64,000 nt of DNA from Mesorhizobium sp. NZP2077 (GTDB lineage: Bacteria > Pseudomonadota > Alphaproteobacteria > Rhizobiales > Rhizobiaceae): positions 372,001-436,000 of the forward strand of contig NZ_CP051293.1 in NCBI RefSeq assembly GCF_013170805.1, written 5' to 3'. Shown piece by piece: positions 1 through 64,000 of this stretch. The position numbers were made by a program, and so were the translations under genes. Each line of letters starts with the position of its first letter. Within the stretch, counting starts at the first letter, position 1. The notes under the pieces were generated by a model that was not told the DNA's origin, made no database searches, and saw nothing but the letters and a program-made list of their open reading frames with translations.

Positions 1-509
1 CGCTGCTGCAAGGGCTCGGCGGGCTGATCCAGACGATGGCGGAATCGATGCTGGTGTTTGCGCCGCACGCCAATTCCTGGCGGCGTTTCGTCTCGCAATC
101 CTACGCGCCGGTGGCGCCGACCTGGGGCGTCAACAACCGTTCGGTGGCGCTGCGCGTGCCAGCCGGCGACGCCAAGAACCGGCGCATCGAGCATCGGCCG
201 TCCGGCGTCGACGCCAATCCCTATCTGATCGCCGCAACGGTGCTCGCCGGCATCATAAAAGGGCTCGACGAGGGGCTCGATCCTGGCCCCGAAACGACCG
301 GCAACGGCTATGAGGCTGCCGTCACGCGTACGACGATGCCGGCCGATTGGCGCGCGGCGATCGAGGCGGCCAAGGCATCCAGCTTCCTGAAAGGCGCACT
401 CGGCGAGGACCTGCACCGCACCTTCGTGGCGATCAAACAGTCCGAATATCTGCGCGTGGCACGCACGGTCAGCGAGCTGGATTACCATCTCTATTTGCAC
501 GAGGTTTGA
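1..509 (+). CDS. Glutamine synthetase family protein (C-terminal part, 5' end outside window)
   Basis: The reading frame is already open at base 3, so the gene starts upstream of the window; about 168 C-terminal residues are present. The glutamine synthetase catalytic core is recognisable from the stretches APHANSWRRF, WGVNNRSVALRVP, IEHRPSGVDANPYL and the closing SELDYHLYLHEV. These hold the ATP- and glutamate-binding arginines and the R-P-[SA]-x(3)-NPY segment of the family. The enzyme joins an amine (ammonia, or a polyamine in PuuA-like members) to glutamate using ATP in the cytoplasm. The ending resembles the GlnA-like/gamma-glutamylpolyamine synthetase branch more than classical GlnA, but substrate cannot be set from a fragment. 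A weak GC hairpin (523-546) lies just after the stop. Confidence 0.85.
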   Translation, partial: LLQGLGGLIQTMAESMLVFAPHANSWRRFVSQSYAPVAPTWGVNNRSVALRVPAGDAKNRRIEHRPSGVDANPYLIAATVLAGIIKGLDEGLDPGPETTGNGYEAAVTRTTMPADWRAAIEAAKASSFLKGALGEDLHRTFVAIKQSEYLRVARTVSELDYHLYLHEV

Positions 510-595
510 CGACCTTGTGATGGGCGGCGATCACTTTTTCGCCGCCTGCCTCAAATGAGGTAGCGCGGCAGCCGTACAGAACATATCATGAACAA

Positions 596-1831
596 ATGAG
601 TGTTCTCACCGTCCGTGAAAAGCTTGCAATCCTGTCCGACGCCGCCAAATATGACGCTTCCTGCGCCTCGTCAGGCTCGGCGAAAAAGGATTCGCTGAAA
701 TCCGGCGGCATCGGTTCCACTGAAGGCATGGGCATCTGCCATTCCTACGCTCCGGACGGCCGCTGCATTTCGCTCCTGAAAATCCTGCTCACCAATTTCT
801 GCATCTACGATTGCAGCTATTGCATCAACCGCTCGTCCTCGAATGTGAAGCGTGCCCGCTTCAGCGTCGACGAGGTGGTGAAGCTGACCATGGATTTCTA
901 CCGCCGCAACTACATCGAAGGCCTGTTCCTGTCCTCGGGCGTCATCCGCTCGCCTGATGAGACCATGGGCGAGATGGTCGAAGTGGCGCGCCGGCTGCGG
1001 CTGGAAGAAAAGTTCTCCGGTTATATTCATCTCAAAACCATCCCGGAAAGTTCGGCGGAACTGGTCGAGAAGGCCGGTCTCTACGCCGACCGGCTGTCGA
1101 TCAACGTCGAGCTGCCGACCGATGAGGGCGTGAAGAAGCTGGCGCCGGAAAAGAAGCCGGAGACGATCCGCCTTTCCATGGCCAGGCTGCGCCAGACGAT
1201 GGAAGAAAAGGCCGAGCCGACGCTGAGGACCAAAAAACGCGAACGCTTTGCACCCGGCGGCCAGTCGACCCAGATGATCGTCGGCGCCGACAAGACCTCC
1301 GACGACGGAATATTGCACACGAGCGCCCGCCTCTATGGCAGCTATCATCTGCGGCGCGTCTACTATTCGGCCTTCAGCCCGATCCCCGATTCCTCGTCGT
1401 CGCTGCCGCTGCAGAAGCCGCCGCTGATGCGCGAACACCGGCTTTATCAGGCGGACTGGTTGATGCGGTTTTATGGATTTTCGCAGCCGGAAATACTGGC
1501 CGGCAGCAGCGATGGCATGCTCGACCTCGCCATCGACCCCAAGCTGGCCTGGGCGCTGCGCAACAGGGGACAGTTTCCCGTCGACATCAACCGCGCCGAC
1601 CGCGAATCCCTGCTGCGCGTGCCCGGTCTCGGCACCAAGGTGGTGGCGAAAATCCTCGAGACACGCCGCCACCGGCGCATGCGGCTCGAAGATGTCGGGC
1701 GGATTTGCCAGTCGATCGCCAAGCTGAGGCCCTTCATCATCGCCGAGGGTTGGTCGCCGGGGGCGCTCACCGACAAGCAGGGCTTGCGCGACAAGATCGT
1801 GCGCTCCTGCGAACAGCTGTCATTGTTTTAA
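596..1831 (+). CDS. Putative DNA modification/repair radical SAM protein with C-terminal HhH
   Basis: 411 aa. The radical SAM cluster motif is CIYDCSYC (C69, C73, C76; CX3CX2C), which binds a 4Fe-4S cluster that cleaves S-adenosylmethionine. The C-terminus (about residues 325-370, VDINRADRESLLRVPGLGTK) is a helix-hairpin-helix segment of the kind that contacts DNA. This order matches the family annotated as putative DNA modification/repair radical SAM protein, which occurs next to UdgX-type genes. The stop is followed after 2 bases by the ATG of the UdgX gene, so the two are almost certainly co-translated. No strong Shine-Dalgarno is visible before this ATG. The reaction is unknown; by context it acts on damaged DNA. 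Confidence 0.82.
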   Translation: MSVLTVREKLAILSDAAKYDASCASSGSAKKDSLKSGGIGSTEGMGICHSYAPDGRCISLLKILLTNFCIYDCSYCINRSSSNVKRARFSVDEVVKLTMDFYRRNYIEGLFLSSGVIRSPDETMGEMVEVARRLRLEEKFSGYIHLKTIPESSAELVEKAGLYADRLSINVELPTDEGVKKLAPEKKPETIRLSMARLRQTMEEKAEPTLRTKKRERFAPGGQSTQMIVGADKTSDDGILHTSARLYGSYHLRRVYYSAFSPIPDSSSSLPLQKPPLMREHRLYQADWLMRFYGFSQPEILAGSSDGMLDLAIDPKLAWALRNRGQFPVDINRADRESLLRVPGLGTKVVAKILETRRHRRMRLEDVGRICQSIAKLRPFIIAEGWSPGALTDKQGLRDKIVRSCEQLSLF

Positions 1832-1833
1832 CC

Positions 1834-3300
1834 ATGCAGCCGGCTGAACTAGATCTTGCCCGATACAGTGTTCGGCTCGAAAGCGAGACCGACTTTTCAG
1901 GCTGGCGTGACGCGGCACGGCGGCTGGCGTTGAACGAGATCAAGCCCGGGGACGTCAGCTGGCATGTCGCGGCCGGCTCCGACCAACCGCCTGGCGATTT
2001 GCCAGCTGTGCCTGTGGGGGCGCAACTCGTGGTGCCGCGCGACTTTATCGAGCACGCTGAAACCGCCTTCTGCCATTCCGACCCCAGCCGATTCGCCTTT
2101 CTCTACCGGTTGCTGTGGCGATTGCGCACCGAGCCCAAGCTGCTGGCGATCGCATCGGATCCCGATACCAGACGGCTCGAGGCGATGGAAAAAGCGGTGC
2201 GGCGCGACAGCCACAAGATGCATGCCTTCGTCCGTTTCCGGAAGATCGGCGACGGCGACGAGGAGCGCTATGTCGCCTGGTTCGAACCCGATCATTTCAT
2301 CGTCGAGCGCAACGCCGATTTCTTCGTCAGGCGCTTCACCGGCATGCGCTGGACCATCCTGACGCCTTACGCCTCCGCCGACTGGGATGGCGAAAGGCTG
2401 GCGATCGGGCCGGGCTCCGCCAAGGGCGATGCACCCGATCAGGACGACACCGAGGCACTGTGGCGCACCTATTTCGAGAACATCTTCAACCCGGCACGGC
2501 TGAAGGTGAAGGTCATGCAAAAGGAGATGCCGAAGAAATATTGGCGGAACCTTCCGGAGGCCTCGCTCATTCCAGGGTTGATCGCAGGAGCGGACAAGGC
2601 CGCTGTAGCCATGATTGCGAAGATGCCGACGACACCCGCGCCGCACCATGCGAAGGTCCAGGCCAGGCATTGGCCGAAGCAACCAGTCGAAACGCCGCAG
2701 GATGGTGATGCCAGCACCATTTCCGAGTTACGCGAGGCGGCAAAAGGCTGCCGCCGCTGCCCGCTTTGGCGCGACGCAACGCAGACCGTTTTCGGGGAAG
2801 GGCCTGACAACGCCAAGGTGATTTTCGTCGGCGAACAGCCGGGCGATCAGGAGGATCTCGCCGGCAAACCTTTCGTCGGCCCGGCGGGCAAAGTGTTCGA
2901 CGCCATCCTCGATGACGCAGGTGTGGACCGGCAAAAAGTCTACGTCACCAATGCGGTCAAGCACTTCAAGTTCGAGCCGCGCGGCAAGCGCCGTATCCAT
3001 TCCAAGCCGAATGCCGGCGAGATCCAGGCCTGCCGCTGGTGGATCGATCGGGAGTTCGAGTTGATCAAGCCAGACCTTGCGGTGGCGCTCGGCGCTACGG
3101 CAGCATTGTCGCTGCTGGGCAAGGCTATTGCCGTGACGAAGATGCGTGGCCAGGTGATCGAGCGCAAGGACGGCCTGCGCGTCTTCATCACCATCCATCC
3201 CTCCTTTATCCTGCGCATCCATGAGCCTGCGGACAAGGAAGCCGAACGCGAGCGGTTTTTGCAGGATATGAACCAGGTGAAGCGGCTGATGGTAGCTTGA
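1834..3300 (+). CDS. DUF4130 / UdgX uracil-DNA-binding fusion protein
   Basis: 488 aa from the ATG 2 bases after the upstream radical SAM stop; an upstream in-frame start would run inside that gene and was rejected. The N-terminal half (about 1-250) is the DUF4130 type that accompanies the radical SAM protein. The C-terminal half is a family 4/5-like uracil-DNA glycosylase fold: CRRCPLWRDATQ (cluster cysteines), GEQPGDQEDLAGKPFVGPAGK near residue 333, and HPSFILRIHE at the end. The loop GKRRIH places a histidine at residue 389. In mycobacterial UdgX the equivalent His forms a covalent bond to the abasic sugar after uracil removal, so this is UdgX rather than ordinary UDG. It should trap uracil in DNA; the DUF4130 role is unknown. 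Confidence 0.87.
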   Translation: MQPAELDLARYSVRLESETDFSGWRDAARRLALNEIKPGDVSWHVAAGSDQPPGDLPAVPVGAQLVVPRDFIEHAETAFCHSDPSRFAFLYRLLWRLRTEPKLLAIASDPDTRRLEAMEKAVRRDSHKMHAFVRFRKIGDGDEERYVAWFEPDHFIVERNADFFVRRFTGMRWTILTPYASADWDGERLAIGPGSAKGDAPDQDDTEALWRTYFENIFNPARLKVKVMQKEMPKKYWRNLPEASLIPGLIAGADKAAVAMIAKMPTTPAPHHAKVQARHWPKQPVETPQDGDASTISELREAAKGCRRCPLWRDATQTVFGEGPDNAKVIFVGEQPGDQEDLAGKPFVGPAGKVFDAILDDAGVDRQKVYVTNAVKHFKFEPRGKRRIHSKPNAGEIQACRWWIDREFELIKPDLAVALGATAALSLLGKAIAVTKMRGQVIERKDGLRVFITIHPSFILRIHEPADKEAERERFLQDMNQVKRLMVA

Positions 3301-3351
3301 TCTGGCTGTAGGTCGACGCGACGCTTGTGCAGACAGGCGATGCGGCGCGCT

Positions 3352-4617
3352 CTACCGGATCAGGATCGCCCTGAGATCATTCACATTCGTGCCGGTAGGT
3401 CCCGGCACGAACAGATCGGCCACCGCATTAAACGCCGTCCAGGCATTGTTGCCCGCCAGCATCGCCTTGGCGTCAATGGCGGCAGCGCGCATGCGCGAGA
3501 CGGTCGAGCCATCGGCGAAGGCCCCGGCATTGTTTTCCGAGCCATCGATGCCGTCGGTGTCGGCGGCAAGCGCGTGGATGCCCTCCACGCCGTTGATGCC
3601 GATGGCGAAGGCAAGCAGGAATTCCGAATTGCGTCCGCCTTTGCCTTTGGCGCGCAAGGTCACGGTTGTTTCGCCGCCGGACAGGATCAGCACCGGCTTC
3701 GAAAATGGTCGGTTGCGGTTCGCCACTTCGCGCGCGATTGCGGCATGGACGCCGCCAACCTCGCGCGCTTCGCCTTCAATGGCATCGGAGAGGATGACAG
3801 CTTCGATCCCCTGCCGTTTCGCCTCGACGGCTGCTGCTTCCAGCGACACGCCCGCCGAGGCGATCAGGTGCACCTCATTGCGCGAAAAGCGCTGATCGCC
3901 GGGATCTGGCGCAGCGGCGGCCGGCGAATTGATGTGAGCCATCACCGAAGCCGGCAGTTTCATGCCATACGCGGCAATGGAGGCCAGCGCGTCTTCGCGG
4001 CTGCCGGTATCGGGGACCGTCGGACCGGAGGCGACAAGGGCCGGGTTGTCGCCGGGAATGTCGGAGACAACCAGCGACACGACCTTGGCCGGCCAGGCGG
4101 CGGCGGCCAGCCTTCCGCCCTTGATGGTGGAAACGTGCTTGCGAATGGTGTTCATGGCCGCGATCGGCGCGCCGGAGGCGAGCAGCGCCTCGTTGACGGC
4201 GATCTCGTCGGCCAAGGTCAGGCCTAGATCGGGCGACGGCAGCAGCGCCGAGCCGCCACCGGAGATCAGCGCCACGACCAGATCGTCCTCGGTGAGACCC
4301 TGAACCTTGGCGAGCAGACGACGCGAGGCTTCAAGACCAGCGGAGTCCGGCACAGGGTGCGCGGCCTCGATGATCTCGATGCGCTCGCATTTGGCGCCAT
4401 AGCCGTAGCGGGTGACAACAAGTCCTTCGATCGGACCGTCCCAGACCTTCTCGAACGCCGCCGCCATCTGCGCCGAGCCCTTGCCCGCACCGATGACGAT
4501 GGTGCGGCCCTTCGGCTTCGCCGGGAGATGATCGCTGATGGTCCGCTGCGGATCGGCGGCGGCCACGGCGGCGTCGAAGATGGAGATGAGGAAAGCCTTC
4601 GGGTCGAGCACGGTCAT
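3352..4617 (-). CDS. ttuD: Glycerate 2-kinase (MOFRL family)
   Basis: 421 aa. The N-terminal domain (DUF4147/MOFRL-associated) carries the glycine-rich GAGKGSAQMA and ISGGGSALLPSP loops. The C-terminal MOFRL domain has LSGGETTVTL and KGGRNSEFLLAFA. The family phosphorylates D-glycerate to 2-phosphoglycerate; older annotations say hydroxypyruvate reductase TtuD. Its ATG overlaps the stop of the upstream HbpS-like gene by 4 bases, so the two are coupled. It lies downstream of guaD and puuD on the same strand, which fits salvage of purine-derived glyoxylate via tartronate semialdehyde and glycerate. That link is inference. The gene faces the UdgX gene convergently across about 50 bp. Confidence 0.88.
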   Translation of the reverse strand: MTVLDPKAFLISIFDAAVAAADPQRTISDHLPAKPKGRTIVIGAGKGSAQMAAAFEKVWDGPIEGLVVTRYGYGAKCERIEIIEAAHPVPDSAGLEASRRLLAKVQGLTEDDLVVALISGGGSALLPSPDLGLTLADEIAVNEALLASGAPIAAMNTIRKHVSTIKGGRLAAAAWPAKVVSLVVSDIPGDNPALVASGPTVPDTGSREDALASIAAYGMKLPASVMAHINSPAAAAPDPGDQRFSRNEVHLIASAGVSLEAAAVEAKRQGIEAVILSDAIEGEAREVGGVHAAIAREVANRNRPFSKPVLILSGGETTVTLRAKGKGGRNSEFLLAFAIGINGVEGIHALAADTDGIDGSENNAGAFADGSTVSRMRAAAIDAKAMLAGNNAWTAFNAVADLFVPGPTGTNVNDLRAILIR

Positions 4618-5117
4618 TCGGCTTCCGACGACAGCGCCAGCCCACGCTTGTCGATGCTGAGATGATCGCAGAGCGCATCGACCACCACGCCATGATCCTC
4701 ACGTTCCGGCAGGCCGGAAACGGCGATCACGCCAATGACGCCGGCGCCTTTGACCGTCACCGGGAAGCCGCCGCCGGCGAGCACATAGTCCGAGATGTCG
4801 AGGCCTTCGCCGATCTTGAAAGTGCGGTCGGGGCGCTGCTGTTCCAGCACCATGCGATAGGTGCTTCTGAGAAACCGCCTGACGACATTGATCTTGCGCC
4901 GCGCCCAGTCAGGATTGGAAGCGTTCGAACCCGGCATGGCGGCGTAAAACAGCGGCCGGTCCCACAGCCTGATGTCGACGATGACGGGGAGGTTTTCGGC
5001 CAATGCGCGATCGCGGATGGCGGAACCGATCTTGAAGGCAACGGCCTCATCGAAGGCGGGAAAGACAAGAGTTTCTTCCTGTCTCTTGATCAGAGCGATG
5101 TCGTCAGCAACGGCCAT
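4614..5117 (-). CDS. HbpS/GlcG-like heme-degrading domain protein (UPF0303)
   Basis: 167 aa, a single HbpS/GlcG-like domain (Haem_degrading, formerly DUF336) across most of the length. Conserved-looking stretches are GSNASNPDWARRKINVV and LAGGGFPVTVKGAGVIGVIAVSG. No signal peptide or membrane segment is seen, so it is likely cytoplasmic. The family is small and poorly characterised; members bind or degrade heme or sit beside glycolate/glycerate genes as GlcG does. Here it overlaps glycerate kinase by 4 bases, which supports a link to C2/C3 acid metabolism rather than iron. Function unproven. Confidence 0.78.
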   Translation of the reverse strand: MAVADDIALIKRQEETLVFPAFDEAVAFKIGSAIRDRALAENLPVIVDIRLWDRPLFYAAMPGSNASNPDWARRKINVVRRFLRSTYRMVLEQQRPDRTFKIGEGLDISDYVLAGGGFPVTVKGAGVIGVIAVSGLPEREDHGVVVDALCDHLSIDKRGLALSSEAE

Positions 5118-5194
5118 GTCGTTCCCCTGTCAACTTCGCCGCACGCTTTGACCGATGGCTGCCGCCGGGTCAAGCAATGAACGCAGCTGGCGCT

Positions 5195-6508
5195 CTAATT
5201 CGCCATATCCGTCTTGGCGGCCCGCCCCGCGACATAGACCTCGCGCACCGCGCGATCGTCGCCCAGCGTTTGCAGGAGAAACAATTCCTGCGCCAGCGTC
5301 TGCGCCGTTTCCATCCTAAGCCGCATCGCCGGCGTCGCCCTGGCGTCGAGCACGACGATGTCGGCGTCGGTGCCTTGCTCCAGCGTGCCGATCTTGTCGG
5401 CCACCGAGAGCGCCTCGGCATTGCCGCGCGTGATCTGCCAGAAGGACTGGAACGGGTTGAGTTTCTCGCCGTTCAGCGCGATCACCTTGTAGCCTTCGTC
5501 CATGGTGCGCAGCATCGAATAGTTGGTGCCGCCGCCGACGTCCGTGGCAGCGGCGATGCGCAGGGGCTTGTCGCGGCGGCGAAAGCGCTGATAGTCGAAC
5601 AGGCCGGAACCGAGGAACAGGTTCGAGGTCGGGCAGAACACCACCACCGAGCCGCTGTCCGAGAGTGCATCCGCCTCGCGCTCGCTGAGATGGATGCAGT
5701 GCCCAAACAGGCTCTTTTTGCCCAGCAGCCCGTAATGTTCGTAGACGTCAGTATAGTCGCGCGACCAGGGGTAAAGCTGTTGCGTGAAGGCGATCTCGGC
5801 GTGGTTTTCCGAAAGATGCGTCTGCATGTGCAGATCGGGATGTTCGCGACAGAGAGCGCCGGCCATCTCCATCTGCTCCGGCGACGAGGTGATGGCGAAG
5901 CGCGGCGTGATGGCGTAGTGCTGGCGGCCCTTGCCGTGCCACTCCGCGATCAGCGCCTTCGTATCGTCATAGCCGGATTGCGGCGTGTCGAGCACGCCTT
6001 CGGGCGCATTGCGGTCCATCATCACCTTGCCGGCGATGTTGAGCATGTTGCGATCATGCGATTCGGCGAAGAAGGCTTCCGCCGATGCCTTGTGCACCGA
6101 GCAGTAGGCGACGACCGTCGTCGTGCCGTGGCGGACCATCTCGTCGAGAAACAGCCGCGCAATGCGGCGGCCATGCTGGGCATTAGAGAATTTCGTCTCT
6201 TCCGGGAAGGTGTAGGTGTTCAGCCAGTCGAGCAGTTCGGCGCCGTAGGATGCAATGATCTGCATCTGCGGGAAATGCACATGGGTGTCGATGAAGCCCG
6301 GCAGCAGCAGGTGCGGCCGGTGATCGATCTTTTTTGTCCCCTCGCCGGCCTGCTTCTCGACATCGCTATAAGCGCCTGATGCAACGATCCTGCCGTCGCT
6401 GATCAGCAGGCCGCCATCCTCCTCGTAACGCCAGGCCGAATGGTCGTCGATGGTTTGCGGCCAGCGCACAAAGGACAGCGTGCGGCCGCGCAGAAGTGTC
6501 GAGGTCAT
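5195..6508 (-). CDS. guaD: Guanine deaminase
   Basis: 437 aa from the ATG at 6508, which lies 1 base after the puuD stop codon; a longer upstream start would overlap puuD and has no support. It is an amidohydrolase with the metal site GFIDTHVHFPQ, further histidines in TPRFAITSS and FGHCIHLSERE, and AATDVGGGTNYSML near the C-terminal metal aspartate. It hydrolyses guanine to xanthine and ammonia with one zinc. Xanthine then feeds XdhAB encoded at 13.3-17.1 kb. Tight spacing to puuD indicates one transcript. Confidence 0.92.
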   Translation of the reverse strand: MTSTLLRGRTLSFVRWPQTIDDHSAWRYEEDGGLLISDGRIVASGAYSDVEKQAGEGTKKIDHRPHLLLPGFIDTHVHFPQMQIIASYGAELLDWLNTYTFPEETKFSNAQHGRRIARLFLDEMVRHGTTTVVAYCSVHKASAEAFFAESHDRNMLNIAGKVMMDRNAPEGVLDTPQSGYDDTKALIAEWHGKGRQHYAITPRFAITSSPEQMEMAGALCREHPDLHMQTHLSENHAEIAFTQQLYPWSRDYTDVYEHYGLLGKKSLFGHCIHLSEREADALSDSGSVVVFCPTSNLFLGSGLFDYQRFRRRDKPLRIAAATDVGGGTNYSMLRTMDEGYKVIALNGEKLNPFQSFWQITRGNAEALSVADKIGTLEQGTDADIVVLDARATPAMRLRMETAQTLAQELFLLQTLGDDRAVREVYVAGRAAKTDMAN

Positions 6509-6509
6509 G

Positions 6510-7727
6510 CTATTTCCCTGCGCCTTCAAACCAGGCCACCAGCAGCGCCCGCTCTTTGTCGGTGATTTGGCTGACATTGGCGGGCGGCATGGCGTGGCTG
6601 CGGCCGGCCTGCAGATAGATCTCGCGGGCGTGGTTGGCTATTGCCGCGTCGCTGTCCAGCATCACCCCCTTGGGTGCGTGGTAGATGCCCTCATAGACCG
6701 GTTCTGCCGTGTGGCACATCGAGCAGCGGCCGAGCACGGTGTCACGCACGGCCGGGAAATGGGCGGAGGCGATATAGATGTCCGCCGAGGCGGACGCCTT
6801 GGGCTCGCCGGTCAGCACCTTCGGCACGGTCGACAGCCAGATGATGATGATGAACAGGACTAGGGCGCCAAGCCAGGTCCAGTGCGGGTTGCCGGCACGC
6901 TTGTGCACGGTGTTGAAATAGTGCCGGATCAGCACACCGATGATGAACACCAGCGAGGCGATAACCCAGTTGAACTCTGTCCCAAATGCCAGTGGATAGT
7001 GGTTCGACAGCATCAGGAACAGCACCGGCAGCGTCAGATAATTGTTGTGAAGCGAGCGCTGCTTGGCGATCTTGCCGTATTTCGGGTCGGGCTTGCGGCC
7101 GGCGATGAGGTCGGCAACGACGATCTTCTGGTTGGGGATGATGACCATGAAGACATTGGCCGACATGATCGTGGCGGTGATGGCGCCCAGATGCAGGAAG
7201 GCGGCGCGGCCGGTGAACAGATGGGTCAGCCCCCAGGCGATGAACACCAGCACGCCATAGAGCACCAGCATCAGGCCGGTGTCGCTTTTGCCAAGCGGTG
7301 AGCGGCACAGCAGATCATAGACCACCCAGCCGACGCCAATCGTGGCCATCGACAAAAGGACGCCGACCGGCACCGACATCGGCAGCACATTGGGATCGAT
7401 CAGGAACAGGTCGGCCCCGGCATAGTAGACGACGCACAGCATGGCGAAGCCGGACAGCCAGGTGGCGTAGGATTCCCATTTGAACCAGGTCAGATGCTCG
7501 GGCATCTCAGCCGGCGCCACCAGATACTTCTGGATGTGATAAAAGCCGCCGCCATGCACCTGCCATTCCTCGCCGAAGGCGCCGACCGGCATGCCGGGAC
7601 GCTGGCGCAGGCCGAGATCGAGCGCGACGAAATAGAAGGACGAGCCGATCCAGGCGATGCCGGTGACGACGTGCAGCCAGCGCACGGCGAAGCTCAGCCA
7701 GTCCCAGAAAATCGCGAAATCCATCAT
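6510..7727 (-). CDS. puuD: Membrane urate hydroxylase PuuD with cytochrome c domain
   Basis: 405 aa. The N-terminal part (about 1-300) is a multi-helix membrane domain of the DUF989 family (WLHVVTGIAWIGSSFYFV and following helices). The C-terminus is a mono-heme cytochrome c with CSMCH at residues 335-339 and a likely distal Met in HAMPP (about M380). PuuD oxidises urate to 5-hydroxyisourate and passes electrons to the respiratory chain instead of to O2 as uricase does. No soluble uricase gene was seen here, so PuuD fills that step between XdhAB and UraH. The start may be either of two adjacent ATGs (7727 or 7724). It is divergent from the LysR gene. Confidence 0.93.
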   Translation of the reverse strand: MMDFAIFWDWLSFAVRWLHVVTGIAWIGSSFYFVALDLGLRQRPGMPVGAFGEEWQVHGGGFYHIQKYLVAPAEMPEHLTWFKWESYATWLSGFAMLCVVYYAGADLFLIDPNVLPMSVPVGVLLSMATIGVGWVVYDLLCRSPLGKSDTGLMLVLYGVLVFIAWGLTHLFTGRAAFLHLGAITATIMSANVFMVIIPNQKIVVADLIAGRKPDPKYGKIAKQRSLHNNYLTLPVLFLMLSNHYPLAFGTEFNWVIASLVFIIGVLIRHYFNTVHKRAGNPHWTWLGALVLFIIIIWLSTVPKVLTGEPKASASADIYIASAHFPAVRDTVLGRCSMCHTAEPVYEGIYHAPKGVMLDSDAAIANHAREIYLQAGRSHAMPPANVSQITDKERALLVAWFEGAGK

Positions 7728-7889
7728 TGAAGTCGTCCCTGCCGATCACGCGACTTTACGGTGTCGCGCGCAAACGGAAAGAGGGGAGGTGTACGATGAC
7801 TTTCAAAAAAAAATGGAAAATACTAGGATGGTCCCACGCAGCAGGATGGGAGCCGCCCGAAGGCGGCCCTGGGAAAGCCACGGAACCGC

Positions 7890-8810
7890 ATGGCCTATCT
7901 CGACAACATCGCCGTCTTCGTCCGCGTCGTCGAACTCGGCAATCTGTCGGCGGCCGGCCGCGACATGCGCATTTCGCCGGCGGTCGCCTCCAATCGCATC
8001 AAGGAACTTGAAAAACATCTGGGTGTGCGGCTGTTCAATCGCACGACCAGACAGTTGATGCCGACCGAACATGGCACAGTTTTCTACTCCGGCGCCAAGC
8101 AGGTGCTGGAGGCGATCACCGAAGCGGAAGCCGCGGTCTCGGCATTATCCGGTCAGCCGCGCGGCACTATCAAAGTGACCGCACCGCTCGGCCTCGGCCG
8201 TCGGCTGGTGGCTTCGGGCATTCCCGATTTCCACGACAAATATCCTGACATCGAGGTGAGGCTCAGGCTCTCGGACCACAATATCGATATCATGAAGGAA
8301 GGCATCGACGTCGCCTTCAAGCTCGGCATCATCGAGGATTCCAGTCTCAGGATGCGCGGCATCATGGAATGCGAGCGCGTGCTGGTGGCGGCGCCGAAAT
8401 ATCTCGAGGCGCGCGGCGAACCGATGGAGCCGCAGGAACTGATCGGCAAGAAGCATGACTGCCTGATGCTGCGCTATTCCGGCGCGCGCGAATACGTGTG
8501 GACGCTGCAGACCCCGGCCGGGCCGCAGAAATTCGAAGTGCACGGGCCTTACGACACCGACGATGGCGACGTGCTGACCGGCTGGGCGTTGTCCGGGCGC
8601 GGCATCATCAACAAGCCGCGCTTCGAGGTCGAGCCGTTCATCCGCGACCAGCGGCTCAAGGTGATCCTGGCCAGTACGCCGCCGACGCCGGTGCAGTTCG
8701 CCGCCGTCTATCCGCACAAGAAGCTGCAGGACCCCAAGGTGCGGTTGCTGCTCGACTTCATGGCCGAGCGCTGCCAGCGGCTGATCAAGGATCTTCTGGC
8801 CGGCAAGTGA
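7890..8810 (+). CDS. LysR family transcriptional regulator
   Basis: 306 aa. The N-terminal winged helix-turn-helix (about residues 5-62) shows GNLSAAGRDMRISPAVASNR and LEKHLGVRLFNRTTRQL. The remainder is a type 2 periplasmic-binding-like effector domain. The sequence is nearest the CrgA/AaeR-like branch by eye. It is divergent from puuD with a 162-bp gap, the usual LysR geometry, so control of puuD-guaD is a reasonable inference. A GC hairpin (stem 7852-7857 with 7862-7867, loop CGAA) sits about 22 bases before the start codon and would be in the mRNA leader. The effector is unknown. Confidence 0.88.
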   Translation: MAYLDNIAVFVRVVELGNLSAAGRDMRISPAVASNRIKELEKHLGVRLFNRTTRQLMPTEHGTVFYSGAKQVLEAITEAEAAVSALSGQPRGTIKVTAPLGLGRRLVASGIPDFHDKYPDIEVRLRLSDHNIDIMKEGIDVAFKLGIIEDSSLRMRGIMECERVLVAAPKYLEARGEPMEPQELIGKKHDCLMLRYSGAREYVWTLQTPAGPQKFEVHGPYDTDDGDVLTGWALSGRGIINKPRFEVEPFIRDQRLKVILASTPPTPVQFAAVYPHKKLQDPKVRLLLDFMAERCQRLIKDLLAGK

Positions 8811-8928
8811 CGGCTGACCGGAAAGTGAGGGCTGGCCGGCACGTGAGTGACGGTTGGCCCAGCGCCAGTGGTTGCCATCCCCTGATGTGGCGAACATAGT
8901 TCGGCATGTCGTCTTGCAGGAACCATTC

Positions 8929-9939
8929 ATGGACAACGGCGCCACAATGCATCTAGCCGTCTCGCCGGTTCCTGACACCTCACCCGGGACGGGGCTGGAA
9001 TTCAATCGCCTGGCCAGCTTCGTGCAAAGGGCCGAGGCGGCCAAATTGGACATGGTGCTGCTTGCCGATGCCGCGCCAACGTCCGGTGGCGAATCCGCGA
9101 ACAAGCCCATGCCCTTTGAATCGACGACTCTGCTGGCCGCGCTGGCGACGGTGACCAACGGGATCGGCCTTGTAGCCGCAGCCTCGACCATGGCCCATCA
9201 GCCCTACAATCTGGGACGTCGTGTCGCTTCGCTCGATATCATCAGCCATGGGCGTGCCGGCTGGAATGCGACGATGGCACAGGTGCCACGCGAGGCTGCC
9301 AATTTCAGCCGACCAGAGGGGTTTTCCGCGGACGACTTTCGCCGCCGCAGCGAGGAGTATATCGGCATCGTTCAAGGCCTGTGGCGGGGCTGGGATAGGG
9401 ACGCGCTGCTGTTCGACAAGAGCGGCGGCCGCTTCCACGACCCTGAAAAGATGCACCTGCTCGACCACAAGGGCGAATTCTTTTCCGTGCGCGGCCCGCT
9501 GAACGTCGCGCGCTCGCCGCAGGACACGCCGGTGCTTGTCTTATCGGGTCTGTCGGAACCCGACTTGGACATTGCAGCTCGCGCCGCCGATGTCATTTTG
9601 CTGGAGAGCGGACCGATCGAAGGCGCGAACTTACGCTATGACAATCTGAAGCGCCGCATCGCTGCCTGCGGGCGCGATCCGGACAGCGTGAAGGTGCTGA
9701 CGAACATCTCGCTTGCCGCCGATGGTAGGCTGACCGCCGCCGCCGACAGGCTGGAAGAACAATTCCACGCGAAAAGCTGCGACGGGTTCAACATCCAGCT
9801 GCCAGCACAGCTTCCGGTGATCGACGAGTTCGCCGATCTTGTCGTGCCGGAGCTGCGGCGGCGTGGCTTGTTTCGAGAGAATTATCGCGGGACTACGCTG
9901 CGCTCGCATCTTGGCCTTGTCGGCGGAGGTGAACAATGA
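8929..9939 (+). CDS. LLM class flavin-dependent monooxygenase (NtaA/SnaA/DszA type, short)
   Basis: 336 aa from the ATG at 8929, preceded by an AGGAA ribosome site 7 bases upstream; an earlier ATG at 8854 has no such site and adds unconserved residues. The bacterial luciferase-like TIM-barrel is shown by GRAGWNATMAQ, RSEEYIGIVQGLWRGW and FFSVRGPLNVARSPQ, the signature of FMNH2-dependent monooxygenases of the nitrilotriacetate/DszA group. Typical members are about 430-450 aa, so this one is short; its neighbour is full length. The genes overlap by 4 bases (ATGA), suggesting co-translation and perhaps a heteromer or tandem steps. The substrate is unknown. No partner flavin reductase is adjacent. 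Confidence 0.82.
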   Translation: MDNGATMHLAVSPVPDTSPGTGLEFNRLASFVQRAEAAKLDMVLLADAAPTSGGESANKPMPFESTTLLAALATVTNGIGLVAAASTMAHQPYNLGRRVASLDIISHGRAGWNATMAQVPREAANFSRPEGFSADDFRRRSEEYIGIVQGLWRGWDRDALLFDKSGGRFHDPEKMHLLDHKGEFFSVRGPLNVARSPQDTPVLVLSGLSEPDLDIAARAADVILLESGPIEGANLRYDNLKRRIAACGRDPDSVKVLTNISLAADGRLTAAADRLEEQFHAKSCDGFNIQLPAQLPVIDEFADLVVPELRRRGLFRENYRGTTLRSHLGLVGGGEQ

Positions 9940-11183
9940 CCGCGCAGATGAAGCTCGGCGCCTTCCTTTGGGCGACCGGCCATCACATCGCCGCCTGGCG
10001 CCACCCTAAGGTGCATGTGACCGCCGGCATCGACATCGACCATTACATCCAACTGGCGCGCACGGCGGAGGCGGCCAAGTTCGACATGATCTTCTGCGAG
10101 GACGCGGCCGGCCTGCGCGAAGCCAATGTCGGCATCGCCAGCCAGACGTCGCGCTCGATCGGCTTCGAGCCGATCAGCCTGCTTTCGGCGCTGGCGGTCC
10201 AAACCAGCCGTATCGGCCTCGTTTCGACAGCCTCGACAAGTTACAACGAGCCTTACGGGCTGGCGCGGACTTTCCTGTCGCTCGACCATCTGAGCGGCGG
10301 CCGGGCCGGCTGGAACCTGGTGACATCAGCCAGCCCGATCGAGGCCGCCAATTTCGGGTCGACCGGGCTCAAGCTCCATGCCGACCGCTACGAGCGGGCG
10401 CGCGAATTCGCCGAGGTGGTCACCGGTCTTTGGCACGGCAAGTCGTCCGGCCATGACGGCCAGAGTTTTTCGGTTCGTGACCCGCTCGACCTGCCGCGAT
10501 CGCCACAAGGCGCGCCAGTCATGGTTCAGGCCGGTGCCTCGGATGTCGGCCGCGACCTTGCCGCCCGCACCGCAGACGTGGTCTTTACGGCGGCGCAAAC
10601 CTTTGAGGAAGCGAAGGCCTTTTACGACGATCTCAAAGGGCGCCTGGCCGCCTATGGACGTGAGCCTGACGACATCAAAATCATGCCCGGCGTTTCACCC
10701 GTGGTGGCGGAAACCGAGACTGAGGCCCGCGAGAAGCATGAGGAGTTGCAGGCGCTGATCCCCGACGATGTCGGCGTGGCGCTGCTGTCCAGCTATCTCA
10801 GCATCTCCGATCTCTGGCGCTATCCGATCGACGGGCCGCTGCCCGAACTACCGGAGAGCGAGGGCATGAAAAGCCGGCAGGCACTGGTCGTCGAGCAATC
10901 GCGCCGCGACGGCCTTTCCATCCGCCAGCTTGCCCGCCATTTCGCCGGCGCGCGCGGCCATTGGCGCATCGTGGGCACGCCGGCGCAGGTCGCCGACGAA
11001 TTGCAATCACGGTTCGAAGGCGGTGCGGCCGACGGCTTCAACGTCATGCCGTCCTATTTCCCCGGCGAACTCGACGCCTTTGCCACGCTAGTCGTGCCGG
11101 AACTGCAGCGGCGCGGGCTCTTCCGCCGCGATTATGAAGGCCGCACGCTGCGCGATCATCTCGGCTTGAAACGGCCGGCTTGA
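9936..11183 (+). CDS. LLM class FMN-dependent monooxygenase (NtaA/DmoA family)
   Basis: 415 aa; its ATG overlaps the previous gene's TGA. Family features: FDMIFCEDAAGLREAN, SGGRAGWNLVTSA, RYERAREFAEVVTGLWHG and the terminal RRGLFRRDYEGRTLRDHLGL. These belong to two-component FMNH2-dependent monooxygenases that oxidise nitrilotriacetate, dimethyl sulfide, dibenzothiophene sulfone or N-heterocycles. It is homologous to the shorter protein just upstream, and both end in the same GLFR-x2-Y-x-G-x-TLR-x-HLG block, so they arose by duplication. The substrate cannot be read from sequence. A GCCGGC inverted repeat (11174-11190) covers the stop codon and separates it from the convergent phzF-like gene. 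Confidence 0.87.
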   Translation: MTAQMKLGAFLWATGHHIAAWRHPKVHVTAGIDIDHYIQLARTAEAAKFDMIFCEDAAGLREANVGIASQTSRSIGFEPISLLSALAVQTSRIGLVSTASTSYNEPYGLARTFLSLDHLSGGRAGWNLVTSASPIEAANFGSTGLKLHADRYERAREFAEVVTGLWHGKSSGHDGQSFSVRDPLDLPRSPQGAPVMVQAGASDVGRDLAARTADVVFTAAQTFEEAKAFYDDLKGRLAAYGREPDDIKIMPGVSPVVAETETEAREKHEELQALIPDDVGVALLSSYLSISDLWRYPIDGPLPELPESEGMKSRQALVVEQSRRDGLSIRQLARHFAGARGHWRIVGTPAQVADELQSRFEGGAADGFNVMPSYFPGELDAFATLVVPELQRRGLFRRDYEGRTLRDHLGLKRPA

Positions 11184-11195
11184 CGCCGGCAGCTC

Positions 11196-12032
11196 CTATG
11201 CTTCCTCCATCATCCGGGCTGTGCCTGAGACCCTGATCGAGCTGCCGATCTCGGGCGCAATGTCGGCGTGCAGGCGCGAACGCATACCCATGTCTTCACC
11301 TTGCACGACATCGATCGCGCCGCCATGCGGCCAGCCGATGTCGCGGAGGTAGCCGGCAAAGGCAGCCGTCGACGCCCCCGTCGCCGGATCCTCATAGACG
11401 CCGCCGGAGGCAAAGGGATTGCGCGTGTGGAACAGCCGCGGCGTTTCGGCATAAGCGAGCAGGATCGTCACCAGCCCTTCGCGCCGCATCAGCACTTGCC
11501 CGGCTTTCAGCTCGTAATGCATGGCGGCCAGTGCTTCGCGCGACTTCAGGGCCAGCACAAGGTGGTCAGCGCCGCCATGGATCAGCGCCGGCGCAATGGT
11601 TGGATCGAGATCGGTCGCGGCATAGCCGAACAGCGCCAGCGCCTCGGCGATCAGCACCGGCGGTGCCGGCCTGCTGCGTGTCGGCGGCGACTGCAAGGCG
11701 GCGGCAATGGTCGCACCGTCGCGGAACCCTTCGACGGTGATGCTGGCCTGGTTGAGGGTCAGCGGGAAAACTCCATCGCCGAACTGCCGGACAAGAGCGG
11801 CTCCCAAGGCGATGGTGGCGTGACCGCAGAAAGGAACTTCGGATTCCGGCGAGAAATAGCGCACCCGCCAGTTGTCACCATCCGGTGCGGCAAAGGCGGT
11901 TTCCGAGAACCCGACCTTCGCCGCCAAACGCTGCATTTCGGCGGCATCGGGCAAGACATCGCCGATCAGTACCCCGGCAGGGTTGCCGCCGGTGTTGCCA
12001 TCCGAAAAGGCCGCGATTTTCAGAACGTTCAT
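11196..12032 (-). CDS. PhzF family phenazine biosynthesis-like isomerase
   Basis: 278 aa. The two-lobed diaminopimelate-epimerase-like fold of PhzF is indicated by KIAAFSDGNTGGNPAGVLIG at the N-terminus, GFSETAFAAP, VPFCGHATIALGAAL and, in the second lobe, DPATGASTAAFAGYL. PhzF itself isomerises dihydro-hydroxyanthranilate. No phenazine genes are near, so this is one of the many PhzF-like proteins of unknown substrate. It lies about 90 bp downstream of xdhC on the same strand and may be the last gene of the uraH-xdhABC transcript. Confidence 0.86.
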   Translation of the reverse strand: MNVLKIAAFSDGNTGGNPAGVLIGDVLPDAAEMQRLAAKVGFSETAFAAPDGDNWRVRYFSPESEVPFCGHATIALGAALVRQFGDGVFPLTLNQASITVEGFRDGATIAAALQSPPTRSRPAPPVLIAEALALFGYAATDLDPTIAPALIHGGADHLVLALKSREALAAMHYELKAGQVLMRREGLVTILLAYAETPRLFHTRNPFASGGVYEDPATGASTAAFAGYLRDIGWPHGGAIDVVQGEDMGMRSRLHADIAPEIGSSIRVSGTARMMEEA

Positions 12033-12124
12033 GTTTCCTCACCTCATGCAGCAACGCGGGGGTGGGTACCGCAAATGCATCTTTCCTGCGATTGGAAAAC
12101 GAAGAAGCCGATGTTCGCCTTTGG

Positions 12125-13216
12125 CTAACCGACCATAACCTTGTCACGCGAAACCTGATGGTCGGCACCCGAGGCAGCGGCGTAAACAACCAACGCCGTC
12201 ATAATCTCGGCGGCCGCAAGTGCGGCGATGACGGGAGGCCGCTTGTCCTTGACGGCATCGCCGCCGATCGGCGAGACGAGACGGGCAAATTCCGTTTCCG
12301 TGCCGTCCCCTGATTTCAGGAACCAGCTCCTGAAGGTGGCTTTCTTGGTCTTCGAGCCGATCATGCCGACATAGGCCGCGTCGTCACGTTTCAGCGCTTC
12401 GGCGACGATCAGGAAATCCAGCGCATGGTCGTGGGTGAGGATGGCGAAAGCCGTGCCGGGGGGCGCTTTGCGAATCTCGGCTTCCGGCATTGGCGTCAGC
12501 CGCGTCTCGACAGTTGCCGGCATGCCTTCCAGTGCCTCGGCCCGTGTCTCTATGACGACGCAGTGCACCGGCAGGAGCGCAATCGTTGACGCCAGCGCCT
12601 GTCCGACATGGCCGCCGCCGAAGATATAGACATGCGGCAGGTGCGCCTCTTCAGCTGCCGCCGCGGCAACCAGTTCGGCTGCAATCGCGGCATCGACCAA
12701 GCGGATCAAGACTTCGACGCGCCCGCCGCAGCATTGGCCGATCTCCGGTCCGAGCGGCACGTCGAGTGTGGCGCAGACTTGATCGACCTCGATGCGGGTT
12801 CCCCTCCCCCTTGGGGGGAGGGTGGCGGCGAAGCCGCCGGGTGGGGTCCTCGCGGCAGTGCTCGACGTCATTGCGGTGCCTCCTGAGAGGATCCCCTCTG
12901 GCCGCTTTGCGGATTGCCCTTCGCCATGGCTACGGGCGCTCGTCGCTGAAAAAGCCAAATCGTTGGCTTTTTCTCGGCCTTCGGCCGACCGCTCCTCTCC
13001 CCCCTCGAGGGGGGAGAAAAGCATCTGCCGGGCCTTGTCGATCGCCATGTACTCGAGCTGGCCGCCGCCGATCGTGCCAAAGATCGCCGCTTGCGAGACG
13101 AGCATGAGCGCGCCCTTCTCGCGAGGCGTCGAGCCCTTGGTGCCGGCCACCTCGACCAAGGAGACCCGGCCGGCGCTGGCGAGAAAGGCTTTCAGGCTTT
13201 GCACTTTCGAGTTCAT
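12125..13216 (-). CDS. xdhC: Xanthine dehydrogenase accessory protein XdhC (with in-frame insert)
   Basis: 363 aa. The XdhC/CoxI N-terminal domain carries EVAGTKGSTPREKGA and GTIGGGQLEYMAI; the C-terminal Rossmann part carries VYIFGGGHVGQALAS and YVGMIGSKTKK. XdhC binds the molybdenum cofactor, promotes its sulfuration and loads it into XdhB. Between KARQML and VCATLDVPLGPEIGQCCGGR the usual linker of roughly 20-25 residues is replaced by about 75 low-complexity residues (about 66-140), encoded by a block of palindromes at 12801-13017. The reading frame stays open and both flanks are conserved, so the protein may still work. It is 61 bp downstream of xdhB. Confidence 0.9.
   Translation of the reverse strand: MNSKVQSLKAFLASAGRVSLVEVAGTKGSTPREKGALMLVSQAAIFGTIGGGQLEYMAIDKARQMLFSPLEGGEERSAEGREKANDLAFSATSARSHGEGQSAKRPEGILSGGTAMTSSTAARTPPGGFAATLPPRGRGTRIEVDQVCATLDVPLGPEIGQCCGGRVEVLIRLVDAAIAAELVAAAAAEEAHLPHVYIFGGGHVGQALASTIALLPVHCVVIETRAEALEGMPATVETRLTPMPEAEIRKAPPGTAFAILTHDHALDFLIVAEALKRDDAAYVGMIGSKTKKATFRSWFLKSGDGTETEFARLVSPIGGDAVKDKRPPVIAALAAAEIMTALVVYAAASGADHQVSRDKVMVG
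12801..13017. repeat. Mosaic palindromic element inserted in frame inside xdhC
   Basis: Five dyads are strung together. A CCCTCCCC-type hairpin with TT centre lies at 12801-12822. GGCGGC/GCCGCC with a 3-base loop lies at 12824-12838. GAAAAAGCCAA/TTGGCTTTTTC (11-bp perfect arms, loop ATCG) lies at 12948-12973. CGGCC/GGCCG lies at 12975-12987. A perfect 22-bp palindrome with 11-bp arms centred on TC|GA lies at 12996-13017. The G/C-tract palindromes at both ends look like the boundaries. The block is unlike the rest of xdhC in composition yet contains no in-frame stop. It resembles intergenic rhizobial palindromic repeats that have entered a gene, as Rickettsia RPE elements do; this comparison is from memory. 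Confidence 0.8.
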
Positions 13217-13277
13217 CTTTAGCTTCCCTATTGGGAAATATAGGCTTTTTCGGCCTGGATTGCACGTTCTGCGCGTT

Positions 13278-15644
13278 TCAGGCGCCTGCCTTGACCTCTC
13301 TCTTCAGCCTCTCGATCGCCATCAGCACGCGTTCTGGCGTCGCCGGCGCATCGAGGCGCGGGCAGATCTTGTGGTCAGCGACACTGGCCACCGCATCCGA
13401 CAGCGCGTGCAGCACCGACATGCCGTGCGGCAGCGGCGGCTCGCCGACCGCCTTGGAGCGGTGGATGGTCGGCTCGTAGGCCTGCGACCAGTCGGTCAGC
13501 GCCACGTTGAAAATCTTCGGCCGGTCGGACGCCAGCGGGATCTTGTAGGTCGACGGCGCATGGGTGCGCAGCCGGCCCTTGCCGTCCCACCACAGTTCCT
13601 CCGTCGTCAGCCAGCCCATGCCCTGTATGAAGCCGCCCTCGACCTGACCAATGTCGATCGCGCGGTTCAACGATCGGCCGCAATCGTGCAGGATATCGGT
13701 GCGCTCGATGACATATTCGCCGGTTAGCGTGTCGACAGACACTTCCGAGCAGGCCGCGCCATAGGCGTAATAGTAGAAGGCGTGGCCCTGGCCCTTGCCG
13801 CGGTCCCAATGGATTTTCGGCGTCTTGTAGAAACCGGCGGCCGAAAGTTGGACGCGCCCGATATAGGCCTGCTTGACCAGATCGTTGAAGCTGACCTCCT
13901 GGTTGCCGACGCGGACGCGATTGGGCAGGAACACCACCTGATCGACCGGAACCTGGTATTTTTCGGCGGCGAAATCGGTCAACCGCTGGCGGATCTGGCG
14001 GGCGGCATTCTGCGCCGCCATGCCGTTGAGGTCAGCGCCGGAGGATGCCGCCGTCGGTGCCGTGTTCGGCACCTTGGCGGTGGTGGTGGCGGTGATTTTC
14101 ACCCGATCGAGATCGATCTGGAATTCCTCCGCCACGACCTGCGCCACCTTTAGGTGCAGGCCCTGCCCCATTTCGGTGCCGCCATGGTTCATGTGCACGG
14201 AACCATCGGCATAGACATGCACCAGTGCGCCGGCCTGGTTGGACTCGGTTTTGGTGAAGGAAATGCCGAACTTGACCGGCGTCAGCGCCAGGCCGCGCTT
14301 GATGAAGCGGCTGTTGGCGTTGAAAGCCCGTATCTCACGCCGACGCCGCGCATAGTTGGCGCTTTCCTCGAGCTCGGCGACGATGCGCTGGATGATGTTG
14401 TCCTCGACCTTCTGGTGATAGGGCGTGACGCAGCGCGCGCCGATCGCCTCCATCGGGTCGTAGAAATTCAACTTGCGGATTTCGAGCGGGTCCTTGCCGA
14501 CGGCGAAGGCGACCTCGTCGATGACGCGCTCGGCGCCGATCATGCCTTGGGGGCCGCCGAAGCCCCGGAAGGCCGTGTTGGAAACGGTGTTGGTGTAAAG
14601 CGGCGCCGACTTGGCGTGGACGTTCGGATAGAAATAGGCGTTGTCGCAATGGAACAGCGCACGGTCGCCGACCGGACCGGACAGGTCGGCCGAGAAGCCG
14701 GCATTGAGTGCGAACATGAAGTCGACGCCGAGGATATTGCCCTCATTGTCGAAGCCGACCTCATAATCGATGGCGAAATCGTGCCGCTTGCCGGTGGCGG
14801 TCATATCCTCGTCGCGGTCGAGCCTGACCTTCACGGCCCGTTTGTGCTTCTTGGCCGCGATCGCGGCGATTGCCGCGCACTGGTTGGCCTGTGTTTCCTT
14901 GCCGCCGAAGCCGCCGCCCATGCGGCGGACTTCGACCGTCACCGCATGGCTCGGCACGCCGAGCACATGGGAAACGAGATGCTGGGTCTCGCTCGGCCCC
15001 TGGGTCGAGCAATAGACCGTGACCTCGTCGTCTTCGCCCGGCACGGCCAACGATACCTGGCCCTCGAGGTAGAAGTGGTCCTGCCCGCCGAGCTTCATCC
15101 GCCCCTTCACCCGACGGGGCGCCGCGGCGATCGCGGCAGCCGGGTCGCCGCGCCGCAAGGTCAACGGGGTGGTAACCAGCCTGTCCTTGATCGGGTCCAG
15201 CGGCCAGATGCCGAGGATCGCGGGAAGCTCATCATATTCGATCCTGGCCAGGCGCGCAGCCCGCCGAGCCGCCTCGCGCGTCTCGCCTATCACCGCGAAG
15301 ATCGGCTGGCCGAAGAACTGCACCTTGCCTTCCGCCAGCACCGGGTCGTCATGCATGTTGCTGGGCGAGACGTCGTTTTCGCCGGGCACGTCGGCATAGG
15401 TCAGCACATCAACGACGCCGGGAGCTGCCCGCACGGCCGAGAGGTCGACACTCTTCAGCGTGCCATGCGCCACCTTCGACAGGCCGAGCCCGACATGCAG
15501 CGTGCCTGCCGGTTCCGGCATGTCGTCGATATAGACGGCGGTGCCGCTGACATGCTTGTGGGCCGAGTCGTGGCGCTGATCGGTGGCGACGCCGCCGACG
15601 ATCTTCTCCGCCTTGAGATTTGATGTGGCGTGCTTGTTCATCAT
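13278..15644 (-). CDS. xdhB: Xanthine dehydrogenase molybdopterin-binding subunit
   Basis: 788 aa, the usual length for bacterial XdhB. Molybdopterin-site features are visible: QDHFYLEGQVSL, QGPSETQHLVSHVLG, RRMGGGFGGKE, AFRGFGGPQGM, GGTEMGQGLHLKV and, near the C-terminus, AVGEPPLPHG, which holds the catalytic Glu. With XdhA it oxidises hypoxanthine and xanthine to urate in the cytoplasm. The xdhB ATG overlaps the xdhA stop (15641-15644). xdhC follows 61 bp after xdhB. No truncation or frameshift is seen. Confidence 0.95.
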   Translation of the reverse strand: MMNKHATSNLKAEKIVGGVATDQRHDSAHKHVSGTAVYIDDMPEPAGTLHVGLGLSKVAHGTLKSVDLSAVRAAPGVVDVLTYADVPGENDVSPSNMHDDPVLAEGKVQFFGQPIFAVIGETREAARRAARLARIEYDELPAILGIWPLDPIKDRLVTTPLTLRRGDPAAAIAAAPRRVKGRMKLGGQDHFYLEGQVSLAVPGEDDEVTVYCSTQGPSETQHLVSHVLGVPSHAVTVEVRRMGGGFGGKETQANQCAAIAAIAAKKHKRAVKVRLDRDEDMTATGKRHDFAIDYEVGFDNEGNILGVDFMFALNAGFSADLSGPVGDRALFHCDNAYFYPNVHAKSAPLYTNTVSNTAFRGFGGPQGMIGAERVIDEVAFAVGKDPLEIRKLNFYDPMEAIGARCVTPYHQKVEDNIIQRIVAELEESANYARRRREIRAFNANSRFIKRGLALTPVKFGISFTKTESNQAGALVHVYADGSVHMNHGGTEMGQGLHLKVAQVVAEEFQIDLDRVKITATTTAKVPNTAPTAASSGADLNGMAAQNAARQIRQRLTDFAAEKYQVPVDQVVFLPNRVRVGNQEVSFNDLVKQAYIGRVQLSAAGFYKTPKIHWDRGKGQGHAFYYYAYGAACSEVSVDTLTGEYVIERTDILHDCGRSLNRAIDIGQVEGGFIQGMGWLTTEELWWDGKGRLRTHAPSTYKIPLASDRPKIFNVALTDWSQAYEPTIHRSKAVGEPPLPHGMSVLHALSDAVASVADHKICPRLDAPATPERVLMAIERLKREVKAGA

Positions 15645-17122
15645 GCCGCCTCGTTGCGGGACACCTGGAAGGGCGCCCTGGTGCCGGTGGTCTCGACGAA
15701 GAAGCGCAGCAACAGGTTTTTCGCCGCCAGAGCCCGGTATTCTGCTGACGCCCGCATGTCGGTGAGCGGGGTGAAATCCCTGGCGTATTCGGCCATCGCC
15801 GTGTCGACCGTCTCTTCGGTCCAGGGTTTGCCGAGCAGCGCCTTTTCGACAGAAAACGCTCGTTTCGGCGTCGCCGCCATGCCGCCATAAGCGATGCGCA
15901 TATCGGCGACCGTGCCGTCCTTGGCCAGCGCCAGGAAGAAGGCGCCGAGGGCGGCGGTGATGTCCTCGTCGCGGCGCTTTGTAATTTTGTAGACGGCAAA
16001 TTTCGTGCCCTTGGCCGGGACAGTGACGTGCACGGCCTCGACGAACTCGCCGGGCTGCCGGTCCTGCTTGCCATAGGCGATGAAGAAGGTTTCCAGCGGG
16101 ATCGTGCGCCGCTTCTTGCCCTTGCGCAACGTCAGGCGCGCGCCGAGTGCGATCAAGGGTGGTGGCGTGTCGCCGATCGGCGAGCCATTGGCGATGTTGC
16201 CGCCGATGGTGCCCATGTTGCGCACCTGTTCACCGCCGATGCGGTCGAACAACGGCCCCAGCGCCGGGATACGCTTGGCGAGCGTCGAGAAGGCTTCGGT
16301 GTAGGTGACGCCGGCGCCGATCGAGATGACGCCCTTGTCTTCCGAGATGGTGCACAGCCCGTCGAGATTGCCGATGAAGACCACCGGCGAGATATCGCGC
16401 ATGTGCTTGGTCACCCACAGGCCGACGTCGGTCGAACCGGCAACGATGGTGGCGCCGGGTTCGTTGTCCAGTATGGTGGCGAAATCGTCGACATTGGCCG
16501 GCACGATGAGCCGCGCCTTGGCTGAACCGATCTCGACCCGCGCGCCGTCCCGCAAGGCTTCGAGCCTCGCCGTGATCGCCTTGCGCTCCACCGCCAGCGG
16601 ATCCTTCGCCACCTTGCCGTAGCTGGAGATGGCGTGCGCGGCGCGCATGATCGCCTCGTAGCCGGTGCAGCGGCAGAGATTGCCTTGCAAGGCCTTTTCG
16701 ATCGCCGCGTTCGATGGGTCCGGCGACTTCATCCACAGGCCATAGAGCGACATGACGAAGCCCGGCGTGCAGAAGCCGCATTGCGAGCCGTGGAAATCGA
16801 CCATCGCCTGCTGCACAGGGTGCAACTGGCCGGGCTCGCCGCGCAGATGCTCGACCGTCACGACATGAGTGCCGTCGAGCGAGCCGACGAAGCGGATGCA
16901 GGCATTGACGCTTTCATAGACCAGTCCGCCGGCCGATAGCTTGCCGACCAGCACGGTGCAGGCGCCGCAATCACCCTCGGCGCAGCCTTCCTTGGTACCG
17001 CGCAGCGACCGGTCGAGCCGCAGCCAGTCGAGCAAGGTCGCGTCGGGTGCCACCGACGACAACACGACATCCCTGCCATTGAGGATGAAGCGGATCTCGT
17101 TGCGGACGGAAATCTTGGCCAT
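15641..17122 (-). CDS. xdhA: Xanthine dehydrogenase small subunit (2Fe-2S and FAD)
   Basis: 493 aa. The N-terminal plant-type ferredoxin domain has CAEGDCGACTVLVG and a C. The second all-helical 2Fe-2S domain has QCGFCTPGFVMSLYG and GNLCRCTGY. The FAD domain begins near residue 190 (IVPANVDD, IVAGSTDVGLWVTK, TIGGNIANGSPIGD), and a CO-dehydrogenase flavoprotein C-terminal domain completes the subunit. It moves electrons from the molybdenum site in XdhB to NAD+. It lies 3 bp downstream of uraH and overlaps xdhB by 4 bp. Confidence 0.95.
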   Translation of the reverse strand: MAKISVRNEIRFILNGRDVVLSSVAPDATLLDWLRLDRSLRGTKEGCAEGDCGACTVLVGKLSAGGLVYESVNACIRFVGSLDGTHVVTVEHLRGEPGQLHPVQQAMVDFHGSQCGFCTPGFVMSLYGLWMKSPDPSNAAIEKALQGNLCRCTGYEAIMRAAHAISSYGKVAKDPLAVERKAITARLEALRDGARVEIGSAKARLIVPANVDDFATILDNEPGATIVAGSTDVGLWVTKHMRDISPVVFIGNLDGLCTISEDKGVISIGAGVTYTEAFSTLAKRIPALGPLFDRIGGEQVRNMGTIGGNIANGSPIGDTPPPLIALGARLTLRKGKKRRTIPLETFFIAYGKQDRQPGEFVEAVHVTVPAKGTKFAVYKITKRRDEDITAALGAFFLALAKDGTVADMRIAYGGMAATPKRAFSVEKALLGKPWTEETVDTAMAEYARDFTPLTDMRASAEYRALAAKNLLLRFFVETTGTRAPFQVSRNEAA

Positions 17123-17125
17123 GCC

Positions 17126-17500
17126 TCAGCTCCCCCTGTAGGTCGAATAGCCGTAGGGCGAGATCAGCAATGGTACATGATAGTGCACCGCCTCCGCCAT
17201 GCCGAAGCGGATCGGCACACTGTCGAGGAAGGCCGGCTCGGGCAGTTTTGTGCCCTGGCCGCGCAAATAATCGCCGGCCGCGAACACCAGCTCGTATTCG
17301 CCGGTACGGAATTCCGCTCCGGCGAGGAGTGGTGCGTCGCAACGGCCGTCGGCATTGGTGACAACGGTCTTCAGATGTTTCCGGGCGTCGCCCTCAAGGT
17401 GATAAAGCGCGATCGACAATCCAGCCGCCGGCTTGCCGGTCGCCGTGTCCAGCACGTGGGTCGTCAGGCGCCCGCCATCGGCTTTCGACGTTTCTGCCAT
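17126..17500 (-). CDS. uraH: 5-Hydroxyisourate hydrolase (transthyretin-like)
   Basis: 124 aa from the ATG at 17500, which has a GGGAGG site 6 bases upstream; a longer start at 17542 is not supported. The family marks are [17 protein letters not shown] at the N-terminus, [14 protein letters not shown] in the middle and the C-terminal tetrapeptide YRGS, the hallmark that separates HIU hydrolases from true transthyretins. It opens 5-hydroxyisourate, made by PuuD, to OHCU, the substrate of the decarboxylase domain encoded divergently at 17.7 kb. It is first in the uraH-xdhABC group. Confidence 0.94.
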
Positions 17501-17538
17501 TGGCCGCCTCCCTTTCCAGTATGAACGAACTGGCTGGT

Positions 17539-17564
17539 ACAATCGAACACTAGTGATGAATTGT
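17539..17564. promoter_or_regulatory. Dyad in the uraH/puuE divergent promoter region
   Basis: A 26-bp two-tier inverted repeat: ACAAT, 4 bases, CACTAGTG (perfect 8-bp palindrome), 4 bases, ATTGT. It lies 39 bp upstream of uraH and about 140 bp upstream of puuE, where a single regulator could control both arms of urate breakdown. No regulator gene is adjacent; the LysR at 7.9 kb is a candidate only by theme. Which protein binds is unknown. Confidence 0.55.
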
Positions 17565-17701
17565 GCGCCAATTAAAGGCGATGCATAAGTCCCGGTCGAG
17601 CGGAGTGCGACAAAAACACTTTCAAAAATTTTCGGGGGAATGCGAGAAGCACCCTTTCGATATCCTGATCATAGTTCGGGCGATGCCCGGCCGGAGGGAC
17701 A

Positions 17702-19120
17702 ATGCGTTACATCAGAGACATGCGCGGCTATGGAGCCAACCCGCCGGACCCGAAATGGCCTGGCGGTGCGCATGTCGCCGTGCAGTTCGTCGTCAATTAC
17801 GAAGAGGGCGGCGAGAACTGCGTCCTTCATGGCGACAAGGCTTCGGAAGCCTTTCTCTCGGAAATCGTCGGCGCGGCACCCTGGGTGGGCCAGCGCCACT
17901 GGAACATGGAATCGATCTACGAATATGGCGCGCGGGCCGGCTTCTGGCGGCTGCTACGCCTGTTCACCGAGGCCGAGGTGCCGGTGACCTGCTACGGCGT
18001 CGCCTCAGCACTGGCACGTTCACCCGACCAGGTCACGGCCATGCAGGACGCCGGTTGGGAAATCGCCTCGCACGGGCTGCGGTGGATCGATTACCGCGAC
18101 CATGCCCCGGAAGATGAACGCCGTGACCTCGAAGCAGCGATCAAGCTGCATTACGAGGTGACCGGCCAGCGCCCGACCGGCTGGTATACGGGGCGCACAT
18201 CCGTCAACACGGTGCGTCTGGTCGCCGAAGAAGGCGGCTTCGACTACGTGTCGGACACCTATGACGACGAACTGCCCTACTGGTTCGAGCACAGTGGCGG
18301 CACGCAGCTCATCATTCCCTACACGCTCGACGCCAACGACATGCGCTTCGCCACGCCGCAGGGCTTCAATTCGGGCGATCAGTTCTTCGCCTATCTGAAG
18401 GACAGTTTCGACACCCTCTATGCCGAGGGCAAGGCCGGGCGGCCGCGCATGATGAATATCGGCCTGCATTGCCGGCTTGTCGGTCGTCCCGGCCGGGTGG
18501 CGGCGCTGAAGCGGTTCGTTGACTATGTCAAATCGCACGACAAGGTCTGGCTGGCACGGCGCATCGATATCGCCAGGCATTGGCAGGAGAACCATCCCTA
18601 CAAGCCGGCGGCGCTGCGCCCGTCGAAAATGGAATTCGAGACCTTCGTCCACACATTTGGCGGCGTGTTCGAACATTCGCCTTGGATCGCCGAGCGAGCC
18701 TACGAGCTGGAACTCGGTCCGGCACACGACACCGCAGGCGGCCTGCACAATGCGCTTTGCCGCATTTTCCGCGCCGCCAGCGAGACCGAGCGGCTCGGTG
18801 TGCTCAACGCCCATCCCGACCTCGCCGGAAAGCTGGCCAAGGCCAGACGGCTGACGGCGGAATCCACCCGAGAACAGGCCTCTGCCGGCCTCGACGCGCT
18901 GACCGACAAGGAACGCGAACTGTTCTCCAAGCTCAACGCCGCCTACGTCACCACCTTCGGCTTCCCCTTCATCATCGCGGTGAAGGGCAAGACCAAGGAG
19001 GAAATCCTGGCGGAGTTCGAGGTGCGCATCGGCAACGGTCGCGGCGTCGAACTCGATACCGCCTGCAAACAGGTCGAGCGCATCGCGCTGCTCCGCCTCA
19101 GGGATATGCTGCCGCAATAG
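17702..19120 (+). CDS. puuE: Bifunctional allantoinase PuuE / OHCU decarboxylase
   Basis: 472 aa, a fusion. Residues 1 to about 300 are a polysaccharide-deacetylase-fold, cofactor-poor allantoinase of the PuuE type (GYGANPPDPKWPGGAHVAVQ, WEIASHGLRWIDY, GWYTGRTSVNTVRLV). From about residue 309 to the end is OHCU decarboxylase (TFGGVFEHSPWIAERAYE, LNAHPDLAGKLA, TTFGFPFIIAVKGK), with the NAHPDL His expected in catalysis. The C-terminal domain turns OHCU into S-allantoin and the N-terminal domain opens allantoin to allantoate, so consecutive steps are joined in one chain. It begins the plus-strand ureide operon; ureidoglycine aminohydrolase follows after 10 bp. Confidence 0.92.
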   Translation: MRYIRDMRGYGANPPDPKWPGGAHVAVQFVVNYEEGGENCVLHGDKASEAFLSEIVGAAPWVGQRHWNMESIYEYGARAGFWRLLRLFTEAEVPVTCYGVASALARSPDQVTAMQDAGWEIASHGLRWIDYRDHAPEDERRDLEAAIKLHYEVTGQRPTGWYTGRTSVNTVRLVAEEGGFDYVSDTYDDELPYWFEHSGGTQLIIPYTLDANDMRFATPQGFNSGDQFFAYLKDSFDTLYAEGKAGRPRMMNIGLHCRLVGRPGRVAALKRFVDYVKSHDKVWLARRIDIARHWQENHPYKPAALRPSKMEFETFVHTFGGVFEHSPWIAERAYELELGPAHDTAGGLHNALCRIFRAASETERLGVLNAHPDLAGKLAKARRLTAESTREQASAGLDALTDKERELFSKLNAAYVTTFGFPFIIAVKGKTKEEILAEFEVRIGNGRGVELDTACKQVERIALLRLRDMLPQ

Positions 19121-19130
19121 GTTTGAACCC

Positions 19131-19994
19131 ATGGATACGATCACGATGCCCGAGCGAACCTATTATGCCCCGCATGGCGGCCATTCCGGACAGACAGAGC
19201 TGCTGACAGGCCGCGCCGTCTTCACTGAGGCCTATGCCATCATCCCCAGGGGCGTGATGCAGGACATCGTCACCAGCGCCTTGCCGTTCTGGGACAAGAC
19301 CCGTGTCTGGATCCTGTCGCGGCCGCTGTCCGGTTTTGCCGAGACATTCTCGCAATATATCGTCGAGGTCGCGCCCGGCGGCGGCAGCGAGCGGCCGGAG
19401 CCCGACGCTGGCGCCGAGGGCGCCCTGTTCGTGGTCGAGGGCGAACTGACAGTTCTGCTCGCCGGCAAGAAGCATGTCTTGCGGCCGGGCGGCTTTGCCT
19501 TTCTGCCGCCGTCCAGCGGCTGGACCGTTCGCAACGAAAGCAAGGCCGCAGTCCGCTTCCATTGGATTCGCAAGGCTTACGAGGCGGTCGACGGTCTCGA
19601 CACGCCGGAAGCCTTCTTCACCAACGAGCAGGAGATCGCGCCGACGCCGATGCCCGGCACCGAGGGCCGCTGGGCGACAACGCGGTTCGTCGATCCGGCC
19701 GATCTGCGCCACGACATGCACATGACCATCGTCACGCTCGAGCCCGGCGCCGTCATTCCTTTCGCCGAAACCCATGTCATGGAACACGGGCTCTATGTGC
19801 TGGAAGGCAAGGGGGTCTATCGCCTCAACCAGGACTGGGTCGAGGTCGAGGCCGGCGACTATATGTGGCTGCGCGCCTTCTGCCCGCAGGCCTGCTATGC
19901 CGGAGGTCCCGGAAAATTCCGCTATCTGCTCTACAAGGACGTCAACCGCCACGCCAAGCTTGGCAGTGCCGGCATTGCAAGGCGGGCGCCGTGA
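19131..19994 (+). CDS. (S)-Ureidoglycine aminohydrolase, bicupin
   Basis: 287 aa with two cupin modules. The first has EGALFVVEGELTVLLAG and LRPGGFAFLPPSSGWTVRN; the second has VMEHGLYVLEGKGVYRLN and VEAGDYMWLRAFCPQACYAG, the metal-binding half in this family. The enzyme releases ammonia from S-ureidoglycine to give S-ureidoglycolate and needs a divalent metal, usually Mn. Some databases label this group bifunctional allantoicase/ureidoglycine aminohydrolase. The allantoate amidohydrolase that would supply ureidoglycine is not in this window. The stop overlaps the GTG start of allA. Confidence 0.9.
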   Translation: MDTITMPERTYYAPHGGHSGQTELLTGRAVFTEAYAIIPRGVMQDIVTSALPFWDKTRVWILSRPLSGFAETFSQYIVEVAPGGGSERPEPDAGAEGALFVVEGELTVLLAGKKHVLRPGGFAFLPPSSGWTVRNESKAAVRFHWIRKAYEAVDGLDTPEAFFTNEQEIAPTPMPGTEGRWATTRFVDPADLRHDMHMTIVTLEPGAVIPFAETHVMEHGLYVLEGKGVYRLNQDWVEVEAGDYMWLRAFCPQACYAGGPGKFRYLLYKDVNRHAKLGSAGIARRAP

Positions 19995-20497
19995 CCCGCA
20001 TCGTCGCGCGGCCGCTGACCCGCGAGAACTTTGCCGCATTCGGCGATGTGATCGACATGGGCGGCGACACCCACTACCCGATCAATGGTGGGCGCGCCGA
20101 ACGCTACCACTCCCTCGCCACCGCCGAGGCCGCAGGGCCGAACGCCCGTGTGCTGATCTCGATGGTGCGCGGCACACCTTACGAGTTGCCGCTAAAGCTG
20201 ACCATGGTCGAGCGCCACCCTTTCGGCAGCCAGGCTTTCATCCCGCTGTCGCCGCGGCCGTTCCTGGTCGTCGTCTGCCATGACGGCAAGGAGGGGCCGG
20301 GCGAGCCGCATGCGTTCATCACCGCGCCCGGACAAGGCATCAACTATTCCCGCAATCTCTGGCACGGCGTGCTGACGCCGCTCGGCGAGGCTCAGGATTT
20401 CCTGATCGTCGACCGTGGCGGCGACGGCTCCAACCTCGAAGAATTCCATTTCTCGCACGCCTACGAGATCCACCTTCCCGACGGGATTCCTTCATGA
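19991..20497 (+). CDS. allA: Ureidoglycolate lyase
   Basis: 168 aa starting at a GTG that overlaps the previous stop (GTGA); no ATG near this position fits the family's N-terminus, which begins with a short lead into RPLTRENFAAFGDVI. Further family features are ISMVRGTPYELPLKL, VERHPFGSQAFIPL and NYSRNLWHGVLTPLG. AllA splits S-ureidoglycolate into glyoxylate and urea. It ends the linear ureide path and gives the glyoxylate that could reach glycerate kinase at 3.4-4.6 kb. The stop overlaps the next ATG by 4 bases. Confidence 0.92.
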   Translation: MTRIVARPLTRENFAAFGDVIDMGGDTHYPINGGRAERYHSLATAEAAGPNARVLISMVRGTPYELPLKLTMVERHPFGSQAFIPLSPRPFLVVVCHDGKEGPGEPHAFITAPGQGINYSRNLWHGVLTPLGEAQDFLIVDRGGDGSNLEEFHFSHAYEIHLPDGIPS

Positions 20498-21087
20498 CCG
20501 ACATTTCGCTGATCGACCGCCTGCTCGACGTCATCGAGCACGACATTGTGCCGAAGACGGCCGAGGGTGTCTCCCACGGCAACAAACTGTTCGGGGCGGC
20601 GATCCTGAGGAAGGACGACCGCTCGCTGGTGCTGGCCGAAACCAACAACGAGATCGAAAACCCGCTCTGGCATGGCGAAGTGCACTGCCTGAAGCGTTTC
20701 TACGAGATGCCCAGGGCCGAGCGTGTCGACACCAAGGACGCCATCTTCATCGCCACGCACGAGCCCTGCTCGCTCTGCCTGTCGGCGATCACCTGGACCG
20801 GCTTCGACAATTTCTATTACCTGTTCAGCCATGAGGATTCGCGCGACAGTTTTGCGATCCCGCACGATCTGAAAATCCTGAAAGAGGTCTTCACCCTCGA
20901 TCCCGGCGGCTACAATGCCGAGAACGCCTATTGGAAAAGCTTTTCCATCCGCAGGCTGGTACGGGCGCTACCCGAGGTCGAACGCCAGCGGCTGGAGACG
21001 CGTATCGGCAAGATCTCGGCCCGTTACGACGAGCTGTCAGGCGCCTACCAGGCAAGCAAGGACGAAAACGACATTCCGCTGAACTGA
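20494..21087 (+). CDS. Zinc-dependent nucleoside/nucleobase deaminase (CDA fold)
   Basis: 197 aa. The cytidine-deaminase-like zinc site is complete: WHGEVHC (H60, E62) and HEPCSLC (C92, C95). The C-terminal tail of about 60 residues after the core has no recognised motif. Related proteins deaminate guanine, cytosine or modified nucleosides. Position as last gene of the ureide operon, with a 4-base overlap with allA, points to a purine base or derivative. A guanine deaminase of another family (GuaD) is already present, so the substrate may differ. Confidence 0.78.
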   Translation: MTDISLIDRLLDVIEHDIVPKTAEGVSHGNKLFGAAILRKDDRSLVLAETNNEIENPLWHGEVHCLKRFYEMPRAERVDTKDAIFIATHEPCSLCLSAITWTGFDNFYYLFSHEDSRDSFAIPHDLKILKEVFTLDPGGYNAENAYWKSFSIRRLVRALPEVERQRLETRIGKISARYDELSGAYQASKDENDIPLN

Positions 21088-21184
21088 GGGTGTGAAGCAG
21101 GCTGCGGCACAGGTCGCATAATTCGCTGCGCCAGTCGCGAATGGCGATTGAAAGTTGCGGCGCCACCGGGCGTTATGCGCACCC

Positions 21185-23170
21185 ATGAAAACCGTCACCG
21201 AATTTCCCCGCAAGGTCGTCGAATTCCCCGATATGGGCATCGTCATGCCGGATGGCTGCCGGCTGTCGGCGCGGGTGTGGATGCCGGAAGATGCCGGCGA
21301 CGATCCGGTGCCTGTCATCCTGGAGCACCTGCCCTACCGCAAGCGCGACGGCACCATCTTTCGCGATCAGCTGACCCATCCCTATTTCGCCGGGCACGGC
21401 TACGCCTCGATCCGCGTCGACATGCGCGGCAATGGCGATTCCGAAGGGCTGATGGACGACGAATATTCCGAGCAGGAATTGCAGGACGCCTGTGACGTCA
21501 TTGCCTGGGCGGCCAGCCAACCCTGGTGCAATGGCAATGTCGGCATGATGGGCATCTCCTGGGGCGGCTTCAATTGCCTGCAGGTGGCGGCCAGAGAGCC
21601 GCCGGCGCTGAAGGCGGTGATCAGCCTGTGCTCGACCGTCGACCGCTATGCCGACGACATCCACTACAAGGGCGGCTGCCTGCTGATCGAGAATTTTGGC
21701 TGGGCCTCGACGATGCTGTCCTATTCGTCGCGGCCGCCGGATCCGCTGATCGCGGGCGACAACCGCTGGCGTGATCTGTGGCTGACCCGATTGGAGAACC
21801 AGTCCTTCCTTTTGCCGCTCTGGCTCAGCAACCAGCACCGCGACGCCTACTGGAAACGCGGTTCGATCTGCGAGGATTTTTCCGCAGTCAAAGCCGCCGT
21901 TCTGTCGATCGGCGGCTGGCATGACGGCTACCGCAACACGATCTCGCATCTCGTCACCAACATCGAAGCGCCGGTGAAGGGCATCGTTGGCCCCTGGATC
22001 CACAAATATCCGCATTATGCCGGGCCTCAACCGGCCATCGGCTTCCTGCAGGAGGCGCTGCGCTGGTGGGACCATTGGCTGAAGGGCGCGGAGACCGGCG
22101 TCGAGGACGATCCCGCCTACCGCGCCTATGTGATGGACAGCGTACGCCCGGCCCGTTGGCATCCGGAGCGGCCGGGCCGTTGGGTGGCGGAGCAACAATG
22201 GCCGTCGCCCGCCATCACGGTCCAGACGATCGATCTGCTTCCCAAGGGGAGCAGACTTGCAATCGTCGCCTCGCCGCAGACCTGCGGCCTTGCCGGCGGC
22301 GAGTATTTCCCGTTCACCTTCGGCCCGGAACTGCCCGGCGACCAGCGTCCCGACGATGCGCTGTCGATGTGTGTTGACCAGCCTGAACTCGCCGAGGCGA
22401 TCGACATTCTCGGCGCGCCGGACGTTCAGGTCACGTTCTCTTCCGATCGCCCGCAGGCCAACATCGCGGTACGGCTCTGCGACGTGCATCCCGACGGCGC
22501 TTCCGAGCTGATCTCCTATGGCGTGCTCAACCTGACGCACCGCGACTCGCATGAATTCCCGCAAGCCTTGGTGCCGGGCGAAACCGTCTCCGCACGTGTC
22601 GTGCTCGACCAATGCGCCTATCGCGTGCCTGCTGGCCACCGCCTGCGCATCGCCGTATCGAACGCCTACTGGCCTGCCATCTGGCCATCGCCGGAACCGG
22701 TGAAACTCACCTTGTCGGCTGCGAAGCTGGCCTTGCCGCTGCGCCCGCTGGCGACAGGCGACGAAGTGACGTTCGCCGAGCCGGAAGGCGCTGCGCCCTG
22801 GGCGACCGAAACGATCCGTGCCGCCAATTCCGAACGCCATGTCGATCGCGACGAAAAGACGGGAATGGTCACGCTTTCCATATCTGATGATTTCGGCGAG
22901 GTACGCGATCTCGACCACGGCCTGGTCAATGGCAGCATCGCTCGCGAGACATGGACGATCCATCCTGACAATCCACTGTCAGCTTCGGGAAAAACACACT
23001 GGACGCAGACACTGTCGCGAAAAGGATGGTCGGTGCGCACCGAGACGTGGGCCGAGATGCGATCGGACGCGCAAAACTTCATCGTCAGCGCCAGAATCGA
23101 AGCCTATGAGGGTGAAAAAATCGTCTTCGAGCGCAATTTCGAGGAAAAGATTCCACGCGCGCTCGTTTGA
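21185..23170 (+). CDS. CocE/NonD family (X-Pro dipeptidyl-peptidase-like) hydrolase
   Basis: 661 aa from the ATG at 21185. An alpha/beta hydrolase domain carries the nucleophile elbow GISWGGF (S125), HPYFAGHGYASIRVDMRG upstream and GPWIHKYPHY as the probable His region. The second half is the jelly-roll C-terminal domain of the X-Pro dipeptidyl-peptidase/cocaine esterase family (RVVLDQCAYRVPAGHRLRIA). No signal peptide is seen. Such enzymes hydrolyse esters or acyl-proline bonds. It directly precedes a peptide-type ABC importer on the same strand, so it may process an imported ester or peptide; this is inference. Confidence 0.85.
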   Translation: MKTVTEFPRKVVEFPDMGIVMPDGCRLSARVWMPEDAGDDPVPVILEHLPYRKRDGTIFRDQLTHPYFAGHGYASIRVDMRGNGDSEGLMDDEYSEQELQDACDVIAWAASQPWCNGNVGMMGISWGGFNCLQVAAREPPALKAVISLCSTVDRYADDIHYKGGCLLIENFGWASTMLSYSSRPPDPLIAGDNRWRDLWLTRLENQSFLLPLWLSNQHRDAYWKRGSICEDFSAVKAAVLSIGGWHDGYRNTISHLVTNIEAPVKGIVGPWIHKYPHYAGPQPAIGFLQEALRWWDHWLKGAETGVEDDPAYRAYVMDSVRPARWHPERPGRWVAEQQWPSPAITVQTIDLLPKGSRLAIVASPQTCGLAGGEYFPFTFGPELPGDQRPDDALSMCVDQPELAEAIDILGAPDVQVTFSSDRPQANIAVRLCDVHPDGASELISYGVLNLTHRDSHEFPQALVPGETVSARVVLDQCAYRVPAGHRLRIAVSNAYWPAIWPSPEPVKLTLSAAKLALPLRPLATGDEVTFAEPEGAAPWATETIRAANSERHVDRDEKTGMVTLSISDDFGEVRDLDHGLVNGSIARETWTIHPDNPLSASGKTHWTQTLSRKGWSVRTETWAEMRSDAQNFIVSARIEAYEGEKIVFERNFEEKIPRALV

Positions 23171-23189
23171 GCGCTGAAGCCTTGGTCCA

Positions 23190-23226
23190 AATGCGACGTA
23201 CGATTTACGCCACGGCATGTCGCATT
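23190..23226 (+). terminator. Possible terminator hairpin after the CocE-like gene
   Basis: Inverted repeat AATGCGAC / GTCGCATT (8-bp perfect arms, 21-base loop) 20 bases after the stop. It has no strong T-run, so it may act as an RNA-stabilising or weak termination hairpin before the binding-protein gene. Confidence 0.35.
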
Positions 23227-23322
23227 CGGTCTTGCTTACCGCGTTAGCTTACCCTCATTATTCAGGGAGAATTAACAAAGAAATCGACCGCAGAGTCGAA
23301 CCAACAGAGTGAGGAACTCATA

Positions 23323-24909
23323 ATGTCAAACGAACTCGAATTCCTTAGCCGGCGTGTCGCAGCAGGCAAACTGAGCCGTCGTGATTTTCTCGGCCGCGCG
23401 GCAGCGCTCGGCATCGCCGCACCCTTCGCCAACTCGCTGCTTTCAAGCGCGGCACGGGCGGCAGGCCCGGTCAAGGGCGGCACATTAAAGGCCGGCCTGG
23501 TCGGCGGTGAGTCCACCAACAGCCTCGATCCGGCGCTGATGATGACGCAGGTGCCATTCGCCTTCGGCAAGATGTGGGGTGAAATGATCGTCGAGCTGTC
23601 GCCGGAGGGCAAGCTCGAGAACCGCATCGCCGAAGAGATCGGTTCGTCCAAGGATGCCAAGGTCTGGACGCTGAAGATCCGCGACGGCGTCGAGTTCCAC
23701 AACGGCAAGACTGTGACCGCCGATGACGTCGCCGCCACACTCGAGCGCCATTCGGACGAGAAGTCGAAGTCCGGCGCGCTCGGCTACATGAAGGGCATCG
23801 AGACCATCAAGGTCAACGGCAAGGAAGTCGTGCTGACGCTGAAGGAAGCCAATGCCGACCTGCCTTACCTGCTCAGCGACTATCACCTGATCGTCCAGCC
23901 CAATGGCGGCAAGGACAAGCCCGACGCGGGCATAAGCGCCGGCCCGTACAAGATCGCCACCAACGAGCCGGGCGTGCGCCATGGCGGCGAACGCTTTGCC
24001 AACTACTGGCAGGGCGACAAGATGGGCCATGCCGACCAGATCGAGATCATCGTCATCAATGACGCCACGGCGCGCACGGCGGCCCTGCAGGGCGGCCAGG
24101 TCAACATGATCAACCGCGTCGAGCCGAAGATCGTCGACCTGATCAAGCGCGTGCCGGGCGTCACCATCCGCAACCATGCCGGTCCGGGCCATTACGTGTT
24201 CATCATGCATTGCAACACGGCGCCGTTCGACAACAACGACCTCAGGATGGCGCTGAAGCTGTCGATCGACCGCGAGGAGATGCTGAACAAGGTGCTGCGC
24301 GGCTACGGCTCGCTCGGCAATGACTTTCCGATCAACGCATCTTACCCGCTGTTCACCGAAATCGAGCAGCGCAAGTTCGATCCGGACAAGGCCAAGTTCC
24401 ACTACAAGAAGTCTGGCCATGACGGCACGGTACTGCTGCGCACGTCGGATGTTGCCTTCCCGGGCGCGGTCGACGCCGCGCAACTCTACCAGCAGAGCGC
24501 GGCCAAGGCCGGCATCAAGCTGGAGATCAAGCGCGAGCCGGGCGACGGCTACTGGTCGGAAGTCTGGAACAAGCAGCCCTTCTGCGCCTCCTACTGGGGC
24601 GGCCGCTCGACGCAGGACCAGATGTATTCGACCGCCTATCTGTCGACAGCGGACTGGAACGACACGCGCTTCAAGCGCCCCGACTTCGACAAGATGGTGC
24701 TGGCGGCGCGCGCCGAGCTCGACGAGGCCAAGCGCAAGGCGATGTACCACGACATGGCGGTCATGGTGCGCGACGAAGGCGGCCTGATCCTGCCGATGTT
24801 CAACCAGTTCATCGACGCCACCGGCGCCAAGGTCGATGGCTGGGTCGACGATCCGCATCAGGAGCTGATGAACGGCTACGCCCTGGCAAAGTGCTGGCTG
24901 CAGGCCTGA
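23323..24909 (+). CDS. Peptide/nickel-type ABC transporter substrate-binding protein (copy 1)
   Basis: 528 aa, SBP family 5. The N-terminus has a twin-arginine motif SRRDFLG (residues 18-24) followed by a hydrophobic stretch ending ARAAG, so export by Tat is likely. Family 5 features: VEFHNGKTVTADDVAATLER, LRTSDVAFPGAV and KREPGDGYWSEVW. It captures a ligand in the periplasm for the DppBC-like permeases that follow 15 bp later. A close paralog lies after the ATPase gene at 28.5 kb. The ligand is unknown: a di/oligopeptide or other polyamide-like solute. Confidence 0.9.
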   Translation: MSNELEFLSRRVAAGKLSRRDFLGRAAALGIAAPFANSLLSSAARAAGPVKGGTLKAGLVGGESTNSLDPALMMTQVPFAFGKMWGEMIVELSPEGKLENRIAEEIGSSKDAKVWTLKIRDGVEFHNGKTVTADDVAATLERHSDEKSKSGALGYMKGIETIKVNGKEVVLTLKEANADLPYLLSDYHLIVQPNGGKDKPDAGISAGPYKIATNEPGVRHGGERFANYWQGDKMGHADQIEIIVINDATARTAALQGGQVNMINRVEPKIVDLIKRVPGVTIRNHAGPGHYVFIMHCNTAPFDNNDLRMALKLSIDREEMLNKVLRGYGSLGNDFPINASYPLFTEIEQRKFDPDKAKFHYKKSGHDGTVLLRTSDVAFPGAVDAAQLYQQSAAKAGIKLEIKREPGDGYWSEVWNKQPFCASYWGGRSTQDQMYSTAYLSTADWNDTRFKRPDFDKMVLAARAELDEAKRKAMYHDMAVMVRDEGGLILPMFNQFIDATGAKVDGWVDDPHQELMNGYALAKCWLQA

Positions 24910-24924
24910 GCCGGCTTTGCGGAT

Positions 24925-25884
24925 ATGTCCTCGCCCATCTTGAAGCTAATTGCCCAGCGCATCGCGCTGGGCATCGTCCTCTTGCTGGCCGTCTCGGTCC
25001 TGATCTTCGCCGGCACCCAGATCCTGCCCGGCGACGTCGCACAAGCCATTCTCGGACAGTCGGCGACACCGGAATCGCTCGCCAATCTGCGCGAGCAGCT
25101 CGGGTTGAACGCTCCCGCCTATGTCAGGTATTTCCATTGGCTCGGCGGTGTACTGACCGGCGACCTCGGCACGGCCATGTCGAGTGGGCAGGATATCGCT
25201 ACCTCGATCAAGGGACGGCTGTGGAACACACTGTTCCTCGCCTTCTGGGCGGCGATCGTCGCCGTGCCGCTGGCGATCATCCTCGGCCTGATCGCGGTGC
25301 GATACCGCAATGGCTGGGTCGACAAGCTGATTTCCGGACTGGCGCTCGCCTCGACCTCCTTCCCGGAATTCTTCATCGGCTATGTGCTGGTCTATTTCTT
25401 CGCCGTGAAGTGGCAGATCTTTCCCGGCATCTCGACTGTCTATGACGGCATGCCCTTCGGTGAGCGCATGCAAGCGATCGCGCTACCCGCGACGGCGCTG
25501 ACGCTGGTGGTGCTCGCCCACATGATGCGCATGACGCGCGCGGCGATCCTCAATGTCATGCAGTCGGCCTATGTCGAGACGGCGGAACTGAAAGGCCTGT
25601 CGGCGTTCAACGTCATCCGCAAGCACGCCTTCCCCAATGCCATCGCGCCGATCATCAACGTCGTCATGCTCAACCTCGCCTATCTGATCGTCGGCGTCGT
25701 CGTGGTCGAGGTGATCTTCGTCTATCCCGGCATGGGGCAATATCTCGTCGACCACGTCACCAAGCGCGACGTGCCGGTGGTGCAGGCCGTCGGCCTGATC
25801 TTCGCCGCCGTCTATATCAGCCTGAACATCATTGCGGACATAGCGGCGATCATCGCCAATCCGCGTCTCAGACACCCGAAATAG
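24925..25884 (+). CDS. ABC transporter permease (DppB/OppB type)
   Basis: 319 aa with about six membrane helices; the first helix is LGIVLLLAVSVLIFAGTQI. The N-terminal ILPGDVAQAILGQSATPE block and the EAA-like loop ETAELKGLSAFNVIRKHAFPNAIAPI are typical of the DppB half-permease. It forms the inner-membrane channel with the DppC-like protein encoded next, 9 bp downstream. Same-strand close spacing with the binding-protein and ATPase genes shows one operon. Confidence 0.92.
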   Translation: MSSPILKLIAQRIALGIVLLLAVSVLIFAGTQILPGDVAQAILGQSATPESLANLREQLGLNAPAYVRYFHWLGGVLTGDLGTAMSSGQDIATSIKGRLWNTLFLAFWAAIVAVPLAIILGLIAVRYRNGWVDKLISGLALASTSFPEFFIGYVLVYFFAVKWQIFPGISTVYDGMPFGERMQAIALPATALTLVVLAHMMRMTRAAILNVMQSAYVETAELKGLSAFNVIRKHAFPNAIAPIINVVMLNLAYLIVGVVVVEVIFVYPGMGQYLVDHVTKRDVPVVQAVGLIFAAVYISLNIIADIAAIIANPRLRHPK

Positions 25885-25893
25885 GGGGCGGAT

Positions 25894-26718
25894 ATGGTCG
25901 ATATCAAACGTATCCCCATCCCCGCGCTGATCGGCATCATCCTGACCACCCTGTTCGTCCTGGCGGCGATCTTCGCGCCCTGGATCGCGCCGCACGACAA
26001 TGGCGAAATTGTCGGCGACGTCTGGGAGCCGATGTCGGCGGCGCACTGGCTGGGCACCGACAACCTTGGCCGCGATCTGCTGTCGCGCATGATCTTTGGC
26101 GCTCGTATCACGCTGTTTATCGCGGTGCTCGCCACCGCGCTGTCGTTCTCGCTCGGCGCCATCCTCGGCTTCTCGGCGGCGGTGTTCGGTGGCTGGTTCG
26201 ACACGCTGCTATCGCGCCTCGTCGACCTTTTGATGTCGATCCCGACGCTGATCATGGGCCTCGTCGTGTTGTCCGTGCTGCCGACCAATTTGGTGACACT
26301 GATCCTGGTGATGGGCATTCTCGATTCGACACGCGTCTATCGCCTGTCGCGAGCGGTGGCCGTCGACATCAATGTCATGGACTATGTCGAAGCCGCCAAG
26401 CTGCGTGGCGAAGGCAGCGCCTGGATCATCTTCCGCGAGATCCTGCCCAACGCGCTGTCGCCGCTGGTTTCCGAACTCGGCCTGCGCTTCATCTATGCGG
26501 TGCTGTTCCTGTCGACACTGTCCTTCCTCGGCCTTGGCGTGCAGCCGCCGGATGCCGACTGGGGCGGCATGGTCAAGGAAAACAAGGATGGCATCGTCTT
26601 CGGTATAGGCGCAGCACTCATCCCGGCGGCGGCAATCGCCATGCTGGCGATTTCGGTCAATCTGGTCGCCGACTGGGTGCTCAACCGTACGACAAGCCTC
26701 AAGGGAGGGCGCGGGTGA
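25894..26718 (+). CDS. ABC transporter permease (DppC/OppC type)
   Basis: 274 aa. The N-terminal helix is followed by the DppC-specific block EPMSAAHWLGTDNLGRDLLSR. The cytoplasmic EAA loop is DYVEAAKLRGEGSAWIIFRE with the usual ILPNALSPL after it. It pairs with the upstream DppB-like protein. The stop codon overlaps the ATPase start. Confidence 0.92.
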   Translation: MVDIKRIPIPALIGIILTTLFVLAAIFAPWIAPHDNGEIVGDVWEPMSAAHWLGTDNLGRDLLSRMIFGARITLFIAVLATALSFSLGAILGFSAAVFGGWFDTLLSRLVDLLMSIPTLIMGLVVLSVLPTNLVTLILVMGILDSTRVYRLSRAVAVDINVMDYVEAAKLRGEGSAWIIFREILPNALSPLVSELGLRFIYAVLFLSTLSFLGLGVQPPDADWGGMVKENKDGIVFGIGAALIPAAAIAMLAISVNLVADWVLNRTTSLKGGRG

Positions 26719-28373
26719 TGGCTGACACCAAAGCGAAACCCGGCGTGCTGCTCGACATCCGCAATCTGCGCATCGAGGCTACCGTCTACCCGCCCGGCGA
26801 GGCGCCAAAGAACATCGTGCTGGTGCACGACGTCTCGCTGACGCTCGAGAAGGGAAAAGTCCTCGGCCTGATCGGCGAATCCGGCGCCGGCAAGTCGACC
26901 ATCGGCCTGTCGTCGATGGGTTATGGACGCGGCGGTGTGCGCATCACGGGCGGCGAAGTGATCCTCAACGGCCGCGACATCCTCAAGGGCGGCAAGGAAG
27001 GCTTTCGCAAGCTGCGCGGCCGCGAGGTCTGCTATGTCGCGCAATCGGCAGCCGCCGCCTTCAACCCGGCGCACAGGCTGATGGATCAGGTGGTTGAAGC
27101 CACGTTGCTGCACGGCACGGCGTCACAGGCCGAGGCCGAGAAGCGCGCCGTCGCGCTGTTCAAGAAGCTCAGCCTGCCAAACCCCGAGACCATCGGCGAA
27201 CGCTTCCCGCACCAGGTCTCGGGTGGCCAGCTGCAGCGCGTGATGACGGCGATGGCGCTGTGCTCCGAACCGGACCTGATCGTGTTCGACGAACCGACGA
27301 CGGCGCTCGACGTGACGACGCAGATCGACGTGCTTGCGGCGATCAAGGACGCCATCCGCGACACCCATGTGGCGGCGCTCTACATCACGCACGACCTTGC
27401 CGTTGTCGCCCAGGTCTCGGACGAGATCATGGTGCTGCGCCACGGCCGGCTGGTCGAATGGGGCGGCACCCGCCAGATCATCAAGGAACCGCGCCAGGAG
27501 TACACCAACGCGCTGGTGTCGGTGCACGAGATCGAACATGCCGAGCAAAAGCCCGGCACGACGCCGTTCCTGTCGGTCAAGAACGTCACCGCCGCCTATG
27601 GCCGCAGCCACGTCAAGGTGCTGAAGAACGTCTCGGTCGACATTTTTCCGGGTCAGACGCTGGCCGTCGTCGGCGAGTCCGGCTCAGGCAAGTCGACGCT
27701 GGCGCGCGCCATCACAGGTTTGCTGCCGCCGGAACAAGGCACAGTCACCTTTGACGGCCGGCCACTGGCCAACAAGCTTGCCGACCGGCCGAAAGAAGAC
27801 CTGCGCCAGTTGCAGATGATCTACCAGATGGCCGACGTAGCGATGAACCCACGCCAGACCGTCGGCACCATCATCGGCCGGCCGCTCGAATTCTATTTCG
27901 GCATACGCGGCAAGGAGCGCGACAAACGCGTCGCCGAACTGCTCGACAAGATCGAGATGGGCAAGGGCTTTTCCGACCGCTATCCGGCTGAGCTTTCGGG
28001 CGGCCAGAAACAGCGCGTCTGCATCGCCCGCTCGCTCGCGGCAAAACCCAAGCTGATCATTTGCGACGAGGTGACCTCGGCGCTCGACCCCTTGGTGGCG
28101 CACGGTATCCTGAAGCTGCTGCTTGAGCTGCAGAAGGAGGAGAATGTCGCCTATCTGTTCATCACCCACGATCTGGCGACGGTGAAATCGATCGCCGATT
28201 CGATCGCGGTGATGTACCGCGGCGAGGTGGTGCGCTATGGCGCGAAAAGCAAGGTGCTGACGCCTCCCTTCGATGACTACACCGACCTTCTCTTGTCATC
28301 GGTCCCGGAGATGGAGATCGGCTGGCTGGAGAAGGCGATCAAGGGCCGGCGCATGGCCAGCGCGGGGAATTAG
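26718..28373 (+). CDS. Fused dual-domain ABC transporter ATPase (DppD-DppF type)
   Basis: 551 aa from the ATG at 26718; a GTG at 26715 is an equally possible start since GGAGG lies at 26704-26708. Two complete nucleotide-binding domains are in one chain. The first has GESGAGKST, VSGGQLQRV and LIVFDEPTTALD; the second has GESGSGKST, LSGGQKQRV and LIICDEVTSALD. Each half has the oligopeptide-transporter C-terminal extension. It energises the DppBC-like pair by ATP hydrolysis. The start overlaps the permease stop. Confidence 0.92.
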   Translation: MADTKAKPGVLLDIRNLRIEATVYPPGEAPKNIVLVHDVSLTLEKGKVLGLIGESGAGKSTIGLSSMGYGRGGVRITGGEVILNGRDILKGGKEGFRKLRGREVCYVAQSAAAAFNPAHRLMDQVVEATLLHGTASQAEAEKRAVALFKKLSLPNPETIGERFPHQVSGGQLQRVMTAMALCSEPDLIVFDEPTTALDVTTQIDVLAAIKDAIRDTHVAALYITHDLAVVAQVSDEIMVLRHGRLVEWGGTRQIIKEPRQEYTNALVSVHEIEHAEQKPGTTPFLSVKNVTAAYGRSHVKVLKNVSVDIFPGQTLAVVGESGSGKSTLARAITGLLPPEQGTVTFDGRPLANKLADRPKEDLRQLQMIYQMADVAMNPRQTVGTIIGRPLEFYFGIRGKERDKRVAELLDKIEMGKGFSDRYPAELSGGQKQRVCIARSLAAKPKLIICDEVTSALDPLVAHGILKLLLELQKEENVAYLFITHDLATVKSIADSIAVMYRGEVVRYGAKSKVLTPPFDDYTDLLLSSVPEMEIGWLEKAIKGRRMASAGN

Positions 28374-28483
28374 TCAGCGTCTGGCTCAGAGCGACCATCG
28401 TCATCCGTATGCAACACTAGAGCGCCACACGTCCTTCCGGACGGGCGGTGCTCGTGACGTTGTTTACAACAAGGGGTTAGGAC

Positions 28484-30073
28484 ATGAAGACTGAACTCGA
28501 CCGTCTCGCTGATCTCGCCGGCCAGGGCCGGATATCGCGTCGCGACTTCCTTGGCCGCACCGCGGCACTGGGTGTGTCGGCGGCGCTGGCAACGACGCTG
28601 GCCGGGAAAGCCTTCGCACAGACGCCGGTCAAGGGCGGCATCATCAAGGCCGGCCTGCAGGGCGGTGAATCGACCAACAGCCTCGATCCGGCGCTGAACC
28701 TCAGCCAGGTCACTTACAGCTTCGCCAAACAGTGGGGCGAATATCTCGTCCGGCTGACGCCGGAAGGTGGCGTCGAGAACCTGATCGCGCAGGAGATCGG
28801 CGCCTCGGCCGATGCCAAGACCTGGACCATCAAGGTGCGCGACGGCATCGAATTCCACAATGGCAAGACCGTGACCGTGGAAGATATCGCCGGCACGCTC
28901 GAGCGCCACGCCGACGAGAAGTCGAAGTCGGGTGCGCTGGGCGTGCTGAAGAACATCAAGACGATCAAGCCGAGCGGCAAGGAAGTGGTGGTCACGCTCG
29001 GCGACGCAGACGCCGACTTCGCCTATCTGATGGCCGACTACCACCTCGTCATCCAGCCGAATGGCGGCAAGGACAATCCGAATGCCGGCATCAGCGCCGG
29101 CCCCTACAAGGTGACCGTCAACCAGCCCGGCGTGCGCCATGGCGGCGAGCGCTTCGCCAATTACTGGCAGGGCGACAAAATGGGCCATGCCGACCAGATC
29201 GAGATCGTCGTCATCAATGACGCGACGGCGCGGTTGGCAGCACTTCAAGGCGGCCAGGTGCACATGATCAACCGCGTCGAGCCCAAGGTGGTCGACCTGG
29301 TCAAGCGCATTCCCGGCGTCACGATCGAGAACGTGTCGGGCAAGGGCTATTACCCGTTCAACATGTTCTGCGACACGGCACCCTTCGACAGCAACGACCT
29401 GCGCATGGCGCTGAAACTCGCCATGGACCGCGAGGAGATGCTGGAGAAGATCCTGCGCGGCTATGGCTCGGTCGGCAACGACTTCCCGATCAACGAAGCC
29501 TACCCGCTGTTTTCGACCGACATCGAGCAGCGCAAATTCGATCCGGACAGGGCGGCGGCTCTCTACAAGAAGTCGGGCCACAGCGGCTCCATCCTGCTGC
29601 GCACCTCCGACGTTGCCTTCCCCGGCGCCGTCGACGCCGCCCAGCTCTATCAGCAGTCCTGCGCCAAGGCCGGCATCAAGATCGAGATCAAGCGCGAACC
29701 GGGCGACGGCTACTGGTCGGAAGTCTGGAACAAAAAGCCCTTCTCGCTCTCCTACTGGGGTGGTCGCGCCACGCAGGACCAGATGTATTCCACCGGCTAC
29801 GTCTCGACCGCCGACTGGAACGACACGCGCTTCAAGCGGCCGGAATTCGACAAGATGCTGCTTGCGGCGCGCGGCGAACTCGACCAGGCCAAGCGCAAGG
29901 CGGTCTACCACGACATGGCGGTACTGATGCGCGACGAAGGCGGCCTGATCGTGCCGTTCTTCAACCAGTTCATCGACGCAGCCGCCACCAACAAGATCGG
30001 CGGCTTTGCCAAGAGCCCGATCGGCGAAATGATGGATGGCTACGCGCTGGCCGAGTGCTGGCTCAACGCTTAG
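28484..30073 (+). CDS. Peptide/nickel-type ABC transporter substrate-binding protein (copy 2)
   Basis: 529 aa, a close paralog of the binding protein at 23.3 kb. It shares the Tat motif SRRDFLG at the same position (residues 18-24) and long identical stretches such as KREPGDGYWSEVWNK and LRTSDVAFPGAVDAAQLYQQS. Differences cluster near residues 105-135 and in the C-terminal tail, where this copy has AAATNKIGGFAKSPIGEMMD. It is separated from the ATPase gene by 110 bp holding a small GGACG/CGTCC hairpin, so it may have its own promoter or processing site. A second receptor probably widens the ligand range of the same importer. Confidence 0.9.
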   Translation: MKTELDRLADLAGQGRISRRDFLGRTAALGVSAALATTLAGKAFAQTPVKGGIIKAGLQGGESTNSLDPALNLSQVTYSFAKQWGEYLVRLTPEGGVENLIAQEIGASADAKTWTIKVRDGIEFHNGKTVTVEDIAGTLERHADEKSKSGALGVLKNIKTIKPSGKEVVVTLGDADADFAYLMADYHLVIQPNGGKDNPNAGISAGPYKVTVNQPGVRHGGERFANYWQGDKMGHADQIEIVVINDATARLAALQGGQVHMINRVEPKVVDLVKRIPGVTIENVSGKGYYPFNMFCDTAPFDSNDLRMALKLAMDREEMLEKILRGYGSVGNDFPINEAYPLFSTDIEQRKFDPDRAAALYKKSGHSGSILLRTSDVAFPGAVDAAQLYQQSCAKAGIKIEIKREPGDGYWSEVWNKKPFSLSYWGGRATQDQMYSTGYVSTADWNDTRFKRPEFDKMLLAARGELDQAKRKAVYHDMAVLMRDEGGLIVPFFNQFIDAAATNKIGGFAKSPIGEMMDGYALAECWLNA

Positions 30074-30103
30074 TCGACTCCTGCCTGTGTGATTCACGTG
30101 TAA

Positions 30104-30137
30104 GAACGCCGTGTGCCCGAAACGGCATGCGGCGTTC
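30104..30137 (+). terminator. Hairpin after the second binding-protein gene
   Basis: GAACGCCG / CGGCGTTC (8-bp arms) with an inner TGCC/GGCA stem, followed by CCGTTTC. It is a probable rho-independent-like terminator of the importer operon, though the T-run is short and the downstream gene starts only 34 bp later. Confidence 0.5.
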
Positions 30138-30170
30138 CCGTTTCAACTGCCAAACCTTGTGGAGCAGCCC

Positions 30171-31010
30171 ATGGCGCTCAAATCCAAACTTCTGCTGATC
30201 ATCCTCGATGGCGTTCCCTATCGGAACTGGCGCCGGTTGATGGGCAATCTCGAAGGCTGGGTGCAATCGGGTGAGGCGAAGGTCTGGAAGATGCGATCGG
30301 TGCTGCCGTCGACCTCGGCCTGCTGCTATGCGTCCATCCACACAGGCGTGTCGCCGCAGGTACACGGGATCCTCTCCAACGAGAACCGCTTCCGCGTCGG
30401 GCAGCCCGACATCTTCTCCGAAGTTAGCAAGGCGGGCGGCAAGACTGGCGCGGTCACCCACTCCTACTGGTCGGAATTCTTCCGCTCCTACCCGTTCGAC
30501 CTGGTCGAGGACATGGAATATGACGAGCCTGGCGGGCCGATCACGCATGGCCGCTTCCACACCATGACCGGCTACAACGCGCGCAACCAGATGACGCCGA
30601 GCGATGTCGATCTGTTCGCGACGCTGACCATGCTGACCAAACGCCATGGCATCGACTACGGCATTCTGCACACCTGCACGCTGGACTCGATGGGCCACCG
30701 CTTCGGCCACGACTGCCACGAGATGGACCATGCCGTCTATGCGATGGACGGCATGCTTGCTGCCTTCCTTCCGGGCTGGATCGCGGCCGGCTACGAGGTC
30801 ATGGTCACCGCCGATCACGGCCAGACCGACCGCGGCCACCATGGCGGCCACGACGACGAGATGCAGGATTTCGCGCTGTATTATTTCGGACAGGGCCAAG
30901 GGCCGCAGGCCGACACGCTGCTCGACCAGTTGCAGCTGGCGCCAACGGTGTTGAGCCGGCTGGGTGTGCCGGTGCCGGCGACGATGAGGGCGAAGCCGTT
31001 CTTGGGGTGA
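30171..31010 (+). CDS. Alkaline phosphatase superfamily phosphodiesterase/pyrophosphatase
   Basis: 279 aa from the ATG at 30171, with GGAG about 6-10 bases before it. The type I phosphodiesterase/nucleotide pyrophosphatase fold is shown by LLIILDGVPYRNW (first metal Asp), the nucleophile region LPSTSACCYASIHTGVSPQ, HTCTLDSMGHRFGHD and TADHGQTDRGHHGGHDD (metal ligands). No signal peptide is visible, so it appears cytoplasmic. Two metal ions are expected. It follows the importer operon and may act on an imported phosphodiester, or may be independent. The substrate is unknown. Confidence 0.83.
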   Translation: MALKSKLLLIILDGVPYRNWRRLMGNLEGWVQSGEAKVWKMRSVLPSTSACCYASIHTGVSPQVHGILSNENRFRVGQPDIFSEVSKAGGKTGAVTHSYWSEFFRSYPFDLVEDMEYDEPGGPITHGRFHTMTGYNARNQMTPSDVDLFATLTMLTKRHGIDYGILHTCTLDSMGHRFGHDCHEMDHAVYAMDGMLAAFLPGWIAAGYEVMVTADHGQTDRGHHGGHDDEMQDFALYYFGQGQGPQADTLLDQLQLAPTVLSRLGVPVPATMRAKPFLG

Positions 31011-31131
31011 GTTGGCGGCTCTGGCAACCGCCCCTTACTTCGGTTAGCCTCCGCAAATTCCTTGGCGGAGGATGAACCTTTTTGGACCGATCAGCGACAG
31101 AGCAGACAGGAGCCAGGCGGCTCGACCGGCC

Positions 31132-31698
31132 ATGACGGCAGCGACGGAGACCGATCGCGCGCTTGTCGACCGGGTCGCGAAGGGCGACCGTGCCGCCGTT
31201 CGGCTCCTGTTCATGCGTCACCACGCGCGGGTCTACCGCTTCGTGGTTCGCCAGACGGGATCGGAAATGATGGCTGACGATATCGCGAACGAAGTTTTCC
31301 TTGAACTGTGGCGACAGGCGCCTGGGTTCGAGGGACGCTCCGAAGTCTCGACGTGGCTGCTCGGCATCGCCCGGTTCAAGGCGCTGTCGCTGCTGCGCAA
31401 GAAAAAGGAAGACTGGATCGACGACGAGGCCGCCGCCGCGGTGCCCGACGGCGCCGACACGCCGGAGGTCGTCACGATGAAAGAGGACAAGGCCGCCGCC
31501 TTGCGCCGCTTCATTGACGCCTTGCCCGAAGAGCACCGCACGGTGATCGACCTTGCTTATTATCACGGACAGTCGGTGACCGAGATCGGCGAGGTGCTCG
31601 GCATCCCGGTCGCGACCGTCAAGACCCGGATGTTCTACGCCCGCAAGAAACTCGGCGAGGCCCTCAAGGCCGCCGGTTACGACAGGGGGTGGCCATGA
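31132..31698 (+). CDS. ECF RNA polymerase sigma factor
   Basis: 188 aa from the ATG at 31132. An upstream ATG at 31072 would add 20 unconserved residues; its GGAGG is only 0-1 base away, too close to serve, and is buried in a 7-bp stem (31048-31071). Region 2 is ALVDRVAKGDRAAVRLLFMR to ADDIANEVFLELWRQ. Region 4 is ALPEEHRTVIDLAYYHGQSV followed by TEIGEVLGIPVATVKTRMFY. It should redirect RNA polymerase to a small regulon, probably including its own operon. The anti-sigma gene overlaps it by 4 bases. Confidence 0.9.
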   Translation: MTAATETDRALVDRVAKGDRAAVRLLFMRHHARVYRFVVRQTGSEMMADDIANEVFLELWRQAPGFEGRSEVSTWLLGIARFKALSLLRKKKEDWIDDEAAAAVPDGADTPEVVTMKEDKAAALRRFIDALPEEHRTVIDLAYYHGQSVTEIGEVLGIPVATVKTRMFYARKKLGEALKAAGYDRGWP

Positions 31699-32381
31699 GT
31701 AATCCTGAAGATATGAGCGCCGCTGAAAAGATGTCGCGCCGCGACGAAATGGAAACGCTGCTGCCGTTCTATCTGAACGGCTCGCTAGAAGGCTCCGATC
31801 TCGAAGCCGTCGAGGAATGGCTGGCGACCGATCCGGCGGCAATGGCAGCCCTTGGCGAGGCCGAGGCCGAATTCTCCGGCACATCGGCCGCCAATGAAGC
31901 AGTCCGCCCGCCCGCCGATGCGCTCAGCCGCTTCGCTAGGGCGTTCGACGCCGAGGCTGGACCGGCACGCAAGCCGGCAGGCTCATCCTGGCTGGCGCAG
32001 GCCTGGGGCCGCTTCATGGCGGTGCCGGTCGGCGTCGCCTGGGCAGCGGCGGCGGTCCTGCTGGCGCTGATTGCGGTGCAGTCCCTGGTGCAGCCCGGCA
32101 GCAAGGGCAAGGATTTCGAGATCGCCGGAGCGGAAGACGATCTGGCGAAACTGCCGTTCGCACTGGTCAAATTCAAGCCGGATGCGAAGATGTCGGATAT
32201 TTCTGCATTCCTCGGCAGCAACGGGCTGAAGGTCATCGGCGGACCAACCGCCGACGGCATCTTCCGGCTTGCCATCCCCGCCACCAACGCGGCCGACTAT
32301 ACGAAGGAACTCGGCCTTATTGCCGCCCAGCCTTTCGCGGAGACTGTGATCGAGGGAAGGAAACCGGTTGATGGCGGCTGA
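31695..32381 (+). CDS. Anti-sigma factor, single-pass, zinc-ligand-less
   Basis: 228 aa from the ATG at 31695, which overlaps the sigma stop (ATGA). The N-terminal helical region ETLLPFYLNGSLEG and VEEWLATDPAAM follows the pattern of zinc anti-sigma domains, but the H-x3-C-x2-C ligands are replaced by W, D and A. One membrane helix lies at about residues 108-132 (VAWAAAAVLLALIAVQSLV). The outside domain (about 146-228: FALVKFKPDAKMSDI, FLGSNGLKVIGG, IFRLAIPA) resembles a subtilisin-propeptide-like fold and matches the pattern of the pro-region of the protease encoded next. It likely holds the sigma factor until an outside signal acts. Confidence 0.8.
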   Translation: MSNPEDMSAAEKMSRRDEMETLLPFYLNGSLEGSDLEAVEEWLATDPAAMAALGEAEAEFSGTSAANEAVRPPADALSRFARAFDAEAGPARKPAGSSWLAQAWGRFMAVPVGVAWAAAAVLLALIAVQSLVQPGSKGKDFEIAGAEDDLAKLPFALVKFKPDAKMSDISAFLGSNGLKVIGGPTADGIFRLAIPATNAADYTKELGLIAAQPFAETVIEGRKPVDGG

Positions 32382-33816
32382 GGCGGCCCTTCGATTTGCA
32401 GCGATCCTGGCAGTGGCGATGACAATCGCCGTGCCTGCGTCGGCGCAGAGCAAGGCCGCCAATGGCGACCAGACGAAAATCGACTGCCGCAACGGCACCA
32501 ACGCTGCCGGCGCCAACTGCGCCAAGGACGGCAACGGCGCCGGCGACAATGCCGGCGGTGCGGGGCCTGCCCAGGCCGGCGCCGTCTTTCTTCCCGCCCT
32601 GATCGTCGACCTGTTTCCCAACCCGGTCGCGCCCCCAGCACCGGCGCCGACACCACGACCGGAACCGGCGACGCCGCCCGGCAACAACCAGGCCGGCCCA
32701 CCGGCCGGCGGCCCGATCATTTCGCCGACCGATCTCATCGCAGTCCAGCCGCCGCGAGCCGTGACTGGCGATTTCGTGCCCGACGAGGTGCTGGTGACCG
32801 TCGACGGCGATGCCGGCGCCGTGCAGCAGATCGCCGCCTCCTTCGGCCTCGAAGTGCGCTCGCAGCGCCAGTCCCGCCTGCTCGGCACCACCTTGGTGCG
32901 CTTCGGCATTCCCGACGGCCGCCCCGTCGGCATCGTGCTTGCGCAGCTTGCCGCCGATGGCCGCACGCAACGGCGCGAAGCGAACCATATCTATTCGCTG
33001 CAGCAGGCCGCCGGCATCGTCAACTATGCCTTCGACCACATAACGCTCGACGCCAAACAGGCCAGCGGCGAAAACGTCCGTGTCGCCGTCATCGATACGG
33101 GCATCGACGACAGCAATCCGGCACTGGCCGGCGTCATCGCCGCGCAATTCGACGCCATGCCCGACGTGCCGATTGAAAAGCGCGACCATGGCACTTCGGT
33201 CGACGGGCTGATCGCCGGCGTCGGCGCACTGGAGGGGATGGCGCCGGGCGCCAGGATCTACCACGCCCGCGCCTTCGAAGGCGGCAAGTCGACCATGGAT
33301 GTCATCCTGTCGGCACTCGACTGGGCGGCGGAGCAGAATGTCAGCATCATCAATATGAGCTTCGTCGGACCGAAGAACGATCTGCTCGGCGCCGCCTGCC
33401 GCAATGCCCGTGCGCTCGGCATCGTACTGGTCGCCGCCGCCGGCAATAACGGGCCTAAGGCGCCTTACGGCTATCCGGCTGCCTTCGACGGCGTGATCGC
33501 GGTGACCGCCACCGACGCCAAGGACGGGCTGATGCCGCAGGCCAATCGCGGCGCCTATGTCTTCATCTCGGCGCCCGGCGTCGAGATGGTGGCACCGAGC
33601 GGCGCCGGCTCGGACGTCGTTACCGGCACGTCTTTCGCCGCGGCGATCGTCAGCGGCGCTATCGCCAACCTCATCCATGCTTCGCCCGGCCGCACCGCCG
33701 ACGATATCGAGAAAGCGCTTTCGGCGACGGCGAAGGATTTGGGGCCTAAGGGGCGCGACAATGATTTCGGCTATGGACTGCTGGACCTCAAGGCGGCGGA
33801 GGCGGCGAAAGAGTAG
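32371..33816 (+). CDS. Secreted S8 family (subtilisin) serine protease
   Basis: 481 aa from the ATG at 32371, overlapping the anti-sigma gene by 11 bases. Layout: signal peptide about 1-25 ending PASAQ; a Gly/Asn then Pro-rich linker (about 30-115); a pro-region at about 135-205 (FVPDEVLVTVDGDAG, SFGLEVRSQ, LVRFGIP); and the peptidase domain from about 235. The triad is D242 (VAVIDTGIDD), H273 (RDHGTSVDG) and S421 (VTGTSFAAA), with oxyanion Asn in AAAGNNGPKAPYGYP. It is exported to the periplasm or beyond. Overlap with the sigma/anti-sigma pair suggests that it is a target, an effector or the signal protease of that switch. Confidence 0.92.
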   Translation: MAAEAALRFAAILAVAMTIAVPASAQSKAANGDQTKIDCRNGTNAAGANCAKDGNGAGDNAGGAGPAQAGAVFLPALIVDLFPNPVAPPAPAPTPRPEPATPPGNNQAGPPAGGPIISPTDLIAVQPPRAVTGDFVPDEVLVTVDGDAGAVQQIAASFGLEVRSQRQSRLLGTTLVRFGIPDGRPVGIVLAQLAADGRTQRREANHIYSLQQAAGIVNYAFDHITLDAKQASGENVRVAVIDTGIDDSNPALAGVIAAQFDAMPDVPIEKRDHGTSVDGLIAGVGALEGMAPGARIYHARAFEGGKSTMDVILSALDWAAEQNVSIINMSFVGPKNDLLGAACRNARALGIVLVAAAGNNGPKAPYGYPAAFDGVIAVTATDAKDGLMPQANRGAYVFISAPGVEMVAPSGAGSDVVTGTSFAAAIVSGAIANLIHASPGRTADDIEKALSATAKDLGPKGRDNDFGYGLLDLKAAEAAKE

Positions 33817-33821
33817 GTCTT

Positions 33822-34472
33822 TTATACAACCAGGAGTTGCCGGGTTCGGCTGATTTGCAGAAACAACGCGGATGCAAGACAAAATCCGACGACAGCCAGC
33901 CCTGATACAACAAGCCATCGCATCAACACCGCCTGCTTATCATGGCCGATGACGCGGTAGAGACCGTTGACCTCGACCATTTCGGTGTCGGACAACCGTT
34001 TTTTGGGCAGCGTTCGGTCGGTGTAGAAATATTTGGTCATCGCGTTGAATTCGAGTTCGCGTCCGATGAACATTTCGGTGGGGTTCAAGTCTGAAGTGAC
34101 ATAGCCCTCATAGGTGAGTTCCTGCGTGGTCCGGATGTCGACATTGTGGAAGTCCGGTTTTGTGGCGCCCGGATGGAACCAGCCTGGTGAAAACACCGTG
34201 AATGACCCGGAGCGGGGCAGATGGGTGATCGGCTGGTTGATGATTTCGACCACTTTCTGTTCTGTCCGCGCGGCTTCCGCATTTGCCTTTCCGATCCCTG
34301 GCAGCGTCCAGAAGATTGCACCGGCGGCAGTCAGCAAAAGGCCCGTTAAGCCAAGCAGAAACACGATACGGCCAACAGGGAGCGCCGGTCTCGGGGCACG
34401 GTGAACCAGGCTGACCGCGGCGTTATCGCGCCCGCGGCGGCCGAAAGCGGCGCCGGGCTGATTGGTGTTCAT
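33822..34472 (-). CDS. Hypothetical membrane protein with two transmembrane segments
   Basis: 216 aa from the ATG at 34472; a longer start at 34562 is possible but adds unremarkable residues. A basic cytoplasmic N-terminus is followed by a helix near residues 35-57 (VGRIVFLLGLTGLLLTAAG). A soluble region of about 110 residues comes next (RSGSFTVFSPGWFHPGA, FIGRELEFNAMTKYF). A second helix lies at about 188-207 (WLVVSGLAVVGFCLASAL). No known family is recognised. It converges on the subtilisin gene with 5 bp between stops. Confidence 0.6.
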   Translation of the reverse strand: MNTNQPGAAFGRRGRDNAAVSLVHRAPRPALPVGRIVFLLGLTGLLLTAAGAIFWTLPGIGKANAEAARTEQKVVEIINQPITHLPRSGSFTVFSPGWFHPGATKPDFHNVDIRTTQELTYEGYVTSDLNPTEMFIGRELEFNAMTKYFYTDRTLPKKRLSDTEMVEVNGLYRVIGHDKQAVLMRWLVVSGLAVVGFCLASALFLQISRTRQLLVV

Positions 34473-34580
34473 CGGCCCATGTTCGAACAAGCGGGCTAAT
34501 GTGGCGTTAATGGGCCTGCGATTGGCTGGGAAAGCCCGCTTCGGACCGAGCCCGGTATTCACCGTAATTGGATGTTGTCC

Positions 34581-35603
34581 CTACGTAGGCGCGCCGGCCA
34601 CTGATCCACGCACCACCAGGTCCACCGGCCAGACCTCACCTCGCGCACCATCTTCCAGCCCCGATATCCGCGCCGCCAGCCGTTCGGCGACGCGGGCGCC
34701 GGCGAGACGGATCGATGAGCGCGTCGTCGACAGCGGCACTGAAAAATTCTCCGGCTTCAGCCAGGGAAAAACGTCGTCGTGGGCGATCAGCGAGACGTCG
34801 CCTGGAATGGTGAGGCCGAGGTCGCGCACGGCGCGCACCACGCCCAGCGCCATGATCAGGCTGGAGCAGGCGATCGCCGTCGGCGCGTCGCCAGCCTCCA
34901 GCAGACGCCTGGTGGCGCGATAGCCGTTCTCCTCGGTCATGACCACGGAGCAGACATGGCGCTCGCCCAGGGTCAGCCCGCTTGCCGCGAGTGCCCGGCG
35001 TACGCCGCGCTCGCGATGGATGGCGAAGGTCTCGCGGTCGTCGCCATTGATCAGCGCCACCCGCCGGTGGCCGAGCTGGACCAGCAGCCGCGCCGCCTCG
35101 TGGAAGGCGCCCTCATTGTCGATGTCGAGATAGGGATAGTCGAAACCGAGACCTTCGCTGCGGCCATGGACGAGGAAGGGAATGCCGAGCGTGCTGACCA
35201 GCGCCACCCGACTGTCCTGCGGCATCGGCGAAGAGATATAGACGGCGTCGACCTGCCGGTTGGCGACGATGCGCCGGTAGGTCGTCTCCTGGTCGTCGGC
35301 ATCGGCCGGGGACAGCACAAGGTCAAGCTCGTGCGAGCGGGCATAATCGCCCAGGCCGGACAGGAACTCGACGAAATGCGGATCGATGTCGACGGCCGCG
35401 CCCGTCGGCAGGACATAGCCGATCATGCCGGATTTGCCGGTCGCCAGCCGCCGCGCGCTCGGATTGGGGCGATAGCCATGGCGCTTGGCGGCGTCGATGA
35501 CGCGCCGGCGCGTTTCCTCGTTGACCTCCGGATAGCCGTTCAACGCCCGGCTTACCGTCGTCTGCGAAAGCGCCAGCATATGCGCGAGCTGCTTGAGGTT
35601 CAC
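34581..35603 (-). CDS. aglR: LacI family repressor of the alpha-glucoside operon
   Basis: 340 aa from the GTG at 35603, preceded by a GGAG site; this start puts the helix-turn-helix at residue 1 as in LacI proteins. DNA-binding part: LKQLAHMLALSQTTVSRALN and the hinge helix GYRPNPSARRLA. The rest is a sugar-binding periplasmic-protein-like domain (VDAVYISSPMPQD, HRRVALINGDDRE, TIPGDVSLIAHDDV). It is divergent from aglE. Two palindromes with the same core AAAGCGCTTT lie between them, one only 20 bp before its own start, which fits repression of both genes. Confidence 0.87.
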   Translation of the reverse strand: MNLKQLAHMLALSQTTVSRALNGYPEVNEETRRRVIDAAKRHGYRPNPSARRLATGKSGMIGYVLPTGAAVDIDPHFVEFLSGLGDYARSHELDLVLSPADADDQETTYRRIVANRQVDAVYISSPMPQDSRVALVSTLGIPFLVHGRSEGLGFDYPYLDIDNEGAFHEAARLLVQLGHRRVALINGDDRETFAIHRERGVRRALAASGLTLGERHVCSVVMTEENGYRATRRLLEAGDAPTAIACSSLIMALGVVRAVRDLGLTIPGDVSLIAHDDVFPWLKPENFSVPLSTTRSSIRLAGARVAERLAARISGLEDGARGEVWPVDLVVRGSVAGAPT

Positions 35604-35622
35604 AAAAGATCTCCATTCCCTC

Positions 35623-35632
35623 AAAGCGCTTT
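35623..35632. promoter_or_regulatory. Candidate AglR operator 1 (near aglR)
   Basis: Perfect palindrome AAAGCGCTTT, 20 bp upstream of the aglR GTG. It has the central CG dyad typical of LacI-family operators and is repeated at 35845-35854. Confidence 0.65.
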
Positions 35633-35842
35633 TAAATTGAATCGACCCAAGCGCCACAAGGGCGTGGTCATACCAGTACCAAGCATAAGCGCGGTTTGCG
35701 CAAGTTTGAAACAGAAATTACTGCTGCGCCGCCATAAAAGCATATTGCGGCGCACTTTTTTGCCTACAAACGCTCACGCTTAAACCGATTAGCCACTGTC
35801 CCCTCTTGACTCCCGAGTGAATCAATGGCGTGATCTGGAAAG

Positions 35843-35856
35843 CCAAAGCGCTTTGG
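35843..35856. promoter_or_regulatory. Candidate AglR operator 2 (upstream of aglE)
   Basis: Perfect 14-bp palindrome CCAAAGCGCTTTGG, 112 bp upstream of the aglE ATG. It contains the same 10-bp core as the site near aglR, about 220 bp away, a spacing that would also permit looping. Confidence 0.7.
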
Positions 35857-35968
35857 AAGACTCTTCGAAAGGTTGCGGTTCCCTTGCGACTGAGTCACAG
35901 TCCTGCAGCGTCGGCGGGCGGAATGGAGGTTCCGTCCGGTGTATGTGACCCACTGGGAGGGAATACCG

Positions 35969-37324
35969 ATGAAGAAAATGCTTTTGCTGGGTGCAGCGTT
36001 TGCCACGTTCGCCCTGAACGCGCCCGCGCATGCCGAACTGAAGTTCAAGCCGGGTGAAGACAAGCGCTTCAACTGGGCAAATTACGAAGACCTCAAGAAA
36101 GTCGATCTCAAGGGCGAGACCCTGACCATCTTCGGGCCGTGGCGCGGCGAGGATGAGACGCTTGTCCGTTCGGTGCTCGACTATTTCTCCGAGGCGACCG
36201 GGGCGGAGGTGAAATATTCCTCGTCTGAAAACTACGAGCAGCAGATCGTCATCGACACCCAGGCGGGCAGCCCGCCGAACATCGCCATCCTGCCGCAGCC
36301 GGGGCTCATCCAGGATCTTGCTTCCAAGGGCGTTCTGACCCCGCTGGGCGACGACGTCGCCGCATGGGTCAAGGAGAACTACGCGGCCGGCGACTCCTGG
36401 GCCAAGCTCGGCACCTTCGCAGGCAAGGACGGCAAGCCAGGATTCTATGCGCTTCCCTACAAGATCGACGTGAAAGGGCTGGTCTGGTACTCGCCCGATA
36501 ATTTCGAAGAGGCCGGCTACAAGGTCCCCAAGACCCAGGAGGAACTTGCCGAGCTCGAAAAGAAGATCATCGCCGATGGCGGCAAGCCCTGGTGCATCGG
36601 GCTTGGCTCCGGCGGCGCCACCGGCTGGCCGGCGACCGACTGGGTCGAAGACATCATGCTGCGCACGCAGCCGCCCGAGGTTTACGACAAATGGGTCAAG
36701 AACGAGATTCCCTTCACCGATCCGGCAGTGGTCAATGCCATCGACATTTTCGGCAAGATCGCCACCGACGACAAGATGGTGGATGGCGGCGCCAAGGCGG
36801 TGGCCGCGACCGACTTCCGTGACAGCCCGAAGGGCCTCTTCTCGGTGCCGCCGAAGTGCTACATGCACCATCAGGCATCGTTCATTCCCTCCTTCTTTCC
36901 GGAGGGCGTAAAGCTTGGGCAAGACGCGGACTTCTTCCCCTACCCGGCCTACGCCTCCAAGCCGGAACTCGGCACGCCGCTGGAAGTGGCCGGAACGCTG
37001 GTGATGATCACCAAGGATTCCAAGCCATCGCGCCAATTCATCAAGTTCCTGCAGATGCCGCTCGCGCATGAATTGTGGATGGCGCAGAAGAGCTTCGTCA
37101 CCCCCTTCAAGGGAGCCAACAAGGACGCCTATGGCAGCGAAGCACTGAAGAAGCAGGGCGAGATCCTGGTTGGAGCGACGACCGTGCGCTTCGACGGTTC
37201 CGACCTGATGCCGGGCAAGATCGGCGCCGGCTCGTTCTGGACCGGGATGATCGATCTGGTCGGCGGCAAGTCCGCCCAGGATGTCGCCACAGACATCCAG
37301 AAGAGCTGGGACGGGATCAAGTAA
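35969..37324 (+). CDS. aglE: Alpha-glucoside ABC transporter substrate-binding protein
   Basis: 451 aa from the ATG at 35969, with GGGAGGG about 8 bases upstream. Signal peptide 1-22 (MKKMLLLGAAFATFAL... AHA). The rest is a family 1 sugar-binding protein (WRGEDETLVRSVLDYFSEA, GSPPNIAILPQPG, YALPYKIDVKGLVWYSPDN). It captures sucrose, maltose, trehalose or related alpha-glucosides in the periplasm. A GC hairpin in the 230-bp gap before aglF may raise its mRNA relative to the permease genes. Confidence 0.9.
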   Translation: MKKMLLLGAAFATFALNAPAHAELKFKPGEDKRFNWANYEDLKKVDLKGETLTIFGPWRGEDETLVRSVLDYFSEATGAEVKYSSSENYEQQIVIDTQAGSPPNIAILPQPGLIQDLASKGVLTPLGDDVAAWVKENYAAGDSWAKLGTFAGKDGKPGFYALPYKIDVKGLVWYSPDNFEEAGYKVPKTQEELAELEKKIIADGGKPWCIGLGSGGATGWPATDWVEDIMLRTQPPEVYDKWVKNEIPFTDPAVVNAIDIFGKIATDDKMVDGGAKAVAATDFRDSPKGLFSVPPKCYMHHQASFIPSFFPEGVKLGQDADFFPYPAYASKPELGTPLEVAGTLVMITKDSKPSRQFIKFLQMPLAHELWMAQKSFVTPFKGANKDAYGSEALKKQGEILVGATTVRFDGSDLMPGKIGAGSFWTGMIDLVGGKSAQDVATDIQKSWDGIK

Positions 37325-37395
37325 GCAATAGATCGGCTCGGTCGCCGAGCGCTTTATCTTCGTACTGGATCCGGACCTTGACGGCCCGGACCCGA

Positions 37396-37420
37396 CGGCG
37401 GCCCACGCCGCCGCCGTTTT
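37396..37420 (+). terminator. Hairpin between aglE and aglF (attenuating or stabilising)
   Basis: CGGCGGC / GCCGCCG stem with loop CCAC, followed by CCGTTTT. It looks like a partial terminator inside the operon. Such hairpins after binding-protein genes commonly give excess binding protein over membrane subunits; that role is inferred. Confidence 0.55.
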
Positions 37421-37554
37421 GTCATGAGCGCATCGACATGAAGCGCAATCCGTACGCGAGACATTTTGCGGCCGATCGCGCTTCAAACAACTGAATCGGC
37501 GCCTGATCCCCAAGGATACAAACCTTGCCGGATCGTGCGCAGGGGGAGGAATGC

Positions 37555-38568
37555 ATGGCGTCTCAGATTCTCTCGGCCATATTTGTCATCATCGTTGGTG
37601 TTGGCGGCTGCGTCGCCTATTTCTGGGGCGCCAACAAGCTGGTCGACCTGATATTCCCGTCGCGTGGCGTTTCCGGCACTGCTGCGATCGACAATCTGCG
37701 CCGGCAGGGCCTGGTGCGGCCATGGCTGTTCGTCGGTCCGGCGATGATCATCCTGACGATTTATCTGATCTATCCCGTGATCGAAACGCTGCGGCTCTCC
37801 TTCCTCGACCGCGGCGGCATCAATTTCGTCGGCCTTGCCAATTATCAATGGGCCTTCGGCGATCGCGACTTCCGCAACTCGATCCTCAACAATGTGCTGT
37901 GGCTGGCTGTCGTGCCCGCCGCCTGCACCTTCCTTGGCCTGATCATTGCCGTGCTCACCGACAAGATCTGGTGGGGCACGATCGCCAAGAGCCTGATCTT
38001 CCTGCCACTGGCGATCTCGTTTGTCGGCGCCAGCGTGATCTGGAAATTTATCTACGAGTACCGCGGCGAGGGGCAGGTGCAGATCGGCATCCTCAATGCC
38101 ATCATCCAGCATTTCGGCGGCCAGCCGCAGGTCTGGATATCGCTGCCGTTCTGGAACAATTTCTTCCTGATGGTCATCCTGATCTGGATCCAGACCGGAT
38201 TTGCCATGGTCATCCTGTCCTCGGCGCTGCGCGGCATTCCCGAAGAGACGCTGGAAGCCGCCGTGATCGACGGCGCCAACCCGTTCCAGATATTCTGGAA
38301 GATCATGGTGCCGCAGATCTGGGGCACCATCGCCGTCGTCTGGACCACGATCACCATTCTGGTGCTCAAAGTGTTCGACATCGTGCTGACCATGACCAAC
38401 GGCCAGTGGAACAGCCAGGTGCTGGCCAACCTAATGTTCGACTGGATGTTCCGTGGCGGCGGTGATTTCGGCCGCGGCGCCACCATCGCCATCATCATCA
38501 TGATCGCGGTCATCCCGATCATGGTCTGGAACATCCGCCAGGCGAACAAAGAAACGGGAGGGCATTGA
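37555..38568 (+). CDS. aglF: Alpha-glucoside ABC transporter permease
   Basis: 337 aa from the ATG at 37555, preceded by AGGGGGAGG. The MalF-type permease has an N-terminal anchor helix (ILSAIFVIIVGVGGCVAYF) and then the core (WLFVGPAMIILTIYLIYPV). The EAA loop is EETLEAAVIDGANPFQIFWK followed by IMVPQIW. It pairs with AglG in the inner membrane. aglG begins 1 bp after its stop. Confidence 0.92.
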   Translation: MASQILSAIFVIIVGVGGCVAYFWGANKLVDLIFPSRGVSGTAAIDNLRRQGLVRPWLFVGPAMIILTIYLIYPVIETLRLSFLDRGGINFVGLANYQWAFGDRDFRNSILNNVLWLAVVPAACTFLGLIIAVLTDKIWWGTIAKSLIFLPLAISFVGASVIWKFIYEYRGEGQVQIGILNAIIQHFGGQPQVWISLPFWNNFFLMVILIWIQTGFAMVILSSALRGIPEETLEAAVIDGANPFQIFWKIMVPQIWGTIAVVWTTITILVLKVFDIVLTMTNGQWNSQVLANLMFDWMFRGGGDFGRGATIAIIIMIAVIPIMVWNIRQANKETGGH

Positions 38569-38569
38569 G

Positions 38570-39724
38570 ATGGCCGTCGCCACCGGAAAGTCCTTCGCCA
38601 GCCGCTTCGGCGTCCACATCGCGGTGCTGATCTTTGTTACGATCTGGACCATCCCGACGCTCGGCATCCTAGTCTCCTCGCTGCGCGACAAGGACCAGAT
38701 CATCGCCTCGGGCTGGTGGAACTCGTTCTCCAGTTCCAGCCAGACGGAAGCCGGCCGCCTGCCGCCCGCCTCGGCGCAGACCCAGAAGGACGGCAAATTC
38801 GTCCTCGAGGGCAACATCTTCGGCGACGGTGCCAAGCGTGCGATCAGCGCCTTCGGCGTCAAGGCGGCGGCCCCGACACAGTATCCGGTCGGCAGTCCGG
38901 CCGATCTCGGCGACGGCGTGACCCTGCAGGTCAATGCCGATGGCAGCTTCGTCATGGTCTCGCCCAAGGCGTTCGAAGGCGATCGTGGCCAGCGCGTTTA
39001 CTACGCCTCGTCGGCGCCGCCGAAATTCACCACCGATAACTACAAGACCGTGCTGCTTTCGGAAGGCATCGGGCGCTCGTTCATGAACTCGCTGACGGTC
39101 ACCATTCCGGCGACCGTCATCCCGATCCTGATCGCGGCCTTTGCCGCCTACGCACTGGCCTGGATGCGTTTTCCCGGCCGGGCGCTGCTGATCGCGGTCA
39201 TCATCGGCCTCCTGGTGGTGCCGCTGCAGATGTCGCTGATCCCGCTGTTGAAACTCTACAACGGCGTCGGCACTTTCTTCGGCGTACCATCGAAAACCTA
39301 TCTCGGCATCTGGCTGGCCCATACCGGCTTCGGCTTGCCCTTCGCCATCTACCTGCTCAGGAGCTACATCGCCGGACTGCCACGCGAAATCATGGAATCG
39401 GCGCGCATCGACGGCGCCAGCGATTTCGAGATCTTCGTCAAGATCGTACTGCCGCTGTCATTCCCGGTGCTGGCGTCGTTTGCCATCTTCCAGTTCCTGT
39501 GGGTATGGAACGATCTCTTGGTGGCGATGGTGTTCCTTGGTACGGAAGCAGACCAGATCGTGCTCACGGCCAAGCTCAACGCACTGCTTGGATCACGCGG
39601 CGGCGATTGGGAGATCCTGACGACATCGGCCTTCGTGACCATCATCGTGCCGCTAATCGTGTTCTTCTCGCTGCAACGCTATTTCGTCCGCGGGCTGCTT
39701 GCCGGCTCGGTGAAAGGAGGCTGA
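38570..39724 (+). CDS. aglG: Alpha-glucoside ABC transporter permease
   Basis: 384 aa, a MalG-type permease. An unusually long periplasmic region of about 110 residues sits between the first helix and the core (about 40-150), as in AglG-like proteins. The EAA loop is REIMESARIDGASDFEIFVK followed by IVLPLS. The C-terminus QRYFVRGLLAGSVKG is typical. With AglF and AglK it imports alpha-glucosides. aglA starts 4 bp after its stop. Confidence 0.92.
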   Translation: MAVATGKSFASRFGVHIAVLIFVTIWTIPTLGILVSSLRDKDQIIASGWWNSFSSSSQTEAGRLPPASAQTQKDGKFVLEGNIFGDGAKRAISAFGVKAAAPTQYPVGSPADLGDGVTLQVNADGSFVMVSPKAFEGDRGQRVYYASSAPPKFTTDNYKTVLLSEGIGRSFMNSLTVTIPATVIPILIAAFAAYALAWMRFPGRALLIAVIIGLLVVPLQMSLIPLLKLYNGVGTFFGVPSKTYLGIWLAHTGFGLPFAIYLLRSYIAGLPREIMESARIDGASDFEIFVKIVLPLSFPVLASFAIFQFLWVWNDLLVAMVFLGTEADQIVLTAKLNALLGSRGGDWEILTTSAFVTIIVPLIVFFSLQRYFVRGLLAGSVKGG

Positions 39725-39728
39725 AACA

Positions 39729-41393
39729 ATGCAATCCGCTTTGAAGGCCCGTTCGAAGCCTGACCTCGCCGTCGACCGCGACTGGTGGCGAGGTGCGGTG
39801 ATCTACCAGATCTATCCGCGCAGCTATCAGGATTCGAACGGCGACGGCATCGGCGACCTCAAGGGCATCATCGGGCGGCTGCCCTACATCGCCTCGCTTG
39901 GCGCAGATGCCATCTGGATCTCGCCGTTCTTCAAGTCGCCGATGAAGGATTTCGGCTACGACGTCTCGGACTATTGCGACGTCGACCCGATGTTCGGCAC
40001 GCTGGCCGATTTCGACGCGCTGACGGCGGAGGCGCACCGGCTGGGTCTCAAGGTGATGATCGACGAAGTGCTGTCGCACACCGCCGACAGCCATCCCTGG
40101 TTCAAGGAAAGCCGATCGAGCCGCATCAATCCGAAGGCAGACTGGTATGTGTGGGCGGACGCAAGGCCCGACGGCACGCCGCCCAACAACTGGCTGTCGA
40201 TCTTCGGTGGCTCGGCTTGGCAGTGGGACACCAGCCGCCAGCAATATTATCTGCACAATTTCCTGGCCGAGCAACCGGACCTCAACTTCCACAACCGCGA
40301 GGTCCAGGACGCGCTGCTCGACGTCACCCGCTTCTGGCTGGAACGCGGCGTCGACGGTTTCCGCCTCGACACGATCAATTTCTACTTCCACAGCCAGGGC
40401 CTGGAGAGCAATCCGCCGCTGCCGCCGGAAGAGCGCAACGACCAGACCGCGCCAGCGGTCAATCCCTACAATTATCAGGACCATATCTACGACAAGAGCC
40501 GGCCGGAAAACGTCGGCTTCCTCGAACGCTTCCGCGCCCTGCTCGACGAATATCCGGCGACCGCCGCTGTCGGCGAGGTCGGCGATTCGCAGCGCGGGCT
40601 GGAGGTCGTGGCGGCCTATACCGCTGGCGGCAAGCGCGTGCACATGTGCTATTCCTTCGACTTCCTGGCGCCGGAAAAGATCAGCGCCGAAAAGGTCCGC
40701 TCGGTGCTGGAAGCCTTCGGAAAGGTCGCCAGCGACGGCTGGTCGTGCTGGGCTTTTTCCAACCATGACGTGATGCGCCCGGCCTCGCGCTGGGCCGCCA
40801 GCGAAGCTGACCCGATCGCCTATCTCAAGGTCATCTCGGCATTGCTTATGTCGCTGCGCGGCTCTGTCTGCCTCTACCAGGGCGAAGAGCTCGGGCTCGG
40901 CGAAGCTGAATTACGCTTCGAGGATTTGCAGGATCCGTATGGCATCCGTTTCTGGCCGGAATTCAAGGGCCGCGATGGCTGCCGCACGCCCATGGTGTGG
41001 GATGGTAGCGCCAAGAATGGCGGCTTCTCCCAGGCAAAGCCCTGGTTGCCGGTGCCGGCCAAGCATCTGGCGCAAGCGGTCAATGTCCAGCAAGGCGACC
41101 AGGCTTCGCTGCTCGAGCACTATCGGCGCTTCCTCACCTTCCGCCGCGCCCATCCGGCACTGGCCAAGGGCGACATCACCTTCATCGAAAGCGAGGGCGA
41201 CACCGTCGCCTTCACGCGCCGGGCGGGCAATGAGCAGATCGTCTGTGTCTTCAACCTCGGCGCCAAGCCGGCCACGGTTGACCTTGGCAGCCGACCCCTG
41301 CAACCTTTGCCGGGACACGGGTTTTCCGGGCAGACGAGCCCCGGTTCGATCGAGCTTGGCGGCTACGGCGCCTGGTTCGGACGTATCGACTGA
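39729..41393 (+). CDS. aglA: Alpha-glucosidase, GH13
   Basis: 554 aa. The (beta/alpha)8 GH13 domain has the conserved regions: DEVLSHTADSHPWF; DGFRLDTINF with the nucleophile D214; AVGEVGD with acid E283; and SNHDVMRP with D347. No signal peptide is present, so it hydrolyses the alpha-glucoside after import, releasing glucose. It lies between the permease genes and aglK, the same order as the rhizobial agl operon. A second, long open frame overlapping its 3' half is out of phase and is not counted as coding. Confidence 0.93.
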   Translation: MQSALKARSKPDLAVDRDWWRGAVIYQIYPRSYQDSNGDGIGDLKGIIGRLPYIASLGADAIWISPFFKSPMKDFGYDVSDYCDVDPMFGTLADFDALTAEAHRLGLKVMIDEVLSHTADSHPWFKESRSSRINPKADWYVWADARPDGTPPNNWLSIFGGSAWQWDTSRQQYYLHNFLAEQPDLNFHNREVQDALLDVTRFWLERGVDGFRLDTINFYFHSQGLESNPPLPPEERNDQTAPAVNPYNYQDHIYDKSRPENVGFLERFRALLDEYPATAAVGEVGDSQRGLEVVAAYTAGGKRVHMCYSFDFLAPEKISAEKVRSVLEAFGKVASDGWSCWAFSNHDVMRPASRWAASEADPIAYLKVISALLMSLRGSVCLYQGEELGLGEAELRFEDLQDPYGIRFWPEFKGRDGCRTPMVWDGSAKNGGFSQAKPWLPVPAKHLAQAVNVQQGDQASLLEHYRRFLTFRRAHPALAKGDITFIESEGDTVAFTRRAGNEQIVCVFNLGAKPATVDLGSRPLQPLPGHGFSGQTSPGSIELGGYGAWFGRID

Positions 41394-41424
41394 AATCTTT
41401 GAGGAAATCACTGGGAGGAAACCA

Positions 41425-42537
41425 ATGGCCGATGTCAATCTGAGACAAGTGAAGAAGTCCTACGGCAATCTCAACATTCTCCATGGCATCGACCTCGATA
41501 TCAAATCGGGCGAGTTCATCGTCTTCGTCGGTCCGTCGGGCTGCGGCAAGTCGACCTTGCTGCGCTCCATCGCCGGGCTCGAGGAAATCACGTCGGGCGA
41601 GTTGAAGATCGACGGCGAAGTGGTCAATGACGTGCCGCCGTCCAAGCGGGGCATCGCCATGGTGTTCCAGTCCTACGCGCTCTATCCGCACATGACCGTC
41701 TACGACAACATGGCGTTCTCGATGAAGATCGGCAAGGAGAACAAGGCCGAGATCGACCGGCGCGTGCGCCAGGCGGCGGAGATCCTGCAGCTGACCAAAT
41801 ATCTCGACCGGCTGCCCAAGGCGATGTCGGGCGGGCAGCGCCAGCGCGTCGCCATCGGCCGCGCCATCGTGCGCAATCCGAAAGTGTTCCTGTTCGACGA
41901 GCCACTGTCTAACCTTGATGCCGCGCTGCGCGTCGCCACGCGTATCGAGATCGCCAAGCTCAAGGAATCGATGCCCAACACGACCATGATCTACGTCACC
42001 CACGACCAGGTCGAGGCGATGACGCTGGCCGACCGCATCGTGGTGTTGAAGGACGGCCATATCGAGCAAGTCGGTACGCCGATGGATCTCTACAAGAAGC
42101 CGGGCAATCTGTTCGTCGCCCAATTCATCGGCTCACCGGCCATGAACATCCTGCCGGCGACCATCGACAAATCAGGCAACCCGACCGTCGTCAGCCATGT
42201 CGGGGGGCGCAAGGCTACGGTGCCGATTACGACACCTGCCTCGGCGAAGGGGGCGGCGGTAAGCTTCGGCGTGCGACCGGAGGATCTAATCATCGCCACA
42301 GGCGCGGATTATCTGTTCGAGGGAACAGTCGATTATGTCGAGCAGCTCGGCGAGGTTCAGCTGGTCTATGTCGACATCGGCCGCGCCGACCTGCCGCTGG
42401 TGACGAAGCTGCCGGGCAATGTCGAGGTCAAGCGCGGCTCGACGCTGCGGCTGAGCGCCAATGCCGAGGACCTGCATATCTTCGATGCGGACGGACATTC
42501 CTTCGCGCTTCAAAAGCCGGAAGCAAAAGCAGCCTGA
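41425..42537 (+). CDS. aglK: Alpha-glucoside ABC transporter ATPase (MalK/UgpC type)
   Basis: 370 aa from the ATG at 41425, preceded by GGGAGGAA; translation upstream of this point would overlap aglA. The nucleotide-binding domain has GPSGCGKST, MSGGQRQRV, FLFDEPLSNLDAALR and the switch His in YVTHDQVEA. The C-terminal TOBE/regulatory domain starts near residue 240 (FIGSPAMNILPA, SFGVRPEDLI). It powers AglFG and may also serve other family 1 sugar importers. A strong terminator follows. Confidence 0.93.
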   Translation: MADVNLRQVKKSYGNLNILHGIDLDIKSGEFIVFVGPSGCGKSTLLRSIAGLEEITSGELKIDGEVVNDVPPSKRGIAMVFQSYALYPHMTVYDNMAFSMKIGKENKAEIDRRVRQAAEILQLTKYLDRLPKAMSGGQRQRVAIGRAIVRNPKVFLFDEPLSNLDAALRVATRIEIAKLKESMPNTTMIYVTHDQVEAMTLADRIVVLKDGHIEQVGTPMDLYKKPGNLFVAQFIGSPAMNILPATIDKSGNPTVVSHVGGRKATVPITTPASAKGAAVSFGVRPEDLIIATGADYLFEGTVDYVEQLGEVQLVYVDIGRADLPLVTKLPGNVEVKRGSTLRLSANAEDLHIFDADGHSFALQKPEAKAA

Positions 42538-42573
42538 GGCCGCCGGTCCTGCTGGCTGAAGGCGACACAAAAA

Positions 42574-42606
42574 AGCGGCGGGCCGGGCCCGCCGCTCTCT
42601 TTTTCG
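42574..42606 (+). terminator. Rho-independent terminator of the agl operon
   Basis: AGCGGCGGGCC / GGCCCGCCGCT stem (11-bp arms) followed by CTCTTTTTC and preceded by an A-run. It lies 37 bp after the aglK stop, is strong by eye, and may work in both directions. Confidence 0.9.
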
Positions 42607-42624
42607 GAACATCAGCTTCGGCTG

Positions 42625-42850
42625 TTAACGGCCGAAGAGGTTCCGGCCGCTGCCCTGAGGGGCGGACTTCTGCACGTCGCCCGACGAATTGAGCAGCTTG
42701 TAGACCGGCGAGCCGCTTTCACGGATCGAAGCCGTGCCGCGAATTGCCAACCGGAGTCGCGGTAGGCTGGTTGGCGCCATTGACGCCATAGTTGTCGCCG
42801 CCTGCGAAGGCTCTACGTTCCGGATCGATTTTGATCGCCGGTACAGCCGT
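42625..42850 (-). pseudogene. Remnant of a small secreted-type protein gene, frameshifted
   Basis: Read on the minus strand, an upstream piece (FAGGDNYGVNGANQPTATPVG) and a downstream piece (RESGSPVYKLLNSSGDVQK, then SAPQGSGRNLFGR and stop at 42625) look like parts of one small protein. They lie in different frames, with the break near 42735. No intact start with a good ribosome site is visible upstream. It is probably a decayed gene, or a real short gene with one base error. No family is recognised. Confidence 0.4.
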
Positions 42851-42971
42851 CACCGAAACGATTCTCGTGACCGTTGACCTTGATCCGAGCGTTGCGCATG
42901 CGTGTCGCGCCACATGGATGCGATGTCGCTTTCATGCCGATGTCGCAAGCGCTGTCGTGATTAGATGATGT

Positions 42972-43150
42972 CATCTCAGGTGCCGCTTCGTGACGATGGA
43001 GCGGAGAATTGGGAAGCCGGTCAGAATCCGGCGCTGCCCCCGCAACGGTGGTGGAGTTCAAGTCGCAACGGGAGACCACTGGGCGAAAGCCTGGGAAGGT
43101 GTCGCGATCGTCCGCAAGGACACTCCAGAGCCCGGAAACCAGCCCGAGAT
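42972..43150 (+). ncRNA. Cobalamin riboswitch
   Basis: All conserved blocks of the adenosylcobalamin riboswitch are in order on the plus strand. They are GGTGCCG at the 5' end; GAATTGGGAAGCCGG then TCAGAATCCGG; the B12 box CTGCCCCCGCAACGG at 43034; AAGCCTGGGAAGG; and CCAGAGCCCGGAAACCAGCC at the 3' end (43125-43144). The aptamer points toward gbcA, 220 bp downstream. Between them lie a GCCGGC-TTTC-GCCGGC hairpin (43200-43215) and two larger palindromes. B12 binding normally reduces expression of the downstream gene. B12 riboswitches usually precede B12 synthesis, transport or B12-independent isozyme genes, so this setting is unusual. Confidence 0.93.
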
Positions 43151-43255
43151 TTCTAGACTCGACTGATCGCGGTGGGCGGTCAAGAGGCGGATCGCGCATG
43201 CCGGCTTTCGCCGGCCTGCGTACGGTCCTTCCTCAATCACCACCATAATCAGTCA

Positions 43256-43349
43256 TTGGAGCGACGTGCGTCCACTTGGACGCACAAGTGCGCTCCAAGG
43301 CTTTGAATTTGCGCATCGTGCTTTCCGAGATCGATTTCGGGCCGATGCG
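43256..43349. repeat. Paired palindromic intergenic element in the gbcA leader
   Basis: Two adjacent hairpins. The first has an outer stem TTGGAGCG (43256-43263) / CGCTCCAA (43291-43298) and an inner stem GTGCGTCC / GGACGCAC with loop ACTT. The second has CGCATCG (43312-43318) / CGATGCG (43343-43349) around an imperfect palindrome CCGAGATCGATTTCGG. This design matches dispersed palindromic units of rhizobial intergenic regions as I recall them. Here it lies between the riboswitch and the gbcA start. Confidence 0.65.
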
Positions 43350-43369
43350 GCGAACGAAGAGGACAGGAC

Positions 43370-44617
43370 ATGGATACGCGCGACGACATGCTGAAGCTCT
43401 TGAACAGCCGCAGGGACGGATTCTCGCTCGAGCAGCCGTTCTACACGGATCCCGATTTCTTCAAACTGGACATGGAGCTGATCTGGTATCGCGACTGGCT
43501 GTTCATCGGCCATGATTGCGAACTGCCCAAGCCCGGCAGCTTCATCACCGTACAGATCGGCGATTATCCGGTCGTGCTGGTGCGCGATCAGCAGGGCAAG
43601 ATCAACGCCTTCCACAATTCCTGCCGCCATCGCGGCAGCCGCGTCTGCAACACCGACAAGGGCATGGCCGCCAAGCTGGTCTGTCCTTACCACCAGTGGA
43701 CCTATGAGCTGGACGGACGCCTGCTGTTTGCCCGCCAGATGGCCGACGGTTTCGACAAGAGCCAGTTCGGCCTGAAGCCGGTCGCCTGCGAAAGCGTGGC
43801 CGGCTACATCTTCATATGCCTGGCCAAGGAGCCCGCCGACTTCGCACCGATGCGGGCGATGATCGAGCCCTACCTCAAGCCGCACCGGCTCAGCGAAGCA
43901 AAGATCGCCTTCGAGAGCACGATCGTCGAGAAAGGCAACTGGAAGCTCGTCTGGGAAAACAACCGCGAGTGCTACCATTGCGCCGGCAATCACCCGGAGT
44001 TGTGCAAGACCTTCCCGGAAGCCCCGACGGTGACCGGCGTGCAAGGCGCCGACAGCGATCCGGAGATGCTGGCGCACTGGGCGAAGTGCGAGGCGGCCGG
44101 CCTGCCGAGCAAGTTCCGCATCGACCCGGCCGGACAATACCGCGCCACCCGCGCGCCGCTGCTGCGCGAGGCGGTCAGCTACACAATGACCGGCAAGCGG
44201 GCGGTGAAGAAGAACCTGTCCGACACAGTCTCGGCCGACCGCATCGGCACCTTGATGCACTATCACTACCCGACGACTTGGAACCATATCCTGATCGACC
44301 ATGCCGTCACCTTCCGCGTGCTGCCGATCAGTGCGACCGAAACCGCGGTGACGACCAAATGGCTGGTCCACAAGGATGCGGTCGATGGCGTCGATTACGA
44401 TCTTGCCGAACTCACCCATGTCTGGACCGAGACCAACGACCAGGATCGCCGCATCGTCGAGGAAAACGCCTTCGGCATCCTGTCGCCGGCCTATGAACCA
44501 GGCCCCTATTCGGAGCTGCATGAGGGTGGCGTGATCCAGTTCGTCGACTGGTACGCCCGCTTCATCGGTCCGCGCCTCGCCGACGATGGCAAGCCGGCGC
44601 TGCGCAGTGTCGCCTGA
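43370..44617 (+). CDS. gbcA: Glycine betaine demethylase, Rieske oxygenase subunit
   Basis: 415 aa. Rieske 2Fe-2S ligands: C85-R-H87 and C105-P-Y-H108 (HNSCRHRGSR, VCPYHQWTYELDG). The catalytic domain has the mononuclear-iron site WENNRECYHCAGNHPEL. The C-terminus TTKWLVHKDAVDGVDYDL and ETNDQDRRIVEENAFGI matches Pseudomonas GbcA as remembered and differs from aromatic-ring oxygenases. It removes one methyl of glycine betaine as formaldehyde, giving dimethylglycine, using O2 and electrons from GbcB. Proline-betaine demethylase (Stc2-like) is the main alternative. The cobalamin riboswitch upstream suggests control by B12. Confidence 0.88.
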   Translation: MDTRDDMLKLLNSRRDGFSLEQPFYTDPDFFKLDMELIWYRDWLFIGHDCELPKPGSFITVQIGDYPVVLVRDQQGKINAFHNSCRHRGSRVCNTDKGMAAKLVCPYHQWTYELDGRLLFARQMADGFDKSQFGLKPVACESVAGYIFICLAKEPADFAPMRAMIEPYLKPHRLSEAKIAFESTIVEKGNWKLVWENNRECYHCAGNHPELCKTFPEAPTVTGVQGADSDPEMLAHWAKCEAAGLPSKFRIDPAGQYRATRAPLLREAVSYTMTGKRAVKKNLSDTVSADRIGTLMHYHYPTTWNHILIDHAVTFRVLPISATETAVTTKWLVHKDAVDGVDYDLAELTHVWTETNDQDRRIVEENAFGILSPAYEPGPYSELHEGGVIQFVDWYARFIGPRLADDGKPALRSVA

Positions 44618-44628
44618 GAGGTTGAGGG

Positions 44629-45738
44629 ATGAACGCGATGACTGATCTTGGCCTCTATCGCCATCTCGACCAGATGGCGCCCTGGAACGACAGGCTGCAG
44701 GTACTGGAAGTGATCGGCGTCAGCGACGAGGCGCCTTACGTCAAGACCTTCACCTTCCGCTCCGACAACCAGACCTGGTTCCGCTACAAGCCGGGCCAGT
44801 TCGTGACGCTGGAACTGCCGACACCGGACGGGCCGCTGATGCGCACCTACACGCTGTCGTCCTCGCCGTCGCGGCCGTTCTCGATCGCGGTGACGGTGAA
44901 GGCGCAGGCCGGCAGCATCGGCACGCGCTGGATGTTCGATCACCTGAAGCCCGGCTCGCACGTCAAGGCCTATGGGCCGAATGGCGATTTTTCGCTGCAC
45001 AGCCATCCGGCGGCCAAATATCTGTTCATCTCGGCCGGCTCCGGCGTGACGCCGATGATGTCGATGCTGCGCTGGCTGAATGACTGCGCGCCATGGACCG
45101 ATGTCGGCTTCGTCAACTGCGCGCGGCGGGCCGAAGAGATCATCTTCCGCAAGGAGCTCGAACTGCTCGGCGGCCATATGCCGGGCCTGTCGCTCGGCTT
45201 CATGATCGAGGAGCGGTCAAGCCGCGAGGGCTGGTACGGCCATATGGGCCGCATCGACGCCATCCGGCTGCCGCTGCTGGCGCCCGATTTCCGTGAACGC
45301 GAGATCTTCTGCTGCGGTCCGGACCCCTTCATGCGCGCCGTGCGCGGCATGCTGGACGCCGCCGGCTTCGACATGACGAAATACCACCAGGAAAGCTTTG
45401 CCGCGCCCGCGGTGGAGGAAATCCCGGCGCCGTTCGCATTGCCGGCTGACGACGGTGCTGCCGTTCCGATCGAAGCCAAAACACCGATCCGCTTCGCGCT
45501 TTCGGACGTCGACGCCGAGTGCGTCGCCGGCCAGACCGTGCTGCAGACCGCGCGCTCTTCGGGCGTGCGGATCCCGGCGGCCTGCGAGTTCGGCCTGTGC
45601 GGGACCTGCAAAGTGAAGAAAGTCTCCGGCGCCGTCGAGATGAGCCACAATGGCGGCATCCTCGATCACGAGATCGACGACGGGTTCATCCTCGCCTGTT
45701 GCTCGAAGCCGTTGTCGGCACTCGAAATCGAAGCCTGA
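44629..45738 (+). CDS. gbcB: Glycine betaine demethylase reductase (FAD / 2Fe-2S)
   Basis: 369 aa. The ferredoxin-NADP reductase-like FAD domain has the RTYTLSSSPSRP motif. The NAD(P) domain has SAGSGVTPMMSMLRW and FCCGPDPFMRAV. The C-terminal plant-type ferredoxin has CEFGLCGTCKVKKVSG and a late cysteine in ILACCSKP. This hybrid order is that of GbcB and HmpX-like reductases. It passes electrons from NAD(P)H to the Rieske centre of GbcA. It starts 11 bp after the gbcA stop with GAGG as ribosome site. Confidence 0.9.
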   Translation: MNAMTDLGLYRHLDQMAPWNDRLQVLEVIGVSDEAPYVKTFTFRSDNQTWFRYKPGQFVTLELPTPDGPLMRTYTLSSSPSRPFSIAVTVKAQAGSIGTRWMFDHLKPGSHVKAYGPNGDFSLHSHPAAKYLFISAGSGVTPMMSMLRWLNDCAPWTDVGFVNCARRAEEIIFRKELELLGGHMPGLSLGFMIEERSSREGWYGHMGRIDAIRLPLLAPDFREREIFCCGPDPFMRAVRGMLDAAGFDMTKYHQESFAAPAVEEIPAPFALPADDGAAVPIEAKTPIRFALSDVDAECVAGQTVLQTARSSGVRIPAACEFGLCGTCKVKKVSGAVEMSHNGGILDHEIDDGFILACCSKPLSALEIEA

Positions 45739-45768
45739 ACGGTTCGCACTCCAGCTGATTCCCCAAAA

Positions 45769-45894
45769 ATGGCCGGCGATTTGCCGGCAACGCTTGCCTT
45801 GCCAACGAAGAACCGAGCGTTTACAGGCGTTGTCGGTGGAAGCGATCCTGCTGGGGGGGCGGGATTTGCAAAGCGGGGCAACAACGATGCGTGA
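45769..45894 (+). CDS. Candidate 41-aa peptide overlapping the pqqD-like start
   Basis: An open frame of 41 codons begins at an ATG 30 bp after the gbcB stop and ends at a TGA overlapping the first codons of the pqqD-like gene. The peptide reads MAGDLPATLALPTKNRAF, then TGVVGGSDPAGGAGF and a short basic/acidic end. Its size, Gly-rich C-terminal half and position just before a PqqD-type gene would suit a modified-peptide precursor. However, there is no clear Shine-Dalgarno (CCCCAAAA precedes ATG) and it shares the gbcB frame, so chance is quite possible. Confidence 0.25.
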   Translation: MAGDLPATLALPTKNRAFTGVVGGSDPAGGAGFAKRGNNDA

Positions 45895-46315
45895 TGGCAA
45901 CGCCTATGCGGTTGCGAGCAGGGACATCGTCTTCGAATCCTTCGATGGCGAGGCCGTGGTGCTCAACCTTGCGAACGGCAAGTATTTCGGCTTCTCCGAT
46001 TCCGGCAGCAGGGTCTGGCAGGCGCTCTCTTCCGGGGTCGATGCCCTGGCCCTGGCCGGGCTCCCCGCCGGCGGTTCGACACTCGGCGCGGCTGAACTCG
46101 AACATTTCATCTCGCAATTGCTTGAACTAGGGTTGCTGGTGCGCTCGGAAGCGGCGGCGCAACCGCTGCCAGGCGATTCGGCTGCCGAGCTTGCCGCCAC
46201 GATCGAACCGCTCAAGGTGAGCATTCACGACGACCTCGCCGACCTGATCATCGTGGATCCCATCCACGAGGTCGAGGAACCCCTCGGCTGGCCAGCGGTC
46301 AGGCAGGCATCCTGA
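45887..46315 (+). CDS. PqqD family peptide-recognition protein
   Basis: 142 aa from the ATG at 45887, after GGGGCAACAACG; an earlier in-frame start would overlap gbcB by about 90 bp and was rejected. The PqqD-type winged-helix domain covers about residues 8-85 (FDGEAVVLNLANGKYFGFSD, then a Leu-rich helix). PqqD proteins bind leader peptides of ribosomal precursor peptides and present them to a modifying enzyme. A tail of about 55 residues is rich in acidic residues. It is the first clear gene of a cassette with an HPr-kinase-like protein, glycosyltransferases and a nucleotidyltransferase. Confidence 0.75.
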   Translation: MRDGNAYAVASRDIVFESFDGEAVVLNLANGKYFGFSDSGSRVWQALSSGVDALALAGLPAGGSTLGAAELEHFISQLLELGLLVRSEAAAQPLPGDSAAELAATIEPLKVSIHDDLADLIIVDPIHEVEEPLGWPAVRQAS

Positions 46316-46349
46316 CGAGCCGCTTGTGTAGGGGATAGAAGGGCGCAGG

Positions 46350-47393
46350 ATGCCGCGCGTCACGCTCGAAACCTTGCCGGATTACGCCCGGTATCTCATC
46401 ACCGCCGCTGAAGCCACACTTTATCCGGCCACGCGGACGGTCCGCCTGCCCCGCCTGGAGCTGACCGCGCATGTCGGTCCCGGAGTGCTTGCCGATGCGC
46501 TTGGCCACGCCTTCGTGGAGGCCGCGCATGATGATGCGGAACCGTCGGCGTGCCGCATCTTCATCACTCACCCTGGAATCGAGGGCATCCCTGAGCCGGC
46601 GCGTTGGAGCGACGCGCATTTCACCGAATACGGCTTTGCCGAACGGCTCGCCGAAGCCGGGCTGCGTGGCCACTATTTTCACGATCTGGATTTCTGGCAG
46701 GTCTATGATCCGCATCGCCGCGTTGGTGTGCAGTTGATGGCCTCGGCCGATGCCTTTCCGCCCTGGGAGCCGGCAGCTCCGCTGCGGGCCTTCCTGCACT
46801 GGGACTATGCAGCGCGCGGCATGCGGCTGACCCATGCCGGCACGCTGGGTTCCAATGGCAAGGGCGTGCTGTTGGCCGGTGCGGGCGGCGCCGGCAAATC
46901 CGGCACCGTCGCCGCCGGTCTGCTCAACGGGCTGGACAGCGTCGGCGATGACTATGTACTGATCGATCTCGGCGGCGGCGTGACCGCGCGGCCGCTGTTT
47001 TCCACGCTGAAGCAGGACCCGCAAGGTTTCGCGCGGCTGGGCCTGAAGCAGCGGCTGAGGATCGAGAGCCCCTTGAACTGGCAGGGCAAGCACATTTTTC
47101 ACATTGCCGACATCGCGCCACGGCCGGTGCCGGCAGCACTGGACATCATTGCGCTGGTGGTGCCACATATCGGCGGTGGCGAGACGAGTTCGATCGTGCC
47201 GGTGTCGCGTCGAGACGCCATGATAGCACTGGCACCGTCGGGCATCATGCAGATGCCGGGGGAACGTGAAAGCGGCTTCCGCTTCTTCGGCGATCTCACC
47301 CGCCTGCTGCCAAGCTACCGTCTGTCCCTGGGAACGCATCCCGAGGAGATTGCCGGCACTGTTGCGGATTTTCTAACACGGGTTGCTTCGTGA
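46350..47393 (+). CDS. HPr kinase-like P-loop protein (putative serine/peptide kinase)
   Basis: 347 aa. The N-terminal half (1-150) has no recognised domain. The second half is an HPr-kinase-like P-loop domain: THAGTLGSNGKGVLLAGAG leads into the Walker A GAGGAGKS at 177-184, and VGDDYVLIDLGGGV follows with the acidic pair. It is much larger than the regulatory HprK at 62.1 kb and is not in a PTS context. Related kinases beside PqqD proteins phosphorylate a serine of a lasso-peptide precursor (as in paeninodin). Phosphorylation of a peptide or sugar here is inference. Its stop overlaps the GTG of the next gene. Confidence 0.72.
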   Translation: MPRVTLETLPDYARYLITAAEATLYPATRTVRLPRLELTAHVGPGVLADALGHAFVEAAHDDAEPSACRIFITHPGIEGIPEPARWSDAHFTEYGFAERLAEAGLRGHYFHDLDFWQVYDPHRRVGVQLMASADAFPPWEPAAPLRAFLHWDYAARGMRLTHAGTLGSNGKGVLLAGAGGAGKSGTVAAGLLNGLDSVGDDYVLIDLGGGVTARPLFSTLKQDPQGFARLGLKQRLRIESPLNWQGKHIFHIADIAPRPVPAALDIIALVVPHIGGGETSSIVPVSRRDAMIALAPSGIMQMPGERESGFRFFGDLTRLLPSYRLSLGTHPEEIAGTVADFLTRVAS

Positions 47394-48142
47394 AGTTGAG
47401 CGTCATCATGCCCGTCTACAACCGCGAACGCTATGTCGTTCCGGCCTTGCGCTCCCTGCTGCGGCAGCGCGATGCCGCCGATCTCGACATCATCGTCGTC
47501 GACGACGGCTCGACCGACGGTTCGGCGGAGGCGGTGCGTTCGATGATGGTCGAGAGCCCCTGCATCCGCCTGTTCCGGCAAGAGAATATGGGCGTCGCCA
47601 GGACACGTAATGCCGGGTTGAGACAGCTGCCCGCCGACGCCGAATTCGTTTCGTTCCTGGATTCGGACGACATCTCACTGGCGGGGCGCTTCAAAACCGA
47701 TCTTGCGCGTTTCGGCGCGAGTCCCGGCTTGGAGTTAACCTATTCGCTGATGACATTGGCTGACCGGATTGACGATGAGAGACTGGAGCCCGCGGTCGAC
47801 AGCCGCACCGTGACCCTTCGGGGAATTTCGCTGAGCACCGCCCTGTTCCGCAGGAGTCTTGTCGAGCGCACGGGCCAATTCGACGAGGAGTTCGAGCAGT
47901 CCGAGGACACCGACTATCTGCTGCGGGTTTTCGAAACGGGTCCGAACTACGAATTGCTGGACACCGTCGCGATCTATTATCGGCGCCACGCCGGGAATGT
48001 CACCCGGGAGCACAGCGGCAGGGTCCGCAACCATCTGCGCGCAATCCACAAGTCGATGCGACGGCGCAAGGCCGACCCTTCGCTGCGTGAGGTTCCCGGT
48101 ATCTTCGAGCTGAAGAGCCCACTCAACGATTGGCAGATGTGA
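47390..48142 (+). CDS. Family 2 glycosyltransferase A
   Basis: 250 aa from a GTG that overlaps the kinase stop (GTGA). The GT-A fold is shown by KLSVIMPVYNRERYVVPALR, DIIVVDDGSTDGSAEA and FLDSDDISLAGRF, the last with the metal-binding DxD-like SDD. It is a near-duplicate of the next gene. It should transfer a sugar from a nucleotide-sugar donor to an unknown acceptor. No membrane helix is seen. Confidence 0.85.
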   Translation: MKLSVIMPVYNRERYVVPALRSLLRQRDAADLDIIVVDDGSTDGSAEAVRSMMVESPCIRLFRQENMGVARTRNAGLRQLPADAEFVSFLDSDDISLAGRFKTDLARFGASPGLELTYSLMTLADRIDDERLEPAVDSRTVTLRGISLSTALFRRSLVERTGQFDEEFEQSEDTDYLLRVFETGPNYELLDTVAIYYRRHAGNVTREHSGRVRNHLRAIHKSMRRRKADPSLREVPGIFELKSPLNDWQM

Positions 48143-48175
48143 TGCCGCAGATTTGAAACGGTCGTGGAGCAACCG

Positions 48176-48928
48176 ATGAGGCTGAGCGTGATCATGCCCG
48201 TCCACAATCGTGAGGCCCTTGTCGGCCCGGCCCTGCGTTCGCTGCTCAGGCAGCGCGACGCCGCCGACCTCGACATCATCGTCATCGATGATGGCTCGAC
48301 CGATGGATCGGCGGAAGCGGTGCGCTCGATGATGGTGCAGAGCCCCTGCATCCGCCTGGTGCAACAACCCAATATGGGCGTAACCCGGACGCGCAACACC
48401 GGGCTCGGACTGCTCGAGCCGGAGACCGACCTTGTCTCCTTTCTCGATTCGGACGACATTTCGCCGGTCGGGCGCTTTGCGACCGATATCGAGCTCTTCC
48501 GCAACGACCCAGATCTGGATCTCACCTATTCAAGGATGATGCTGGTCGACAAGATCGATGACGAGCGCCTGGAGCCCGCCGCTGACAGCCGCAGCATCAC
48601 GGTTCGCGGCATCCATTTGTCGGCAGCGATCTTCACGCGCCGGCTTGTCGAGCGTGTCGGTGTATTCGATGAAGCCTTCCATCAGGCGGAGGACACCGAC
48701 TACCTGTTGCGCACCTTCGAAAGCGGACCAAGATATGTCACGCCGGAGACCGTGGCCCTCTACTACAGACGCCATCCCGGCAACATGACCCGACAAACCG
48801 ACGTCCAGTCCCGTGAATTCATGCGCGCCATTTACAAGTCGATGATCCGCCGCAAGGCAGACCCGACCCTGCGGCGGATCGAAGGCATCTTCGAACTCAA
48901 GGATCTCGAAGACTGGCAGTTCATGTGA
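48176..48928 (+). CDS. Family 2 glycosyltransferase B (tandem duplicate)
   Basis: 250 aa from the ATG at 48176, with GGAG 4-8 bases upstream; a GTG at 48164 is less likely. The motifs mirror the previous gene: RLSVIMPVHNREALVGPALR, DIIVIDDGSTDGSAEAVR and SFLDSDDISPVGRF. Equal length and near-identical blocks show a tandem duplication followed by divergence in the acceptor-side C-terminal half. The stop overlaps the next start. Confidence 0.85.
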   Translation: MRLSVIMPVHNREALVGPALRSLLRQRDAADLDIIVIDDGSTDGSAEAVRSMMVQSPCIRLVQQPNMGVTRTRNTGLGLLEPETDLVSFLDSDDISPVGRFATDIELFRNDPDLDLTYSRMMLVDKIDDERLEPAADSRSITVRGIHLSAAIFTRRLVERVGVFDEAFHQAEDTDYLLRTFESGPRYVTPETVALYYRRHPGNMTRQTDVQSREFMRAIYKSMIRRKADPTLRRIEGIFELKDLEDWQFM

Positions 48929-49605
48929 TGAGCGGATACGGCGTCGTCATCCCGGCCTTCAACGCCAGCGGCACCATCGCCGAGACGCTGCTATCGGTCG
49001 CGGCGCAGACGGTGCGGCCTGAACTGGTGGTGATCGTCGACGATGGTTCAACCGACGATCTGTCTTCAGCGATCGGCGGAACGGACCTGCCGGTGCAGCT
49101 GCTGCGCCAGGCAAATGCCGGGCCTGGCAGCGCCACGACCAGGGGCATCGCCGCGCTGTCGACGCCGCTCATCGCGACGCTCGATGCGGACGACCTTTGG
49201 CTGCCGGACAAGATCGAGAAACAGCTCGCGCATCTCGACAGATGTCCCGCGACAGCTGGGGTTTTCTGTCGCTGGCGGAATTTCCGCAACGACCGGCCCG
49301 ACGCGCCCGAGGCGAAGGCCGTGCCCGGCTGGTCGCGGACCACCATGATGATCCGCCGCGAGGTCGCTGGGACGGTTGGACCCATCGTCGATCCGCCGGG
49401 CGGCCGGGGCGAAATGATCGACTGGATCGCCCGGGCGCGCGAGGCGGGCCTTGCCCTCGACATGCTGGACGAGGTGCTGGCGCTGCGCCGCATCCGGCCA
49501 GGCAGCCTGTCCTACGGCCGTGATGCGGCCCGCGACCGCGGCTATCTCGAAGTGGCGCGGCTGGCCATGCTGCGGCGGGCGCGCAACAAGGCCGGCCCGG
49601 GCTGA
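48928..49605 (+). CDS. Family 2 glycosyltransferase C
   Basis: 225 aa from the ATG at 48928; a GTG at 48925 is also possible. Features: GVVIPAFNASGTIAETLLSV, VVIVDDGSTDDLSSAIGG, NAGPGSATTRGIAALSTP and TLDADDLWLPDKIEKQL. It is shorter and more distant from the two tandem copies, and its acceptor-side part differs strongly. Its stop overlaps the ATG of the nucleotidyltransferase gene, so five cassette genes are linked by overlaps or short gaps. Confidence 0.83.
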   Translation: MSGYGVVIPAFNASGTIAETLLSVAAQTVRPELVVIVDDGSTDDLSSAIGGTDLPVQLLRQANAGPGSATTRGIAALSTPLIATLDADDLWLPDKIEKQLAHLDRCPATAGVFCRWRNFRNDRPDAPEAKAVPGWSRTTMMIRREVAGTVGPIVDPPGGRGEMIDWIARAREAGLALDMLDEVLALRRIRPGSLSYGRDAARDRGYLEVARLAMLRRARNKAGPG

Positions 49606-51086
49606 TGGCTGATATTCGCCGCGTCACCCGCCGCTTCCCGGACTATGGCTGGTCATGGCCGACGGGTGGGCTCGACCGGTTGCTTAAGGCCGCGCTTCTT
49701 CCCGACGAGGACGCCGCCGCCGCTTGCGCAGGCCGCTGGCTGGACGAGAATGATATCGACCACGTCTCGTTCCGCGAGCACCGGCTGCTGGCCGCGATCT
49801 CCGACAGGTTCGGCAGGAAGCTCGCCGGCCATTCGGCTTATCCGCGCCTCGTCGGCCTGCAGAAGATGTTGTGGACCAAATCGCGCATGGCGATGCGCGA
49901 AGCCGAACCGGCGCTGAAGACGATGACCGATGCCGGATGCCAGGTGATGCTGATCAAGGGCGCCAGCCGCATCGCCTTGAACGCCTCGGCACAGCGTGGC
50001 CGGGTGGCGCACGACATCGACATATTGGTGCGGCCGCAGGACATGCAAACGGCCTTCGACGTGCTGCGCGACGGCGACTGGCAGATCGCCTCCGGCGTCA
50101 GCCCGCAATATCTGCGGACGAGACTGGCGTCGCTGCGCTCGATGAATTTCTTCAAGGGCAATCTTGGCGACATCGACCTGCACCAGCTCGGCTATGACGG
50201 TTCGCAGCGCAGCGAGGAAGACGACCTGGCCATCTGGCAACGAGCTGATCCCGCCGAATTCAGCGGCGTCGGCGTGCTGGTGCCGTCGCCCGCCGACCGC
50301 ATCGCGCTTGCCATCGCTCATGGCGGGCTCGACGCCCACACGCACAGCGACTGGCTGGTCGATTGCGCGGTGGCTATGCGCGGCGGCGATGTCGACTGGG
50401 ATGTTTTCCTCAATGTTGTCGCCAGGCGCGGCCTTGCCGTCGCCGTGGCGGTGGCGCTCTCCTACCTGGCGCTTGAAATAGGCGTGGCGGTGCCGAGCGG
50501 AGTGCTGTCGCGTGTGCTTGACATGGCCGACCGTACCGGCTTGTCACGCTGGTCGGCGGTGCTGCAGGCCAAGCCGCGGACCGATTTCGGCAGGCTGGTC
50601 TGGCTGTCACGCGGCCTCGCCAAGCAGTTGCGGCTGAGGCGCAAGAGCGGCCGAATGCGGCAGGAACCCGCAGCCAAGGCCTGGCGTGGCAGAAGAGCCC
50701 GCAGCGCGCCGTCGGAAACGGCGCAGCCACCCGTGTTCTCGCAGGCCATACCTTGTCCGCGGACGGCGGGGGAGATGATGCTGGACATCATGGTCAGGAT
50801 CAGTGTTCCACCGGTCCGCCGCCGCATCGAAATGGAGATCAATGCCGACGACGACCATATTGCGCGCCTGCGCGCCATGGCCATCAGCCGGTCCGGCGGC
50901 GAACGGGTGCTGCATTTTCGCGGCAAGGTGACGCTTGACGGGCAAAGGTATTCCGTCACGCTGGAGGCGCGACCCTCCCGGCAATTTCGCCAATGGGACG
51001 ATGATGCGACGGTGGCCGCCTATGGCGCACTGCCGTTCCATCTGATCTCGGCGACATTCTCGCCAATTAGGGTCAGGACCTATTAA
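49605..51086 (+). CDS. NTP_transf_5-type nucleotidyltransferase family protein, C-terminus altered by an IS
   Basis: 493 aa. The N-terminal nucleotidyltransferase domain contains MLIKGASRIAL and RVAHDIDILVRPQDM, with K118-G119 and the metal pair D137/D139 of the minimal fold. The middle holds helical segments. The C-terminal 120 residues form a separate basic-to-beta region (VTLDGQRYSVTLEARPSRQF). The last codons VRTY and the stop come from the left end of the IS5-family element that begins at 51070. Without the element (TA duplication removed) the frame would read SPIS and stop, so only the final residues changed. Proteins of this type accompany PqqD and HPrK-like genes in peptide and sugar clusters; the substrate is unknown. 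Confidence 0.8.
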   Translation: MADIRRVTRRFPDYGWSWPTGGLDRLLKAALLPDEDAAAACAGRWLDENDIDHVSFREHRLLAAISDRFGRKLAGHSAYPRLVGLQKMLWTKSRMAMREAEPALKTMTDAGCQVMLIKGASRIALNASAQRGRVAHDIDILVRPQDMQTAFDVLRDGDWQIASGVSPQYLRTRLASLRSMNFFKGNLGDIDLHQLGYDGSQRSEEDDLAIWQRADPAEFSGVGVLVPSPADRIALAIAHGGLDAHTHSDWLVDCAVAMRGGDVDWDVFLNVVARRGLAVAVAVALSYLALEIGVAVPSGVLSRVLDMADRTGLSRWSAVLQAKPRTDFGRLVWLSRGLAKQLRLRRKSGRMRQEPAAKAWRGRRARSAPSETAQPPVFSQAIPCPRTAGEMMLDIMVRISVPPVRRRIEMEINADDDHIARLRAMAISRSGGERVLHFRGKVTLDGQRYSVTLEARPSRQFRQWDDDATVAAYGALPFHLISATFSPIRVRTY

Positions 51087-51904
51087 TTTGTTGAATTGAT
51101 TTCTGTTGGGTGATTCAAGGTGGCAGGAGGTGCCGCCTTGAGTGATTTGCTGATGTTGACCCCGGAGCAGATGCGCCGGATCGAGCCCTATTTTCCTTTG
51201 TCGCATGGTGTGCCGCGTGTAGATGACCGCCGGGTGCTGAGCGGCATCCTGTTCGTGATCCGCAATGGCCTTCGCTGGCGAGATGTCCCTTCTGACTACG
51301 GTCCGCACAAGACCATCTACAACCGCTTCATCCGCTGGAGTCGGCTGGGTGTGTTCAATCGCATCCTGGCGGAACTGGCCGCGCAGGGCGGCGAAACGGA
51401 CAATCTGATGATCGATGCCACCCATCTCAAAGCGCATCGCACTGCCGCCAGCCTCCTTAAAAAGGGGCTCTATCCCGATGTATCGGACGCAGCCGAGGTG
51501 GACTGACCACCAAGCTGCAAGTGGTCTGTGACGGCAAGGGACGCCCGCGGCTGCTGCATCTGAGCGAAGGGCAGGCCAATGATCACAAGACTGCTGCGGC
51601 AGTGATCGAGGATTTGCCCGCCGCCAACGCCCTGCTGGCCGATCGGGCCTACAGTTCAGCGGCCTTCCGTCAGGCGCTCGTCGAGCGCGGTATCACGCCA
51701 TGCATCCCGCCCCATGCCAAGCATCGTATTCAGCACAGCTACGATCCTGTCCTATACCGACAACGCCACAGGATCGAGAACATGTTCGCACGCCTCAAAG
51801 ACTGGCGACGCATCCACACCAGGTACGACCGATGTGCTCACACTTTCCTGTCGGCGATCGCCTTCGCTGCAGCCTTCATCTTCTGGATCAATGAGTCCTG
51901 ACCC
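51070..51904 (+). mobile_element. IS5-family insertion sequence (IS427-like group), 835 bp
   Basis: Terminal inverted repeats: left GGGTCAGGACCTATT at 51070, right end AATGAGTCCTGACCC ending at 51904; the outer 10 bases match exactly as inverse repeats. A TA dinucleotide flanks both ends, and the longer flanks TTAG and CTAG fit the YTAR target preferred by IS5 relatives. It encodes one transposase through two frames. It lies in the last codon of the nucleotidyltransferase gene. Confidence 0.9.
51138..51901 (+). CDS. IS5-family transposase, made by -1 frameshift
   Basis: The first frame (51138-51506) starts at a TTG with GGAGG 7 bases upstream (a GTG at 51120 is possible). It carries the DUF4096-like head LTPEQMRRIEPYFP, GLRWRDVPSDYGPHKTIYNR and the first catalytic Asp in MIDATHLKAHRTA. 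At the slippery run AAAAAGGGG (51459-51467) a -1 shift joins it to the second frame, giving KKGALSRCIGRSRGGLTTKL. The second frame continues with LADRAYSSAAFR (second Asp) and NMFARLKDWRRIHTRYDR (Glu region), ending at 51901. Both halves are intact, so the element is probably active. Confidence 0.88.
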
Positions 51905-52324
51905 TAGCTGAAGCCGAAGCCCAAAGCAGGGCCGATCCATCATGTGGCTGTCCGGAGAAATCCCGGTTTGGGAAAATGGCCGGCGGGATGCGCATCGCCA
52001 TCACCCCGGTGGACGCCGCTTGCAAAGAAACGGAGCCTTCGCGGTGCTGCCCTGCTTCGAGTATCGCCCAGCCCGTCGCAATCTTTTCGAAGACGGACTG
52101 AGATCTTGACGCAGTGCCGACGAGCATCCGCTGAACCACGCAGACAGGAATGGCGTGATTAACTGCACTTTAGGCAATCCCGGCTAGTTTTCGACATCAG
52201 TAGAAGTGGCTTTCGGGGAGCAGCCGGTGATCGATGTCAGCACTGCCGCAGAGGCAGGCGCAGCCGTGCTCCCGCCCATGACTTCGTCGTTCTGCGTAAA
52301 AGTGATCTTTGTTGGAGCGGTCCG
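51905..52324. other. Gap after the IS; only weak small-ORF evidence
   Basis: 420 bp without a convincing gene. On the plus strand a 40-codon frame from a GTG at 52206 (VAFGEQPVIDVSTAAEAG and on) ends in a TGA that overlaps the ATG of the following membrane-protein gene. That could be a coupled leader peptide or chance. No terminator, tRNA or clear promoter was identified. The composition is slightly less GC-rich than its neighbours. Confidence 0.3.
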
Positions 52325-53950
52325 ATGAGCATGGGAAATGTACGAAACGTCGGTACCGCGACCGGCTTTGCGTCTTCTATTGGAAGCGTGTCGCCGGTCT
52401 GGCTTGTTGCGGCCGTGGTGGTGCTCTCCTTTTTCATGCCGTGGACGGCCGGCGACAATACCGACGTCAGCTGGCTCATCGTTATCTGCGAAAAAGTCCT
52501 TGATGGTCAGAAGCTCTATGTCGACATCCTGGAAACCAATCCGCCTTTCTCCGTTGCCCTCTATATTGGGCCGGTATGGCTGTCCCACAGGCTCGGCATC
52601 TCGCCGGAATCGGCAATCGAGTGCTTCATCTATCTGGTCTTCTTCGTTTCGATCGCGCTGTCGGCCGTGGTCATCGAGCGAGGCGGAATCTTTGCCGATC
52701 TGAAGACGCAATGGATCTATCCGGCGCTGGCGGTTTTGCTTCTGATCATGCCTGGGAATGTTTTCGGCCAGCGCGAACATATCGGTACGATGTTGTTCAT
52801 GCCGATGCTGTTCCTGATGATGTGGCGGATTGACAACCGCGCCGGCACGCCGGTTCCGCTTGGCCTTGCCGTGGCGGTTGGCCTGGCTGGGAGCGTGCTG
52901 CTCCTGGTCAAGCCACATTGGGCAACCGGTATCGTACTGCCGTACCTCTTTATCGCTTGGCGCAAACGCTCGCTGATGGCGTGCCTGACGGCTGAAAACG
53001 TCGTCATCTTCACGGTTTGCACTGCCTACCTCGTCAGCGTGTATATTTGGTTTCCCGCGTTTCTCGGCACCTTCCTGCAAGTGTTGATGCGCTACTATGT
53101 CAGCCTGCGAGCCAACGTAAACATTTTCGTCGCATTGCCGACTTTTGCGATCTTTGTCGTTTTCGCGGTTTTCCAGATGCGCAAATCTGTCTGGCGAGAC
53201 GACATCGCGCTGGCGATGGTGAGCGCCGGCGGCCTGTTTGTCTCCATGGTGTACCTTGGAAAATACTGGCCCAATCACCAGTATCCCTTCCAGACCACGC
53301 TGGTGTTCGCGATGCTGCTGGCGGTGGCATCACGATGGCGAGTGGCGCTTGGCCTCGCAAACGCGGAGGCCGCCTCCGAACTCGCCAGCGTCAAGCTCCA
53401 TGCAGCAGCCGCGCTGGCTGTGGTCGTCGCCCTTTCGGTGACGCACCACCAGTTCTATCAACTGCCCGAGAAAAGCCTGGTCGACGCCATCAAGAGCCGT
53501 TACGCCTCGCCGTCGATCGTTCAGGTCAGCTCCGACCTTTCCGTCGGCAATCCGCTGACAAGGATGACCAATGGTCGCTGGCTGTCGGCCTATGCCCATG
53601 ATTGGATTGGCACCTACGCGCTTTGGGGTCTTATGCGGGGTACCTATCAAGGCGAAGATGAGCGCATCGCGCGGCAGGACCTCGATAATTATACGCGCTA
53701 CGTCAATTCCCTGATCCGCGACAACAGGCCCGATATCATCCTGATGGACCGGATGGACAAGAAAAAGTCAGCGTGGTCGCTCACGGCGGACTTTCAGCCA
53801 ATCTGGATTGTGTGGATGCGTCGGAATGCGGATTTCCAAACCCTGATGGAAGACTATGAGGAAATCGCCAGCGGGGACTACATTGAAGTCTATGCACGGC
53901 GCTCTAGCTCGCTCACTCAGCTTTCGTCACCCGCCGCAGCGTCAGATTGA
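52325..53950 (+). CDS. Polytopic membrane protein, GT-C glycosyltransferase-like
   Basis: 541 aa with about ten hydrophobic helices between residues 20 and 390. Right after the first helix come GDNTDVSWLIVICEKVLDGQ and VDILETNPPFSVALYIG, an Asp-rich loop plus nPPf block. This is the layout of GT-C (ArnT/PMT, family 39-like) sugar transferases that use lipid-linked donors. The C-terminal 130 residues are soluble (WLSAYAHDWIGTYALW, RPDIILMDRMDKKKSAW). The exact family is not recognised. The 3' end overlaps convergent alkB by 38 bp. Confidence 0.6.
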   Translation: MSMGNVRNVGTATGFASSIGSVSPVWLVAAVVVLSFFMPWTAGDNTDVSWLIVICEKVLDGQKLYVDILETNPPFSVALYIGPVWLSHRLGISPESAIECFIYLVFFVSIALSAVVIERGGIFADLKTQWIYPALAVLLLIMPGNVFGQREHIGTMLFMPMLFLMMWRIDNRAGTPVPLGLAVAVGLAGSVLLLVKPHWATGIVLPYLFIAWRKRSLMACLTAENVVIFTVCTAYLVSVYIWFPAFLGTFLQVLMRYYVSLRANVNIFVALPTFAIFVVFAVFQMRKSVWRDDIALAMVSAGGLFVSMVYLGKYWPNHQYPFQTTLVFAMLLAVASRWRVALGLANAEAASELASVKLHAAAALAVVVALSVTHHQFYQLPEKSLVDAIKSRYASPSIVQVSSDLSVGNPLTRMTNGRWLSAYAHDWIGTYALWGLMRGTYQGEDERIARQDLDNYTRYVNSLIRDNRPDIILMDRMDKKKSAWSLTADFQPIWIVWMRRNADFQTLMEDYEEIASGDYIEVYARRSSSLTQLSSPAAASD

Positions 53951-54542
53951 TCCTGCCGCCGCTCTTCAGCAGCGCCGAGGTCGACGGGTAAATACGGTCG
54001 ACGCCGTGGAAGGCGAGGCGGCCCTCGCCGCCGAGCACGACGACGTCGCCGCTTTTCAGCCTGAACGACCTGGTGGCGCCCTCGCGCGTCGTCTGGCCGA
54101 CCCTGAACAGGCAATCGTCGCCCAGTGAGACGGAGACGACAGGTGCCGAGAAGTCGCCCTCGTCGCGGTCCTGGTGCAGGCCCATCTTCGCGTCGGCCGT
54201 GTAGAAGTTGATCAGGCAGGCCTGCGGCGGATTCGGATAGCCCGACACCTGCCGCCACAAATCGAGCAGACCCTCCGGGATCGGCGGCCATGGTTCTCCC
54301 GTCAGCGGATGCGTTGGCTGGTAGCGATAGCCTCGTTCCTTGTCGGTGACCCAGCCGAGCGGGCCGCAATTGGTCATGCGCACACTCATCTCCTTGCCGG
54401 TCCGCGGCATGGCCGGCACGAACAGCGGCGCCTGCTGGACAATGCCCCTTACCGCCTCGACCAGCGCCTCCTGGACAGAGCGGGAGAGGTAGGCCGGCAT
54501 GTGGCGGACGCCGTTGGACAGGACGAGCATGGAATGGCGCAC
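53913..54542 (-). CDS. alkB: Alpha-ketoglutarate-dependent DNA/RNA repair dioxygenase AlkB
   Basis: 209 aa. The double-stranded beta-helix of the Fe(II)/2-oxoglutarate family has H123-Q-D125 (KMGLHQDRDEGDF), the distal His179 (LAFHGVDRIYP) and 2-oxoglutarate arginines in RINLTLRR. CGPLGWVTDKERGYRY and PPQACLINFY match the nucleotide-recognition lid of AlkB. It removes methyl groups from 1-methyladenine and 3-methylcytosine by oxidation. No adjacent ada gene is seen. An alternative start is the ATG at 54530. Confidence 0.93.
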   Translation of the reverse strand: MRHSMLVLSNGVRHMPAYLSRSVQEALVEAVRGIVQQAPLFVPAMPRTGKEMSVRMTNCGPLGWVTDKERGYRYQPTHPLTGEPWPPIPEGLLDLWRQVSGYPNPPQACLINFYTADAKMGLHQDRDEGDFSAPVVSVSLGDDCLFRVGQTTREGATRSFRLKSGDVVVLGGEGRLAFHGVDRIYPSTSALLKSGGRINLTLRRVTKAE

Positions 54543-54687
54543 CTCAAGATGGTTCGAGCCCGCAACATGCCACCATCAAAGGAAAACGGCGACCCGAAAG
54601 CTGTCGCCGATCTCAGTGCGGTTTGCCGATCTGGAGATGGGTGGTGAATTCACGCCCCGGCACCGCGAACGGTAGTTGACGGACAAA

Positions 54688-54718
54688 CATGAATTTCATG
54701 GTCAAGTTTTTAACTTGA
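54688..54718. promoter_or_regulatory. Two adjacent dyads upstream of the TonB receptor gene
   Basis: CATGAA-T-TTCATG (54688-54700) and TCAAGTT-TTT-AACTTGA (54702-54718) are both perfect inverted repeats, 1 bp apart. They lie 100-130 bp before the receptor ATG, where an iron or siderophore-responsive regulator would be expected. Neither matches an Irr or RirA box that I can name. Confidence 0.45.
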
Positions 54719-54821
54719 GCGTTTGACGCAACAATTTGGATGCCGGCGCGAGAGAGAGGTCGCCGGCGGCGAATGGCAAAGAGCGAGGCATAGCGACGTG
54801 ACGTTTCATGAGGGGTCCAAC

Positions 54822-56970
54822 ATGGTCAGCGGTGGTCGGGTTTGGTGCCGGGGATTGCTCGCCACGACATGCCTTGTGACGCTGCTCGGTACTCATCCAG
54901 CACTTGCGCAGCAAGCCGCCACCCAGCCACAAGATGGCACGCTCGAGCCGATCACCGTCAGCGGCAAGGGCGGCCGGGTCAATTCCAGGGATGACGACAA
55001 GACAGTGGCCGCCAAGCGCAGCTCCGGCGCGACCAAGACGGATACGCCGCTCATCGAAACGCCGCGCTCCGTCTCGGTGGTGACGCGCAAGGAACTCGAA
55101 GAGCGCGGCGCGCAGGACATTATCGAGGCGGTGCGCCATTCGGCGGGCGTCAGCACCGGCGCGTACGGCTTCGATCCGCGCTTCGACCAGATCTACATCA
55201 GGGGCTATGATGCCACCACGCTCGGCGACTACAAGGACGGCCTGCGCCAGCCCTACATCAACTACGGCACGTTCCGCACCGACCCCTATTCGCTCGAACG
55301 GGTCGAGGTGATCAAGGGACCGGTGTCGGTGCTTTACGGTGCGGGAACGCCGGCCGGCATCGTCAACAAGGTGCCCAAGCTGCCTACCGAGGACAGGATC
55401 CGCGAAGTCCAATTGCTCTACGGCACGAAGGACAGGGCGCAGGCGGCCTTCGATTTCGGTGGCCCCGTCACCAAAGGCAGCGACGAGTTCCTCTACCGGA
55501 TCGGCGGCCTGGCGCGGAACGGCGACACCAATTTCGACATCGCCGACGACCGCTATTTCCTGCAGCCGTCGCTGACCTGGAATCCGGATGCCGCGACCTC
55601 CTTCACCATCTACGGGCTGGCGCAGGCCGACGAGACGGATACCAGTGTCGCCGCGATCACCAATCCGTCGGGAAAAGTCCACGCTTTGCGCTCAAGCGAT
55701 CCGGACTACGACGACCAGAAGATCCGGCAGCAGCAGATCGGCTATAAATTCGAGCACGATTTCGGCGACGGCATCACGGTGCGCCAGAACGTTCGATATT
55801 CCCACCTCGATCTGCGGTCGCGTTATCTCGCGGTCGCCAGTTGGACGGGCACGGTCGCACATCGCTATGCGAATTCGATCCGGGACGAAATAAACGTATT
55901 CCAGGTCGACAACCAGATCGAAGCCAAGTTCGACACCGGTGCGCTCGCCCACACTTTGCTTCTCGGCCTCGACTATACGAACCTGACCTCGTCCTTCGGC
56001 TATGGGGCGGGTCCCGTCAATCCTGCCTATGATTTCGACATCGCCAATCCGACCTACGCTGTTTCTGGCCCGACGCCGGACTACAATGTCACGACTTCCG
56101 ATGCGGATCTGCGCCAGACAGAGTCTACGCGCTGGATCAGGCTGAACTGGACAAATGGCGTTTCACGCTCGGCGGCCGCCAGACATGGGTCGAGCAGACG
56201 CGCGACTACGGTGGCGGCGTTTCCGACGGCTTGAACAAGAACGCCTTCAGCGTGCAGGCCGGCGCACTCTATCTGTTCGACAATGGCGTAGCGCCCTTCG
56301 CCAGCTATGCGACCTCGTTCGAGCCGGTCACGAACCGATCCGTGTCAGGCGACATCCTTCAGCCGACAAAGGGCGAGCAGTTCGAGCTGGGGGTCAAATA
56401 TCAGCCGCCGGGAAGCGACATCTTGCTGTCGGCGGTCGGCTATCATCTCGTCGAGAAGAACAAGCCTGTCGTCGTCAATGCCAACGAGGGCACCTACCGT
56501 GCACTGGGCGAGGTCACCAGCAATGGCATTGAACTCGAGGCGCGCGCGGCCATCACGGACGGGCTGGATGTGATCGCGGCCTACAATTATAACCATGCCG
56601 AGATCACTGACGGCGCGGCCGCGGAGGTCGGCAAGATTGCTGCCGTCACGCCCGCGCATGTCGCGAGCCTCTGGGTCAACTACAAGTTCGACGAGGGCGG
56701 TGCCGTTCCGGGCCTATCGGTCGGCGCGGGTGTAAGGGTGCAGAGCGCCACCTACACCGACACCACCAACACCGCTGAGAATGATGCTGCCGTCTATCTC
56801 GACGCCTCGGCCTCCTATGATTTCGGCGCCATCGACAAGAATTATGAAGGTGTTTCCGCCGCTTCGCCGTCCGCAACATCGCCGATGAACGCCCTGTCGT
56901 GTGCAACAGCGGCTATTGCTATTTGGGCCAGGGCCGCAACATCACGGCTTCGCTGAAGCGCAGTTGGTAG
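54822..56970 (+). pseudogene. TonB-dependent siderophore receptor, two single-base frameshifts
   Basis: The start is the ATG at 54822 with GAGGGG upstream; a signal peptide ends near HPALAQ. The plug domain is clear (TPRSVSVVTRKELEERGAQ, IYIRGYDATTLGDYKDG, VEVIKGPVSVLYGAGTPAG), and beta-barrel segments follow. Near 56120 one base is missing: after LRQT the barrel continues in another frame as VYALDQAELDKWRFTLGG. Near 56862 a second base is missing: after NYEGVSAA the true end continues as FAVRNIADERP and RNITASLKRSW, stopping at 56970. Repaired, the protein would be about 716 aa, normal for a ferrichrome-type (FhuA-like) receptor. It is either recently inactivated or carries base-calling errors. 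Confidence 0.85.
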
Positions 56971-56980
56971 GCTTGCTGTG

Positions 56981-57014
56981 TTTGCGCGTCTCCTGGACGC
57001 GCAAACGTTCTTTT
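56981..57014 (+). terminator. Rho-independent terminator after the TonB receptor
   Basis: TTTGCGCGTC / GACGCGCAAA (10-bp perfect arms, loop TCCTG) followed by CGTTCTTTT, 10 bp after the real receptor stop. Its position supports 56970 as the true gene end. Confidence 0.88.
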
Positions 57015-57051
57015 CAGACACGGTCGGTCGAGCACGCGCCTGATGTGACGC

Positions 57052-57489
57052 TTAATCGTTATCCACCCGGCCGCGCAGCTTCTTGATGGTCCCGCGGCCC
57101 GCCTTGCTCTTCAGCCGCCGCTCCACCGCGCCTTTCGTCGGCCGCGTCTTCTTGCGCGGCGGCGGTGGCGGCTCGGCGGCCTTGGCGACCAGCGCCGTGA
57201 GCCTCGCCCGGGCATCCGCCCGGTTCTGCTCCTGGGTGCGGAAGCGCCCGGCCTCGATGACGATGACGCCGTCCTTGGTGGCTCGCTGGCCGGCAAGCTT
57301 GATCGTGCGCGCACGCACGCGTTCCGACAGGCCGGCCGCGTTGGCCGCGTCGAAACGCAACTGCACGGCGGTCGCCACCTTGTTGACGTTCTGGCCGCCG
57401 GGACCCGACGAGCGGATGAAATCCTCGTGGAGGTCGCCCGGGTGGATCACGGCTTCGTCCGCGATGATGATGTTGTCGTCGATCGGCAT
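57052..57489 (-). CDS. arfB: Ribosome rescue aminoacyl-tRNA hydrolase ArfB
   Basis: 145 aa from the ATG at 57489; a longer start at 57549 would run through the pckA terminator. The class I release-factor GGQ motif is at residues 31-33 (SSGPGGQNVNKVATAVQLRF). The C-terminal tail is Lys/Arg rich (PPRKKTRPTKGAVERRLKSK), the part that enters the empty mRNA channel. It frees peptides from stalled ribosomes. It follows pckA on the same strand beyond a terminator. Confidence 0.93.
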   Translation of the reverse strand: MPIDDNIIIADEAVIHPGDLHEDFIRSSGPGGQNVNKVATAVQLRFDAANAAGLSERVRARTIKLAGQRATKDGVIVIEAGRFRTQEQNRADARARLTALVAKAAEPPPPPRKKTRPTKGAVERRLKSKAGRGTIKKLRGRVDND

Positions 57490-57514
57490 GCCGCAGTCAT
57501 GGCGCGGCAGCGTG

Positions 57515-57546
57515 AAAAAGAAAAGGCCCGATCGAAACCGGGCCTT
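57515..57546 (-). terminator. pckA terminator
   Basis: On the minus strand, AAGGCCCG / CGGGCCTT (8-bp arms) is followed by TTCTTTTT, 25 bp after the pckA stop. A classic rho-independent terminator. Confidence 0.88.
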
Positions 57547-57570
57547 CAATGGTGCTGAGCAGCGTGGTGG

Positions 57571-59181
57571 TTACTCCGCCGCTTCCTGCATACGGGGCGC
57601 CGCACCCATGACGGTTGCATCGACATGCGGCTCGAATTTCTCGAAGTTGACGGCGAACATGCCGACCAGTCTTGCAGCTTGCCGGTCATAGGCAGGCTTG
57701 TCGGCCCAGGTCGAGCGCGGATCGAGAATGGCGCTGTCGACGCCAGGCACGGCCACCGGCACCTTGAAGCCGAAATTGGGATCGGTGCGGAATTCGCCTG
57801 TCTTCAGCGAGCCGTCGAGTGCGGCGGCTAGCAAAGCGCGCGTCGCCTTGATCGGCATGCGCTTGCCGGTGCCGTAGGCGCCGCCGGTCCAGCCGGTGTT
57901 GACCAGCCAGCAATCGGCGCCATGGCTGGCGATGAGTTCGCGCAGCAGATTGCCGTATTCCGACGGATGGCGCGGCATGAACGGGGCGCCGAAACAGGTC
58001 GAGAACGTCGCCTCGGGCTCGGTGACGCCCTTCTCTGTTCCGGCCACCTTGGCGGTATAGCCGGAAAGGAAATGGTACATCGCCTGCGCCGCGGTCAGCC
58101 GCGCGATCGGCGGCATCACGCCGAAGGCATCGGCGGTCAGCATGATGATGTTCTTCGGGTGATTGGCGCGCCCGGTCTTCGAGGCATTGGGGATGAAGTC
58201 GAGCGGGTAGGCGCAGCGGGTGTTTTCGGTGAGGCGGCCGTCATTGAAGTCCGGCACGCCGCCCGCGTCGAGCACGACATTTTCCAGCACCGTGCCGAAA
58301 CGCTGCGTGGTGGCGAAGATCTCCGGTTCGGCTTCGGCCGACAGCTTGATCGTCTTGGCGTAGCAGCCGCCTTCGAAATTGAAGATGCCGTGTGGACCCC
58401 AGCCATGCTCGTCGTCGCCGATCAGCGTTCGCGACGGATCGGCCGACAGCGTCGTCTTGCCAGTGCCCGACAGGCCGAAGAAGACGGCGGCGTCACCGGC
58501 CGGCCCCTCATTGGCCGAGCAATGCATCGGCATCACGCCCTTCTGCGGCAGCAGATAGTTGAGCATGGTAAACACCGACTTCTTCATCTCGCCGGCATAG
58601 GAGGTGCCACCGATCAGCACGATCTTGCGGGTGAGATCGACGGCGATCACCGTTTCGGTACGGCTGCCATGGCGGTCGGGATCGGCGCGGAAGGATGGCA
58701 GGTCGATGATCGTCATCTCAGGCACGAATTGCTCGAGCTCGGCTTTGTCCGGACGAATGAGCAGGTTGCGGATGAACAGGGAGTGCCAGGCAAATTCGGT
58801 GATGACGCGCGTCGGCAGCTTCAGCTCGGCATCGGCGCCGCCGACCAGATCCTGAACATAGAGATCCTTGTCCGCGGCGTGGGCGAGGAAATCGGCAAGC
58901 AGCGTTTCGAACTGGGCCGGCGAGATCGCCTTGTTGTTGTCCCACCAGACTTCAGCCTCGGTGCCTGCGTCGCGGACGACGAATTTGTCCTTGGGCGAGC
59001 GGCCGGTGTGCTGGCCAGTCTCGGCGACCAGCGCGCCATGTGCGGTCAGTCGGGCCTCGCCGCGCCGGATCGAGTCCTCGTAAAGGGCGGCCGCACCGAA
59101 ATTGTAGCGCACCATACCGGTGGTTTTCAGGCCGATACGATCGATCGGGCAAGCAGGATTGCGTTTGCCGACTTCCGACAT
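57571..59181 (-). CDS. pckA: Phosphoenolpyruvate carboxykinase (ATP)
   Basis: 536 aa from the ATG at 59181, with AGAAGGGAC upstream; a longer start at 59283 was rejected. Features: [11 protein letters not shown], the kinase-1a P-loop [22 protein letters not shown], and [13 protein letters not shown] near the adenine site. It turns oxaloacetate and ATP into phosphoenolpyruvate, CO2 and ADP, the first step of gluconeogenesis needed for growth on C4-dicarboxylates. It is divergent from chvI, as in other Rhizobiales. Confidence 0.96.
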
Positions 59182-59292
59182 TGGTGTCCCTTCTTCGATT
59201 TTCCGCATCTTTGCCGGCGTCTTTCCGGCACGCCCGCTACGCGGGCTGAGATGGTCAAAACCAGAAAAGCCAAATGATATCAAATCATTAAT

Positions 59293-59324
59293 CGATTTAA
59301 ATATTTTGAAAGTTGTTTAAATCG
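59293..59324. promoter_or_regulatory. Dyad in the AT-rich pckA/chvI divergent promoter region
   Basis: CGATTTAAA (59293-59301) and TTTAAATCG (59316-59324), 9-bp perfect arms 14 bp apart, in a strikingly AT-rich stretch (about 59270-59340) within the 325-bp divergent gap. It lies 112 bp upstream of pckA. It may be an operator, for example for a PckR-type LacI regulator or for ChvI itself; unassigned. Confidence 0.45.
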
Positions 59325-59506
59325 TTTATATATGCGAAAAGTTTCACGGTTGCCCAAAGGATTGGCGATGTTCGTTCGTCCAATCCATGTCGAGGTTGAA
59401 TTGTGGCCGGCGGCACCCCGCGCGTGACAGCGGACAAGGCCTATGCCACATTTTGTACCTAATTTGTCCTGCAAAAGCCCCTTCTCTACGAAAGAAGGGA
59501 CAGCTC

Positions 59507-60226
59507 ATGAGGGAGCCGCTTGAAATGGCAACAATCGCGCTTGTCGATGACGACCGCAACATTCTGACGTCGGTGTCGATCGCCCTCGAATCCGAGGGAT
59601 ATCGCGTCGAGACCTACACGGATGGTGCGTCCGCGCTGGAAGGCCTGGCGGCGCGTCCGCCGAATCTTGCCATCCTCGACATCAAGATGCCGCGCATGGA
59701 CGGCATGGAACTCTTGCGCCGGATGCGCCAGAAGTCCGACCTGCCGGTGATCTTCCTGACTTCCAAGGACGACGAGATCGATGAATTGTTCGGCCTCAAG
59801 ATGGGCGCCGACGATTTCATCCGCAAACCCTTCTCACAACGCCTGCTGGTCGAGCGGGTGCGCGCCGTGCTGCGCCGTGCCAGTGCCCGCGAGGCCGCGG
59901 CAAAGGCGCCCAGCCAGCAGGCCCGCTCGCTCGAGCGCGGCCAGTTGGTCATGGACCAGGAACGCCATACCTGCACCTGGAAAGGCGAACCGGTGACGCT
60001 CACCGTCACCGAATTCCTGATCCTGCATTCGCTGGCGCAGCGCCCCGGTGTCGTAAAAAGCCGTGATGCGCTGATGGATTCGGCTTATGATGAGCAGGTC
60101 TATGTCGATGACCGCACGATCGACAGCCACATCAAGCGACTGCGCAAGAAGTTCAAGGCTGTCGACGACGACTTCGAGATGATCGAAACCCTTTACGGAG
60201 TCGGATATCGGTTCCGCGAAGCGTAA
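59507..60226 (+). CDS. chvI: Two-component response regulator ChvI (OmpR family)
   Basis: 239 aa from the ATG at 59507 (GAAGGGA 6 bases upstream); an ATG at 59525 would begin exactly at the usual [11 protein letters not shown] and is the alternative. The receiver domain has the acidic trio DDD at 14-16, phospho-acceptor D58 ([13 protein letters not shown]) and LTSKDDE. The winged-helix output domain carries [20 protein letters not shown] and [15 protein letters not shown]. ChvI with ChvG/ExoS controls envelope, exopolysaccharide and acid or host responses in rhizobia and agrobacteria. Confidence 0.95.
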
Positions 60227-60310
60227 TTTGATGTATGTCGCCCATAAGCGGTCCCGAGTTTGGGGCCGCGACATGCGTCAAACCACGGACTAGGCGGGAG
60301 CTGCTATTCG

Positions 60311-62095
60311 ATGGCAGTGGAAGCACAGCGAACAAGACCGACGGGCGCCGCCAGGCGGCCGTCGCGTATCATGCCGTCCTTCGTGTCGAAAATCACGGTG
60401 CCGATGCGCCGTTTCCTCGGCCACCACATCTTTTCCAGCCTCACGCGGCGCATCCTGTTCCTCAACCTTGCCGGCCTGGCTGTCCTGGTCACCGGTATCC
60501 TCTACCTCAACACCTTCCGCGACGGGCTGATCGATGCCCGCGTCGAAAGCCTGATGACGCAGGGCGAGATCATCGCCGGCGCGATCGCGGCATCGGCGAC
60601 GGTCGAGACCGACTCGATCAGCATCGACCCGGAAAAGCTGCTCGAGCTGCAGGCCGGCGAAAGCCTTGGGCCTGGCTCGGACCAGCTCGACAATCTCGAC
60701 TTTCCGATCAATCCCGAGCGTGTCGCGCCGGTGTTGCGGCGGCTGATCTCGCCGACCCGGACGCGGGCCCGCATCTATGATCGCGACGCCAATCTGCTGC
60801 TCGATTCGCGCCACCTCTATTCGCGCGGCCAGATCTTGCGCTACGACCTGCCGCCGGTCGAGGAGGAACAGCCCGACCTTGTCGAGCGCGTCCAGAAATT
60901 CATCTTCGATTTCTTCCGCAACACGGACCTGCCGGTCTATCACGAGCAGCCGGGCGGCAATGGTGCGGCCTTCCCGGAAGTGGTCAAGGCGCTGACCGGC
61001 AGCCCGTCGACCATCGTGCGCGTCTCGGAACAGGGCGAGCAGATCGTTTCAGTGGCGGTGCCGATCCAGCGCTTCCGTGCCGTCCTTGGCGTGTTGATGC
61101 TGTCGACCGAAGGCGGCGACATCGACAAGATCGTCGCCGCCGAGCGCAAGGCGATCCTGCGCGTGTTCGGCATTGCGGCACTTGTCACCGCCATCCTGTC
61201 GATGCTTTTGGCCTCGACCATCGCCAATCCGCTGCGCCGGCTGTCGGCGGCGGCGGTGCGGGTCAGGCGCGGTGTCAAGAGCCGCGAGGAAATCCCTGAC
61301 TTTTCCGACCGCCAGGACGAGATCGGCAATCTGTCGGTCGCCGTGCGCGACATGACCAACGCGCTCTATGCGCGCATCGAGGCGATCGAAAGCTTCGCCG
61401 CCGATGTGTCGCATGAGTTGAAGAACCCGCTGACGTCCCTGCGCAGCGCCGTGGAAACCTTGCCGCTGGCCAAGAACGACAATTCGCGCAGCCGGCTGAT
61501 GGACATCATCCAGCATGACGTCCGGCGGCTCGACCGGCTGATCACCGACATCTCCGACGCCTCCCGTCTCGACGCCGAACTCGCGCGTGAGGATGCTGGG
61601 ACGGTGGACCTGAAGAAATTCATTACCGATCTGGTCGCGGTTTCGCGTGAAGCCACGCGGAACAAGAAAGCGGTCGAGATCGAACTCAAGGTCGCCAAGC
61701 TGCCGCAAGGCGTCAAAGGCTATTTCGTCGCCGGCCACGACCTACGCATCGGCCAGGTCGTCACCAATTTGATCGAGAATGCGCGCTCCTTCGTTCCCGA
61801 GGACCATGGCCATATCAGCCTGTCGCTCGCCCGCGCCGGCAAGTTCAACATCCTCACCGTCGACGACAATGGTCCCGGTATCCGCGCCGACAACATCGAC
61901 CGCATCTTCGAACGCTTCTACACCGACCGGCCGGCCGGCGAGGCGTTCGGCCAGAATTCGGGCCTTGGCCTGTCGATCTCCAGGCAGATCGTCGAGGCCC
62001 ATGGCGGCACGCTGACCGCCGAGAACATCCCCGGCACCAAACCGGGCGAGATCAAGGGCGCGCGCTTCGTCGTGACGCTGCCCGCCGAAGCATGA
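60311..62095 (+). CDS. chvG: Sensor histidine kinase ChvG/ExoS
   Basis: 594 aa from the ATG at 60311 (GGGAG upstream); a farther start at 60260 lacks a site. Layout: cytoplasmic lead, first helix (ILFLNLAGLAVLVTGILYL), a periplasmic sensor domain of about 230 residues, a second helix (IAALVTAILSMLLASTI), HAMP linker, then the kinase. The phospho-accepting His is H368 in FAADVSHELKNPLTSLRSA. ATP-binding boxes: NLIENARSF, DDNGPGIR, GLGLSISRQIVEAHGG. It phosphorylates ChvI; in relatives the periplasmic protein ExoR inhibits it. exoR is not in this window. Confidence 0.95.
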   Translation: MAVEAQRTRPTGAARRPSRIMPSFVSKITVPMRRFLGHHIFSSLTRRILFLNLAGLAVLVTGILYLNTFRDGLIDARVESLMTQGEIIAGAIAASATVETDSISIDPEKLLELQAGESLGPGSDQLDNLDFPINPERVAPVLRRLISPTRTRARIYDRDANLLLDSRHLYSRGQILRYDLPPVEEEQPDLVERVQKFIFDFFRNTDLPVYHEQPGGNGAAFPEVVKALTGSPSTIVRVSEQGEQIVSVAVPIQRFRAVLGVLMLSTEGGDIDKIVAAERKAILRVFGIAALVTAILSMLLASTIANPLRRLSAAAVRVRRGVKSREEIPDFSDRQDEIGNLSVAVRDMTNALYARIEAIESFAADVSHELKNPLTSLRSAVETLPLAKNDNSRSRLMDIIQHDVRRLDRLITDISDASRLDAELAREDAGTVDLKKFITDLVAVSREATRNKKAVEIELKVAKLPQGVKGYFVAGHDLRIGQVVTNLIENARSFVPEDHGHISLSLARAGKFNILTVDDNGPGIRADNIDRIFERFYTDRPAGEAFGQNSGLGLSISRQIVEAHGGTLTAENIPGTKPGEIKGARFVVTLPAEA

Positions 62096-62101
62096 TCTTG
62101 A

Positions 62102-62563
62102 ATGTTAGGTGCGGCCGTGCGGCCTGAAAACATTCACGCAACAGCGGTCCTGATCGGTGAGCACGGCATTCTGGTCAGCGGGGCGTCCGGTTCGGGCAAG
62201 ACGACGCTGGCGCTGGCGCTCATCGACCATTGCCGCCAGCGCGGATTGTTCGCGCGGCTGGTTGGCGACGATCAGCTTTTCGTCGAGGCGCATGCGGGGC
62301 GGCTGGTGTGTCGCGCACCGGCCACCATACAAGGTCTCGCCGAGGTGCCGGGGCTCGGGCCACGCAAGCTGCCATTCGAACCGGCCTGCGTCGTCGACCT
62401 GCATCTGCGCCTGCTGCCAGCCGGCGAAATCGCACGCTTCCAGGAGGACGCCAGCGACGAGATCCTCGGCTGCGCGGTGCCGCGGATCGATCTGGCCGAG
62501 CGCAATGTCCAGGCGGCCCTGCCCGCCATGATGGCGCGGCTGTCGATGATGCCTTTTCTATGA
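62102..62563 (+). CDS. hprK: HPr kinase/phosphorylase, short alphaproteobacterial form
   Basis: 153 aa, only the catalytic domain of HprK. The P-loop GASGSGKT is at residues 27-34, GDDQLFVEAHAGRL follows, and VPRIDLAERN lies near the end. It lacks the N-terminal domain of Firmicute HprK, which is normal in this class. It phosphorylates a serine of HPr (S60 of the PtsH below), linking PTS state to the ChvG/ChvI system in whose operon it lies, 6 bp after chvG. Confidence 0.92.
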   Translation: MLGAAVRPENIHATAVLIGEHGILVSGASGSGKTTLALALIDHCRQRGLFARLVGDDQLFVEAHAGRLVCRAPATIQGLAEVPGLGPRKLPFEPACVVDLHLRLLPAGEIARFQEDASDEILGCAVPRIDLAERNVQAALPAMMARLSMMPFL

Positions 62564-62727
62564 TCCGCACGGGGTTTTTTGCTGCAATGCGTCAAAATGG
62601 CATGGGCCGGCGCAATTTTGGGCTTGTCAACGGGCCGTGCGTCGACAAGATAGCGCTCCCGCCGCCTGGAATGGCTGGCGAGCATAAAATGCGCCTGTGA
62701 AGCGGCGATGACGGGAGCCACCAAAGA

Positions 62728-63129
62728 ATGATCGGACTCGTGCTTGTAACGCACGGTCAACTGGCCACCGAGTTCCGACATGCCGTCGAACATGTCGTCG
62801 GGCCACAAGACAATTTCGAAACCGTGGCGATCGGTGCCGACGACGATATGGAACAGCGTCGCCGCGACATCGTCGACGCCGTCGCCCGTGTTGATACCGG
62901 AACGGGCGTCATCGTGCTGACCGACATGTTCGGCGGCACGCCGTCGAACCTCGCCATTTCGGTCATGGAATCCGGCCGCACCGAGGTGATCGCCGGCATG
63001 AACCTGCCGATGCTGATCAAGCTGTCGTCGATCCGCAAGGGCGACAACATGGCGGCCGCGCTCGACGAGGCGCAGGCCGCCGGCCGCAAATACATCAATG
63101 TCGCCAGCCAGCTTCTGAGCAGCAAATGA
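62728..63129 (+). CDS. manX: PTS EIIA component, mannose family (regulatory PTS)
   Basis: 133 aa. The phosphorylated His is H9 in VLVTHGQLATEF. GVIVLTDMFGGTPSNLAIS is typical of EIIA-Man. No EIIB or EIIC is present, so this is the regulatory PTS of alphaproteobacteria, which passes phosphate along PtsP-HPr-EIIA without sugar import. The 164-bp gap from hprK has no gene. The stop overlaps ptsH by 4 bases. Confidence 0.93.
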   Translation: MIGLVLVTHGQLATEFRHAVEHVVGPQDNFETVAIGADDDMEQRRRDIVDAVARVDTGTGVIVLTDMFGGTPSNLAISVMESGRTEVIAGMNLPMLIKLSSIRKGDNMAAALDEAQAAGRKYINVASQLLSSK

Positions 63130-63437
63130 ACGCGCTATCCCCGGGAAAAGACCAGATCGCCAAAGATCAGATCACCCGGGAGTTTCCGATCGTCAACCAG
63201 CGCGGCCTGCATGCACGCGCCTCGGCCAAATTCGTCCAGCTCGCCAGCGGCTTCGACGCCGCGGTGCATGTCGAGAAGGACGGTGTCAAGGTCGGCGGCA
63301 CATCGATCATGGGCCTGATGATGCTTGCCGCCAGCCCGGGTTACTCGATCCGCGTTACCGCCAGCGGGCCGGAGGCGCTCGAGGTCATGGACGCGCTGGA
63401 GCAACTTGTCGCCTCCCGCTTCGGCGAGGAATGCTGA
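63126..63437 (+). CDS. ptsH: HPr phosphocarrier protein
   Basis: 103 aa from the ATG overlapping the manX stop. The active-site His is H29 in QRGLHARASAKFVQ, and the HprK target is S60 in GGTSIMGLMMLAAS. The N-terminal lead of about 17 residues is longer than in E. coli HPr. It takes phosphate from PtsP and gives it to EIIA-Man; Ser phosphorylation by HprK should tune this. Confidence 0.94.
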   Translation: MNALSPGKDQIAKDQITREFPIVNQRGLHARASAKFVQLASGFDAAVHVEKDGVKVGGTSIMGLMMLAASPGYSIRVTASGPEALEVMDALEQLVASRFGEEC

Positions 63438-63477
63438 TCTCGCATACCGCCCAAGCATGCCCGAGAGACATGCAGGG

Positions 63478-63493
63478 ATAAAGATTTCTTTAT
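63478..63493. promoter_or_regulatory. Palindrome upstream of ahcY, candidate SahR-type operator
   Basis: ATAAAGA-TT-TCTTTAT, 7-bp perfect arms with a 2-bp centre, and a further flank of GGG to the left and ATCCC to the right. It is 126 bp before the ahcY ATG. It resembles, from memory, the AT-rich palindrome reported for the ArsR-type S-adenosylhomocysteine regulator SahR in proteobacteria. Confidence 0.55.
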
Positions 63494-63619
63494 ATCCCAT
63501 TGTCGTCTCGATGCCGATCTGCTAGTCAGGCCGGCAATTCGCGCCCTTCGACGCGCCGACCGGCGCGGGCGCATCCGCAACCAATTCGCAAGCACATCAA
63601 AATCGCAGGGAGCACTGCC

Positions 63620-64000
63620 ATGACGGGTAGCAAGGATTATGTGGTCGCCGACATCTCGCTTGCCGGCTGGGGCCGCAAGGAGCTGGATATCGCCGAAACC
63701 GAAATGCCGGGCCTGATGGCCTGCCGCGAGGAATTCGGCGCCAAGAAGCCGCTGAAGGGCGCGCGCATCACCGGCTCGCTGCACATGACCATCCAGACGG
63801 CGGTGCTGATCGAGACGCTGAAGGCGCTCGGCGCCGATATCCGCTGGGCCTCCTGCAACATCTTCTCGACGCAGGACCATGCGGCGGCGGCGATCGCCGA
63901 GGCCGGCATTCCGGTCTTCGCCGTCAAGGGCGAGAGCCTCGAACAGTACTGGGACTACACCGACCGGATCTTCCAGTGGACCGATGGCGGCCTCTCCAAC
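63620..64000 (+). CDS. ahcY: S-Adenosylhomocysteine hydrolase (5' part, runs off the window)
   Basis: The first 127 residues are present from the ATG at 63620, with CAGGGAG upstream. Features: [50 protein letters not shown] and [19 protein letters not shown], covering the substrate-binding start of AhcY. It splits S-adenosylhomocysteine into adenosine and homocysteine with bound NAD+, keeping methylation running. A 182-bp gap with the palindrome above separates it from ptsH, so it probably has its own promoter. Confidence 0.95.

Follow-up and report, generated by a model that had tools for sequence, protein, structure and literature searches.

Organization of the operon

Three overlapping genes are present on the forward strand of the window, which is a 64,000-nucleotide stretch of the genome of Mesorhizobium sp. 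NZP2077. The first gene (31132..31698) encodes an ECF sigma factor of 188 amino acids, which carries Sigma70_r2 and r4_2 domains and was assigned to NF009168/PRK12515 (1.9e-88; 294.9 bits against a cut-off of 236). The second (31695..32381) encodes an anti-sigma factor of 228 amino acids, in which a cytoplasmic anti-sigma domain is followed by one transmembrane helix and an outside propeptide-like domain, and the third (32371..33816), on the same strand as the anti-sigma gene and overlapping it, encodes a secreted S8 protease (subtilase) of 481 amino acids. When the coordinates were re-derived, the arrangement of ECF sigma, single-pass anti-sigma and S8 genes reported in the first-pass annotation was recovered, with an overlap of 4 bases between the sigma and anti-sigma genes and of 11 bases between the anti-sigma and S8 genes for the ATG at 32371, the latter becoming 14 bases if the TTG at 32368 is used. 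The operon is preceded by a predicted ECF promoter, TGAACC-N16-CGAC (31073..31098, forward strand), which is indicated by its conservation in close relatives.

The S8 protease has a signal peptide at residues 1 to about 25, as judged by eye, and then a proline-rich linker to about residue 130, a propeptide domain at residues about 134-212 (32770..33006), which was modelled with a pLDDT of 93-97 over residues 141-210, and a catalytic domain at residues 233-469 (33067..33777; PF00082, 144.3 bits, E 6.3e-42). The Asp/His/Ser triad, D242, H273 and S421, was invariant across 30 S8 proteins, and the closest match in the PDB was pro-subtilisin E (3whi_B, E 3.6e-24). The pro-region scored 17.5 bits against PF22148, the subtilase prodomain family, which is below the cut-off of 21. 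With its catalytic domain, its triad and the character of a secreted pro-enzyme, for which the signal peptide was read by eye, the protein is an S8 subtilase.

Cytoplasmic and membrane parts of the anti-sigma factor

The overlap with the ECF sigma gene and the N-terminal helical domain, which is homologous to known anti-sigma domains, place the protein among the class I (ASDI) anti-sigma factors. Residues 22-91 were aligned by hhalign with the set of RpoE6-type anti-sigma factors (Prob 94.8), and NF052375 and PRK13920 matched residues 22-138 and 18-127 weakly, both below the cut-off. The earlier reading that the helical pattern beginning LLPFYLNG is kept and the zinc ligands are lost was correct, in that the helices are conserved in relatives and the H-x3-C-x2-C motif, which is common but not required in class I, is absent from the Mesorhizobium protein. 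Among related anti-sigma factors, zf-HC2 was found in 19 of 32 (E <= 1), and H-x3-C-x2-C was present in 20 of 80 proteins, that of the window being counted, of which 1 belonged to the same class and 19 to other classes of the phylum. The zinc-less state is thus a lineage trait. It is nothing special, as the zinc motif is missing from about 44% of the anti-sigma domains of class I (PMC7406223).

The transmembrane helix was read from the sequence at residues about 112-133 (32028..32093, forward strand), with a predicted helix at 115-131. The juxtamembrane stretch F-E-I-A-G (32115..32129, forward strand) resembles a Y/F-x-T-A-S-G motif that recurs between the transmembrane helix and the outside domain, and may represent a candidate region for the site-1 cut. 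A regular expression for this motif, composed after viewing the sequences and giving counts uncorrected for kinship, matched 41 of 69 S8-linked anti-sigma proteins (two of them contig-end cases) compared with 1 of 10 unlinked ones. Because the expression was post hoc and relatedness was uncontrolled, we dropped the Y/F-x-T-A-S motif as proof of a cut site.

The outside domain and the subtilase propeptide

The outside domain of the anti-sigma factor, at residues about 152-220 (32148..32354, forward strand) in a chain that ends at 228, was modelled with a pLDDT of 89-95. Its predicted strands (155-160, 179-182, 189-193 and 215-220) and helices (166-175 and 199-210) follow the same beta-alpha-beta-beta-alpha-beta order as those predicted for the S8 pro-region (strands 135-144, 161-168, 173-179 and 199-210; helices 148-158 and 186-196). 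In a Foldseek search of the PDB with the anti-sigma model, ranks 1, 2, 4, 9, 20, 26 and 32 were subtilase propeptides or pro-enzymes (prob 0.97-1.00). The pattern shared by the two domains, on which the first-pass annotation had based its proposal, is therefore real, since the predicted elements agree and the hhalign result goes beyond chance, and the structural comparison it had called for gave the same predicted topology, with subtilisin propeptides at the top ranks. As a result, the models support a predicted subtilase-propeptide fold for the outside domain.

Profile comparison of the two domains gave an hhalign score of 33.1 (P 7.8e-6) after two fragmentary S8 sequences (L101 and L107) were dropped from the first profile. 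When gap columns were taken out, the score was 26.5, whereas 200 column shuffles reached at most 19.0 and reversal of one profile gave 11.9 and 11.8. In a wider set, for which 75 of the 80 domains were used (A4 score of 30 or more, the A4 profile itself being made from 44 of 46 domains), P was 5.4e-5 and the score was 23.7, with 150 shuffles reaching at most 19.9, a narrower margin over the shuffles than in the first set. Furthermore, PF22148 was detected at E <= 1 among related anti-sigma factors (8 of 32) and partner S8 proteins (13 of 30), and one anti-sigma homologue, L180, passed the curated cut-off of this family (24.7 against 21). The Mesorhizobium anti-sigma factor itself matched no Pfam family at E <= 1; a sequence search of solved structures with the outside domain returned no propeptide, the top matches being to short helices in designed repeat proteins; and the domain profile HMM, run against 66 S8 proteins, gave nothing beyond fragments (best domain E 0.0094). 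Taken together, the outside domain is very probably homologous to the subtilase propeptide.

These results bear on two other readings. One is that the operon is a usual sigma/anti-sigma pair with a protease gene added and that the two small alpha/beta domains resemble each other by chance. It could be invoked because this topology is common to many small domains; we rejected it as highly improbable on the basis of the shuffles and reversals, the Pfam matches on both sides and the near-obligate linkage of the domain to the protease described below. It is also conceivable, but in our estimation unlikely, that the outside domain is of a generic ferredoxin-like kind, used in sensing or dimerisation, that the S8 protease is a mere regulon member residing in the operon and that DegS-like proteases cut site 1. 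In agreement with this, VIA-align placed Lrp/RAM folds level with or above propeptides for the anti-sigma domain, and other ferredoxin-like folds matched as well by Z. Arguing against it, among the Pfam families matched by the anti-sigma set only the zinc finger was commoner than PF22148, which also matches the partner S8 proteins, and when whole proteins were supplied, hhalign still picked out the pro-region from the 481-residue protease, pairing anti-sigma residues 156-221 with S8 residues 140-205 (P 6.5e-4).

Co-occurrence of the domain and the protease

In the same order, a subtilase gene was found within 3 kb in 61 of the 65 loci with this anti-sigma factor, three of the others being contig ends and one (L171) being without such a gene. 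Outside the order, a subtilase gene lay beside the anti-sigma gene in 35 of 45 loci, whereas five had a caspase-like protease instead, four had neither and one was cut off. For the survey of these wider relatives, part of the matches were fetched (15, 15 and 20 loci), chosen mainly for profile coverage; two matches (L185 and L186) were discarded as serine hydroxymethyltransferase by eye, and five further weak matches of their family, f198, were left out. For comparison, none of 24 matches to the anti-sigma domain only had an S8 gene within 3 kb, the two lists being compared by eye.

The domain and a linked S8 gene thus co-occur in the order almost without exception. The survey of co-occurrence suggested by the first-pass annotation therefore upheld the linkage for most loci, and left caspase-paired or protease-free exceptions; the finding that it had named as contrary to its proposal, retention of the domain with no linked S8 protease, was encountered in a minority, namely L171 and nine of the 45 loci outside the order, five with a caspase-like protease and five with neither. 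The ten loci outside the order with no S8 neighbour count against a strict mimic. Accordingly, of the claim that the anti-sigma domain mimics the propeptide of its own protease, the predicted propeptide fold and the profile homology stand, and the loci that keep the domain without S8 speak against the strict form. The occurrence of the domain with caspases or without a protease is in line with the generic-domain reading, as is the finding that a related S8 clade also adjoins a different ECF/anti-sigma pair, the outside domain of which is unrelated and has no propeptide match. We likewise rejected the generalization that every S8 neighbour of an ECF gene uses a propeptide mimic, since the outside domain of the RpoE6-type anti-sigma factors is a different one.

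Proposed mechanism

The operon may constitute an envelope signalling switch, in which the membrane-spanning anti-sigma factor would hold the ECF sigma factor inside and display the propeptide relative outside, at its extreme C-terminus. The mature secreted S8 protease would bind the tethered propeptide, as propeptides bind their enzymes, and would thereby be parked on the membrane beside the linker between the transmembrane helix and the domain. Free, active protease could then cut at the linker (site 1), site-2 and Clp proteolysis would liberate the sigma factor, and the liberated sigma factor would direct transcription of the operon itself and of genes for a few secreted or membrane proteins. 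Docking of the co-encoded subtilase on the tethered propeptide, followed by cleavage of the anti-sigma factor and release of the sigma factor, is the reading that we favour, at about even odds. A propeptide relative on the brake, with a secreted subtilase encoded next to it, suggests that sensing and release of the brake are the work of the protease. It is possible, with somewhat less confidence, that a widespread proteobacterial principle is involved, in which the propeptide of a secreted protease has found a second use on the outer side of an anti-sigma factor, the protease serves as its own sensor and, in other classes of the phylum, the same anti-sigma scaffold has a secreted caspase-like protease as its new partner.

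The propeptide relative might instead control the protease and not the sigma factor: tethered to the membrane, it would inhibit the S8 protease or assist its folding and so hold it inactive at the inner membrane, and ordinary site-1 proteases would release the sigma factor. Of 80 anti-sigma proteins, 72 stop within 13 residues of the end of the domain profile, which is expected of an inhibitory propeptide, and stand-alone propeptide-like proteins, such as Plasmodium SUB1-ProM, are described as inhibiting neighbouring subtilases (PMC6993865). A pure inhibitor needs no fusion to an anti-sigma factor, yet the domain is fused in nearly every genome that has it, and five relatives pair it with a caspase-like protease; we regard this explanation as rather unlikely.

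If docking and cleavage by the subtilase are true, a domain that normally serves protease maturation has taken on the role of a receptor, and there is a mechanism for a system that occurs in several classes of Pseudomonadota. For many ECF systems, the protease that makes the first cut and the signal that is sensed are an open question; with a likely protease in the operon and a docking domain on the anti-sigma factor, the question reduces to a two-protein assay. With the caspase-paired versions, secreted caspase-like enzymes would also become possible site-1 proteases.

Relation to known systems

The presence of an S8 gene beside ECF genes is already known from the RpoE6/EcfR6/SMa0142 system of S. 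meliloti, in group ECF26, where an ECF sigma factor, a single-pass anti-sigma factor and a related S8 protease are likewise encoded side by side. According to one paper, a divergent serine protease gene is widely conserved in ECF26, SMa0142 is an RpoE6 target and RpoE6 overexpression raises its expression, which accords with the S8 protease being a regulon member, and the mechanism of RpoE6 activation is called hypothetical (PMC6180224). This system differs in that its S8 gene is divergent, whereas that of Mesorhizobium is on the same strand and overlapping, and in that the outside domain of its anti-sigma factor is Cys-containing, with no profile match to S8. On S. meliloti pSymA, we found such a trio at 77.4-80.3 kb, the S8 protein of which matched the clade-2 profile with an E of 5e-168; we infer that it corresponds to SMa0142-SMa0144, the record being unannotated there.

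In the RpoE/RseA/DegS/RseP system of E. coli, a membrane anti-sigma factor is similarly cut stepwise to free the sigma factor (PMC8103513), whereas in Mesorhizobium a co-encoded subtilase is the candidate for the site-1 cut and the outside part of the anti-sigma factor resembles a propeptide. SUB1-ProM is a propeptide-like protein of propeptide fold encoded beside subtilisin genes (PMC6993865), and other trans-acting subtilase propeptides, such as POIA1 (solved structure 1itp), share the fold, but both are stand-alone inhibitors with no anti-sigma part. In the CRISPR-associated Csx29/Csx30/CASP-sigma system, a co-encoded caspase-clan protease acts on a sigma-factor inhibitor; this system is RNA-activated, and the passages drawn on mention no membrane anti-sigma factor or propeptide domain (PMC10028731). 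Subtilase domains are conserved in the context of ECF54, which has subtilase/CHAT neighbours (PMC8999054). Among the open-licence papers searched, none was recognised as describing an anti-sigma factor with a propeptide, and none combined an ECF sigma factor, an anti-sigma factor, a subtilisin and a propeptide; S8 may nevertheless already be listed among the context genes of this ECF group.

Promoter and regulon

Comparison of 89 distinct upstream sequences from close relatives showed TGAACCTTTT and GCGAC to be conserved to at least 95%. Of 71 related sigma genes, 22 were preceded by the promoter motif, compared with 1.5 expected from mononucleotide shuffles, and for 21 of these it had the form TGAACC-N16-CG[AT]C. 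Judged from these sequences, the operon is probably autoregulated; with a conserved ECF-type promoter before it, the protease and the brake probably form one self-activating regulon. The pattern TGAACCTTT-N13-CGWC had five sites in the own genome, compared with none for the reversed control. Eight Mesorhizobium genomes with the operon, this one included, had three to five sites each, compared with none in two genomes without it; single sites were also found in G037 and G040, which are genomes without an anti-sigma match, and the reversed control matched once each in G006 and G038. Beyond the operon, only one further target was well supported.

Operon structure and a propeptide-like domain on the anti-sigma factor

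The three overlapping genes described in the first-pass annotation were confirmed on the plus strand as an ECF sigma gene (31132-31698; NF009168/PRK12515 match), an anti-sigma gene (31695-32381), which overlaps both neighbours, and a secreted subtilase (S8 protease) gene (32371-33816; PF00082 match). The nearest named relatives of the anti-sigma protein are from Mesorhizobium, with identity of up to 95%. No Pfam family matched this protein, its residues 18-138 gave weak matches to anti-sigma models of NCBIfam, and residues 130-178 of the protease gave a weak match, below the cut-off, to the fervidolysin N-terminal prodomain (PF22148).

The proposal that the C-terminal outside domain of the anti-sigma factor is propeptide-like was borne out by profile-profile alignment of 34 such domains with 31 S8 pro-regions, which gave a P of 7.8e-6; when the whole proteins were aligned, the best local match again paired anti-sigma residues 156-221 with S8 residues 140-205 (P 6.5e-4). 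The real score was 26.5, compared with at most 19.0 in 200 column shuffles and with 11.9 and 11.8 for reversed profiles, and an enlarged alignment of 75 domains with 63 pro-regions gave a P of 5.4e-5 and scored 23.7, where the highest-scoring shuffle reached 19.9. Independently of this alignment, PF22148 was found on both sides. At E <= 1, it matched 8 of the 32 anti-sigma factors, with a best E of 6e-6 and one (locus L180) above the curated cut-off (24.7 bits vs 21), and 13 of 30 S8 proteins (best 2.5e-7). The chain ends no more than 13 residues past the domain profile in 72 of 80 anti-sigma proteins; in subtilases, the boundary between propeptide and mature enzyme falls at the corresponding point, just after the domain. 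At the level of sequence, this evidence distinguishes homology from a shared fold.

Linkage to S8 proteases within the Rhizobiales

In a survey of 219 genomes of the order, the anti-sigma profile (E < 1e-11) matched at 65 places, 59 of which had an S8 place within the 3 kb limit. Among the other places, one (genome G050) is the second part of an already linked gene, both contigs having an identical 99-base end; two (G227 and G159) have an S8 gene that directly follows the anti-sigma gene and runs off the contig; and three reach a contig edge, with 970 (G129), 236 (G186) and about 340 (contig C280 of G073) bases left. A weaker match in G128 (locus L171; E 3.4e-8) has the domain and no S8 gene nearby. 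Hence linkage to S8 held at 61 of the 65 loci counted in the order, with three at contig edges, and failed at L171, which keeps the domain without S8. For the other 24 weaker matches, which mainly cover the anti-sigma domain and transmembrane region, no S8 place was seen by eye within 3 kb among the S8 candidates, at most six per genome, that were scored. The reverse linkage is looser, as 9 of the 64 strongest S8 matches, by our count, lack such an anti-sigma gene nearby. At L171:4422-7499, a long ORF with glycine/aspartate repeats, RTX-like by eye, adjoins the S8-less anti-sigma locus. In one family (f20), second close S8 copies occur in the survey lists without this anti-sigma gene nearby (G055:C1:4445419, G129:C37, G156:C2:631376, G180:C5, G201:C81 and G239:C9).

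Caspase-paired relatives and the proposed mode of sigma release

We classed 50 further fetched loci, five in the same order (L169, L170, L171, L183 and L184) and 45 outside it, the latter drawn from class, phylum and other-class surveys. Outside the order, S8 lies within 2.5 kb at 35 of the 45 loci, a caspase-like protease with PF00656 is present at five, both are absent at four (L162, L196, L200 and L206), and one (L204) is a contig-end case. The caspase gene directly adjoins the anti-sigma gene in L176, L202 and L205, with a 4-base overlap in L176 and L205, and lies 2.0 kb away in L177 and 2.6 kb away in L175. These five Peptidase_C14 proteins, from other classes of the phylum, appear secreted by eye and take the place of S8.

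Propeptides bind their own enzyme and keep it inactive until cut. Fused to the anti-sigma factor, the domain would position the periplasmic protease at the membrane, near the linker, which often carries a Y/F-x-T-A-S-G-like motif. The S8 protease would then make the first cut in the anti-sigma factor, as we think it does, and we infer protease binding, cutting and sigma release. A serious alternative is that restraint of the protease is the domain's only role, for which SUB1-ProM (PMC6993865), a propeptide-like protein, is a precedent. The caspase-paired relatives show the same anti-sigma chassis with another protease, and are the main evidence against the strict form of the earlier reading, that the domain mimics the propeptide of its own co-encoded protease. 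This pairing agrees better with a general rule, in which a protease lies next to the anti-sigma factor it targets, than with domain binding restricted to S8. The Csx29/Csx30/CASP-sigma system (PMC10028731) shows that the inhibitor of a sigma factor can be the target of a caspase-clan protease encoded alongside it.

Comparison with the RpoE6 system

Among 20 fetched loci with weaker S8 matches, 18 have an ECF-type sigma gene, divergent in 16 (L134-L149) and convergent in L110 and L111, and two (L108 and L109) have none; in 14 of the 18, an anti-sigma-like ORF lies downstream of the sigma gene. The outside domain of these anti-sigma proteins differs from the window type and has conserved cysteines. 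The S. meliloti pSymA locus at 77.4-80.3 kb (L246) falls in this second S8 clade, and the outside domain paired with its RpoE6-type members (L134-L149, L110, L111 and L246) contains cysteines. According to PMC6180224, rpoE6 has a divergent serine protease gene, SMa0142, which is induced by RpoE6 overexpression, and the ECF26 activation mechanism is termed hypothetical. The RpoE6 system likewise has an S8 gene next to its ECF pair, but differs in its cysteine-type outside domain and divergent S8 gene. No match was obtained between the profile of the propeptide-like domain and the second S8 clade (P 0.068), or between the RpoE6-type outside domain and the S8 profiles. With rpoE6/SMa0142 described, S8 genes next to ECF pairs are already known; what is new is the propeptide carried by the anti-sigma factor. 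No description of such a domain was recognised among the open-access papers searched, and the ECF classification may already list S8 genes as conserved neighbours in this ECF group.

Predicted promoter and regulon

A predicted promoter, TGAACC-N16-CGAC (31073-31098, plus strand), shows strong conservation across 89 distinct upstream sequences. The motif also precedes 22 of 71 related sigma genes, where 1.5 would be expected, but none of 27 from other classes. The pattern TGAACCTTT-N13-CGWC has five sites in the own genome, compared with none in the control, and three to five in each of the eight operon-bearing genomes among ten of Mesorhizobium (own, G001-G004 and G007-G009); the two without the operon (G005 and G006) have no sites. 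One site each was found in G037 and G040, which lack an anti-sigma match, and the reversed control gave a single match in each of G006 and G038. On these grounds, the operon looks self-activated.

One further target is kept in all eight operon genomes; it encodes a large, secreted protein that matched no Pfam family. In the own genome, it is followed by a DUF7929/DUF11 protein, and this second-target region (L212:2258-4495 and L212:1-2247) lies at about 718.5-723.0 kb. A predicted membrane protein of 50 residues follows the site in three loci; in a fourth (L243), the ORF at this place is related but longer. The conserved 50-residue protein starts 110 bases past the motif in three of L209, L238, L239 and L243, and in the own genome, a gyrA-like sequence, named by eye, adjoins it.
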